NCBI GenBank assembly: GCA_022821445.1
Contig: JAJEDQ010000056.1
Location: forward strand, 1 to 37,349
Length of the DNA stretch: 37,349 nucleotides
Direction: 5' to 3'
Source: Acidimicrobiia bacterium
Lineage (GTDB): Bacteria; Actinomycetota; Acidimicrobiia; Acidimicrobiales; Bin134
The position numbers were made by a program, and so were the translations under genes. Positions 1 through 37,349 of the stretch are shown one piece after another; the first letter of the stretch is position 1; each line of letters begins with the position of its first letter. The notes below the pieces were generated by a model, which worked only from the letters and a program-made list of their open reading frames with translations, did not search any database and was not told where the DNA came from.

Positions 1-33
1 TCCCACCTACGCGGTGAGACGGTAGGCCACACC

Positions 34-276
34 CTATTCGCGGGGGTCGTCGATTGAGACGGTGCTTACATCGGCGATGCGGGTGGTGACCATGTCGAGG
101 GCGATCTGCTCTAGGAACTCCTTGGGCATGACGCACTCGCGGCATTCAGCGCCTTCCAGGATGAGTCGGAGAGCCACGGTGCCCTCGGCGGCTGATACGA
201 ATTCCACGTCGCCGCCGTCGAGGGCTACTAGGGCACGGAGCTCGCCGACGGCCTCGTCCAATAGGGCTTGATCCAT
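34..276 (-). CDS. NifU C-terminal-like (Nfu) small protein
   Basis: 80 aa ORF with a CxxC motif (AECRECVMPKEFLEQIAL) and NifU-like pattern GGDVEFV...EG.V.LRL. Confidence 0.7.
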   Translation of the reverse strand: MDQALLDEAVGELRALVALDGGDVEFVSAAEGTVALRLILEGAECRECVMPKEFLEQIALDMVTTRIADVSTVSIDDPRE

Positions 277-287
277 GGCGAGGGATT

Positions 288-1091
288 CTAACTGGCGTCT
301 TGTCCCAGGTTCGGAGGGCGGGTTCTAGACAGGAAGGCGCCGGCGTCGGCCAGGATTAGCTGGCCGGTGGTGCAGCGGGCCAGGTCGGAGGCCAGGTATA
401 CCGACAGGCGGCCCAGTTCTTCGGGAAGGGTCTCCCGGCGCAGGGGGGTGGCGGCCACGATGGCTTCGTAGTGTTCGGGAGAAAATGCTTCCTTTATCAA
501 TTCAGTGGGGGTGGTGCCGGGGGCGATGGCGTTGACTCGGATGTTGTGGGGGCCGAGCTCCACCGCCATCGACCAGGTGAGGTGGTTGATGGCGGCCTTG
601 GCCGCGGCGTAGCTCGACATCATGGGCGAGGGCCGGGTGGTCTCTCCCGAGCTGACGTTGATGATCACCCCGCCGCCATGTTCCATCATCACCAGGGCCT
701 CAGCCCGGCCGCACAAGGCCGTCAGCACCAGATTCTGGTCTACAAGGTCCCGCCAGAACTCTCCGTCCATGTCCACAAACCGAGTCGGGGAACGCCCCGC
801 CATCATGCCGACGTTGTTGACGGCAATATCCAGGCGCCCGCCCCAGGCCACCACATCGCCCACCAGGGCCTCAATGGCGGCGTCATCGCGCAGATCAGCG
901 GGGAATGCCGCTGCCGTGCCCCCTTCCTCGGCAATTTGGGCCACGGTTTCCCCGGCATTTTCGCCCCGGATATCGTTCACCGCCACCGATGCGCCAGCCC
1001 GACATATCCACCGGGCGATCTCCCGGCCGATGCCCGCTCCCGCTGCGGTGACCAGGGCCACCTTGCCGGAGTGGTCGATCTCGACGCTCAT
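288..1091 (-). CDS. SDR-family NAD(P)-dependent oxidoreductase
   Basis: TAAGAGIG cofactor motif, NNVG, S...YAAAKAA catalytic motif. Confidence 0.9.
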   Translation of the reverse strand: MSVEIDHSGKVALVTAAGAGIGREIARWICRAGASVAVNDIRGENAGETVAQIAEEGGTAAAFPADLRDDAAIEALVGDVVAWGGRLDIAVNNVGMMAGRSPTRFVDMDGEFWRDLVDQNLVLTALCGRAEALVMMEHGGGVIINVSSGETTRPSPMMSSYAAAKAAINHLTWSMAVELGPHNIRVNAIAPGTTPTELIKEAFSPEHYEAIVAATPLRRETLPEELGRLSVYLASDLARCTTGQLILADAGAFLSRTRPPNLGQDAS

Positions 1092-1145
1092 AACCTCAGT
1101 GCCGCCCTCAGTCGCTCGATCTCGAAGCTCACTGATCCGGTGGCG

Positions 1146-2213
1146 CTAGCTGTGCCGGAGTCCGACCCGCACCGCGTCGTGGTCGGCGGTGCGCTGGAGC
1201 AGGGCCATGGCCTGGTCGATCTGGTCGAGGCCGAACACCTCGCCCAGCAGCGGCCCGGTGGGGAACTCCCCGCTGTTCAATATCTCCACCGCCTCCCGCA
1301 TGGAGCTGGGGGTGGACCCGCTCCCGCCCTGGACCGTCAATCCCTTGAGCACGATCAGGTCGGTGATCATCTCCACTGGTGCCAAGTTCTTCAATCCGGC
1401 CAGCTGCACCTTGCCCCCCTGGCGAACCAGGCTCAGGCATAGGGGCACGGTGGCGGTTGTATCGGCCAGATCCACGGCCATGTCGGCCATGGCCCCACCG
1501 GTGATCTCGGCCACAAACGCCACGAGGTCGGTGGCGGTGACGTCGACGGTTACATCGGCGCCCACCTCGCGGGCCACCTCCAGGCGCAGGGCGTCGGCAC
1601 CGGTGCCGGTGACGATTACCGTCTCTGCTCCCCGGCGCTTGGCCTCCGCGGCGTACACCAGCCCCATGTGGCCCGGCCCCTGCACTACCACGGTCTCGCC
1701 CTCGCCCACGGGCATCCGGCTGAACCAGTTGCACACGTTGGCCAGCGGCTCGAACAGGGTCAGCTCGGCGGCATCAATGTCGTAGGTCAGCTTCACCAGA
1801 TGGGTGTTGGGCAACACGCCCATGTACTCCCCGTAGCCGCCCCACAGGCCGTGGCCGTCTTCGAGGCCCATCGTGTAGCCGTACACCTCGCCCAGGCCAA
1901 ACGGGTTGTTCTCCGTAACCGGTGCCCGCACAACAAGGTCCACCGCCACCCGGTCGCCCACTGCCACGCCCAGGTTGGCGTCGTCGGCCAGGGCATGAAC
2001 CCGGCCCACGATCTCATGGCCGGGAACCAGCGGTGATTTCTCTCCGGGGACGTGCTGGTGGCCGTGGAGTTGGGCCACGTCGCTGCCGCACATGCCCACG
2101 GCCTCCACCTTGAGCACCCCGCCGCCGGGGGGCGGCTCGGGCACCGGGAAGTCGTCCCTCAGTTGGAAGGTGCCGTCGCCGTTGAAGACAACGCCCCGAC
2201 AAGTGCTGCTCAT
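1146..2213 (-). CDS. Zinc-type (MDR) alcohol dehydrogenase-like protein
   Basis: GMCGSDVAQLHG, PLVPGHEIVGRV, VVQGPGHMGL motifs. Start placed at ATG 2213 (MSSTCRGVVF), not at the longer ORF start. Confidence 0.87.
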   Translation of the reverse strand: MSSTCRGVVFNGDGTFQLRDDFPVPEPPPGGGVLKVEAVGMCGSDVAQLHGHQHVPGEKSPLVPGHEIVGRVHALADDANLGVAVGDRVAVDLVVRAPVTENNPFGLGEVYGYTMGLEDGHGLWGGYGEYMGVLPNTHLVKLTYDIDAAELTLFEPLANVCNWFSRMPVGEGETVVVQGPGHMGLVYAAEAKRRGAETVIVTGTGADALRLEVAREVGADVTVDVTATDLVAFVAEITGGAMADMAVDLADTTATVPLCLSLVRQGGKVQLAGLKNLAPVEMITDLIVLKGLTVQGGSGSTPSSMREAVEILNSGEFPTGPLLGEVFGLDQIDQAMALLQRTADHDAVRVGLRHS

Positions 2214-2245
2214 GGTCGCTGCCTCTCTTCTGGAGCTGGGGACTG

Positions 2246-3445
2246 CTAGATCCCGCTCTTCTCCAGGATGTGGACGCCGCAGCTTGAGCCGAGGCCGATC
2301 ACATGGGCCAGGCCCACGTTGGCCCCTTCGATCTGGCGGTCGCCGGCCTCGCCCCGCAGGTGGGTGGCCACCTCGTACACGTTGGCCACGCCGGTGGCGC
2401 CGATGGGATGGCCCTTGGAGATGAGTCCGCCGGACACGTTCACCGGGGTGTCGCCGTCGCGCCACGGAGCGCCTCGGTCGATGAAGTCGCCCGCGCCCCC
2501 CGGCTCACACAGGCCCAGGTTGTCGTAGTGGATGAGTTCGGCGGTGGCGAAGCAGTCGTGCAGCTCCACCAGGCTGAGGTCTTCGGGGCCCACCCCGGCC
2601 TGCTCGTAGGCGGCTTGGGCCGCGTTGCGGGTGAGGGTGTTCACGTCGGGCTGCATGGCGCCCGACTCCACGTAGGGGTCAGTGGTGAGCACCGAGGCGG
2701 AGATCTTCACCGCCCGAGACTGCTGCTCGCGGCTGAGGGTGGCAAAGCGCTCCTCGCCCACCAGCACGCAGGCGGCAGCGCCGTCGCCGGTGGGGCAGCA
2801 CATCAGCAGCGTGTTGGGGTAACTCTGCATGGGCGAGCCCATCACCTCTTCCAGGCTGAACTCCTTCTGGTACTGGGCCAAGGGGTTGAGCGTGGAGTGG
2901 GCGTGGTTCTTCTGGGCCACCTTGGCAAACTGCTCGAAGCCCACCCCGTCGTTGTCGTTGGCGTACTCCATGCCCGCTTGGGCGAACACGCCGGGCATGG
3001 TGTCGGTGCCCAAGATGCCGTCGATGGGCATCACCGCTCCAAAGCGGCCCGACGGCTCATACACGTTCTTCTCTTTGCGGGCGCCGCCGGCTAGAAGCCC
3101 CATCTTGCCCATCTGCTCCACGCCGATGGCCAGGCCCAGGTCGGCCTCTCCGGCCCGGATGGCCATGATCACTGTGCGCAGGGCCGTAGCGCCGGTGGCA
3201 CACGCATTGGACACGTTGTAAACCGGGATGCCGGTTTGGCCGATCTGCTTCTGCACCTGCTGACCCATGCCGGCGTTGGCCTGGAACAGGGTCCCGCACG
3301 ACAGGAGGTCCATGTCGGAGATGGTCACCCCGCCGTCGTCCAGTGCGCCCAGAGCCGCCGCGGCGGCCAAGTCCACCGCATCCTGGTCGGGGTAGCGGCC
3401 GAACGCCGTCATGTGCGTTCCCAGAACCCAGATGTCTTGTGCCAT
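2246..3445 (-). CDS. Thiolase family protein (SCP-x/lipid-transfer-like acetyl-CoA acetyltransferase)
   Basis: NVSNACATGATAL, VELHDCFATAEL, GGLISKGHPIGATG, GLGSSCGVHIL. Confidence 0.9.
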   Translation of the reverse strand: MAQDIWVLGTHMTAFGRYPDQDAVDLAAAAALGALDDGGVTISDMDLLSCGTLFQANAGMGQQVQKQIGQTGIPVYNVSNACATGATALRTVIMAIRAGEADLGLAIGVEQMGKMGLLAGGARKEKNVYEPSGRFGAVMPIDGILGTDTMPGVFAQAGMEYANDNDGVGFEQFAKVAQKNHAHSTLNPLAQYQKEFSLEEVMGSPMQSYPNTLLMCCPTGDGAAACVLVGEERFATLSREQQSRAVKISASVLTTDPYVESGAMQPDVNTLTRNAAQAAYEQAGVGPEDLSLVELHDCFATAELIHYDNLGLCEPGGAGDFIDRGAPWRDGDTPVNVSGGLISKGHPIGATGVANVYEVATHLRGEAGDRQIEGANVGLAHVIGLGSSCGVHILEKSGI

Positions 3446-3508
3446 TGTCGGCCTCCTGTGGTTGGTTCGTTCTCGTGGTTGGCTTCGCCGATTCCTACTG
3501 ATTGGCTG

Positions 3509-3898
3509 TCATGTCGGGGCGTAGCCGAAGGCAACGGCCTCTTGGCCGTCGTCGTCGGTGCCCACGACATAGGTGTCGAGCTTGACTTTCATGCCGAGCG
3601 AGATCTTGGCCGGATCGGGCTCGATGTTGATGAGGTTGGAGCGCACCGAGGTGCCGTCGTCGGTGAGCACGATGGCCGAGACGTAGGGCGTGGGGATGGT
3701 GGGGGCGGCCCGGTAGACGATGCTGAAGGTGCGCAGCGTGCCGGTGTCGCTCACCCGCACCGGTTTGAACTCCCGGTGGCCGCAATGGGCGCAGGCGTTG
3801 CGCCGGCCAAAGAAGCGGGCACCGCAATTGGTGCACTCGTTGGCTTGCAGATAGGGCTCATCGCCCAAGACGAGGTAGTACACGAGTGGGATTTGCAC
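3509..3898 (-). CDS. DUF35-type zinc-ribbon/OB-fold protein
   Basis: CTNCGARFFGRRNACAHCG zinc ribbon followed by an OB-fold-like region. Adjacent to the thiolase, a usual pairing. Confidence 0.85.
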   Translation of the reverse strand: MQIPLVYYLVLGDEPYLQANECTNCGARFFGRRNACAHCGHREFKPVRVSDTGTLRTFSIVYRAAPTIPTPYVSAIVLTDDGTSVRSNLINIEPDPAKISLGMKVKLDTYVVGTDDDGQEAVAFGYAPT

Positions 3899-3975
3899 GA
3901 CGGGCAGACTACCTCAGCACCCGATGTCGCGGCCCAACTGCGCCGGGGGCGCGGGCCGATTGTGGCTCGTGTCGG

Positions 3976-4464
3976 CTATCCGGGGATGTCGAATCCCTCG
4001 GGGAAGCTGCCGTCCATGTACCCGCTAATTTCCACCTTCTTGACGATGCGGAATCCGTCGGGGGTCCGGGAGACGGTGTCGTGATACCAGCCGCCCACGT
4101 AGAACAAGTGCAGCCCCGATCCGTTGGGGTCGAACTTGCCGTCGCCGTCCACCGGCATGCCCATGGGGTTGTGGAAGAGGGTCGTGCATTGGGCGGTGTC
4201 GCCGTCCCAGCTGCGGATGTAGGTCTTTCCCACCATGTGCTGGGTCATGGGAAAGATGGAAAGGGCCATCTGGAGCCACCCCTTGACGGTGGGATAGTCG
4301 GCATTGGCGTCGTCCACTCCGGGCGCCGACGAGGAGTAGTCCAGGTGGGCGTCGGGAGTGAAGACCGTGTCGAGCAGGTCCCAGTCCTTCTCGTCAATGG
4401 CAATGGTGTAGCGGACGATGGTGTCCTCGATGGCCAGGCGGTCGACGGGATCAGGCATGTTCAT
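3976..4464 (-). CDS. SnoaL-like / nuclear transport factor 2-like protein
   Basis: 162 aa, DRLAIEDTIVRYTIAIDEKDWDLLDTVFTPDAHLDYS pattern. Confidence 0.8.
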   Translation of the reverse strand: MNMPDPVDRLAIEDTIVRYTIAIDEKDWDLLDTVFTPDAHLDYSSSAPGVDDANADYPTVKGWLQMALSIFPMTQHMVGKTYIRSWDGDTAQCTTLFHNPMGMPVDGDGKFDPNGSGLHLFYVGGWYHDTVSRTPDGFRIVKKVEISGYMDGSFPEGFDIPG

Positions 4465-5051
4465 GGCGGGCCACCGTAGTAGACAACCTCGTCCAATGGC
4501 CTACGGGGGCGGGAGGCGGAGGAACTCGGTCGATCTTCATCTGGGTATCCAAGGGCCACGGTTCCGACGATACGGCGATCCTCGGGGATTTTGAGGCCCT
4601 CGATTACGGCCGCTTCGTGTTCGAATACACCGAAGAAACAAGAGCCCAGGCCCGCGGCCGCAGCGGACACAAGCAGATGGTGGACCGCCATGCCCGCGTC
4701 CACCCACCAGTAGGGCACAGGCCAGGACTCGGGGTTGTCGCCGAGGCCGGTGTGGGCCTTGTCGGGCTCGGAATAGCGCTGGGCGTAACGCTCGGGGTCG
4801 GTGAGCACCACTACCAGCACGGGGGCAAGCAGCAGGCCGGGCCAGGGGAACTCGGCTCGGCGCTCCGAGGTGAGGGTGAGCTGCCAGTAACGCTCGGGCT
4901 CGGTGGCCACGCAGAACTCAACGGCCTGGGTGTTGCCCGCCGACGGGGATCGGCGAGCCTGGTCGAGCAGCTCGGGCAGCAGGCCGTCGGGCAGTTGGTC
5001 GGGGAGAAAGTTGCGGCACATCGGCCGCCGAAGGGGCGATGAGTCGCTCAT
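4461..5051 (-). CDS. Nitroreductase-family protein
   Basis: RRSPSAGNTQAVEF, AAAAGLGSCFFGVFE, VGTVALGYPDED. 4-bp overlap with the SnoaL-like gene. Confidence 0.82.
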   Translation of the reverse strand: MSDSSPLRRPMCRNFLPDQLPDGLLPELLDQARRSPSAGNTQAVEFCVATEPERYWQLTLTSERRAEFPWPGLLLAPVLVVVLTDPERYAQRYSEPDKAHTGLGDNPESWPVPYWWVDAGMAVHHLLVSAAAAGLGSCFFGVFEHEAAVIEGLKIPEDRRIVGTVALGYPDEDRPSSSASRPRRPLDEVVYYGGPP

Positions 5052-5083
5052 GGCCGCGGGCAGCCGAACCGGCGCCCGATTGC

Positions 5084-5752
5084 TCAGGTGTACTTGAGCA
5101 GGTCTTCGGCCATGATCCAGCCGAAGGCGATCATGGTGTCGCCGCCGGCGCGGTCCACCTTGTCGAACAGGGCAGCCACGTCGGGGGCGATGCCCTCGGG
5201 CTTGGCGGTCTCATAGTCGAGCAGACAGGCCTGGCTGTCGTCGCCCACCACTCGGAAGTCTCGGTCGAGATACCGGCTGGCGCTGATGCTGAACCGCTTG
5301 GCCAGGCGGCGTCCCCAGGCCCGCTCTTCGCCGGAGGCCTTGTGGCCCGGGCGGGGGACGATGTCCACCAGAGGCTTGAAGGCGTCAAACCCGCCGGCGT
5401 TGTCGAACTGGGTCCCCAAGAGCACGTCTTCGTCGGGGAACGCCATCAGGGCCCGGTGCAGCTGTGCGTCGACGAGTTGGCGGAGAACTGTGCTGCGCTT
5501 GGAGGTGCGGGCCACCGAGGCCAAGCCCACCAACACGCTCGGCGTCCCGCCGATGCGCTCCAGGGTGGAGAAGGCGAATCCCCGAAGCTTGCCGTTCTCC
5601 CGGGCGGTGGAGATCAGCACCCACTCCTCGGTCTGCTTGGAGAGCAGCCCCACCGAAAACGGGTTGGGGCCGTCAGCGCACATGTCCGCCATTTCGGCCA
5701 GCTCAGCGTCGGTGACCGCTGTGCAGTCCTTGGTTTCGACGTCGATTGCCAT
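5084..5752 (-). CDS. Conserved-looking hypothetical protein (possible GNAT-like fold)
   Basis: Intact 222 aa ORF with protein-like composition, co-oriented with neighbours. No family recognised with confidence. Confidence 0.6.
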   Translation of the reverse strand: MAIDVETKDCTAVTDAELAEMADMCADGPNPFSVGLLSKQTEEWVLISTARENGKLRGFAFSTLERIGGTPSVLVGLASVARTSKRSTVLRQLVDAQLHRALMAFPDEDVLLGTQFDNAGGFDAFKPLVDIVPRPGHKASGEERAWGRRLAKRFSISASRYLDRDFRVVGDDSQACLLDYETAKPEGIAPDVAALFDKVDRAGGDTMIAFGWIMAEDLLKYT

Positions 5753-5897
5753 GCGCTGCTCGCCCTCCTTGCTGGCTGGTCCCCCACAGATTTCTGCCCG
5801 TGGGCACCCCTATAGTCCATCAATCGCTCCGGTAGGCGCGCAAACCCGCAGGATTGCAAGGGTTTTCGATGATTGTCCGCTTTCGGTAAAACGCCAG

Positions 5898-8800
5898 CTA
5901 GTCGGGCTGCACGGCTATGGCGTTGCTGCCCAGTTCCTCTCGCAGCAGGCCGATCAACCCACTTCCCGTGTCCACTCCGTAGTCCGATGAGAGCTTGATT
6001 CCCTTGTCGTCACCGAGCATCAAGACCACCTCTGACTTGCCCGGATGGCTGGCGAAAATCGACTTGAGGGTATCGATCCGGTCCACGGTCAGCTTTTGGG
6101 TGTTGATGTTCACCTTCAGAGGGCCGAGGCCGTTGGCCCAGTCGGCTCGCACCGGCTCCACCCCGTAGCAGATCAAGTTGGGGTCCTCGTCGCGCTGATC
6201 CAGTCGCCCCTCCAGAACGACCACCAGATCGTCCTCGATCTTGTGACCGTGCTCTTCCATCGCCCGGGGGAACAGCGTCACCTCCATGGTTCCGTACATG
6301 TCCTCAAGGTCGAATGACGCCATCTGGTCGCCCTTTCTGGTCCACCTCTTGCGGAAGTTGCTCACCACCCCGCCCACTTTCACCGAGGCGCCATCTTCCG
6401 CTTCGGCCAGGTGGTCGATCCGATGGGTGGTCTTTCGGGCCAGCACTCCCTCCATGCCCATGATGGGGTGGTCGGACACGTACAGCCCGAGCATCTCCCG
6501 CTCGGCGGCCAGCCTCCGAGACTTGTCGAACTCGGTATCGGGAATCTCTATGTCGTCTTGGAAGGCATCGGCACCGCCCTCGTCGAACAGGCTCATCACA
6601 CCCTGCTCGCGCTCTCGCTGCTGCTGGATGCCGCGCCGCACGATGGGCTCGAACACGTTCAACAGCCCCTGGCGGGGATGCCCCAGGGAGTCGAAGCCGC
6701 CCCCTTTGATGAGCGCCTCCACGGTCCCCTTGTTCAGCACCATGGGATCAACCCGCTGGCAGAAGTCGTGGAAGTCGCTGTACGGCCCGTTCTTCTCCCG
6801 CTCATCCAAGATCATCTGCGCCGCGCCCTCTCCCACGTTGCGGATTGCGGACAGCCCGAAGGAGATGGACTGCTCGCCGCGGTCGGAGCCGATGGCCGCA
6901 AAGTCGGACTGGGAGCGGTTCACATCGGGCAACGCCACCTCGATCCCCCGCTGGCGGCACTCGGCCAGATACACCGCCGCCTTCTCCAGCTTGCTTTTCA
7001 CGCTGGTCAACAGCGCGGCCATGTACTCCACCGGATAGTTGGCCTTGAGGAAGGAGCACTGATAGGAGATCAGCCCATAGCCATAGGAATGGCTCTTGTT
7101 GAAGGCGTAGTCGGCAAACTGCTCGATGATGTCGAATAGCTCGGTGCCCAGTTCCTCGCCGTAACCGCTCTTCTCGCAGCCGGCTACGAAGGAGTCCCTC
7201 TCCTTGGCCATCAGCGCCCGGTCCTTCTTGCCGCAGGCCTTGCGGAGGTTGTCGGCCTCGGCCAGGGTGTAGCCCGCAAACTTCTGAGCCACCCGCATCA
7301 CGCTCTCCTGGTAGATCATCAGCCCGTAGGTGTCGGACAGGATGTCGGCGGCGTCTTCATGGAACACCTGCACCGGTTTGCGGTCGTTCTTGCGGTCGGC
7401 GTAGTCGTTGTGCATGTTGGCCGCCATCGGACCGGGCCGGTAGAGGGCCACGAGGGCGGCCACATCGTCGAAGCAGGTGGGCTTCAGCGACCGGATCAAC
7501 GAGCGCATCGGGCCGCTCTCCAGCTGGAATATCCCGATGGTCTCCCCCCGAACCAGCATCTCGTAGGTGGCGGCATCGTCCAGCGGCACGTTGTCGATGT
7601 CGATATCCACGCCGCGGGACTGCTTGATGAGGCCGACGGTGTCCTCGATCACATCGAGGTTTCGCAGGCCCAAGAAGTCCATCTTGAGCAGCCCGAGATC
7701 CTCCACCGCGTGCATCTCGTACTGGGTGACGATGGGGGCATCCTCATAGGACTGCCCCGACGAGGCCTTGCGCTGAATGGGGAGGTGCTCGGTGAGCGGA
7801 TCCTTGGTGATCACCACCGCGGCGGCGTGAATGCTGTCTTGGCGGCGCAGGCCCTCCAGGCCCCGGGCCACATCCACCACCCTGCGGGCGTCCTCGTCGC
7901 TCTCGCACATCTCCCGTAGCTCGGCGGCCGCCTTGTAGCCGTCGGCGTGCTCGTCGCTCTTCTCCAAGCATGCCCACAGCGGGGTGTCGCGGCCCAGCAC
8001 CAGGGGGGGCATAGCCTTGGCCAGCTTGTCGCCCAGGGCGTAGGGGTAGTTCAGAACCCGGGCGCTGTCGCGCACCGCGGCCCGGGCCTTGATGGTGGAG
8101 AAGGTGATGATCTGGGCCACATGGTCTTCGCCGTACTTGTGGGACACGTAGCGGATGATCTCGTCGCGGTAGCGGGAGTCGAAGTCCATGTCGATGTCGG
8201 GCATGGACACCCGGGACGGATTCAGGAAGCGCTCGAACAGCAGGTCGTAGCGAATCGGATCCAGATCAGTGATCTGGAGGCTATAGGCCACGGCACAACC
8301 GGCCGCGCTGCCCCGGCCCGGTCCCACGCGGATGCCCCGCTCCCGGGCGTAGCGGATCAGGTCCCAGGTGATCAGGAAGTAGGAGGAGAAGCCCATGTCG
8401 GAGATGACCTTGAGCTCATAGGCCAGCCGGTCGGCCGCCTCATCAGACAGGGGACTCCCCCACCGGGCTTCGGCCCCCTTCAAGGTCAGGGCTTGGAGGT
8501 ATTCGTCGGCGTTCTCGTATTCATCGGGTATGGGGAAGTCGGGGAGTTGCGGCTTGCCGAACTCGATCTCCACATTGGCCCGCTCCGCAATCAACAGCGT
8601 GTTGTCGCAAGCCGGGATCAGGTCGGAGAACACATGACGCATCTCCGCCGCCGTCTTGAGGTAGTGCTCGCTGCCGTCGAACTTCAAGCGGTCGGTGTCG
8701 CTCACCAGCGAGCCGGTTTGCACGCACAACAGGGCATCGTGGGCTTCGGCGTCGTGCCGATGGGTGTAGTGGCTGTCGTTGGTGGCCAGCAGGGGGGCAT

Positions 8801-9434
8801 TGATTTGGCGGGCCAGCTTGATCAATTCTGGGTTGGTGCGAATCTGCGCGTCGATGCCGTGGTCTTGGATCTCCACGAACAGGTTGTCCTTCCCGAAGAT
8901 GTCCTGGAGGCGGGCCGCCTTGGCCACGGCGTCGTCGTAGTCGTCGCGCAGCAGGGCCTGGAGAACGTGGCCGCCCAGACAGCCGGTGGAGCAGATCAGC
9001 CCCTCGCTGTGCTCGGCCAGCAGCTCCCAATCCAGCCGGGGCTTGTAGTAGTAGCCCTCGAGGAAGGCCCGGCTGGAAAGCTGGATGAGGTTCTTGTAGC
9101 CGGCGTTGTTCTCGGCCAACAGCGTGAGGTGGTAGTAGAGCTTCTGGCCTCCCTCAGTGCTTCCCCCGCTGTCGTCGAGCTTGCCCCGCCGGGCGGGCCG
9201 CTCGCTCCTGGTTTCGTGGGCCATGTAGGCCTCGGTGCCGATTACCGGCTTGATCCCCTCGGAGCGGCACGTCTTGTAGAAGTCGACAACCCCGTACATA
9301 TTGCCGTGGTCGGTCATACCCAGCGCGGGCTGTCCGTCGGCGGCGGCCGCCTCGACCAGCTCGCTCACTCGGGAGGCACCGTCGAGGATGGAGTACTCGG
9401 TGTGGACGTGGAGGTGGGTGAAGGAACTGGACAC
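5898..9434 (-). CDS. dnaE: DNA polymerase III alpha subunit
   Basis: 1178 aa, N-terminal PHP (FTHLHVHTEYSILDGA), PDIDMDF active-site motif, C-terminal OB region. GTG start preceded by AGGAG. Confidence 0.97.
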   Translation of the reverse strand: MSSSFTHLHVHTEYSILDGASRVSELVEAAAADGQPALGMTDHGNMYGVVDFYKTCRSEGIKPVIGTEAYMAHETRSERPARRGKLDDSGGSTEGGQKLYYHLTLLAENNAGYKNLIQLSSRAFLEGYYYKPRLDWELLAEHSEGLICSTGCLGGHVLQALLRDDYDDAVAKAARLQDIFGKDNLFVEIQDHGIDAQIRTNPELIKLARQINAPLLATNDSHYTHRHDAEAHDALLCVQTGSLVSDTDRLKFDGSEHYLKTAAEMRHVFSDLIPACDNTLLIAERANVEIEFGKPQLPDFPIPDEYENADEYLQALTLKGAEARWGSPLSDEAADRLAYELKVISDMGFSSYFLITWDLIRYARERGIRVGPGRGSAAGCAVAYSLQITDLDPIRYDLLFERFLNPSRVSMPDIDMDFDSRYRDEIIRYVSHKYGEDHVAQIITFSTIKARAAVRDSARVLNYPYALGDKLAKAMPPLVLGRDTPLWACLEKSDEHADGYKAAAELREMCESDEDARRVVDVARGLEGLRRQDSIHAAAVVITKDPLTEHLPIQRKASSGQSYEDAPIVTQYEMHAVEDLGLLKMDFLGLRNLDVIEDTVGLIKQSRGVDIDIDNVPLDDAATYEMLVRGETIGIFQLESGPMRSLIRSLKPTCFDDVAALVALYRPGPMAANMHNDYADRKNDRKPVQVFHEDAADILSDTYGLMIYQESVMRVAQKFAGYTLAEADNLRKACGKKDRALMAKERDSFVAGCEKSGYGEELGTELFDIIEQFADYAFNKSHSYGYGLISYQCSFLKANYPVEYMAALLTSVKSKLEKAAVYLAECRQRGIEVALPDVNRSQSDFAAIGSDRGEQSISFGLSAIRNVGEGAAQMILDEREKNGPYSDFHDFCQRVDPMVLNKGTVEALIKGGGFDSLGHPRQGLLNVFEPIVRRGIQQQREREQGVMSLFDEGGADAFQDDIEIPDTEFDKSRRLAAEREMLGLYVSDHPIMGMEGVLARKTTHRIDHLAEAEDGASVKVGGVVSNFRKRWTRKGDQMASFDLEDMYGTMEVTLFPRAMEEHGHKIEDDLVVVLEGRLDQRDEDPNLICYGVEPVRADWANGLGPLKVNINTQKLTVDRIDTLKSIFASHPGKSEVVLMLGDDKGIKLSSDYGVDTGSGLIGLLREELGSNAIAVQPD

Positions 9435-9442
9435 AGCACTCC

Positions 9443-9473
9443 TGTGGACAATCTGTGGCTGGGTTGTGGAAAA
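9443..9473 (-). promoter_or_regulatory. DnaA-box-like cluster upstream of dnaE
   Basis: TGTGGACAA (9443-9451, reverse complement TTGTCCACA), TGTGGCTGG (9454) and TGTGGAAAA (9465), spaced exactly 11 bp. Confidence 0.5.
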
Positions 9474-9490
9474 CTACAGCTCTGTAGTTT
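9471..9490. promoter_or_regulatory. 20-bp palindromic operator-like site
   Basis: AAACTACAG-CT-CTGTAGTTT: perfect 9-bp arms with a 2-nt centre, in the dnaE upstream region. Confidence 0.55.
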
Positions 9491-9563
9491 CTGACCATAC
9501 CAAGACGGGAGAGCCCATGCTCGCCGCCCGAGAATTCCCGCGTTTTCCCTGGTTGTTGAACTT

Positions 9564-10067
9564 CTAGAGATATGTTCCCGGTGCTTTGTCGTGCGGGAGG
9601 CGGTCGGCGCCGGGGGGAAGTTCGGCGCGGATGTTGGCCAGCTGCTGCTGCGCCGACACCTGTTGGGCGAACAGAGCAGCCTGGATGCCTTGGATGAGGC
9701 CCTCCAGCCAGCCCACCAGCTGGGCCTTCGCCACCTGGAGCTCGGCTTGGCTGGGAGGGTGGTCTTCGGGGAAGGGCAGGATCAGGCGGTCGAGCTCCTC
9801 ATTGAGGTCGGGCGACAGCGCGGAGCCCAGCTCCTCGATCGAGGTCTCGTAGATCTCTCTCAGCCGGTCGCGGCTGGATTCGTCGAGGGAGGCATCGCGC
9901 ACCTCGTCCAAGAGCTGCTTCATCATCGTGCCCACCCTCATGACCTTGGCCGGCTGCTCGATGGCCTCACGGGCCGATGCAAGCCCCGCCGGGTCGCCGT
10001 CGACGGGCGGCGTCTCGTGGACGATCTCCGCAGGCTCTGCCGATGCCGGCTGACCGGTGTTTGACAT
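9564..10067 (-). CDS. bpa: Bacterial proteasome activator (DUF2587/Bpa-like)
   Basis: RVGTMMKQLLDEVRDASLDESSRDRLREIYETSIEELGSALSPDLNEEL...; C-terminus GTYL resembles the proteasome-docking HbYX-type tail. Start placed at ATG 10067 (MSNTGQ). Confidence 0.85.
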   Translation of the reverse strand: MSNTGQPASAEPAEIVHETPPVDGDPAGLASAREAIEQPAKVMRVGTMMKQLLDEVRDASLDESSRDRLREIYETSIEELGSALSPDLNEELDRLILPFPEDHPPSQAELQVAKAQLVGWLEGLIQGIQAALFAQQVSAQQQLANIRAELPPGADRLPHDKAPGTYL

Positions 10068-10077
10068 GGCTGGAAAC

Positions 10078-10110
10078 CTACCCTCTGGCCAACTGACCGG
10101 TGTCTGACAT
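10078..10110 (-). other. Candidate upstream ORF (MSDTGQLARG*) before bpa
   Basis: ATG within a duplicated copy of the bpa start region; its stop lies 10 nt upstream of the bpa ATG. Confidence 0.4.
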
Positions 10111-10152
10111 GGCTGGAAATTTACCCGCCCATCGGCGATTTCGGGCACATCC

Positions 10153-11340
10153 TCAGGCGCGGGTGCCGAACGCGGCCAGGCAGGGAACCAACATCTCCGC
10201 CGATGTCAGCGAGCCATGGCGGCCCAGCAGCTCGAACGTGGGCCGGCCCCCTCCCCCGGTTTGGCTCTGAGGCACGGGCTTGGGCTCCACGAAGGCCACC
10301 GGGTCGCAGGGCACCAGGGCCACGTCGCCCATCCGAGAACGGGCCTCCGGGCTCATATGGGGGCCGAACCAGCCCTCGTCCAGCATCTGCTGGCGGTTTA
10401 CCACCAGGCCATGGCGGCCATAGCGCTCGGCAGCCGCGTCCAGTAGCTCGCCGGCTCTTCCGGGACGGGCGTGGAGCCAGCGGAATCGAGCCTCTCCCGA
10501 GGTGACCGCGGTGAGGGCGAGAACGTCGCGGGCCAGCTCCACCTTGTTGTCGCCCACCATGACTTGACCGTGGTCGGACACCACCAGCAGCGCCGCCTCT
10601 GGGGGCAGCACGGCCAGGATCTGTGCCACCAGGCGGTCGACTTCTGCGAACTCGGCGTCCAAGTAGGGGCCGAACCCGTACTCGTGAGCAATCCGGTCGG
10701 GCCCGTCGTAGTAGGCGTAAACGAGCGGCTCACCCCCCTCCACTAGCTTCTGCACTTCTACGGCGATGGAGCTGGTCAGCTTGTACCCCCTGTGGTCCAC
10801 CCCGTCGAGATGGGCCCGGGTGAAGCCAGTACCCCGGAATTCGCTGCGGCCCACTGCCGGCACCCGGCGCCCGAAGAAGGCGGGCAGGTTTTGGACCTGC
10901 TCGGGAACGAGGGACTTGCGGGCATCAGACGGTTTGGCGCCCGCAGTCCACCGCAGGGCGTTGAGCACCTGCCCCTGGATGTAGATCTGGTAACCGATCA
11001 GGCCGTGCTCGCCTGGCGTCGCCCCGGTGACCAGCGACGTCAGGGCCGTGGTAGTAGTGGTCGGGGCCACCGTGGTGATGGGACCTCCCTCCATGGCCGA
11101 CATCACCGGCGTCAGCTCGGCCCGGTCTTGGAGCTGCTCCCACCCCATCCCATCGATCAGCAACAGCACCACTGCCTTGGCCTCACGGATTGGATCGGGA
11201 AGCCACTGGGCGGCATCGGGCGGGCCGAGCAGGGCCGGCACCACATTGCTCAGGCAAGACTCCCTGTAGTCGGGCAGCACCGGAAAGCCGGTGATCCCAC
11301 CGCTGGCTGCTGGGGTGCTGTGCTGGCTTGGGCTTCCCAT
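10153..11340 (-). CDS. Alkaline phosphatase superfamily / nucleotide pyrophosphatase-type phosphodiesterase
   Basis: VVLLLIDGMGWEQL, APTTTTTALTSLVTGATPGEHGLIGY, LLVVSDHGQ. Confidence 0.85.
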   Translation of the reverse strand: MGSPSQHSTPAASGGITGFPVLPDYRESCLSNVVPALLGPPDAAQWLPDPIREAKAVVLLLIDGMGWEQLQDRAELTPVMSAMEGGPITTVAPTTTTTALTSLVTGATPGEHGLIGYQIYIQGQVLNALRWTAGAKPSDARKSLVPEQVQNLPAFFGRRVPAVGRSEFRGTGFTRAHLDGVDHRGYKLTSSIAVEVQKLVEGGEPLVYAYYDGPDRIAHEYGFGPYLDAEFAEVDRLVAQILAVLPPEAALLVVSDHGQVMVGDNKVELARDVLALTAVTSGEARFRWLHARPGRAGELLDAAAERYGRHGLVVNRQQMLDEGWFGPHMSPEARSRMGDVALVPCDPVAFVEPKPVPQSQTGGGGRPTFELLGRHGSLTSAEMLVPCLAAFGTRA

Positions 11341-11400
11341 CCGGCCTTCAAACTATCGGCTCAACCATGCGGAGAAGATTGAGAAGTAGTGTGATGGCTC

Positions 11401-11844
11401 GTGAGGGTGTCGACTCGAGGTGACTACGCCAGCCGGGCGCTGCTGTCTCTTGCCCTGCACCCCGACGAGTCCGGTCCCACCTCGGCCCGGGACATTGCCG
11501 AGCGCACCGGACTCCCTCAGCCCTATCTGGAGCAGATCCTCCAAGCGCTGAAGGGCGCCGGCCTGGTGCGCTCCAAACGGGGTGCGGGGGGTGGCTACGC
11601 CTTGGCCCGACCGGCCTCCGAGATCAAGTTGAGCGAGATAGTGAGCGCGGTGGACGTGCCCATTGTGCTGGGCGACTTCGGCCAGCCCCATAGTGACGGT
11701 GCCTGCGATCACGAGGGCCAATGCGTGCTGCTGGCCATCTGGACCCACGTGGGCGACATCATGCACGACCTGCTGAGCGATTACTCCCTGGACGACATTG
11801 CCAAAGCGGCACGCGGCCTCCTCCCCTGGCCGGGATCAGACTGA
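11401..11844 (+). CDS. Rrf2-family transcriptional regulator
   Basis: MRVSTRGDYASRALLSLA, LPQPYLEQILQALKGAGLVRSKRGAGGGYALARP. GTG start. Confidence 0.9.
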   Translation: MRVSTRGDYASRALLSLALHPDESGPTSARDIAERTGLPQPYLEQILQALKGAGLVRSKRGAGGGYALARPASEIKLSEIVSAVDVPIVLGDFGQPHSDGACDHEGQCVLLAIWTHVGDIMHDLLSDYSLDDIAKAARGLLPWPGSD

Positions 11845-11865
11845 CTCAAGTTCGATTGAATCTGG

Positions 11866-12810
11866 CTACCCGCAGAGAAACCGGTAGAGGCGGGAGAAGT
11901 CTTCAGGGGGATCCACCTGAAATCCGAGCTGCTCGCCCGTGTCTGGGTGGGCAAAACCCAGGGTGTGGGCATGAAGGAGGGGGCGGTTGATGCCGGGGGC
12001 ATCGGGGCCGCCGTATAGGTCGTCACCCAGAACCGAGTGGCCGATGGCAGCCAGGTGAACCCTGATCTGATGGGTGCGCCCGGTTTCCAGTTGCAGCTCC
12101 AGGCGGGCAGCGTCGAACAGCACCGACTCTTCAGATGGCTCGGTGGGGGCGGGCATGCGAGCGGTTACCTGGTAGTGGGTGCGGGCCGGCCGGCCGGCGG
12201 CGGTCACCGCCATCTTGATGGGATGGCGAGTGGAGCGTCCCACGGGGGCGTCGATCACCCCCCGGTCATCGGCCGGCATCCCGCTCACCAGGGCCACATA
12301 GCCCCGATGCACCTCCCGCCGGCCCAGCGCGGCGGTGAGGGCCTCGTAGCTGCGCTGGGTGCGGGCCACCATCAGCAGCCCTGAAGTGCCTCGGTCGAGC
12401 CGGTGGACAATGCCGGGGCGCTCCGGCTCTCCCACGCCGGCGATCTCGGGAAATCGGGCCAGCAAGCCGTTAACCATCGTCCCCGCCGCGTGGCCCGATC
12501 CAGGATGCACCACCAGATCGGCCGGTTTGCTCACCACGATCACGCATTCATCGGCATGGACCACGTTCAACTCCACCCCGGGATCGGGCCCTGGAGGCGG
12601 CTGCCCCATGGCCGGTGTCTCGGAAAGCCAGATCTGGTCCCCCGCCACCAGCCGCTGCGACCGGGTTGCCGCCGGAATGCCGTTGACTTCTACTTTCTGC
12701 TGGTCGATCAACCGGGCGGCCTCGGCCCGGCTGCACTCCCAGACCAGCGCCACCACTCGGTCGAGGCGCTCGCCGGTCAACGCGTCGGGAACAACCTCGT
12801 CAGTGCCCAT
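11866..12810 (-). CDS. rluD: RluA/RluD-family 23S rRNA pseudouridine synthase
   Basis: GIVHRLDRGTSGLLMVARTQ, THYQV, LETGRTHQIRVHLAAIGHSVLGDDLYGG. Start uncertain: ATG 12810 or 12819 favoured; the ORF stays open to 13005 through the repeat. Confidence 0.9.
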   Translation of the reverse strand: MGTDEVVPDALTGERLDRVVALVWECSRAEAARLIDQQKVEVNGIPAATRSQRLVAGDQIWLSETPAMGQPPPGPDPGVELNVVHADECVIVVSKPADLVVHPGSGHAAGTMVNGLLARFPEIAGVGEPERPGIVHRLDRGTSGLLMVARTQRSYEALTAALGRREVHRGYVALVSGMPADDRGVIDAPVGRSTRHPIKMAVTAAGRPARTHYQVTARMPAPTEPSEESVLFDAARLELQLETGRTHQIRVHLAAIGHSVLGDDLYGGPDAPGINRPLLHAHTLGFAHPDTGEQLGFQVDPPEDFSRLYRFLCG

Positions 12811-13531
12811 CGGGCTCATCGGACTCTCCGAAGCCGCCGGGCTCTCCGGGCTGATCTGGCTCTCCGAAGCCGCCGGGCTCTCCGGGCTGATCTGGCTCTG
12901 CGAAGCCGCCGGGCTCTCCGGGCTGATCGGACTCAGCGAACCCACCGGGCCCTCGCTGCTCATCAGCCTCATCAACAGCTTGGGTTTGGCGGTAGCGGGG
13001 GGCAATCAGCACCAGGATGATCCCGGCCATCACGATGGCGGAGTCAGCCGCGTTGAACACCGGCCACCACTGGAGATCGATGAAGTCGACCACGGCCCCG
13101 CCCAGAAACCCGTCACCGGCCCGTACCGCCCTGTCGGCCAGATTGCCGATGGCGCCGCCCAGCACCATGCCCTGAAGCACCGGCGGCATCGACAGCCGGC
13201 GACCCCCCCAACTGGCCCATGCCACCACGATCACAAACAACAGGGCCACCACGGCGATCACGGTGTCCCAGTCTTGGGCCAGGCCGAAGGCGGCTCCGGT
13301 GTTGTAAACCAAATTGAGCCGCAGCGTCCACACCAGATCGATGGTCCGGTTTTCCAACGTCTCCAGCGCCCACCACTTGGTTAGCTGGTCGATGGCGACT
13401 ACTAGCCCAGCCACCCCCAGAAATATCTGGTTGTGGCGACGACGAGACCGGCGATCTTCGTCAATCGAAGCAGCTATCTCAGAATCCACCGGCTTTGTGT
13501 TCAACCCGCTCCGCGGCCCACGGAATGGCAT
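12800..13531 (-). CDS. lspA: Lipoprotein signal peptidase (signal peptidase II) with repeat tail
   Basis: DQLTKWWA, NTGAAFG, GNLADRAVRAGDGFLGGAVVDFI, FNAADSAIV; C-terminal PGEPGGFxExDQ repeats. Confidence 0.93.
   Translation of the reverse strand: MPFRGPRSGLNTKPVDSEIAASIDEDRRSRRRHNQIFLGVAGLVVAIDQLTKWWALETLENRTIDLVWTLRLNLVYNTGAAFGLAQDWDTVIAVVALLFVIVVAWASWGGRRLSMPPVLQGMVLGGAIGNLADRAVRAGDGFLGGAVVDFIDLQWWPVFNAADSAIVMAGIILVLIAPRYRQTQAVDEADEQRGPGGFAESDQPGEPGGFAEPDQPGEPGGFGEPDQPGEPGGFGESDEPDGH
12824..12967. repeat. 36-bp minisatellite at the lspA 3' end (three clear units plus a degenerate fourth)
   Basis: Unit ctctccgaagccgccgggctctccgggctgatctgg at 12824, 12860, 12896; degenerate copy from 12932. 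Confidence 0.9.
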
Positions 13532-14099
13532 TCAGCCGCTGGCGGGGAATCGGCTTGCCCGACACCAGGCAGATGCCATAGGTGCCGCTATCGATCCGGG
13601 CCAACGCGGCGTCGATCTGGTCGACGGCCGCTCGGGCGTGAGCACTGAGGGCCAGATCCCGTTCCCGCTCCACCGCCAAGGTGTCTCCCTCACCCGACTC
13701 TTCGTCGAATTGGACATCGCCTGGCTCCCGCTCTTCCACCAGGGAATCGGCCTCGGCCTTGAGCCTGGTAGCCGAGGTGATGTAGCGGCTGCGCTCTTCC
13801 AAGAGCAGATCGCGCTGCTTGTCTAGATACTTCTTGTCGAACAGCGGCTTCTTGGCCGCGGACTTGGCGGCGGGCTTTTTGGCCGCGGGCTTAGCCGCCG
13901 GCTTGCTGGCAGTTTTGGCCGAGGACTTGGCCGCGGGCTTAGCCGCTGGCTTGCTGGCAGTTTTGGCCGAGGACTTGGCGGCGGGCTTTTTGGCCGCAGA
14001 TTTGGCCGCCGGCTTGCTCGCGGCCGACTTGGCGGTGGTAGCGGCCTTCTTTGCCGGCTTCTTGGCCGGAGGCTTGCGAGCGGTCTTCTTGGCGGTCAT
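13479..14099 (-). CDS. TraR/DksA-like protein with Lys/Ala-rich histone-like N-terminal tail
   Basis: (KPAAK/SAAKK)n tail, then ALARIDSGTYGICLVSGKPIPRQRLNAIPWA typical of TraR/DksA C-termini. Confidence 0.85.
   Translation of the reverse strand: MTAKKTARKPPAKKPAKKAATTAKSAASKPAAKSAAKKPAAKSSAKTASKPAAKPAAKSSAKTASKPAAKPAAKKPAAKSAAKKPLFDKKYLDKQRDLLLEERSRYITSATRLKAEADSLVEEREPGDVQFDEESGEGDTLAVERERDLALSAHARAAVDQIDAALARIDSGTYGICLVSGKPIPRQRLNAIPWAAERVEHKAGGF
13881..13976. repeat. 48-bp tandem duplication inside the K/A-rich tail
   Basis: ggccgcgggcttagccgc[c/t]ggcttgctggcagttttggccgaggactt at 13881 and 13929, one mismatch. Confidence 0.9.
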
Positions 14100-14223
14100 T
14101 GCAGGCGGGAGTGTAGCCGCCGCCGCCGCCGATTACTGCCAATTGGCCTGAGAACGGCTTAACCCGGATGGCTACCAAATGGCGCAATCGGGTTGAGAGC
14201 GGCAAAACGATGTCTGGACCGGG

Positions 14224-17200
14224 ATGGAAACGGGTTACTTTTGTTTTACCAGTATGCCTGGAGGCCCGTTGTCCGAACCGTCTGCCCACTACCCCGAGGT
14301 CGACCCCAAGCCCTCCTTCCCCGATATCGAGCGCCGGGTTCTGGACTCGTGGGACACCGATGAGACCTTTGCCCATTCAGTAGAGCGACGGCCCGCGGGC
14401 GACCAGGGCGACAACGAATACGTGTTCTACGACGGGCCCCCGTTTGCCAACGGACTCCCCCACCACGGCCACCTGCTCACCGGCTACGTGAAAGACGTGA
14501 TCCCCCGTTACCAAACCATGCGGGGCCGCCGCGTGGAGCGCCGTTTCGGATGGGATTGCCATGGCCTACCCGCCGAGATGGAGGCCGAGAAAGAGCTCTC
14601 GGTTTCCGGTCGAGCAGCCATCACCGCCTATGGCGTCGACCATTTCAACGACTACTGCCGCCAATCGGTGCAGCGCTACACCCAGGAGTGGGAAACCACC
14701 GTTACCCGCCAGGGTCGCTGGGTGGACTTCGAGAACGACTACAAGACCATGGACCTGCCCTACATGGAATCTGTCATGTGGGCGTTCAAGACGCTGTGGG
14801 ACAAGGGCCTCGTTTATGAGGCCTATCGGGTGATGCCCTATTCGTGGGCAGCCGAGACCCCTCTCTCCAACTTTGAGATCCGTTTGGACGATGCCACCCG
14901 GCCCCGCCAAGACCCCGCCATCACCGTGGCCTTCGATCTGCGGCCCGAGTCCGGCGACCCTGGGCCGCTGCGCATGCTGGCCTGGACAACCACCCCGTGG
15001 ACCCTTCCGTCGAACCTGATGCTGGTAGTGGGCCCGGAGATCGAGTACGCCATCGTGGAGCACGACGGCGGCCACGTGGTGTTGGCGGCGGAGACGCTGG
15101 CGGCCTACGAGGCCGAGTTGGGCCAAGGCCGGGTGGTGGGCACGGTGGCCGGCGCCGCGTTGATCGGCCGGCGATACCAGCCATTGTTCGACTACTTCGC
15201 CCCCTTGGCCGACGACGGCGCCTTCCAGGTGGCGGGCGCCGACTTCGTGGACACCGCCGAGGGAACCGGCGTTGTCCACGCCGCCCCCGGCTTCGGCGAG
15301 GACGACCAGCTGGTGGCCGAGGCCAACGGCGTGCCCGTGGTGGCGCCGGTAGACGACCAGGGCCGCTTCACCGAGGAAGTGGCCGACTGGTCAGGGGTGA
15401 ACGTGTTCGAGGCCAACAGCGGCATCATCGCCCGGCTCAAGGAGCAGGGGCGGATCCTGCGCCAGGCCACCTACGAGCACAACTACCCCCACTGCTGGCG
15501 CACCGACGAGCCCATCATCTACCGGGCGCTCAGCTCGTGGTACGTTCGGGTCACCGAGATCAGCCAGCAGATGCTGAAGCTGAACCAGGAGATCAACTGG
15601 GTGCCCGGCCATGTGCGCAACGGCCGGTTCGGCACCTGGCTGGAGGGGGCTCGAGACTGGTCGATCAGCCGTAACCGGTTCTGGGGCTCTCCCATCCCTG
15701 TGTGGCGCAGCGACAACCCCGAGTATCCCCGAGTCGACGTCTACGGCAGCCTGGATGAGATTGAGCGGGACTTCGGGGTGCGCCCTGTGGACCTGCACCG
15801 CCCATTCATCGACGAGCTCACCCGGACCAATCCCGACGACCCCACCGGGCAGTCCACCATGCGGAGGGTACCCGAGGTTCTGGACTGCTGGTTCGAGTCG
15901 GGGTCGATGCCTTTCGCCCAGGTTCACTACCCGTTCGAGAACAAGGAGTGGTTCGAGCACCACTTTCCGGCCGACTTCATCGTGGAGTACATCAACCAGA
16001 CCCGGGGATGGTTCTACACCCTCCATGTGCTGGCCTCCGCCCTGTTCGACCGGCCCGCGTTCAACAACGTGATCTGCCACGGCATCCTGCTCGATGCCAA
16101 GGGGCGAAAGCTGTCCAAGAAGCTGAGGAACTACACCGAGCCCGAGGAGATCTTCGCCACCAAAGGGGCCGATGCGCTGCGCTGGTACTTGATGGGCTCA
16201 CCCATCGTGCGGGGCGGTGATCTCCGCTTGGACGACTCGGGGATCAACGACGTACTGCGCCAGGTGATCATCCCCATCTGGAACGCCTATTACTTCTTCA
16301 CCCTCTACGCCAACGCCGACGGCGTCCTGGCCAAACCCCGGGCCAACTCCGAGGAGCTCTTGGACCGCTACATCCTGGCCAAGACCCGCCAGTTGACCAA
16401 GGCGGTTACCCAGCGCATGGACGCCTATGACCTGCCCGGTGCCGCTGCCGAGTTGGAGGGGTTCATCGACTCCCTCAACAACTGGTACATCCGCCGCAGC
16501 CGCGACCGGTTCTGGGCCCCCGCCCGGCCGTCGTCGGCCGACGACAAGCAGGATGCCTACGACACCCTGTTCACCGTGCTCACCACCCTGGCCCGGTTGC
16601 TGGCGCCGTTCCTGCCGTTGGTGTCCGAGGAGATCTACCGGGGGCTCACCGGAGAGTCGAGCGTGCATCTGTGCGACTGGCCCGACCCCGCCGAGCTTCC
16701 CGCCGACCCCCAGCTCGTGGCGGCCATGGACCGGGTGCGCGACGTGTGCTCCACCGGACTGAGAGTTCGAGAAGACGAGGGGATCCGGGTTCGACAGCCC
16801 TTGCCTTCGCTCACCGTGGCCGGCCGAGAGGCCGACACACTGGCGCCGTTCACCGCCCTGATTGCCGACGAGGTCAACGTGAAAGACGTCCGCCTCAGTG
16901 ACGATCTGGCCGCCTACGGGCAGTTCGTGCTCCGGCCCAACGGCCAGGAACTGGGCCCGCGACTGGGCAAGGACGTGCAGGGCGTGTTCGCCGCCGCCCG
17001 GGAAGGCCAGTGGGAACTCGCTTCCGACGGCTCGGTGGCGGTGGCCGGCCACACCCTGTCGGAGGGCGAGTTCGATTTGGCCTTGAACCCGGTGGAGGGC
17101 ACCACTGCGGCGGCGCTGCGCACCAACGACGCCCTAGTGGCCCTTGACACTGAGGTGAGCGGTGAGCTGGCGGCGGAGGGCATCGCCCGCGACGTGGTCC

Positions 17201-17439
17201 GGGTGATCCAAGCCGAGCGAAAGAATCAAAACCTGGACGTCACCGATCGGATCATGCTGGCCTTGACCGCGGGGCCCGACATCATCGAGGCAGTCCAGGC
17301 CCACCAGACGTATGTGTGCGAGCAAGTGCTGGCCGTCGGCGACCCGGATCTCATTGTTTCGGAGGTGGCCGCGGTATTGGCGAACGAAACCGCGATCGAC
17401 GCGGGCCGGTTGCAGATCCGCTTAGCGAAAGCCAGCTAG
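14224..17439 (+). CDS. ileS: Isoleucyl-tRNA synthetase (eukaryote-like/type 2 appearance)
   Basis: GLPHHGHLLTG (HIGH) and KGRKLSKKLRN (KMSKS-like) motifs; VMPYS...TPLSNFE block. Start could be ATG 14254. Confidence 0.96.
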   Translation: METGYFCFTSMPGGPLSEPSAHYPEVDPKPSFPDIERRVLDSWDTDETFAHSVERRPAGDQGDNEYVFYDGPPFANGLPHHGHLLTGYVKDVIPRYQTMRGRRVERRFGWDCHGLPAEMEAEKELSVSGRAAITAYGVDHFNDYCRQSVQRYTQEWETTVTRQGRWVDFENDYKTMDLPYMESVMWAFKTLWDKGLVYEAYRVMPYSWAAETPLSNFEIRLDDATRPRQDPAITVAFDLRPESGDPGPLRMLAWTTTPWTLPSNLMLVVGPEIEYAIVEHDGGHVVLAAETLAAYEAELGQGRVVGTVAGAALIGRRYQPLFDYFAPLADDGAFQVAGADFVDTAEGTGVVHAAPGFGEDDQLVAEANGVPVVAPVDDQGRFTEEVADWSGVNVFEANSGIIARLKEQGRILRQATYEHNYPHCWRTDEPIIYRALSSWYVRVTEISQQMLKLNQEINWVPGHVRNGRFGTWLEGARDWSISRNRFWGSPIPVWRSDNPEYPRVDVYGSLDEIERDFGVRPVDLHRPFIDELTRTNPDDPTGQSTMRRVPEVLDCWFESGSMPFAQVHYPFENKEWFEHHFPADFIVEYINQTRGWFYTLHVLASALFDRPAFNNVICHGILLDAKGRKLSKKLRNYTEPEEIFATKGADALRWYLMGSPIVRGGDLRLDDSGINDVLRQVIIPIWNAYYFFTLYANADGVLAKPRANSEELLDRYILAKTRQLTKAVTQRMDAYDLPGAAAELEGFIDSLNNWYIRRSRDRFWAPARPSSADDKQDAYDTLFTVLTTLARLLAPFLPLVSEEIYRGLTGESSVHLCDWPDPAELPADPQLVAAMDRVRDVCSTGLRVREDEGIRVRQPLPSLTVAGREADTLAPFTALIADEVNVKDVRLSDDLAAYGQFVLRPNGQELGPRLGKDVQGVFAAAREGQWELASDGSVAVAGHTLSEGEFDLALNPVEGTTAAALRTNDALVALDTEVSGELAAEGIARDVVRVIQAERKNQNLDVTDRIMLALTAGPDIIEAVQAHQTYVCEQVLAVGDPDLIVSEVAAVLANETAIDAGRLQIRLAKAS

Positions 17440-17459
17440 CAAGAACCAGCTAGCAAGAG

Positions 17460-17981
17460 TCAGCCGTTGTTCTGGTAGTCGGCCTGCTCCATGCGGCGGC
17501 GCTCCTCGGCCGACACCTCCACATTGGTGGGGGTCAGCAGGTACACATGGTCGGCCACCCGCTCCATGCGGCCGTCCAGTCCGTAACACAAGCCACTGGA
17601 GAAGTCGATGAGCCGGCGGGCCACCTCCCGGCTGCTGTGCTGCAAGTTCACGATTACCGCTTGCCCGCCCCGGAAGCAGTCCGCCACATCCTTGGCGTCG
17701 TCGAACGACATCGGGGTGACCACCGACGGCTTGGATGAGGTAGAGGGGATGGGGCGGACGAAGCTGGTCCGAGGTTGCTCAGCGGTCCCTTCGCCCGCCG
17801 GATGGTCGCCAGCGGGAACGGGGCGTACCGAACCCGTTTCAGGGCCCATCCGATACTGCTCATCAGGCGTCTGAGACACGAGGCGCATGTCGGATTCCTG
17901 CTCGGCATACCCTCCCGGAGCGAACTCCTCCTCGGTTCCGAACCCGAGCCAGAACTTGGTTTTCTGCCACACGGACGACAT
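17460..17981 (-). CDS. sepF: Cell division protein SepF
   Basis: MSSVWQKTKFWLGFG...; PMSFDDAKDVADCFRGGQAVIVNLQ...RRLIDFSSGLCYGLDGRMERVADHVYLLTP. Start at ATG 17981 rather than 18338. Confidence 0.93.
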   Translation of the reverse strand: MSSVWQKTKFWLGFGTEEEFAPGGYAEQESDMRLVSQTPDEQYRMGPETGSVRPVPAGDHPAGEGTAEQPRTSFVRPIPSTSSKPSVVTPMSFDDAKDVADCFRGGQAVIVNLQHSSREVARRLIDFSSGLCYGLDGRMERVADHVYLLTPTNVEVSAEERRRMEQADYQNNG

Positions 17982-18079
17982 GGGTTCATCCCCTTTCGGC
18001 AGTGGATCACTTGGCCTTTCCGATGGTACAGGAACCAGCCCCCCGTTTCGGGGAGGGTGGCGCAGTAGTTGGAATACGC

Positions 18080-18739
18080 TCAGCCGGGGCGAGATCCGAA
18101 CAACGCGGTGCCCACTCGAATCATGGTGGCCCCTTCTTCCACGGCAACCTCCATGTCGGCGGTCATTCCCATCGACAGCTCGGCCAGGCCGAGGTCTTCG
18201 GCCTGGGACGCCAGCAGGCGAAAGCCAGGGCGGGCCTCTTCTGGCGGCCCCGGCGCACCAACCGCCATCAGGCCGGCCACTTCCAGACCGGCGTCGCGGC
18301 AGTGCTGCACCAGCCCGGCCGTGTCCTCGAAAGCACAACCGCCCCGGCCCCCCGTGCCCGCGATGTCCACCTGCACCAGCACCCGGGCTCCCGGTGCCCG
18401 CCGAGCGATCTCCGCGGCCAGCTCGGGGCGGTCCACGCTCTGCCAGAGGTGGACCAAGCTGGCGATCTTGCGGATCTTGTTCCGCTGCAATCGGCCGATG
18501 AAGTGCCAGCGGGGTTGAAGCGAGGCGTCAGACTGGTGGCTCAAGTCCTCTGCTTTGGCCAGCAGTTCTTGGGCGTAGTTCTCGCCGACCTCGGCCAGGC
18601 CGGCTTCGATGACCGCGGCCACCGCATCGGGGCCGAAGCCCTTGGTCACCGCCACCACCTGTACTTGACCGCCCCCGGCCCGGTACAACCGGTCTCGCAG
18701 GGCGCCTAGGCGGTCGGCTACCTCTGCGGCGCTGATCAA
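18080..18739 (-). CDS. yggS: YggS/PLPBP-family pyridoxal phosphate homeostasis protein
   Basis: VQVVAVTKGF, GENYAQELLAKAE, WHFIGRLQRNK, LSMGMTADMEVAVEEGATMIRVGTALFG. Confidence 0.93.
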   Translation of the reverse strand: MISAAEVADRLGALRDRLYRAGGGQVQVVAVTKGFGPDAVAAVIEAGLAEVGENYAQELLAKAEDLSHQSDASLQPRWHFIGRLQRNKIRKIASLVHLWQSVDRPELAAEIARRAPGARVLVQVDIAGTGGRGGCAFEDTAGLVQHCRDAGLEVAGLMAVGAPGPPEEARPGFRLLASQAEDLGLAELSMGMTADMEVAVEEGATMIRVGTALFGSRPG

Positions 18740-18761
18740 TTCAATGTCTCAGCTGGCCGGG

Positions 18762-19847
18762 CTACCGGAGGAAGGAGGGGATGTCGAACTCGTCGTCGAC
18801 ATCAGACGACAACAAGTCGTCGGCGGCGTCGCCGAACACATCGGGCACTCCTGAAGCGCCCGCGTCGTCGGCGGCCGTCATCCGGGTGGCCCGTTCGCCC
18901 TCCCACCGGTCGAAACCGGCGGCGATCACGGTGACTCGGATGTGGTCGCCCATCGACTCGTCCACCACGGTGCCGAAAATGATGTTGGCATCGGGGTGGG
19001 CAACGCCCTGGACGATCTCTGCGGCCTCGTTCACCTCGAAGATGCCTAGACCGGCACCGCCGGAGATGCTCAGCAGGATCCCGCGAGCGCCTTCGATCGA
19101 AGCCTCGAGCAGCGGGCTGGCAATGGCCTTGCGGGCCGCACTCACGGCCTTCCCCTCGCCGGAGGAAATGCCCACGCCCATGAGAGCAGAACCAGCGTCC
19201 TGCATCACCATGCGCACATCGGCGAAGTCGGTGTTGATGAGCCCCGGGGTGGTGATGAGCTCGGTGATGCCCTGCACGCCGTGCAGCAACACCTCGTCGG
19301 CCTTCTGGAACGCCTCCACCACCGACGTGTGGTCGTCGGAAATGGTGAGGAGTCGATCGTTGGGGATGACGATTTGGGTGTCAACCTTGTCTCTGAGGGC
19401 CTGGATGCCGCTTTCGGCCTGAACCGACCGGCGGCGACCTTCGAAGCCGAACGGTCGGGTGACCACCGCGATGGTGAGCGCGCCGAGGCTCTTGGAGATC
19501 TCCGCAATGATCGGAGCAGCTCCGGTGCCCGTGCCGCCACCCTCTCCCGCGGTGATGAACACCATGTCGGCGCCGCTGAGCGCCTCTTCAATCTCCTTGC
19601 GGTGATCGGTGGCCGCTTGGGCGCCGACCTCCGGGTCGCTGCCCGCGCCCAAACCTCGGGTCAGCTCTCGACCAATGTCGAGCTTGACCTCAGCAGAGCT
19701 CATGAGCAGCGCCTGGGCATCGGTATTGACGGCGACGAACTCAACGCCGCGCAGGCCAGCCTCGATCATGCGGTCAACTGCGTTGACACCGCCGCCGCCG
19801 ACGCCGATGACCTTGATAACCGCTAGATAATTCTGGGGATCAACCAT
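18762..19847 (-). CDS. ftsZ: Cell division protein FtsZ
   Basis: [24 protein letters not shown] tubulin signature, C-terminal DIPSFLR peptide. Confidence 0.98.
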
Positions 19848-19954
19848 GGTGATTCCTCACTCCAAAAGCCCGAATCTTCACTCTCTACCTTTGGTTGATG
19901 TGAACGAAGAGTTGAGGCTTTAGAACCTATTCCTCTAGTTGAGGTGCATCTAGC

Positions 19955-20854
19955 TTACGAGCAGTCGTCGATTGGGGTCAAGGCGGGAAGTTCCGGGATG
20001 CTCAGATCCACGATCTCCACGCAACTCATATCAACCTCGGCCAGTACTCGGGCTAGCGCATCGGCCTTTCCGTGAGGATCGTCTTGGGCGCCCCAGTGGG
20101 CCCGTCCTTCACCGGACAGACCCACAACCACCTCCCCATCCATCAGATAAATCGCCCCGATGTCCCTTTGTTGAAGGGGTATGAGCGCCTCGCTCACATC
20201 CAACAGAGGCAGGGCCCACCCGTGCAGCCACCCGCCGGGCTGGGGAACCGGGGTGAACTGCACTACCGGCAGAGCACCGCGAACCGGATTTACTTGGAGC
20301 ACCCTTCCCTCACGGTCGACCAGCGCCCACTCCTCGCCGACGGGAATCTGGGCCACGGCCTGGCGCTCGGTGATGTCGAACGTGACCTTGCCCCCCCACG
20401 TCCGGCTGGAACGCACTTGGTCCACCCAAGGCAGCGCAGCGATCGATCTACGGGGGCCAGACAAATTCAAGCCCAACAGCGGTGTCCCCAGCTCGATACC
20501 CGCCGCCTCCAAGACTTGGGCAGAGCTGGTGCGCCCGGCGCCTATGACCTCGATCTCGTCGACGTCCATGAGGGGACTCTGGGTGACGCCGTATGCCGCA
20601 GCCGCCAACACGGCGATGACCCCGATAGAGATCCACACTCGAAGACGCCGCCGAGTCCGCACGCCGGTGCGCCGGGCCTGGATGCGGGGATCGACCTGGG
20701 GCTGAGGGTTCTTTGGCTGGCTCTCGGGCGGGTCGACCCGGGGCTGAGTGCCCTTAGGAGACTCAGCGGGAGGGTCTACTTGAGGCTTAGGGCTCTCCGG
20801 CTTGTCTTCCGGCTGGTCCTCGGACCGATCCTGGGGGGGGTTATCAGAGGACAC
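19955..20854 (-). CDS. ftsQ: FtsQ/DivIB-family cell division protein
   Basis: Single TM then POTRA (PLMDVDEIEVIGAGRTSSAQVLEAAGI) and FtsQ beta domain. GTG start at 20854, just after the murB stop. Confidence 0.87.
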   Translation of the reverse strand: MSSDNPPQDRSEDQPEDKPESPKPQVDPPAESPKGTQPRVDPPESQPKNPQPQVDPRIQARRTGVRTRRRLRVWISIGVIAVLAAAAYGVTQSPLMDVDEIEVIGAGRTSSAQVLEAAGIELGTPLLGLNLSGPRRSIAALPWVDQVRSSRTWGGKVTFDITERQAVAQIPVGEEWALVDREGRVLQVNPVRGALPVVQFTPVPQPGGWLHGWALPLLDVSEALIPLQQRDIGAIYLMDGEVVVGLSGEGRAHWGAQDDPHGKADALARVLAEVDMSCVEIVDLSIPELPALTPIDDCS

Positions 20855-20855
20855 T

Positions 20856-21803
20856 TCAGCCTGCCTGACCTGCCCATGGACCAGCTTCGAATCCCACAAG
20901 ACGAGTTTCGGGCCGCAGCGTCACATCGAATTCGGCGAGAACGCGCTCGAACACCTCTCCCATCAGCGCGTGGAGATCATCGGCAGTGCCATTCCGGTCG
21001 GCAATGAAGAAGTTGGCGTGCTTGTTTGAAACCGAAGCAGTCCCCACCCGATGCCCCTTGAGTCCGACCGCTTCGATGATACGGCCCGCGCTGTCGCCCG
21101 CCGGGTTGGTGAACACCGAGCCTGCGTTCTGCCCTCCCGGCTGGTTCTCGCGCCTCCACGCCACGATCTCGGCGATGGTGGCCTGGGATGACTCCGCATC
21201 ACCAGCGGCCAGGACCATCTCGGCGCCCAGCACCATGTGGTGTTCGGCCAGCGCAGAACTCCGGTAGCCCAGTTCCAGCCGCTCCGGCGCCCACTGCTCG
21301 ACGCAGCCGCGCCGCAGGTCTAGGACCTCGGCTTGCACCAGCGTTGCGGCCATGTCTGAGCCATGGCCGCCGGCATTCATGCGGATCGCTCCCCCCAGCG
21401 ATCCCGGCAACCCCACTGCCCACTCGAATCCCGTCAGCCCTGCGGCCGCGCTTTGGCGGGCCAGCACCGGCAGCCCCGCCGCCGCCCCCGCTTTGAGGTG
21501 CAAGCCGTTGACCTCCACCCAGTCGTATCCCGCGCCCAGCCAAATGGCCACCCCGTCGAAACCGGCCTCGGCCACCAACATGTTGGAGCCCTTGCCAACC
21601 ACCAGCACGTCGGGGCAGTGGACGGCCACCGCTTGGGCCATCGCCGCAACATCAGCATCCACGGGGAACGTCACGCCGACCCGGGCCGCGCCGCCGACGC
21701 GATAGGTGGTGTCGGGTCCGATCGGGCGCTCCCGGCTCACCGCCTGCTCCCCCAACACGCCGGCCAAGTCTTGGGCCAGCCGATCCCAGCCAAGCGCGCT
21801 CAT
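20856..21803 (-). CDS. murB: UDP-N-acetylenolpyruvoylglucosamine reductase
   Basis: TTYRVGGAARV, GKGSNMLVAEAGFDGVAI, GLPGSLGGAIRMNAGGHG, GSVFTNPAGDSAGRIIEAVGLKGHRVG. Confidence 0.95.
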   Translation of the reverse strand: MSALGWDRLAQDLAGVLGEQAVSRERPIGPDTTYRVGGAARVGVTFPVDADVAAMAQAVAVHCPDVLVVGKGSNMLVAEAGFDGVAIWLGAGYDWVEVNGLHLKAGAAAGLPVLARQSAAAGLTGFEWAVGLPGSLGGAIRMNAGGHGSDMAATLVQAEVLDLRRGCVEQWAPERLELGYRSSALAEHHMVLGAEMVLAAGDAESSQATIAEIVAWRRENQPGGQNAGSVFTNPAGDSAGRIIEAVGLKGHRVGTASVSNKHANFFIADRNGTADDLHALMGEVFERVLAEFDVTLRPETRLVGFEAGPWAGQAG

Positions 21804-23173
21804 CGGCGTCCCGCGAGCATCGAGATCACCTGGTCGGGCAGCTTGGTCAGATCACCGGCCCCCAGGGTCAAACACAGATCCTGGGGCCGCAGCACCTCGG
21901 CCAATCGGGTGGCGACGTCGTCGAGGCGAGGCACATAGGCAACGTCGCATTCGGGGTGGGCCTCGGCTACTGCCCGCCAGACCAACTCACCCGACACATC
22001 GGGAATGGGCATTTCGCCCGCGGAGTAGATGTCGGTGATGATCACCACGTCGGCGGCCTGGAAACTGTGGGCGAATTCCGACCAAAGCTGCGAGGTTCGG
22101 GTGTAGCGGTGGGGCTGGAACACGCACACCACCCGGTCCCACCCCCCTTCGGATGCCGTCTTCAGCGAGCAGGCCACCTCGGTGGGCAGGTGGGCATAGT
22201 CGTCGATGAACTCGACTCCGGCGGCCTCTCCCCGCGGTTCGAACCGGCGGGTCACACCCCCGAAATCGGCCAACGCGGCCGCGGCATCGGTTCCGTCGGT
22301 CCCCAGCTGGCAGGCCATGGCCAGCGCTCCCGTGGCGTTGAGCGCGTTGTGGTCTCCGGGCATGGACACGGTTACCGGGCCGAGCAGATCGCCGCGGAAC
22401 CACACCTCCCCATCGATGGAGTGCCGGTGGCGCCGCAGGAGTCGCCAGCGGTAGTCGGCCTCGGGGCCGGTTCCGTAGAGAACCCGGGGGCATCCCGCGG
22501 AGGCCTTCATGGCGCCGGGGTCGTCGGCGCACACCACCAGCCCATCGGCGGCACCGGCGCAGAACCGGGCGAACTCGGCCTCCAGTTCGCTTACTGGGCG
22601 ATCGCGGCGCAAATGGTCGGGCTCCACGCTGGTGAGCACCGCCCGGTTAACGCTCAACTCGCCAAATGTCCCGTCGCTCTCGTCGGCCTCCACCACGAAC
22701 CAAGGGCTCTGCGACCAGCGAGCCCCGATGCTGCCGTCAGACATCACCGCGCCGATGACAAAGCTGGGATCGGCGCCCACTGCCAGCAGCACATGGGACA
22801 GCATGGCCGCGGTTGTGGTCTTGCCGTGGGTGCCAGCCACCGCCACCGTGGATCTCAGCGCGGTGATCGCGGTCAGGATCTGCGCCCGGCGATAAACGGG
22901 GATACCCGCCTGTGCAGCCGCGACCACCTCGGGATTGTCGTCGCCCACGGCGGTGGACCGGGCCACTAGATCGGCGCCGGAGACCTGGGCCGCGTCGTGA
23001 CCGACAAAAGCTTCGACCCCGACCTCTCGCAGCCGGTGGAGCACCGGTGAGTCGGCCGAGTCGCTGCCGCTGACCCGACAACCCAACCCCTGCAAAACCA
23101 CGGCAATAGCCGACATGCCCGCCCCGCCCACTCCTAAGAGATGAATCCGGGTTGTGGGGCACAAATCGACCAT
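21800..23173 (-). CDS. murC: UDP-N-acetylmuramate--L-alanine ligase
   Basis: IHLLGVGGAGMSAIA, VAGTHGKTTTAAML, EADESDGTF, DDYAHLPTEV. ATG 23173 favoured over 23221; GGAGG upstream. Confidence 0.95.
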   Translation of the reverse strand: MVDLCPTTRIHLLGVGGAGMSAIAVVLQGLGCRVSGSDSADSPVLHRLREVGVEAFVGHDAAQVSGADLVARSTAVGDDNPEVVAAAQAGIPVYRRAQILTAITALRSTVAVAGTHGKTTTAAMLSHVLLAVGADPSFVIGAVMSDGSIGARWSQSPWFVVEADESDGTFGELSVNRAVLTSVEPDHLRRDRPVSELEAEFARFCAGAADGLVVCADDPGAMKASAGCPRVLYGTGPEADYRWRLLRRHRHSIDGEVWFRGDLLGPVTVSMPGDHNALNATGALAMACQLGTDGTDAAAALADFGGVTRRFEPRGEAAGVEFIDDYAHLPTEVACSLKTASEGGWDRVVCVFQPHRYTRTSQLWSEFAHSFQAADVVIITDIYSAGEMPIPDVSGELVWRAVAEAHPECDVAYVPRLDDVATRLAEVLRPQDLCLTLGAGDLTKLPDQVISMLAGRR

Positions 23174-23201
23174 GGCCCTATTTTTGCTTCCTCCGGAACC
23201 C

Positions 23202-24332
23202 CTAATGGGGTCTATGGGCATGTTGCTCGAGAAGATCGGCTACCCGGGTGTCGGCATCTCGGCGACCGACACCGGCTGCCTCTCTTCCCATAGCGCCCAG
23301 GAGGCCGGGAACCTTCAGCAGATTTTCCACCTCTTCGACCATGCGGGGGCCGTCCATCTCGGCGTCGGGAATCATCACCGCCCCGCCGACGGCAGCCAAG
23401 TGGGCGGCGTTGGCCGTCTGGTGATCGCCGGGCGCCCCCGGCAGCGGAACCAGCACCGACGGCAGACCGACAACCGCCAACTCGGCCACGCTCGACGCTC
23501 CGGCTCGCCCCACCACCAGATCGGCGGCGGCATACACCGTGGGCATGTCCATCTCGTATTCCACGGCCCGGTATTCCAGCGCCACCTGGGAGAGGTCGGG
23601 CCGCAGGTGGGACATCTCCTGCCAATCTCTTCGACCGATCACATGATGTACCGACAAATCTTCCCGTTCGGCCCAGCAGCCAACAGCTTCGAACGCGGCC
23701 CGGTTGATTCGAGCCGCGCCCAACGACCCGCTGGCCACCACCACAAGACACCGCCCCTCACCCACCCCAAGGGAGGCTCGGGCCGCCGACCGGTCATCGG
23801 CCCGGTTGACTCCCTGGACCTCATCGCGCACCGGATTGCCTGTGAGCACCGCCCGGGGCAGCTTGGTGCCGGGGAATGACACCGCGGCCGCCCGGGCCCA
23901 GCGCCCGGCCCAGCGATTGGCCAAACCGGGAACCGCATTCTGCTCGGTTACCACCAACGGGATCCTGAGCAGCGCAGCCGCCAGGGCGCAGGGCACGCTG
24001 GCGTAGCCGCCCAGCCCCAGCACAACCGCCGGACGCAAGCGCCGCAGCAGTCTTAGGGCCTGGACCACCGCCCGGGCCAGACCGGCGGCCGACTTGAGGC
24101 TCTGCCATGTGAGCTGGCGCCTGATTCCCCGTCCGGGGAGCAGGGTCAACTCGAATCCGGCCGCCGGAACCAGATCTCGCTCCACTCCCCGGGCCGAGCC
24201 CACAAAGTGGATGCTCTCGGGGTGGTGGCCGCGCCGAACCAGGGCCCGGGCCACGGCTAGGCCGGGGTGGACATGACCGGCGGTCCCGCCTCCGGCGATC
24301 ACCGCCCACACCGGCTGAGCGCTTTCGCTCAC
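23202..24332 (-). CDS. murG: UDP-GlcNAc:undecaprenyl-PP-MurNAc-pentapeptide GlcNAc transferase
   Basis: VIAGGGTAGHVHPGLAVARAL, QNAVPGLANRW, GRAGASSVAELAVVGLPSVLVPLP. GTG at 24332 overlaps the ftsW stop; the 511-aa ORF extension is out-of-context. Confidence 0.95.
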   Translation of the reverse strand: MSESAQPVWAVIAGGGTAGHVHPGLAVARALVRRGHHPESIHFVGSARGVERDLVPAAGFELTLLPGRGIRRQLTWQSLKSAAGLARAVVQALRLLRRLRPAVVLGLGGYASVPCALAAALLRIPLVVTEQNAVPGLANRWAGRWARAAAVSFPGTKLPRAVLTGNPVRDEVQGVNRADDRSAARASLGVGEGRCLVVVASGSLGAARINRAAFEAVGCWAEREDLSVHHVIGRRDWQEMSHLRPDLSQVALEYRAVEYEMDMPTVYAAADLVVGRAGASSVAELAVVGLPSVLVPLPGAPGDHQTANAAHLAAVGGAVMIPDAEMDGPRMVEEVENLLKVPGLLGAMGREAAGVGRRDADTRVADLLEQHAHRPH

Positions 24333-25495
24333 AGCTCGACGCGGGTCTGGCGGGCGATGTTCAGCAGAATGCCAGTGGCAACCATGCTGGTAAGCAGTGC
24401 GGAGCCTCCCACCGACAAGAACGGGAGGGGAACACCGGTGATCGGCAGCACCCCGATCACCGCGGCGATGTTCACAAACGCCTGGGCACCCACCCACACG
24501 GTGATGCCCGTGGCCAGAACTTGGCCGAAGCGATCGGGGGTGTGCAGGGCGATCCACATCCCGCACACGACGAAGCCGGTGAAGAGCCCGATGACGAACA
24601 TCGCTCCCAGCCAGCCCATCTCCTCGGCGAGAACCGCGAAGATGAAGTCGGTTTGGGCCTCGGGCAAAAAGCCCCATTTGATCCGGCTCTCGCCCAGCCC
24701 CACCCCGGATGCGCCTCCCGATGCAATGCCCACCCACGATTGGATGGTCTGCCAGCCGGTGTCAAGGGGGTCGGACCACGGGTCGAGCATGGCGGTCAAG
24801 CGGTCGCGCCGGTAGCCCGATCCCCAGGCCGCCAAAGCGGCCGCGGCCCCGCTGATCAGCGACCAGCCGGTGAGGGGGAGCAGGGGCACCCCGGCCATGA
24901 ACAGGGCGGCGAAGGCGATCATCACGATGATCACCGCGGTCCCCAGATTGGGTTGGAGCAGGATGAGCCCGGACATGAGGCTGCACACCACCAGCACCGG
25001 GCGGATCGTGGTGCGGGTATTGCGCTCCTTGCCCGCCTTGTCGGCCAGCCACGCGGCGGCGAAGAGGGCCATGGCCAACTTGGCCAGCTCAGAGGGTTGG
25101 AAGCTGATCGGCCCGAAGTAGATCCAGCGAGAGGCGCCGTTTGTTGTGGTGCCGATTCCGGGGATCAGCACGGCCACCAGAAGCAGTCCGGTGAAAGCCA
25201 AAACGGCTTTGGAGTACTTCTGCCACTGCCGGTAGTCCACCCGCATCACCAACATCAGGGCCAAGAGCGCACCGACGCTCCACACCAGTTGGCGCTGGAA
25301 GGTGTACCAGGTGGACTGTCCCACATAGTGATTGGTGACCGACGAAACCGACAGCACCATGACCAACCCGATGGCGTTGAGGGTGATGACCATGCCGAAC
25401 AGCACGTAGAACGGCATGGTGGCGTGACCCGCCGGCGCCGACCGGAGTGCCGCCACCAACCCCCGTCGGGGGATCTGGGGAGCGAGAGTAGTCAT
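24329..25495 (-). CDS. ftsW: FtsW/RodA/SpoVE-family lipid II polymerase
   Basis: Multi-TM; NGASRWIYFGPISFQPSELAKLA, QPNLGTA, LPITGVPLPFLSVGGSALL. Confidence 0.94.
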   Translation of the reverse strand: MTTLAPQIPRRGLVAALRSAPAGHATMPFYVLFGMVITLNAIGLVMVLSVSSVTNHYVGQSTWYTFQRQLVWSVGALLALMLVMRVDYRQWQKYSKAVLAFTGLLLVAVLIPGIGTTTNGASRWIYFGPISFQPSELAKLAMALFAAAWLADKAGKERNTRTTIRPVLVVCSLMSGLILLQPNLGTAVIIVMIAFAALFMAGVPLLPLTGWSLISGAAAALAAWGSGYRRDRLTAMLDPWSDPLDTGWQTIQSWVGIASGGASGVGLGESRIKWGFLPEAQTDFIFAVLAEEMGWLGAMFVIGLFTGFVVCGMWIALHTPDRFGQVLATGITVWVGAQAFVNIAAVIGVLPITGVPLPFLSVGGSALLTSMVATGILLNIARQTRVEL

Positions 25496-26904
25496 GGTGA
25501 TCCTCCGATCAGTTCGCGCACCAGCAGGGAGAAATGGTCGCCCCGCTCGGCGTAGGAGCCGTACCAGTCGAATGAGGCACAGCCGGGTGACAGCAGCACC
25601 GCGTCACCGCTTAGGGCGATCTCGGCGGCCTGGCCCACCGCATCCTCCATAGATTGTGCGACGGTCACCGGGCAGCGGCCGGCGAACACCTCTTGAACCT
25701 CGGCCGCGGCATCCCCAATGGCCACCACTGAGCGCAGACTTTGTGCCACCTCGCCCATCGATTCCAGATCGATCCCCTTGTTTCGTCCCCCGGCAATGAG
25801 GACCGCTTTTCTCGCGGACTGCCCCGCGGATTGCGTTACCCACCGGACCTTCTCGCGCTGCGCGTGCCACGCATCGTCCGCGGACTGCCCCGCGGATTGC
25901 GTTACCGACCGGACTGCGGCGCACACCGCGTGGGGTGTGGTGGCCTTGGAGTCGTCGAAGAAGCACACCCCGTTGTGCTCGGCCACCAAGACCACCCGAT
26001 GGGGAAGCCCGGTCCAGGCCAGCAGAGCCTCCCTCACTCCTTGCGGGCTGGCGCCTGCGGCCATGGCCACGGCCGCCGCGGCCAGATGGTTGGAAAGCTC
26101 ATGGGGAAGGGCTCGGCGCAGCTCTGCGGATTCGGCCAGCTTTTCCGACCCCGCCCACAGGGCTCCCCCGCTCATCTGGAAGTCGCCTTTATCGACCCCA
26201 AAAGTCACCACCTGGCCCCGATCAGGGGTATGGGCGACCACCACCGGATCGTCAAGGTTCACCACGGAGATGGATTGCTCGTCGGCCCTGTTCCACACCG
26301 CGGCTTTGGCCATGCGATAGCTGGCCAGGGAGGCATGAACGTCGAGGTGATCGGGGGCGAAGTTCAACCACGCGCCCACTGCGGGGCGATAGCACCGGCT
26401 TTGGCCCAGTCGGAATGAGGATGCCTCTACAACGAGGACAGCGGGCCGCTCGTCTCGAATGGCCTCCACCAGCGGTGTCTCGGTATTCCCCGCCACTGTG
26501 GTTGGCACCCCGGAGGCCTCCAGCATGGCTGCGGCCAGAAGCGTCACCGTGGTCTTCCCGTTGGTGCCGGTAACCGCCAGCGTGGGGCGCGCGTCCCACC
26601 GCTGAGCCAAATCGAACTCAGAGATCACGGGTGTTTCCGCTGCCTCGGCGGCACCGAGCGAAGGGTGCGACTCGGGAAGCCCCGGAGTGGGGATCACCAC
26701 CCGGGCGTCCGCCACCAGCGCCGGCCAGTCTTCGGGAGCAGAGCCCTCGACGAGGTCAACGCCCATCGCCGCGGCCTGGCGGCGAGCCTGATCGTTTGGG
26801 GCATCGTCAGCCGCCACCACCGCATGGCCGCGCTCTATCAATTGGGCGCAGACTGCCTGATTGGTCACGGCGAACCCCACCAGAAGTACAGGTGCCGGGC
26901 TCAA
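25492..26904 (-). CDS. murD: UDP-N-acetylmuramoyl-L-alanine--D-glutamate ligase
   Basis: VTGTNGKTTVTLLAAAML, NFAPDHLDVHAS, FFDDSKATTPHAV, VLIAGGRNKGIDL. TTG start at 26904 overlapping the mraY stop. Confidence 0.94.
   Translation of the reverse strand: MSPAPVLLVGFAVTNQAVCAQLIERGHAVVAADDAPNDQARRQAAAMGVDLVEGSAPEDWPALVADARVVIPTPGLPESHPSLGAAEAAETPVISEFDLAQRWDARPTLAVTGTNGKTTVTLLAAAMLEASGVPTTVAGNTETPLVEAIRDERPAVLVVEASSFRLGQSRCYRPAVGAWLNFAPDHLDVHASLASYRMAKAAVWNRADEQSISVVNLDDPVVVAHTPDRGQVVTFGVDKGDFQMSGGALWAGSEKLAESAELRRALPHELSNHLAAAAVAMAAGASPQGVREALLAWTGLPHRVVLVAEHNGVCFFDDSKATTPHAVCAAVRSVTQSAGQSADDAWHAQREKVRWVTQSAGQSARKAVLIAGGRNKGIDLESMGEVAQSLRSVVAIGDAAAEVQEVFAGRCPVTVAQSMEDAVGQAAEIALSGDAVLLSPGCASFDWYGSYAERGDHFSLLVRELIGGSP
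25813..25914. repeat. 36-bp direct repeat, 66-bp period, inside murD
   Basis: cgcggactgccccgcggattgcgttacc[c/g]accggac at 25813 and 25879. Confidence 0.85.
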
Positions 26905-27932
26905 TCTGCCCCTCCGATGGATACGAAGTCGGCGTAGAAGAGCCCGAGGGCTACCGCAGTGGCGAAGCCGGTCATGATCCACAGCCGGATGATCACGGTG
27001 GTCTCGGGCCAGCCGCCCAGTTCGAAGTGATGGTGGATCGGGGCCATGCGGAACACTCGGGTGCCGAACACCCGGAAGCTGAACACCTGGATGATCACCG
27101 ACAGGGTCTCCATCACGAACAAGCCGCCGATGATGGGCAGCAGCAGGTGGGTGTTGGTGGCCAAGGCCAGCGCGGCCATCCCGGTGCCGAGCGACAGCGA
27201 TCCGGTGTCACCCATGAAGATGCGGGCCGGCGCGGCGTTCCACCACATGAAGCCGGCACTGGCCCCCAACATGGCGGCGGCCAAGATGGCCAGGTCCAGG
27301 GCGTGGGGGATGCCGTAGATGTCCTCGTTGCGGAAGGCCCAAAAGCCGATCACCACGAAAGCGGCGTAGGCGAACACCGAAGAGCCGGCGGCCAGGCTGT
27401 CTAGCCCGTCGGTCAGGTTCACCGCGTTGCTCGTGCCCAAGATCAACAGCACGGCCCAGAGTCCCCAGCCCCACGGCCCTAGGTCGATGTTCAGGGAGTC
27501 GTAGCGGGTGAAGGAGAGCTCGGTGCGGACGTCGGTCAGATGGATCATCAGCAGCGCGTATCCCACCGCCACGATGAGTAGGCCCAGGATCTTGGTGCCC
27601 TTTCCGAGACCCAGGTTGCGCTCTCGGGACACCTTGAGCCAGTCGTCGACGAAGCCGACGACGCCCGAGCCGAGAATGGCCAGCATCACGATCAGGCCGG
27701 TGCGGGTGAAGATGCCGTTGTAGAGGTCGCTGATGCCGTACCCGGCCAGCGCGCCGACCACAATGGCCACTCCCCCCATGGTGGGAGTGCCCGCCTTGCT
27801 GACATGGCCTTGAGGCCCGTCTAGGCGGATGGGCTGGCCTATGGAGTGTCTGCGCAGGAAGGTGATCAAGAAGCGGGTGCCGATCACCGAGACCACGCCG
27901 GCGATGGCAACCGCGAACAGGAGGCGGATCAT
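26901..27932 (-). CDS. mraY: Phospho-N-acetylmuramoyl-pentapeptide transferase
   Basis: KAGTPTMGGVAI, NAVNLTDGLDSLAAG, FMGDTGSLSLGTGMAALAL, RMAPIHHHFELGGWPET. Confidence 0.97.
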   Translation of the reverse strand: MIRLLFAVAIAGVVSVIGTRFLITFLRRHSIGQPIRLDGPQGHVSKAGTPTMGGVAIVVGALAGYGISDLYNGIFTRTGLIVMLAILGSGVVGFVDDWLKVSRERNLGLGKGTKILGLLIVAVGYALLMIHLTDVRTELSFTRYDSLNIDLGPWGWGLWAVLLILGTSNAVNLTDGLDSLAAGSSVFAYAAFVVIGFWAFRNEDIYGIPHALDLAILAAAMLGASAGFMWWNAAPARIFMGDTGSLSLGTGMAALALATNTHLLLPIIGGLFVMETLSVIIQVFSFRVFGTRVFRMAPIHHHFELGGWPETTVIIRLWIMTGFATAVALGLFYADFVSIGGAD

Positions 27933-29347
27933 CGGGTGGCCCCCCTGGCCGCCAACAGCTCTCGGGCCACGACCCGGTCGTCGAAGGGAATCACCCGGTC
28001 GCCCACCACCTGGGTGGTCTCATGGCCCTTTCCGGCCACCACCATCACATCACCGTCGGATGCGATGTCGAGGCACTGGGCGATGGCCGCCGCCCGGTCG
28101 GATTGGGTGGAGACGCCACCGGAGTTCTCGGGCACTCCGCTCAAAATGTCGGTGATGATGGCCTCTGGGTCCTCAAAACGAGGGTTGTCGGAGGTGACGA
28201 TCACTTGATCGGCCAACTCGGCTGCCACCTTGCCCATCATCGGGCGCTTGCCGGAATCACGATCACCCCCGCAGCCGAACACCACCCGCAGGGATCCTGA
28301 GCCGGTCACCAACTCGCGGGCGGCGGCCAGCACCTGGGCCAGGCCATCAGGAGTGTGGGCATAGTCCACCACCACTGTGAACGGACTATCGGACTCGATG
28401 GTCTCGAACCGGCCCGGCACCGGGGCCGCCGACTCCAACCCGGCAATCACTTCGGGCACGCTGACATTCAGCATCAGGGCAGTCTCTGCCGCAGCCAAGG
28501 CGTTGGCGGCGTTGAAGCGGCCGGTCAGGGACAGGGCGACTTCTTGGCCCTGCCACCGCATGGCCAGGCCCTGCGGCACCACCTCGACCGACAGGTCTGC
28601 GGGGTCATAGCCCACGGAGGGGATACGAGGGCCGGCAAACAGACGCCGGCCGTACTCATCGCTTCGGTTAACCACAGCGCAGTCCGACAGTTGGGGTGTG
28701 AACAACCGGGCCTTGGCGGCGAAGTACTCCTCGATGGTGCGGTGGTAGTCCAAGTGGTCGGGGGTGAGGTTGGTGAACACCGCGGCGTCGAATCGGATGC
28801 CGTCCACCCGGTGTTGAGCCAGCGCGTGGCTCGATACCTCCATCACCACCGCTTGGGTCCCAGCCGATCGCCAACAAGCCAGTTGGTGCTGCAAGTCAAC
28901 CGACTCCAGGGTGGTCAAGACCCCCGTGAGCGTGCCCAGGATCTCGCTTTGCAGTCCGGCCGCATCCAGCACCGACCTCAGCAGGCTGCAAACCGTGGTC
29001 TTGCCATTGGTGCCGGTAACCCCCACCACCGTCATGGAGTGGGACGGGTGGCCGTAGAACTTCGAGCTGATGGGGCCCATGGCTTGGCGCACCGATTTGG
29101 TTTGCAGCTGGGGACAGTCCAAATCGAGCCGACGCTCCACCACCAGCCCCGAGGCCCCCCGGGCCAGCGCGTCGGCTGCGAAGTCGTGGCCGTCGTGGTT
29201 GGCACCCGGCACGCAGAAGAACAATTCGCCGGGATTGACAGATCGGGAGTCGTGGGCCAACCCGGTGATCTCGGCGTTGCCGCTCTTCTCGATCAGCCCG
29301 GGAGCAGCTTCAGCCAGCACCGGCAGCGCCATCGATGGTGCGGTCAT
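27929..29347 (-). CDS. murE: UDP-MurNAc-tripeptide ligase (meso-DAP-type)
   Basis: VTGTNGKTTVCSLLRSVLDAAG, VMEVSSHALAQHRVDGIRFDAAVFTNLTPDHLDYH, TSDNPRFEDPEAI (DNPR of meso-DAP-adding enzymes), GKGHE. Confidence 0.95.
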   Translation of the reverse strand: MTAPSMALPVLAEAAPGLIEKSGNAEITGLAHDSRSVNPGELFFCVPGANHDGHDFAADALARGASGLVVERRLDLDCPQLQTKSVRQAMGPISSKFYGHPSHSMTVVGVTGTNGKTTVCSLLRSVLDAAGLQSEILGTLTGVLTTLESVDLQHQLACWRSAGTQAVVMEVSSHALAQHRVDGIRFDAAVFTNLTPDHLDYHRTIEEYFAAKARLFTPQLSDCAVVNRSDEYGRRLFAGPRIPSVGYDPADLSVEVVPQGLAMRWQGQEVALSLTGRFNAANALAAAETALMLNVSVPEVIAGLESAAPVPGRFETIESDSPFTVVVDYAHTPDGLAQVLAAARELVTGSGSLRVVFGCGGDRDSGKRPMMGKVAAELADQVIVTSDNPRFEDPEAIITDILSGVPENSGGVSTQSDRAAAIAQCLDIASDGDVMVVAGKGHETTQVVGDRVIPFDDRVVARELLAARGATR

Positions 29348-31356
29348 GGCCCGTTCTCGGCTCCAGGTGTTGGGGCAGGCTCGGCGGTGGGTCCTGACGT
29401 CGGAACTGGCGAAGGCGTTCCCGACGGCTCGGGCTCGGCCACTGGCTGGGGCTCAGTCGCTTCCGTCACCGGCTCGGGCTCGGCCACTGGTTCGGGCTCA
29501 GTCGCTTCCGTCACCGGCTCGGGTTCCGTCGGTTCGGCCACGGCCTCGGGCCTGCTGGTTGTTTCTGAGCCGGAATCAGCCTCAGGAACCAGGGTCGGGG
29601 CCGGCTGGGGGGTGGGGGCAGGTCCTAACTTGGAACCGACGGTGAAGTAGTTGGCGGGTGGGGCGATGCGGAGGCGTTGGAGGGAGTATTTGGCCAATTC
29701 GGCAAACAGCGGGGCGGCCGACTGGCTGGCATAGAAGTTGGTGACCGGCTCGTCGATCACCACAATCATCGAGAGCTGCGGATCCTCGGCGGGATAGAAA
29801 CCGGCAAACGTGGCCGTGTAGCGGCTGAACCCCTCGTCGTCCTCATAGTTGCCGCCTGACAGCACTTTCTGGCCGGTCCCCGTCTTACCGGCAACGGAGT
29901 AGCCCTCAACCTGGGCATTTCGTCCTGTTCCCTCTCGCACAACCGTGACCAACATGTCGGTCATCTGTGAGGCAGTGTGCGCGGAGACCACCCTCACCGG
30001 GTCGCCCTGTTCCACTCGGATCGTCTGGCCATCGGCGTCGACGGCCGATTGCACCAGGGTGGGCGGCACCCGCACCCCTCCGTTGGCCAGGGTGTTGTAC
30101 ACCATCAACACCTGCAACGGGGTGGCCAGGATGCCCTGGCCCAGCGCGAAGCTGGCCACGTCGGTGCCGCTCCAGCTCAAGAGTTGCGGGACCAATCCTG
30201 ACGACTCGCCCCTGAAACCCAGCCCAGTGGGCGTCCCCAGCCCGTACCGGGACATGTAGGCAGCCAGGCGGGTGGAGCCCAGAACCAGAGCCCACTCGAC
30301 GGTGCCGGTGTTGGACGAACGAGCCAGGATCTCCTCCATGCTGTAGAGCACGGTCCCGTACTCGGTGTGGTCGGTGAACGTCTGATCGTAGAGCTCAAGC
30401 CAGTGATTCACTTCGCGCACATGGTTCGGCTCGCCCAGCCCCGTCTCGATCACCCCGGAGAGCGCGACGCTCTTCATCACCGATCCGGGCTCGAATGCCC
30501 AGGTCACCGCGCGGTTCTCGCTGAGGGAGACAGGATTTCCCTCTTGATCTCGACCCACCGAGGCCATGGCCAGGATCTCGCCGGTGCCGGGCACCATGAT
30601 GATGACGGTGCCGCTGGCGGCATTCACCTCTTCAATCTGGTGCTTCAACGCCCGCTCGGCTTCGAACTGCAAGGAGCGGTCGATGGTCAGATACAGGTCG
30701 GCCCCCGGCTGCGCGGGTCTGATGTGACGGGCACCGGTGGGGATTGTGCGCCCGTCTTGGCTGCTCTCCAACACCATCTCGCCGGGCACACCGCCCAGCA
30801 ACTCGTCGTACTGGGATTCGATCCCGCTGATGCCCGTTTGGTCGACGTCCACGGTTCCGACCACGGCCCGGGCCAGGCGGGAACCGGCGGGGTTGAACCG
30901 GGCGGACTCCTCCAACCGGAACACTCCCTTGATTTCGAGGGCGGCCACCGCCGTAGCGATGTCGTCGGGCACGGTACGAGCCAGATAGGCGTGCTGGTCG
31001 GGCTCGCTCAGAAGCTCGAGCAGATGGGTCCCGTCCATGTTCAGCACGGGGGCAAGAGCAGCCGCAGCGGCGGCTGGATCATCCACCTGGCTGGGGTCGG
31101 CCCAGATTGTCCATTGCGGCACCGACAGGGCCAGCGCCACTCCGTTTCGGTCGTAGATCTGGCCCCGGTCCGCGGTCAGCTTGACCGTTCGGGTTCGCTG
31201 CTGCTGGCCGTACTCCACAAAGGCGTCAGAGCTGATGAGCTGAAGGTCAGCCAGCCGGATGCCCAGGACCACGGCCACCAAGGCGAACACAACCGCCATG
31301 GCCGTACCACGGCGACGCCGCGAGCTCCGCCCGGCAATCTTCTCGGAAGGGCTCAC
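29344..31356 (-). CDS. ftsI: Penicillin-binding protein, FtsI/PBP3 class B transpeptidase
   Basis: EPGSVMKSVALSG (SxxK), ARSSNTGTVEW (SxN), VAGKTGTGQK (KTG); P/E/T repeat tail. Confidence 0.94.
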   Translation of the reverse strand: MSPSEKIAGRSSRRRRGTAMAVVFALVAVVLGIRLADLQLISSDAFVEYGQQQRTRTVKLTADRGQIYDRNGVALALSVPQWTIWADPSQVDDPAAAAAALAPVLNMDGTHLLELLSEPDQHAYLARTVPDDIATAVAALEIKGVFRLEESARFNPAGSRLARAVVGTVDVDQTGISGIESQYDELLGGVPGEMVLESSQDGRTIPTGARHIRPAQPGADLYLTIDRSLQFEAERALKHQIEEVNAASGTVIIMVPGTGEILAMASVGRDQEGNPVSLSENRAVTWAFEPGSVMKSVALSGVIETGLGEPNHVREVNHWLELYDQTFTDHTEYGTVLYSMEEILARSSNTGTVEWALVLGSTRLAAYMSRYGLGTPTGLGFRGESSGLVPQLLSWSGTDVASFALGQGILATPLQVLMVYNTLANGGVRVPPTLVQSAVDADGQTIRVEQGDPVRVVSAHTASQMTDMLVTVVREGTGRNAQVEGYSVAGKTGTGQKVLSGGNYEDDEGFSRYTATFAGFYPAEDPQLSMIVVIDEPVTNFYASQSAAPLFAELAKYSLQRLRIAPPANYFTVGSKLGPAPTPQPAPTLVPEADSGSETTSRPEAVAEPTEPEPVTEATEPEPVAEPEPVTEATEPQPVAEPEPSGTPSPVPTSGPTAEPAPTPGAENGP
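29426..29515. repeat. 45-bp tandem repeat in the ftsI 3' end
   Basis: Copies at 29426 and 29471 differ at two positions; encodes an E/P/T/V-rich 15-aa unit. Confidence 0.88.
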
Positions 31357-31742
31357 CTCGCTCCACCCTCGTCTGGTTCCAGCGGGGGCAGGTATGTCCG
31401 GCCATCGGGCTCCACCATCCCCAACCGGTACAGGGCCTCGGCCACGATGCGGTTGGGGGCTTCGGCCCTGGCCACGTTGAGCTGCAATCGGTCGTTGACG
31501 GCTCGAACGTCTTCAATCTGCTGATTGAGGTTGTCCAGAGTGGATTGCCGGTCCACGATCACGGCATGAAGGAAGGCGAGGGCGAACAGGGCGACAACCA
31601 CGGTAATGGCCGCAGCCCAGCCCAGCACGGGCATCAGCCTGCGTTTCGGCCGCGGCGCCGCCCGGAGGTGTTGGCGGGGCTGGTTGGTCCGGTGGGCCGG
31701 GTCGGCCGGCGACGGTTGAGGGCGGTGTTGCGGGGCGACCAT
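31353..31742 (-). CDS. ftsL: FtsL-like septum formation protein
   Basis: Pro-rich cytoplasmic segment, single TM (AAAITVVVALFALAFLHAVIV), coiled-coil; located between rsmH and ftsI. Confidence 0.78.
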   Translation of the reverse strand: MVAPQHRPQPSPADPAHRTNQPRQHLRAAPRPKRRLMPVLGWAAAITVVVALFALAFLHAVIVDRQSTLDNLNQQIEDVRAVNDRLQLNVARAEAPNRIVAEALYRLGMVEPDGRTYLPPLEPDEGGAR

Positions 31743-32722
31743 TACCCGGCCACCTCACCCTGATCGGCCCCCAGCTTGCAGAACGCCCGATAGCGGGCGC
31801 TTGAGGCTCGGGGATTGTCGGCCACCTCCGCAGGGCTGGGCTTGCGACTGCCCCGGGGAACCAACTCGATTGCGGGTGGGGCCTGGGTGTCAGAGCGGGG
31901 CAGTCCCAGATAGCGGGACTCATCGGAAAGTCCGGCCCGGCGGCGGAGAACCTGTTTGACGATGCGATCCTCCCCGCTGTGGTAGCTGAGCACCACCCCC
32001 CGGCCTTCGGGTGCCATCCGGTTTATGGATGTTTCCAGGGCAGGCTCGATCTGGTTCAGCTCATCGTTTACTGCAATGCGAATGGCCTGAAAGGTCCGCT
32101 TGGCCGGGTGGCCTCCCCGGCGGCGGGCGGGAGCGGGAATGGCATCGCGAACCACCTCGGCCAACTCGGTGGTAGACCCGATCGGCCGAGCCGAAGCGAT
32201 GGCGGCGGCGATGCGGTGGGCGTAGCGCTCATCGCCGTAAGAGCGCAGGATCGTGACCAGTTCGTCTGTTGACCAGGCGTTCACCACTTGGCCGGCCGAG
32301 AGTTGCTGGCCGCCGTCCATCCTCATGTCCAGCGGACCGTCGTGGCGATAGCTGAACCCGCGCTCGGGCTGGTCCAGTTGCGGAGAGCTCACCCCGAAGT
32401 CGAATAGCGATCCCACTATGCAGGCAACGCCCAGGGAATCCAGAACGTCGCCCAGCTGTCCGAAGCTGGCGTGGTGGATCGTGGCGCCGCGGCCGGCCAA
32501 GACGGTGGTGGCGGCCTCGACCGCGGAGGGGTCACGGTCGAGGCCTATTAGCGAGAGGTCAGGGCGGGCGTTCAAGAGCGCCCGAGCGTGACCTCCCCCG
32601 CCCACGGTGGCGTCGAGAAAGGCTCCCGACGGGACCGTAGACAGGTGCTCCACCACTTCTGTCACCATGACGGGGTGATGGACGAAACGACGTTCGATCG
32701 CTGTCGGTGTCCCCCCGTTCAT
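31742..32722 (-). CDS. rsmH: 16S rRNA (cytosine-1402-N4)-methyltransferase
   Basis: HHPVMVTEVVEHL, GAFLDATVGGGGHARALL, DFGVSSPQLDQPERGFSYRHDGPLDMRM, SYHSGEDRIVKQ. Confidence 0.96.
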   Translation of the reverse strand: MNGGTPTAIERRFVHHPVMVTEVVEHLSTVPSGAFLDATVGGGGHARALLNARPDLSLIGLDRDPSAVEAATTVLAGRGATIHHASFGQLGDVLDSLGVACIVGSLFDFGVSSPQLDQPERGFSYRHDGPLDMRMDGGQQLSAGQVVNAWSTDELVTILRSYGDERYAHRIAAAIASARPIGSTTELAEVVRDAIPAPARRRGGHPAKRTFQAIRIAVNDELNQIEPALETSINRMAPEGRGVVLSYHSGEDRIVKQVLRRRAGLSDESRYLGLPRSDTQAPPAIELVPRGSRKPSPAEVADNPRASSARYRAFCKLGADQGEVAG

Positions 32723-32986
32723 GATTTTTCACCTCCCTGGCGGCTCAGCAGACTGCTGCGAGAAGGGCCTGTTTTTTGCGCCCGATGGGATCGAACGGCA
32801 AGAATGTCGCCCATCGGCAGTCCTCCGCCCGGCGACCGCACTCCGGGATTTCTCCCCGGTTGTGTCAGATGGCAAGCGGGCGGAGTAGGGGCCTTCCATC
32901 TCGTCGGACGGAGGACTGCCCATGAGCGCACTCCTGGTCGGCCTACACGGAGGTCACCGACCTTGTTGTCTGTCTGCGAATCCACA
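32723..32986 (-). ncRNA. Candidate structured cis-regulatory leader between mraZ and rsmH
   Basis: Nested inverted repeats 32816-32827/32909-32920 (12 bp perfect), 32782-32789/32810-32817, 32843-32847/32855-32859, 32868-32873/32896-32901. Confidence 0.5.
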
Positions 32987-33406
32987 TCACAACCACCGGT
33001 CTACGTCTGCCTCGCCGAGTTCGGCTTGCAGCGACTGCCATTGCTCCGCGTCCCACACCTCGCCGCGGTTGAACACACCGACCAGCACCACGTTCTTGTC
33101 CAATCCCAGCACCTCACGCTTGGAGGATGGGAGGTTCAACCGACCTTGGGCATCCACGGTGGCCGGTTCGAGGCTGGAGGAGAATGCCCGCAGTTCGTCG
33201 CCCGTGGCCTCTCCGGCCCGAACCGCCGCCTCGAGCCGCTCCAGCGCGCTGCGGGCCTCATCCGCAGTCCAGATGCCGAGGCACTGCCTGTAGATGGCCA
33301 CGTAGGCCCCTTCAGCCAGCACCGAGCGGAAGACCGGCGGCAACGAGAGCCGGCCCTTGTCGTCCAGGGAACGCGTGTGCTCACCGGTGAGCACGATTCC
33401 CCCCAT
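32987..33406 (-). CDS. mraZ: Transcriptional regulator MraZ
   Basis: GEHTRSLDDKGRLSLPPVFR and VDAQGRLNLPSSKREVLGL (two DxxGR AbrB-like motifs). Confidence 0.95.
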   Translation of the reverse strand: MGGIVLTGEHTRSLDDKGRLSLPPVFRSVLAEGAYVAIYRQCLGIWTADEARSALERLEAAVRAGEATGDELRAFSSSLEPATVDAQGRLNLPSSKREVLGLDKNVVLVGVFNRGEVWDAEQWQSLQAELGEADVDRWL

Positions 33407-33420
33407 CGGGTCCCGAGTAA

Positions 33421-33466
33421 TTCCCCTTCTCTCCCACTTCGTCCCACACTATCCCTTATTACCCCA
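33421..33466 (-). promoter_or_regulatory. MraZ-box-like operator (10-bp phased GGG direct repeats)
   Basis: CCC on + at 33423, 33433, 33443, 33453, 33463; three read TGGG on the minus strand. Just upstream of the mraZ ATG (33406). Confidence 0.8.
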
Positions 33467-33556
33467 CTAGCGCAACTCTATGCAGGGAATTTGAGGGCCG
33501 GGGTTCCACCGCGCCCGCGTGGAGCCGCAAACGTGAATGAGCGCGGACGCGAACAG

Positions 33557-33616
33557 AAAGGTTTCTTGGGCCGCTCAATTAGGCAGAGAGGTTTCTTGGG
33601 TCGCCTAGCGAGGCAG
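33557..33616. repeat. 30-bp tandem repeat straddling the lplA-like stop codon
   Basis: gtttcttggg at 33561 and 33591; aggcagagag at 33581 and 33611. Confidence 0.8.
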
Positions 33617-34285
33617 AGAGGCTAAGAACGCGTTGTGAATGTCATCGGGTTGGGCATCTACCGGCCAGGCGGCCGACGAGAGGGCGCTTCGAAGCTCCTC
33701 AGGTGACTCCGCCAGACGAGCAATCAACTCCTCGGGGGACCAGTGGCGATACAAGAGGGTTTGGAATCGTGCGGTGGTCCGGGTGCGGCGCTGGGTGATG
33801 CCCACCGCTTTGGCCCCGCCCACCAGCACCTCGCCCGGCCCCCGGCTGGCGAAGCAGGCCAACCGTCCCCAAGGGCCGGGTTCATAGCGGTCGAATACCT
33901 CCCCGTGCGTGATGCCCAGCGAGGCCAGAGCCGCCGCCCATGCTTCGCCCAGCCACAGGGGTGCCCGGTTCACATCGTCATCCCAGAGCGGGTCGCTTCG
34001 GCCGATCACCACGTCGATCCACACCGAGTGGCCCGGAGCCACCAGCACCGCGCCCCCTCCGCTGCGGCGCCGCACCAACGCAGCGCTTTCGGCAATCGGG
34101 CTCGAGGCGGTCTCGTCGGGTTGGGCCGACCCCAGCACCAGAGCGGTGTCGAGGGGCGACATCAGCCAGACTTCCCGATCAGCGCCAGGGTCGGAACTCA
34201 GGGCATGCAACTCCCCCACCGTTCCGCTCAGCCGGTGTGCCTTCCACCCCCCTTGGATCGACAGGGGCCCAGTCTTGGTGCTCAC
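33605..34285 (-). CDS. Lipoate-protein ligase A / BPL-LplA-LipB family protein
   Basis: ALVRRRSGGGAVLVAPGHSVWIDVVI, GGAKAVGITQRRTRTTARFQTLLY. GTG start at 34285. Confidence 0.83.
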   Translation of the reverse strand: MSTKTGPLSIQGGWKAHRLSGTVGELHALSSDPGADREVWLMSPLDTALVLGSAQPDETASSPIAESAALVRRRSGGGAVLVAPGHSVWIDVVIGRSDPLWDDDVNRAPLWLGEAWAAALASLGITHGEVFDRYEPGPWGRLACFASRGPGEVLVGGAKAVGITQRRTRTTARFQTLLYRHWSPEELIARLAESPEELRSALSSAAWPVDAQPDDIHNAFLASLPR

Positions 34286-34317
34286 CGATCCATGTCGCCG
34301 GGCATCCCGCGACAGGC

Positions 34318-34848
34318 TCAAGCAGTCTGGGCGACGGATTCGGCTGCTGGGTCTAGGTAGGGCAGCCAGTCGGAAGGCACATGGCCCACGGCCGAAGCCA
34401 CCCAGGCCGAGCGGGGCGGCTCGGCCGGCGGACGCATCAGCCGCATCTGCGTCTCCGAGAGCAGCCGGTCTCGCTTGGCCATGTTGCACCGGCGGCACGC
34501 GGCCACCACGTTCTCCCAAGAGTGGGTGCCGCCGCGGCTGCGGGGGCGCACGTGGTCGATGGAGTCGGCGTGGCGGCCGCAGTACTGGCAGCTATAGCCG
34601 TCTCGGGCGAACACTCCCCTACGGCTGAGCCCGCCAGTGCGGAAGAAGGGCACTTTGACGTAGTAGCGCAGTCGGACCACCGACGGCACCGGCAGGTCGA
34701 GCTGCTCGGAGCGGATTCGCTCTCCGGACTCCAGCACGACTTCGGCCTTCTCGGCCATCACCAGCACGAGAGCGCGCCGGGGCGACACCACACTCAGCGG
34801 CTCAAAGGATGCGTTGAGCACCAGCGCCCGGCTCATGGTGGAAACCAT
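34318..34848 (-). CDS. HNH endonuclease
   Basis: ARDGYSCQYCGRHADSIDHVRPRSRGGTHSWENVVAACRRCNMAKRDRLL. Start at ATG 34848 or 34836. Confidence 0.9.
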   Translation of the reverse strand: MVSTMSRALVLNASFEPLSVVSPRRALVLVMAEKAEVVLESGERIRSEQLDLPVPSVVRLRYYVKVPFFRTGGLSRRGVFARDGYSCQYCGRHADSIDHVRPRSRGGTHSWENVVAACRRCNMAKRDRLLSETQMRLMRPPAEPPRSAWVASAVGHVPSDWLPYLDPAAESVAQTA

Positions 34849-34932
34849 AGTGAACCCGCTGGGCTGCTTTACGCGGATTACCCAGAACACACCTCTGGGT
34901 TGAATGCCCGCAAGGGGCGGTTCAATTAGGCT

Positions 34933-35142
34933 TTACCTGGTGGTCTGCTCCCAAGACCTGCACCATTGCAGGTAGGTAACCAGATCGTCGGCACGGGGCT
35001 GGGCTTGGGCATCCCCGTACATGATGACCATCCGGAACCTCAAATACGCAGGATCGGGGGCCAGCCTCAACCGCCATCCGAGCCGAATCGCCGTTGTCCA
35101 GAGGCTGGGACGCGCGAGCAACTTGGCCAGTGATCGAATCAC
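34933..35142 (-). CDS. Small hypothetical protein (69 aa)
   Basis: Protein-like composition (LARPSLWTTAIRLGWRL...YLRFRMVIMYGD...DLVTYLQWCRSW). Preferred over the out-of-frame 34922-35251 ORF. Confidence 0.6.
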   Translation of the reverse strand: MIRSLAKLLARPSLWTTAIRLGWRLRLAPDPAYLRFRMVIMYGDAQAQPRADDLVTYLQWCRSWEQTTR

Positions 35143-35209
35143 GGTTCCAGGCTACGTCGTAGCAGTCTTTCCCTCGTGATCTTCCTTCGGCGGCCAGTAC
35201 GATGGGCGG

Positions 35210-35785
35210 ATGGGAACACTTGCCGTCACCGGTGATCACGACGCCGACCAACTCCTAATCGATAACCCATTCGCCCTGCTGCTGGCCATGATGCTCGACC
35301 AGCAGATCCCCATGGAATGGGCCTTCAAGTCGCCCCTGCGGCTGAAAGAGCGCATCCCCGAGAACTTCTCCGCCGCGGGTCTGGCTGAGATGGACCCCGA
35401 GAAGGCCGAGGCTGCCTTCAAGGAGAAGCCCGCCCTGCACCGCTTCCCCGGATCAATGGCCCGCCGAGCCCAAGACCTGGCCCGCCACATCGTGGACCAC
35501 TACGACGGCAACGCCGCCAAGCTGTGGGCCGAAGCCCCCACCGGCCAAGACCTGCTCAAGCGGCTCAAAGCCCTCCCCGGCTACGGCGACGAAAAAGCCA
35601 AGATCTTCCTCGCCCTGCTGGCCAAGCGCTTCAACATCACCCCCGAAGGCTGGGAAACCGCCGCTGGCCCATTCTCCGACGCCACCCCCCGCACCGTCGC
35701 CGACATAGACAGCCCCGAAGCCTTAGCCGAGGTCAGGGCTTGGAAGAAAGCCCAAAAAGCCAAAGGCAAATCCAAACAGGACTGA
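35210..35785 (+). CDS. HhH-GPD-family protein (uncharacterised actinobacterial type)
   Basis: NPFALLLAMMLDQQIPMEWAF, FPGSMARRAQDLARHIV, LKALPGYGDEKAKIFLALLAKRF (helix-hairpin-helix). Confidence 0.87.
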   Translation: MGTLAVTGDHDADQLLIDNPFALLLAMMLDQQIPMEWAFKSPLRLKERIPENFSAAGLAEMDPEKAEAAFKEKPALHRFPGSMARRAQDLARHIVDHYDGNAAKLWAEAPTGQDLLKRLKALPGYGDEKAKIFLALLAKRFNITPEGWETAAGPFSDATPRTVADIDSPEALAEVRAWKKAQKAKGKSKQD

Positions 35786-35819
35786 CCGTCACAACCTTCT
35801 CTAAGCTGGCACCGCCCCT

Positions 35820-37286
35820 ATGACCAACCCAGCCGACATCCCAACCCCGCTTCCGTGGGAACAGCGCTCCAAAGGGGTTGGCTCCATGCCCGGGGGGTAC
35901 ACAGGCTACATCCATGCCCTTCGTGAAATCTGCGAGCATGTCATCAGCGAAGGACCTTCTCGAACAGATTTAGTTGGCTGGATCCAAAGCCATTTCAATC
36001 TAAGTGGAGGCAGCGCCATCTGGCGCGAGCGCTTCTTGCACAAAGCTGGTGTTCTCGAATCCTCTGCCAACCAGATCAAACTCAGTGAGCACGCAAGCCG
36101 CTGGTATCTGGCTTCGGACGACGGAATTCTGATCGGGCTCCTGCACAGCCGACTTCAGTTTCTTGGCGAAATGCTCTCAGAGCTGCGTGAAGGACCTCGA
36201 ACGCTTGAAGAGTTGCGTCAGGCAGCAAAGAAGTACGACCTAAATTGGGATACGGACAATCAGGGGCACATAAGGCGGGGCTGGTTGGAGTCCGCCAAGC
36301 TGGTTGAGGCCGTCGGAGACAATCGATTGGCCATCACAGACGTGGGACGCGACCTGCTGTCCAAGCTGACCGTCCATGCTCCCGGTTCGGATCCAGAACC
36401 CCTTCATGCAGAAACGCCTCCTGATCCAACGCCGGACAGCGTCCCCACTTCCGCACCAGAGACCATACCCTCCGCCACCATCGATGCACCAGACGACTCC
36501 ATAGCAGATCGCAACCTCTCCCCCGCTGAAGCTCTCGCACTCGAAATCCGCGAAGCGGCCACCGACAGCAAGAATCCTGACCGTTTGGAGGTCGCCGTCC
36601 GGGATGCGTTTCACTTTCTCGGGTTCAACGCCAAGAAACTTGGCGGCAGCGGCAAGACTGACGTGCTGGCCACAGCACCGTTGGGCAAGAACGACTCCTT
36701 CACAGTGGCCATAGACGCCAAAACAGTCGGCTCTGGCTCCCTGGGTGATCACCAGGTGGACTGGGTCACCCTCGAAGAACATCGCAGACAGCACAATGCC
36801 GACTATTCAATGCTGGTGGGACCGAACCCCTCTGGCCAACGCCTGATGAGCCGGGCTGTCGACAAGACGGTGTCAGTGCTCTCAACCGAACAACTTGCTG
36901 ACCTGTGCATCCAGCACGCCGAAACGCCACTGGGCCTCGAGGACTACCGTGCGCTCTTCGAGGCTGGCGGTGCTGTTGACACGACCCCGACCAGCAGGGC
37001 GGCCGAGGACTTGGGCCGGCTTCGGGGTCTCGCTATCGAGCTCTGTGAGAAATTGGCTGAGAGGACCGGCACTTTTGGGCCACTTACTGCATCACAACTC
37101 ATGGTGATGATCGATCAGCCCGACAAGCCCAGTTCCGAGCAGGAAATCCAACAGACACTGGACACTCTTACCAGCCCATTGGTGGGTGCAGTCCAGGGCA
37201 CGGCTTCAACTGGATATGTCCTTGCCACTGCCCCACGAGTCATTCAACAACGCCTCCAACAGCTTGGCGATCAGATCGCGCGTTGA
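35820..37286 (+). CDS. Restriction-endonuclease-like protein with FokI-like PD-(D/E)XK nuclease domain and flanking wHTH-like regions
   Basis: KLGGSGKTDVLATAPLGKNDSFTVAIDAKT matches the FokI pattern LGGSxKPD...VIVDTKA; preceded by two wHTH-like segments and followed by a ~105-aa extension. Confidence 0.75.
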   Translation: MTNPADIPTPLPWEQRSKGVGSMPGGYTGYIHALREICEHVISEGPSRTDLVGWIQSHFNLSGGSAIWRERFLHKAGVLESSANQIKLSEHASRWYLASDDGILIGLLHSRLQFLGEMLSELREGPRTLEELRQAAKKYDLNWDTDNQGHIRRGWLESAKLVEAVGDNRLAITDVGRDLLSKLTVHAPGSDPEPLHAETPPDPTPDSVPTSAPETIPSATIDAPDDSIADRNLSPAEALALEIREAATDSKNPDRLEVAVRDAFHFLGFNAKKLGGSGKTDVLATAPLGKNDSFTVAIDAKTVGSGSLGDHQVDWVTLEEHRRQHNADYSMLVGPNPSGQRLMSRAVDKTVSVLSTEQLADLCIQHAETPLGLEDYRALFEAGGAVDTTPTSRAAEDLGRLRGLAIELCEKLAERTGTFGPLTASQLMVMIDQPDKPSSEQEIQQTLDTLTSPLVGAVQGTASTGYVLATAPRVIQQRLQQLGDQIAR

Positions 37287-37349
37287 CGTGATCTCGCAGG
37301 CTCAGCCTCCTATCAGCGTCTCAGGGCGGGGGCGGGGGGTTGTTGCCAG

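What the first reader, a model, noticed from the sequence alone, without database searches (positions are those of the whole stretch)
32723..32986. Nested inverted-repeat element fills the mraZ-rsmH gap: candidate regulatory RNA of the dcw operon
Seen on the minus-strand transcript: GGCAGTCCTCCG (32920-32909) pairs perfectly with CGGAGGACTGCC (32827-32816) and extends by ATG/CAT after one mismatch. The enclosed ~80 nt hold two more stems, AGATGG/CCATCT and CCGGG/CCCGG, giving a multibranch shape. The 3' arm runs straight into CCGATGGG, which pairs with CCCATCGG (32789-32782); these two pairings share two nt, so a switch-like alternative is possible. A short CAGCAGACTGCTG hairpin (32746-32758) sits before the rsmH Shine-Dalgarno GGGAGGTG. 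Established: an actinobacterial 'mraW' RNA motif has been described upstream of rsmH/mraW. I cannot tell whether this is that motif or a new one.
Basis: partly seen in the sequence, partly recalled or inferred. Interest (0 to 1): 0.75.

Follow-up and report, generated by a model that had tools for sequence, protein, structure and literature searches.

The report
RNA switch-like leader before rsmH
In Acidimicrobiia, the messenger RNA for a ribosome-modifying enzyme (RsmH) carries a strongly conserved, apparently undescribed folded element whose main stem often hides a translation start signal for that enzyme, so it probably controls how much of the enzyme is made.

Summary
Every arm was found at the stated coordinates, and the region folds better than all 200 shuffles (z -3.7). 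It is one copy of a structured RNA family, about 100-140 nt long, lying between mraZ and rsmH across the class Acidimicrobiia. A covariance model finds it in 114 of 148 sampled class genomes and in none of the roughly 224 genomes from other classes of the phylum. All 27 pairs of the main helix (P1) have compensatory changes on a sequence-only alignment. It is not coding. In 84 of 164 loci the 3' arm of P1 contains a start codon in frame with rsmH, usually preceded by a Shine-Dalgarno; predicted unpaired probability of the SD is 0.02, against about 0.4 in controls. In the window the P1 start opens a 31-codon ORF overlapping rsmH at ATGA. The apical loop carries a near-invariant CUCCGCCCG, whose best match in the rRNA operon is the RsmH target around C1402 (CACCGCCCG). 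That suggests, but does not prove, RsmH feedback by substrate mimicry.

The parts
32802..32933 (-). conserved structured RNA element (full covariance-model match)
   Evidence: R1 match 146.7 bits, E 3e-33; single locus per genome
32902..32929 (-). P1 helix, 5' arm
   Evidence: RNAalifold and pair counts, covarying
32807..32834 (-). P1 helix, 3' arm (contains a buried SD and AUG)
   Evidence: RNAalifold and pair counts
32868..32900 (-). P2 hairpin GAUGGAAG...CUUGCCAUC, present in long and short forms
32877..32885 (-). near-invariant apical loop CUCCGCCCG; CCGCCCG (32883-32877) equals the 16S heptamer centred on C1402
   Evidence: column counts over 83 distinct copies; CCGCCCG in 20 of 20 short forms; rRNA scan; predicted unpaired except at its 3' G
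32843..32859 (-). P3 hairpin CCGGG-GAGAAAU-CCCGG (absent in short forms)
32822..32826 (-). Shine-Dalgarno GGAGG inside the P1 3' arm
   Evidence: predicted unpaired probability 0.0
32812..32814 (-). AUG inside the P1 3' arm
   Evidence: predicted unpaired probability 0.00-0.01
32719..32814 (-). 31-codon leader ORF MGDILAVRSHRAQKTGPSRSSLLSRQGGEKS*, its stop overlapping the rsmH start as ATGA
   Evidence: coupling is inferred
32731..32738 (-). rsmH's own Shine-Dalgarno AGGGAGGU
31742..32722 (-). rsmH (mraW), 16S rRNA C1402 N4-methyltransferase
   Evidence: Pfam PF01795, E 1.9e-94
32987..33406 (-). mraZ
   Evidence: tblastn orthologues upstream of the element in 161 of 166 loci; named from gene order and my own knowledge of the dcw cluster, no family scan run

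Best explanation
The element is a cis-acting RNA leader that controls translation of rsmH. SHOWN: it is a conserved RNA structure on the rsmH sense strand, one locus per genome, between mraZ and rsmH. In about half the loci the 3' arm of its long P1 helix contains a start codon in frame with rsmH, usually with a Shine-Dalgarno, and in the window the equivalent AUG opens a leader ORF ending on the rsmH start codon (ATGA). INFERRED: while P1 is closed, 30S subunits cannot load, so rsmH is made little or not at all. A trans factor that reads the P2 loop CUCCGCCCG shifts the balance between closed and open. MOST LIKELY SINGLE CANDIDATE FOR THAT FACTOR (about 1 in 4): RsmH itself. The loop copies the 16S strand that RsmH methylates (C1399-G1405, CCGCCCG, centred on C1402), so spare RsmH would bind its own message, hold P1 closed and stop its own synthesis.
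For: P1 covariation on a sequence-only MAFFT alignment of 45 copies: 27 of 27 pairs change on both sides, 91.1% of cells paired against 32-46% when slid, 0 of 500 shuffles reach any measure. The short forms agree. RNA rather than DNA: G-U cells 110, A-C cells 41, p 2e-8; forward strand 146.7 bits, reverse 42.1. Context: rsmH downstream in 164 of 166 distinct loci, mraZ upstream in 161. RBS occlusion: P1 start codon in frame and open to rsmH in 84 of 164, that is 84 of the 123 with a start codon there (chance about 1/3, p 4e-15). An SD-like core lies upstream in 81 of those 84, mostly 6-8 nt away. Mean unpaired probability of the SD is 0.02 against 0.41 at mraZ starts and 0.37 at rsmH starts of other classes. 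Loop: CUCCGCCC is the most conserved unpaired run and CCGCCCG is identical in 20 of 20 short forms. Within about 5.2 kb of the rRNA operon the C1402 site is the unique best match to CUCCGCCCG, with one mismatch.
Against: No expression, probing or binding data. In 80 of 164 loci, the window included, the P1 start is not the rsmH start; the window's rsmH has its own SD, so control there would need coupling. The ATGA-type overlap is only moderately enriched (19 of 39 against 6 of 40 in control frames, p 0.002, with related sequences counted, and 24 of 82 in loci lacking a P1 start). For the RsmH step: E. coli RsmH needs assembled 30S, not protein-free 16S rRNA (PMC5053481), and its human orthologue METTL15 contacts the RNA backbone without base specificity (PMC10828496). 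The loop's conserved U at -1 differs from A1398. Deep branches keep only CUCCGC. Given its composition, CCGCCCG would be hit by chance in about 1 of 21 permutations.
Confidence: 0.6

Rival explanations
1. Ribosome-state sensor: the buried start makes rsmH translation depend on whether 30S subunits already carry m4C1402, with no protein binding the loop.
For: A 2026 preprint on B. [quoted passage not shown] The P1 geometry here is of that sort, in the gene for the enzyme itself.
Against: It gives no reason for the near-invariant unpaired CUCCGCCCG loop. P1 is far longer and more GC-rich than those stems, and the preprint found that a strengthened stem drastically reduced expression with or without MraW. 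The circuit would be positive feedback.
Confidence: 0.15
2. Another trans factor (ribosomal protein, RNA-binding protein or small RNA) reads the loop and controls rsmH or the downstream dcw genes.
For: The loop is conserved as single-stranded sequence and has no cis pairing partner above chance, so a trans partner is expected.
Against: No candidate is identified, and the one-gene association points to RsmH.
Confidence: 0.3
3. Small-molecule riboswitch, for example for S-adenosylmethionine or its product.
For: RsmH uses S-adenosylmethionine (established knowledge); the long form has a P2/P3 junction with conserved letters.
Against: The short form drops P3 and the junction while keeping position and loop. 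No Rfam riboswitch matches even weakly. One gene only.
Confidence: 0.1
4. RNase III processing or stability hairpin separating mraZ from the rsmH message.
For: P1 gives more than 20 bp of near-perfect duplex.
Against: It does not explain the conserved loop or the enrichment of in-frame start codons in P1.
Confidence: 0.08
5. Member of Rfam mraW (RF01746).
For: Same gene, same place, similar length; both have an apical pyrimidine-rich hairpin loop.
Against: No match at E up to 10 in the window; no genome over the cut-off among 59 of the order; R1 does not find true mraW copies (E 0.06 or worse); loop ACUUCCCC against ACUCCGCCC.
Confidence: 0.03
6. A translated 88-aa or 64-aa protein.
For: Open frames exist in the window.
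Against: Element lengths fall evenly over the three frames (54, 51, 61) and about a third of copies have stops in those frames; the changes follow base pairing.
Confidence: 0.01

Closest known systems
mraW RNA motif (Rfam RF01746; Weinberg et al. 2010, PMC2864571)
   Same: Structured RNA between mraZ and rsmH/mraW in Actinomycetota; apical C-rich hairpin loop; function unknown.
   Different: Different taxa (Actinomycetales), no covariance-model cross-match in either direction, loop ACUUCCCC rather than CUCCGCCCG. In the loci seen here the rsmH start lies downstream of the motif rather than inside its main stem.
Autogenous ribosomal-protein leaders (general kind; e.g. the review PMC10931766 and the leader survey PMC7247131, seen as abstracts)
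   Same: Would work alike if RsmH binds: an mRNA leader imitating an rRNA site and closing the RBS.
   Different: The gene is an rRNA methyltransferase, not a ribosomal protein; no binding shown.
MraW-dependent stem-loop mRNAs of B. subtilis (cmpA, isp; PMC13317604)
   Same: Start region inside a stem; link to C1402 methylation.
   Different: Those are individual short stems in other genes, not one RNA family in front of the rsmH gene itself, and no conserved loop is described.

Membership tests
Rfam mraW RF01746 | covariance-model score at or above the gathering cut-off (50 bits) | tested here: not met
   none in the window, none at E<=10, 0 of 59 genomes of the order over the cut-off
Rfam mraW RF01746 | position upstream of rsmH/mraW | tested here: met
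   164 of 166 loci
Rfam mraW RF01746 | apical ACUUCCCC-type loop seen in true copies | tested here: not met
   true copies L046-L053 against CUCCGCCCG
Rfam mraW RF01746 | found in Actinomycetales | tested here: not met
   R1 hits only in the window's class; named records mostly Acidimicrobiia
Conserved structured cis-regulatory RNA (general kind) | covariation beyond shuffle and slide controls | tested here: met
Conserved structured cis-regulatory RNA (general kind) | fixed linkage to one downstream gene on the same strand | tested here: met
Conserved structured cis-regulatory RNA (general kind) | changes expression of that gene | not testable with these tools
   needs reporters
Autogenous leader by rRNA mimicry | leader resembles the encoded protein's rRNA site | tested here: inconclusive
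   best match in the rRNA operon is the C1402 site, one mismatch; about 1 in 21 by composition alone; not kept in deep branches
Autogenous leader by rRNA mimicry | encoded protein binds the leader and represses | not testable with these tools
   needs binding and reporter assays
Known riboswitch classes | match to an Rfam riboswitch family | tested here: not met

The most novel reading that the evidence does not exclude
RsmH, a 16S rRNA methyltransferase, represses its own synthesis across a bacterial class by binding (and perhaps methylating) a decoding-centre mimic, CCGCCCG, displayed on an mRNA hairpin whose stem closes the translation start.
Probability: 0.22. Interest if true: 0.85.

Novelty: new member of a known kind. 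Interest (0 to 1): 0.66.

Why it matters
It adds a class-wide RNA family, apparently undescribed, to the leader of one of the most conserved rRNA-modifying enzymes, at the head of the cell-division gene cluster. How RsmH levels are set, and why rsmH sits in the division cluster, are open questions. This element offers a direct test: a compact leader with a buried start and a loop resembling the enzyme's own target. The mraW motif has no known function, so a mechanism here might also bear on that.

Tried and rejected
For long-range cis pairing of the loop, runs of complementarity downstream, upstream and in the P1 3' arm do not exceed shuffles. The loop's nine-base complementarity to the window's own P1 3' arm (CGGGCGGAG) is not kept even within the genus, where P1 changes by compensation. 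Protein coding was rejected, as was a repeat or mobile element, since there is one locus per genome. A DNA inverted repeat was rejected on the G-U excess over A-C and the strand asymmetry of scores. A search for CCGCCC in rsmH leaders of other classes gave sporadic hits only, no pattern. Structure prediction and protein-fold tools were not used, as the question concerns RNA.

Full report
What was checked. The window's minus strand carries mraZ (33406-32987), a 264-nt gap, and rsmH (32722-31742). The gap folds at -120.5 kcal/mol, z -3.67 against 200 dinucleotide shuffles. The element occurs once in its own genome; the other matches are short chance hits.

It is a conserved RNA family. A nucleotide search found the element in species of the genus (84-98% identity) and its central 120 nt, at about 72-81%, in other families of the order. 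The loci from that search in which both genes could be placed all have it between mraZ and rsmH. From 16 diverse copies RNAalifold gave P1, P2 and P3 with 24 of 43 pairs showing changes on both sides. A covariance model (R1) then found the element in 106 of 148 genomes of the order, 114 of 148 of the class, and 12 of 246 of the phylum. All 12 phylum hits belong to the same class. From the order of the listing about 22 of those 246 genomes are of the class, so about 224 genomes of other classes gave nothing. Named records that hold the core pattern are mostly Acidimicrobiia, including Microthrixaceae.

Covariation. On a MAFFT alignment made from sequence alone (45 copies, A4), all 27 P1 pairs have changes on both sides. 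91.1% of cells pair, against 70.4% in column shuffles and 32-46% when the arms are slid, and the covariation score is 0.631 against 0.247 +/- 0.012; 0 of 500 shuffles reach any measure. The short forms, which lack P3, give the same result with 21 of 32 pairs. G-U cells outnumber A-C cells 110 to 41, and the model scores the rsmH sense strand far above the antisense (146.7 against 42.1 bits). The structure is therefore selected as RNA on the rsmH transcript. It is not coding: element lengths are spread over all three frames and about a third of copies have stops in the 88-aa or 64-aa frame.

It is not the mraW motif. Rfam gives nothing in the window at gathering scores and only two chance microRNA matches at E<=10. 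RF01746 is over its cut-off in none of 59 genomes of the order, while it does find C. glutamicum and 7 of 149 genomes of the phylum. True mraW copies carry an ACUUCCCC loop, and R1 does not find them (best E 0.06). Eight diverse copies of the new element also match no mraW model. Literature searches found no description of this element; the library holds open-licence papers only.

Anatomy and mechanism. In 166 distinct copies rsmH follows in 164 and mraZ precedes in 161. Of 164 copies, 123 have an AUG or GUG at the 3' end of P1, and in 84 it is in frame with rsmH with no stop between (chance about one third, p 4e-15). In 72 of these the conserved start of RsmH follows at once. An SD-like core precedes 81 of the 84, mostly at 6-8 nt. 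Both lie within P1: predicted mean unpaired probability is 0.02 for the SD and 0.07 for the start codon, against 0.41 and 0.34 at mraZ starts and 0.37 and 0.30 at rsmH starts of other classes. In the window the P1 SD (32826-32822) and AUG (32814-32812) are fully paired. The AUG opens a 31-codon ORF whose stop overlaps the rsmH start as ATGA. Such overlaps are enriched in the reading frame used (19 of 39 against 6 of 40 in control frames, p 0.002), but the loci are related and the loci without a P1 start show 24 of 82, so coupling is plausible, not shown. In 41 copies there is no start codon at that place; there the element must act otherwise or has drifted.

The loop. Over 83 distinct copies the most conserved unpaired letters are CUCCGCCC followed by G, and in the short forms CCGCCCG is identical in 20 of 20. 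It has no cis partner above chance. The E. coli 16S heptamer C1399-G1405 is CCGCCCG, with C1402, the base RsmH methylates, at its centre (numbering from my own knowledge; the enzyme's target from PMC5053481). Scanning the 16S-23S region of a genus member, the C1402 site is the unique best match to CUCCGCCCG (one mismatch; next best two). This would be expected by chance in roughly 1 of 21 orders of the same letters. The conserved U differs from A1398, deep branches keep only CUCCGC, and RsmH is reported to need whole 30S subunits. I therefore hold RsmH feedback by mimicry as the leading single candidate at about one in four, and RBS occlusion as the main claim.

A second reading. A 2026 preprint reports that B. 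subtilis mRNAs with stems over the start region depend on MraW-modified ribosomes (PMC13317604). A buried rsmH start could therefore sense the methylation state of ribosomes directly. This explains P1 but not the loop.

Gain and loss. Of 25 order genomes without a hit in the large scans, 22 gave an rsmH. Five of those carry a diverged copy that scores E<1e-4 when searched on its own locus (L369, L373, L374, L378, L380), and one is cut by a contig end (L368). Many of the rest have mraZ and rsmH separated by fewer than 100 nt, with no room for the element.

Limits. Everything on function is inference from sequence. The E-values of R1 are rough. Relatedness inflates counts over copies, though the slide control and the strand asymmetry do not depend on it in the same way.

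Noticed in passing
window 33466-33422 (minus strand): Five GGG-containing repeats upstream of mraZ, TGGGG-N5-AGGGA-N5-TGGGA-N5-TGGGA-N5-GGGGA, with an exact 10-nt period: looks like an MraZ operator array (MraZ-box knowledge is my own).
   Followed up: no
L231, L258 (titled Bifidobacterium breve) and L217, L235, L248 (titled Acidobacteria): MAG records with these titles carry the Acidimicrobiia element; the record names are probably wrong.
   Followed up: no
window 32795-32781 (minus strand): A small local hairpin (CGAUCCCAUCG; UCCGAUCACAUCGGA or CCGACCCGGUCGG in sister species) is conserved inside the leader ORF of the window's genus, followed by GCGCAAAA-type sequence in many of them.
   Followed up: partly
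L210 2320-2400: Weak second match to the model upstream of mraZ is a low-complexity palindrome, not a second element.
   Followed up: yes
L130-L157 (short-form loci): The short forms (about 97-114 nt) lost P3 and most have a conserved CCAGCG strand between P2 and P1; its role is unknown.
   Followed up: no
L157 loop: One copy has CUACCGCCCGG, losing the U and matching 16S ACCGCCCG over eight letters.
   Followed up: no

Follow-up and report, generated by a model that had tools for sequence, protein, structure and literature searches.

A predicted FokI/HindIII/Mrr-type nuclease with a strain-variable winged helix in a chromosomal slot of Acidimicrobiia

The nuclease gene and its domains

The window, a stretch of 37,349 bp, is one complete contig (G000:C214) of an Acidimicrobiia assembly that is 92.7% complete. 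Near its end lies an ORF of 488 aa, which an earlier sequence-only reading had described as a stand-alone FokI-like nuclease with two N-terminal winged-helix segments, a Pro/Thr linker and about 105 residues behind the nuclease. The ORF is real, occupies exactly the coordinates given by that reading, and its sequence facts are correct, including the codon positions of the D/D/K triad; the residues following the nuclease number about 102. Only 63 bp separate the end of the ORF from the end of the window, and because the window is a whole contig, the downstream side of the gene is missing from the assembly. The features at this locus are as follows.

35210..35785, +, TIGR03252 HhH-GPD gene, left border of the variable slot; a chromosomal neighbour, not a partner
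35820..37286, +, nuclease gene (P0001), a-type, ATG start, 488 aa
35820..35897, +, leader, residues 1-26, conserved (MTNPADIPxPLPWxxR...PGG)
35898..36122, +, first winged helix, residues 27-101, hypervariable and apparently exchanged between strains; model pLDDT roughly 70-90
36123..36389, +, second winged helix, residues 102-190, from strain comparison and the model
36390..36524, +, Pro/Thr-rich linker, residues 191-235, lowest conservation
36525..36977, +, PD-(D/E)XK nuclease domain of FokI/HindIII/Mrr type, residues 236-386, from Foldseek, profile and alignment
36660..36662, +, predicted catalytic D281, invariant
36714..36716, +, predicted catalytic D299, invariant in close and diverse homologues, nearly so with the GHKL-fused relatives
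36720..36722, +, predicted catalytic K301, invariant
36978..37283, +, C-terminal domain, residues 387-488, conserved alongside the nuclease; putative fold

On its own, the window protein has no Pfam (Mrr_cat and FokI_cleav_dom included), NCBIfam or PADLOC match and no significant PDB match, and phmmer with this single sequence yielded nothing useful. A profile of the nuclease family matches HindIII (E 3.5e-4) and FokI (E 9.8e-4) in the PDB, and Foldseek with the AlphaFold model of the full protein (mean pLDDT 56, built on an alignment of seven sequences) places FokI first (2fok, E 1.7e-5, probability 1.00, 443 columns), followed by HindIII and then the nickase N.BspD6I. With a second model covering residues 232-488 (mean pLDDT 61), HindIII ranks first (E 8.8e-5); both models are of low confidence, and the alignments behind them are shallow because distant sequences were left out. 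The predicted alpha-beta order of the nuclease model fits a PD-(D/E)XK core and bears the D...(D/E)xK motif that characterizes this superfamily. D281, D299 and K301 are invariant in seven close homologues and 12 more diverse ones, and in an alignment of 13 nuclease domains, GHKL-fused relatives among them, D281 and K301 are again invariant and D299 nearly so. In addition, the coding frame of the nuclease is under purifying selection (median pN/pS 0.22). The protein is thus predicted with high confidence to be a nuclease, and the FokI-like PD-(D/E)XK assignment of the sequence-only reading holds at the level of the fold.

Seven relatives (L081, L083, L100-L102, L104 and L105) exceed the Mrr_cat cut-off, and relatives stay below that of FokI_cleav_dom (15.1 of 25), which the window family never reaches. 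Together with the FokI and HindIII matches, these scores place the domain in a FokI/HindIII/Mrr type and not in the FokI family proper. The active site of the Mrr catalytic domain has been described as D...QxK (PD-QXK, PMC11037411), whereas that of the window family is D...DxK. FokI itself consists of N-terminal winged-helix recognition domains followed by a cleavage domain. The window protein shares this arrangement along the 443 columns aligned, so that the "non-FokI architecture" claimed earlier was overstated.

The C-terminal domain, by contrast, is a real difference from FokI: it accompanies the nuclease throughout the wider family and forms a shared core with it. Its pLDDT lies below or around 50 in both models. 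A third winged helix, as suggested by the sequence-only reading, was considered for this region, but the profile comparison with the N-terminal winged-helix pair (1.2% probability), the PDB search and the second fold leave it unproven.

Homologues and the absence of a linked methyltransferase

Full-length homologues number six (61-74% identical), all in MAG records and five of them from Acidimicrobiia. Within the same genus, 13 of 22 genomes match at least part of the window protein, and nine intact syntenic homologues, the window included, occur in this single actinobacterial genus. Wider relatives are found in other families of the class and of the phylum, across Actinomycetota, and plasmids of Staphylococcus saprophyticus, S. 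hominis, Priestia and Gordonia carry relatives that are 22-28% identical to the window protein along 93% or more of its length. Acidimicrobiia genes that lacked annotation are thereby linked to "restriction endonucleases" of staphylococcal plasmids, themselves poorly described. One plasmid relative lies in a defence context, adjoining an ABC-three component system and an AbiH-family gene. No homologue was found in phage records or IMG/VR contigs.

Several arrangements precede the shared core, among them one winged-helix pair (window, L078, L079, L082), an EVE domain plus a winged-helix pair (L080, L081, L106, L107, L108), and, as read from the sequences, two winged-helix pairs (the Staphylococcus, Priestia and Gordonia plasmids and L109). 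The EVE domains of L080 and L081 are detected by Pfam (E 3.4e-7 and 1.4e-10) and those of L106-L108 by BLAST; the PGG motif of the leader is common to a-type, b-type and EVE forms and is partly present in Mrr forms. EVE, a reader of modified bases, is absent from the window protein. In a tree of the nuclease and C-terminal domain, in which several deep branches are long, the window clade arises from within the EVE forms, which are thus paraphyletic to it (moderate supports of 87/88 and 91/91), suggesting that EVE was probably lost in the window lineage; two gains of EVE would cost as many changes as this loss, and 10% of bootstrap trees unite the EVE forms. Type IV restriction activity has been predicted for EVE-PD-(D/E)XK proteins (PMC7641849), which the window family resembles in having a PD-(D/E)XK nuclease without a methyltransferase and homologues that carry EVE. 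The window protein differs from them in lacking EVE and presumably reads DNA by its winged helices only.

Other architectures were encountered as well. In a haloarchaeal relative on Haloferax gibbonsii plasmid pHG3 (L105:4467-5816), an unassigned and perhaps PUA-like N-terminal domain precedes the same core. HARE-HTH + Mrr_cat proteins (L030:8367-9665; L085:8671-10035) possess a C-terminal winged-helix pair homologous to that of the window protein, a likeness to Mrr-type enzymes beyond the catalytic domain, and L085 matches the PADLOC candidate PDC-S02. Furthermore, some actinobacterial GHKL (HATPase_c_3) ATPases of about 820-850 aa carry a related nuclease near the C-terminus (L086:921-3461, - strand; L087:1366-3852, - strand; L088:7801-10266; L110:6166-8619); these proteins recall prokaryotic MORC-like systems (PMC2292703) and show only weak similarity to the PADLOC REase_II and MzaB models.

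Methyltransferases were searched for with PF01555 and PF00145 in 23 genomes and with PF02384 in 18, and no METHYLTRANSFERASE was found close to the gene: 0 of 17 genomes that carry the nuclease and were read for linkage have a PF01555, PF00145 or PF02384 methyltransferase less than 20 kb from it. Several of the contigs concerned are 100-136 kb long, whereas others are short and break off soon after or before the gene. The shortest distances are about 23 kb in G010, to a partial PF02384 match, and about 214 kb in G218, to a PF01555 match. The sole exception is L081 (G348), which lies among the HsdM and HsdR genes of a type I restriction locus, and the plasmid homologues of Staphylococcus, Priestia and Gordonia have no annotated methyltransferase within 6 kb. 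The gene is therefore stand-alone, as the sequence-only reading had supposed for the window. The cognate methyltransferase expected beside a FokI-family enzyme is absent, and the lack of a linked methyltransferase conforms to what defines type IV enzymes. The proposal of a type IIS enzyme whose partner lies outside the window finds no support in relatives, where contigs extending far beyond the gene contain no methyltransferase.

A different version of the type II reading would have the protein as an ordinary, IIS-like restriction enzyme protected by a methyltransferase elsewhere in the genome. FokI is the best fold match, and the host is rich in methyltransferases (13 PF01555, 4 PF00145 and 5 PF02384 matches elsewhere in G000), so that protection in trans is possible. 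Against this stand the EVE domains of the sister lineages and the unlinked state of the gene in nearly every relative checked, including the distant plasmid ones.

The stand-alone pattern of winged-helix-nuclease fusions, 87% of which have no methyltransferase neighbour, has been read as modification dependence, and this has been confirmed for several enzymes (PMC11037411). Such fusions include the N6-methyladenine-dependent type IV endonucleases DpnI, FcyTI, Psp4BI, HhiV4I and others (PMC11037411). The window family resembles these enzymes in its winged helix joined to a nuclease and in its stand-alone genes. However, no similarity to the winged helix of DpnI is detectable, the family carries two winged helices N-terminal to the nuclease, and its nuclease is of FokI/Mrr type and not of DpnI type; a winged-helix profile of 19 N-terminal modules found neither DpnI nor any other 6mA reader in the PDB at E<=10. 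The winged-helix domains of FokI illustrate that such domains need not read modifications.

A variable slot with exchanged winged helices

In the same genus, the slot that holds the gene has the TIGR03252 HhH-GPD gene on one side and an alpha/beta-hydrolase gene on the other. It is empty in five genomes (G003, G004, G014, G020 and G021), where the border genes are 25-26 bp apart; G001, which ends at a contig end, and four genomes whose slot is not resolvable were left out of this count. Nine genomes hold an a-type gene, accompanied by a b-type gene in L004 and L007, whereas L027 and L028 hold the b-type alone and L026 a broken a-type. The a-type gene of L026 (9384-10453) is split into two ORFs with its middle gone, reflecting either a decayed copy or an assembly fault. 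DUF222-HNH, HAD and DUF3800 genes are additional optional occupants, one DUF3800 gene (L007:4726-5409) sitting between the a-type and b-type genes.

The HhH-GPD gene lies 34 bp upstream of the nuclease gene on the same strand, a spacing kept in almost all carrying strains, and a DNA-repair nuclease working with this glycosylase was considered. This partnership was rejected because 21 of 22 genomes have the glycosylase gene, among them all five in which the slot is empty. Relatives outside the genus have other neighbours, and the quick mosaic evolution described below is unlike a housekeeping role; a repair function is accordingly very improbable.

Both N-terminal winged helices named by the sequence-only reading are well formed in secondary structure in the AlphaFold model, the second with a pLDDT of 52-79. 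The first shows only 28-69% identity between strains, lower values than those of the nuclease (68-89%) and the adjacent HhH gene (87-98%); the exception is the pair of window and L004, whose first winged helices are 96% identical. At the DNA level, the window and L003 share 92-98% identity over most of the HhH gene and 93-100% across most of the nuclease and C-terminal domain, but 46-58% in the first winged helix. Between the window and L004 the pattern is different: the HhH gene is 82-90% identical, the first winged helix 92-96% and the C-terminal domain 49-71%. For the first winged helix, the window pairs with L004 in the tree (unstarred support 77/76) and a grouping with L003 is rejected (p-AU 0.0004), while the tree of the nuclease and C-terminal domain groups it with L003 (98/98) and rejects L004 (p-AU 0.0002); these p-values are indicative only, since the pairs were picked after the identities had been seen. 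The same mosaic appears at synonymous sites, indicating recombination and not merely fast protein change. Differences inside the first winged helix are scattered over all its elements, without enrichment in the recognition helix, and thus look like replacement of the whole domain. These comparisons argue that strains have exchanged the first winged helix among themselves.

Sequence-specific restriction systems typically exchange recognition domains, and in a type II enzyme the swap would mean a changing sequence specificity. However, a new reader with no matching methyltransferase linked to it should be harmful to the host, and an ordinary type II enzyme protected in trans, although the main rival, is on balance a rather unlikely explanation.

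The b-type genes (L004:11943-13010; L007:5821-6885; L027:9062-10585, - strand; L028:9290-10354, - strand) encode the same N-terminal winged-helix module joined to another kind of C-terminal domain, which bears the pattern D...ExK...QLRLGLGQVLSY. This domain has no Pfam match and is predicted to be an unrelated PD-(D/E)XK nuclease. It adjoins two PF01555 methyltransferases in G000:C20, with identical gene order in G096:C38, and these neighbours support its reading as a restriction nuclease.

A possible modification-dependent restriction enzyme

The preferred reading, to which a probability of about 0.6 is assigned, is that the window protein is a single-protein, stand-alone, modification-dependent (type IV-like) restriction enzyme. 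The N-terminal winged helices would bind the target DNA, and the PD-(D/E)XK domain would cut near the target with a metal held by D281, D299 and K301. Cleavage would probably take place outside the read site and in a dimer, with the C-terminal domain probably aiding DNA binding or dimerisation. Given the missing methyltransferase and the EVE domains of the nearest sister lineages, the enzyme most likely attacks DNA bearing a modification that the host lacks, possibly that of phages or plasmids, and swapping the first winged helix between strains would alter the site or modification attacked. Since a modification-dependent enzyme needs no matching methyltransferase, it can exchange its reader freely, and the unlinked gene, the EVE-bearing relatives and this free exchange are together best accommodated by modification dependence, with the same confidence as the reading as a whole. 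The modification-dependent option listed by the sequence-only reading is thus favoured by the relatives, although the EVE domain that favours it there is not in the window protein itself.

A role in restriction or defence in the broad sense is likely, in keeping with the restriction and defence genes around L081 and one plasmid relative. The variable slot, the defence-like turnover and the missing methyltransferase would also suit an abortive-infection effector whose winged helices are triggered by a phage signal other than DNA modification; the EVE and HARE-HTH fusions of relatives suggest direct reading of DNA, no partner gene is constant, and such an effector is improbable. The label "new defence effector" given by the sequence-only reading was too strong, as EVE-PD-(D/E)XK and winged-helix-nuclease type IV enzymes have been described (PMC7641849, PMC11037411). 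Of most interest are the swapping of readers and the joining of two nucleases to one reader module. A fuller version of the preferred reading, in which a modification-dependent enzyme has lost EVE and changes specificity by swapping a winged-helix cassette at a fixed chromosomal slot, with its module also joined to a second nuclease, is put forward tentatively. If true, the slot would represent a natural experiment in which one winged-helix cassette varies before a nearly constant nuclease, the swapped cassettes would be candidate readers of modified bases, and it could be tested whether one winged helix sets the specificity of a methyltransferase-free enzyme.

In addition, a conserved three-gene locus (L120:2660-7176 in G000:C20; L122:640-5438 in G096:C38) comprises two genes for PF01555-type methyltransferases of about 590 aa followed by a gene for a 329-aa protein ending in the b-type domain, and looks like an undescribed restriction-modification system.
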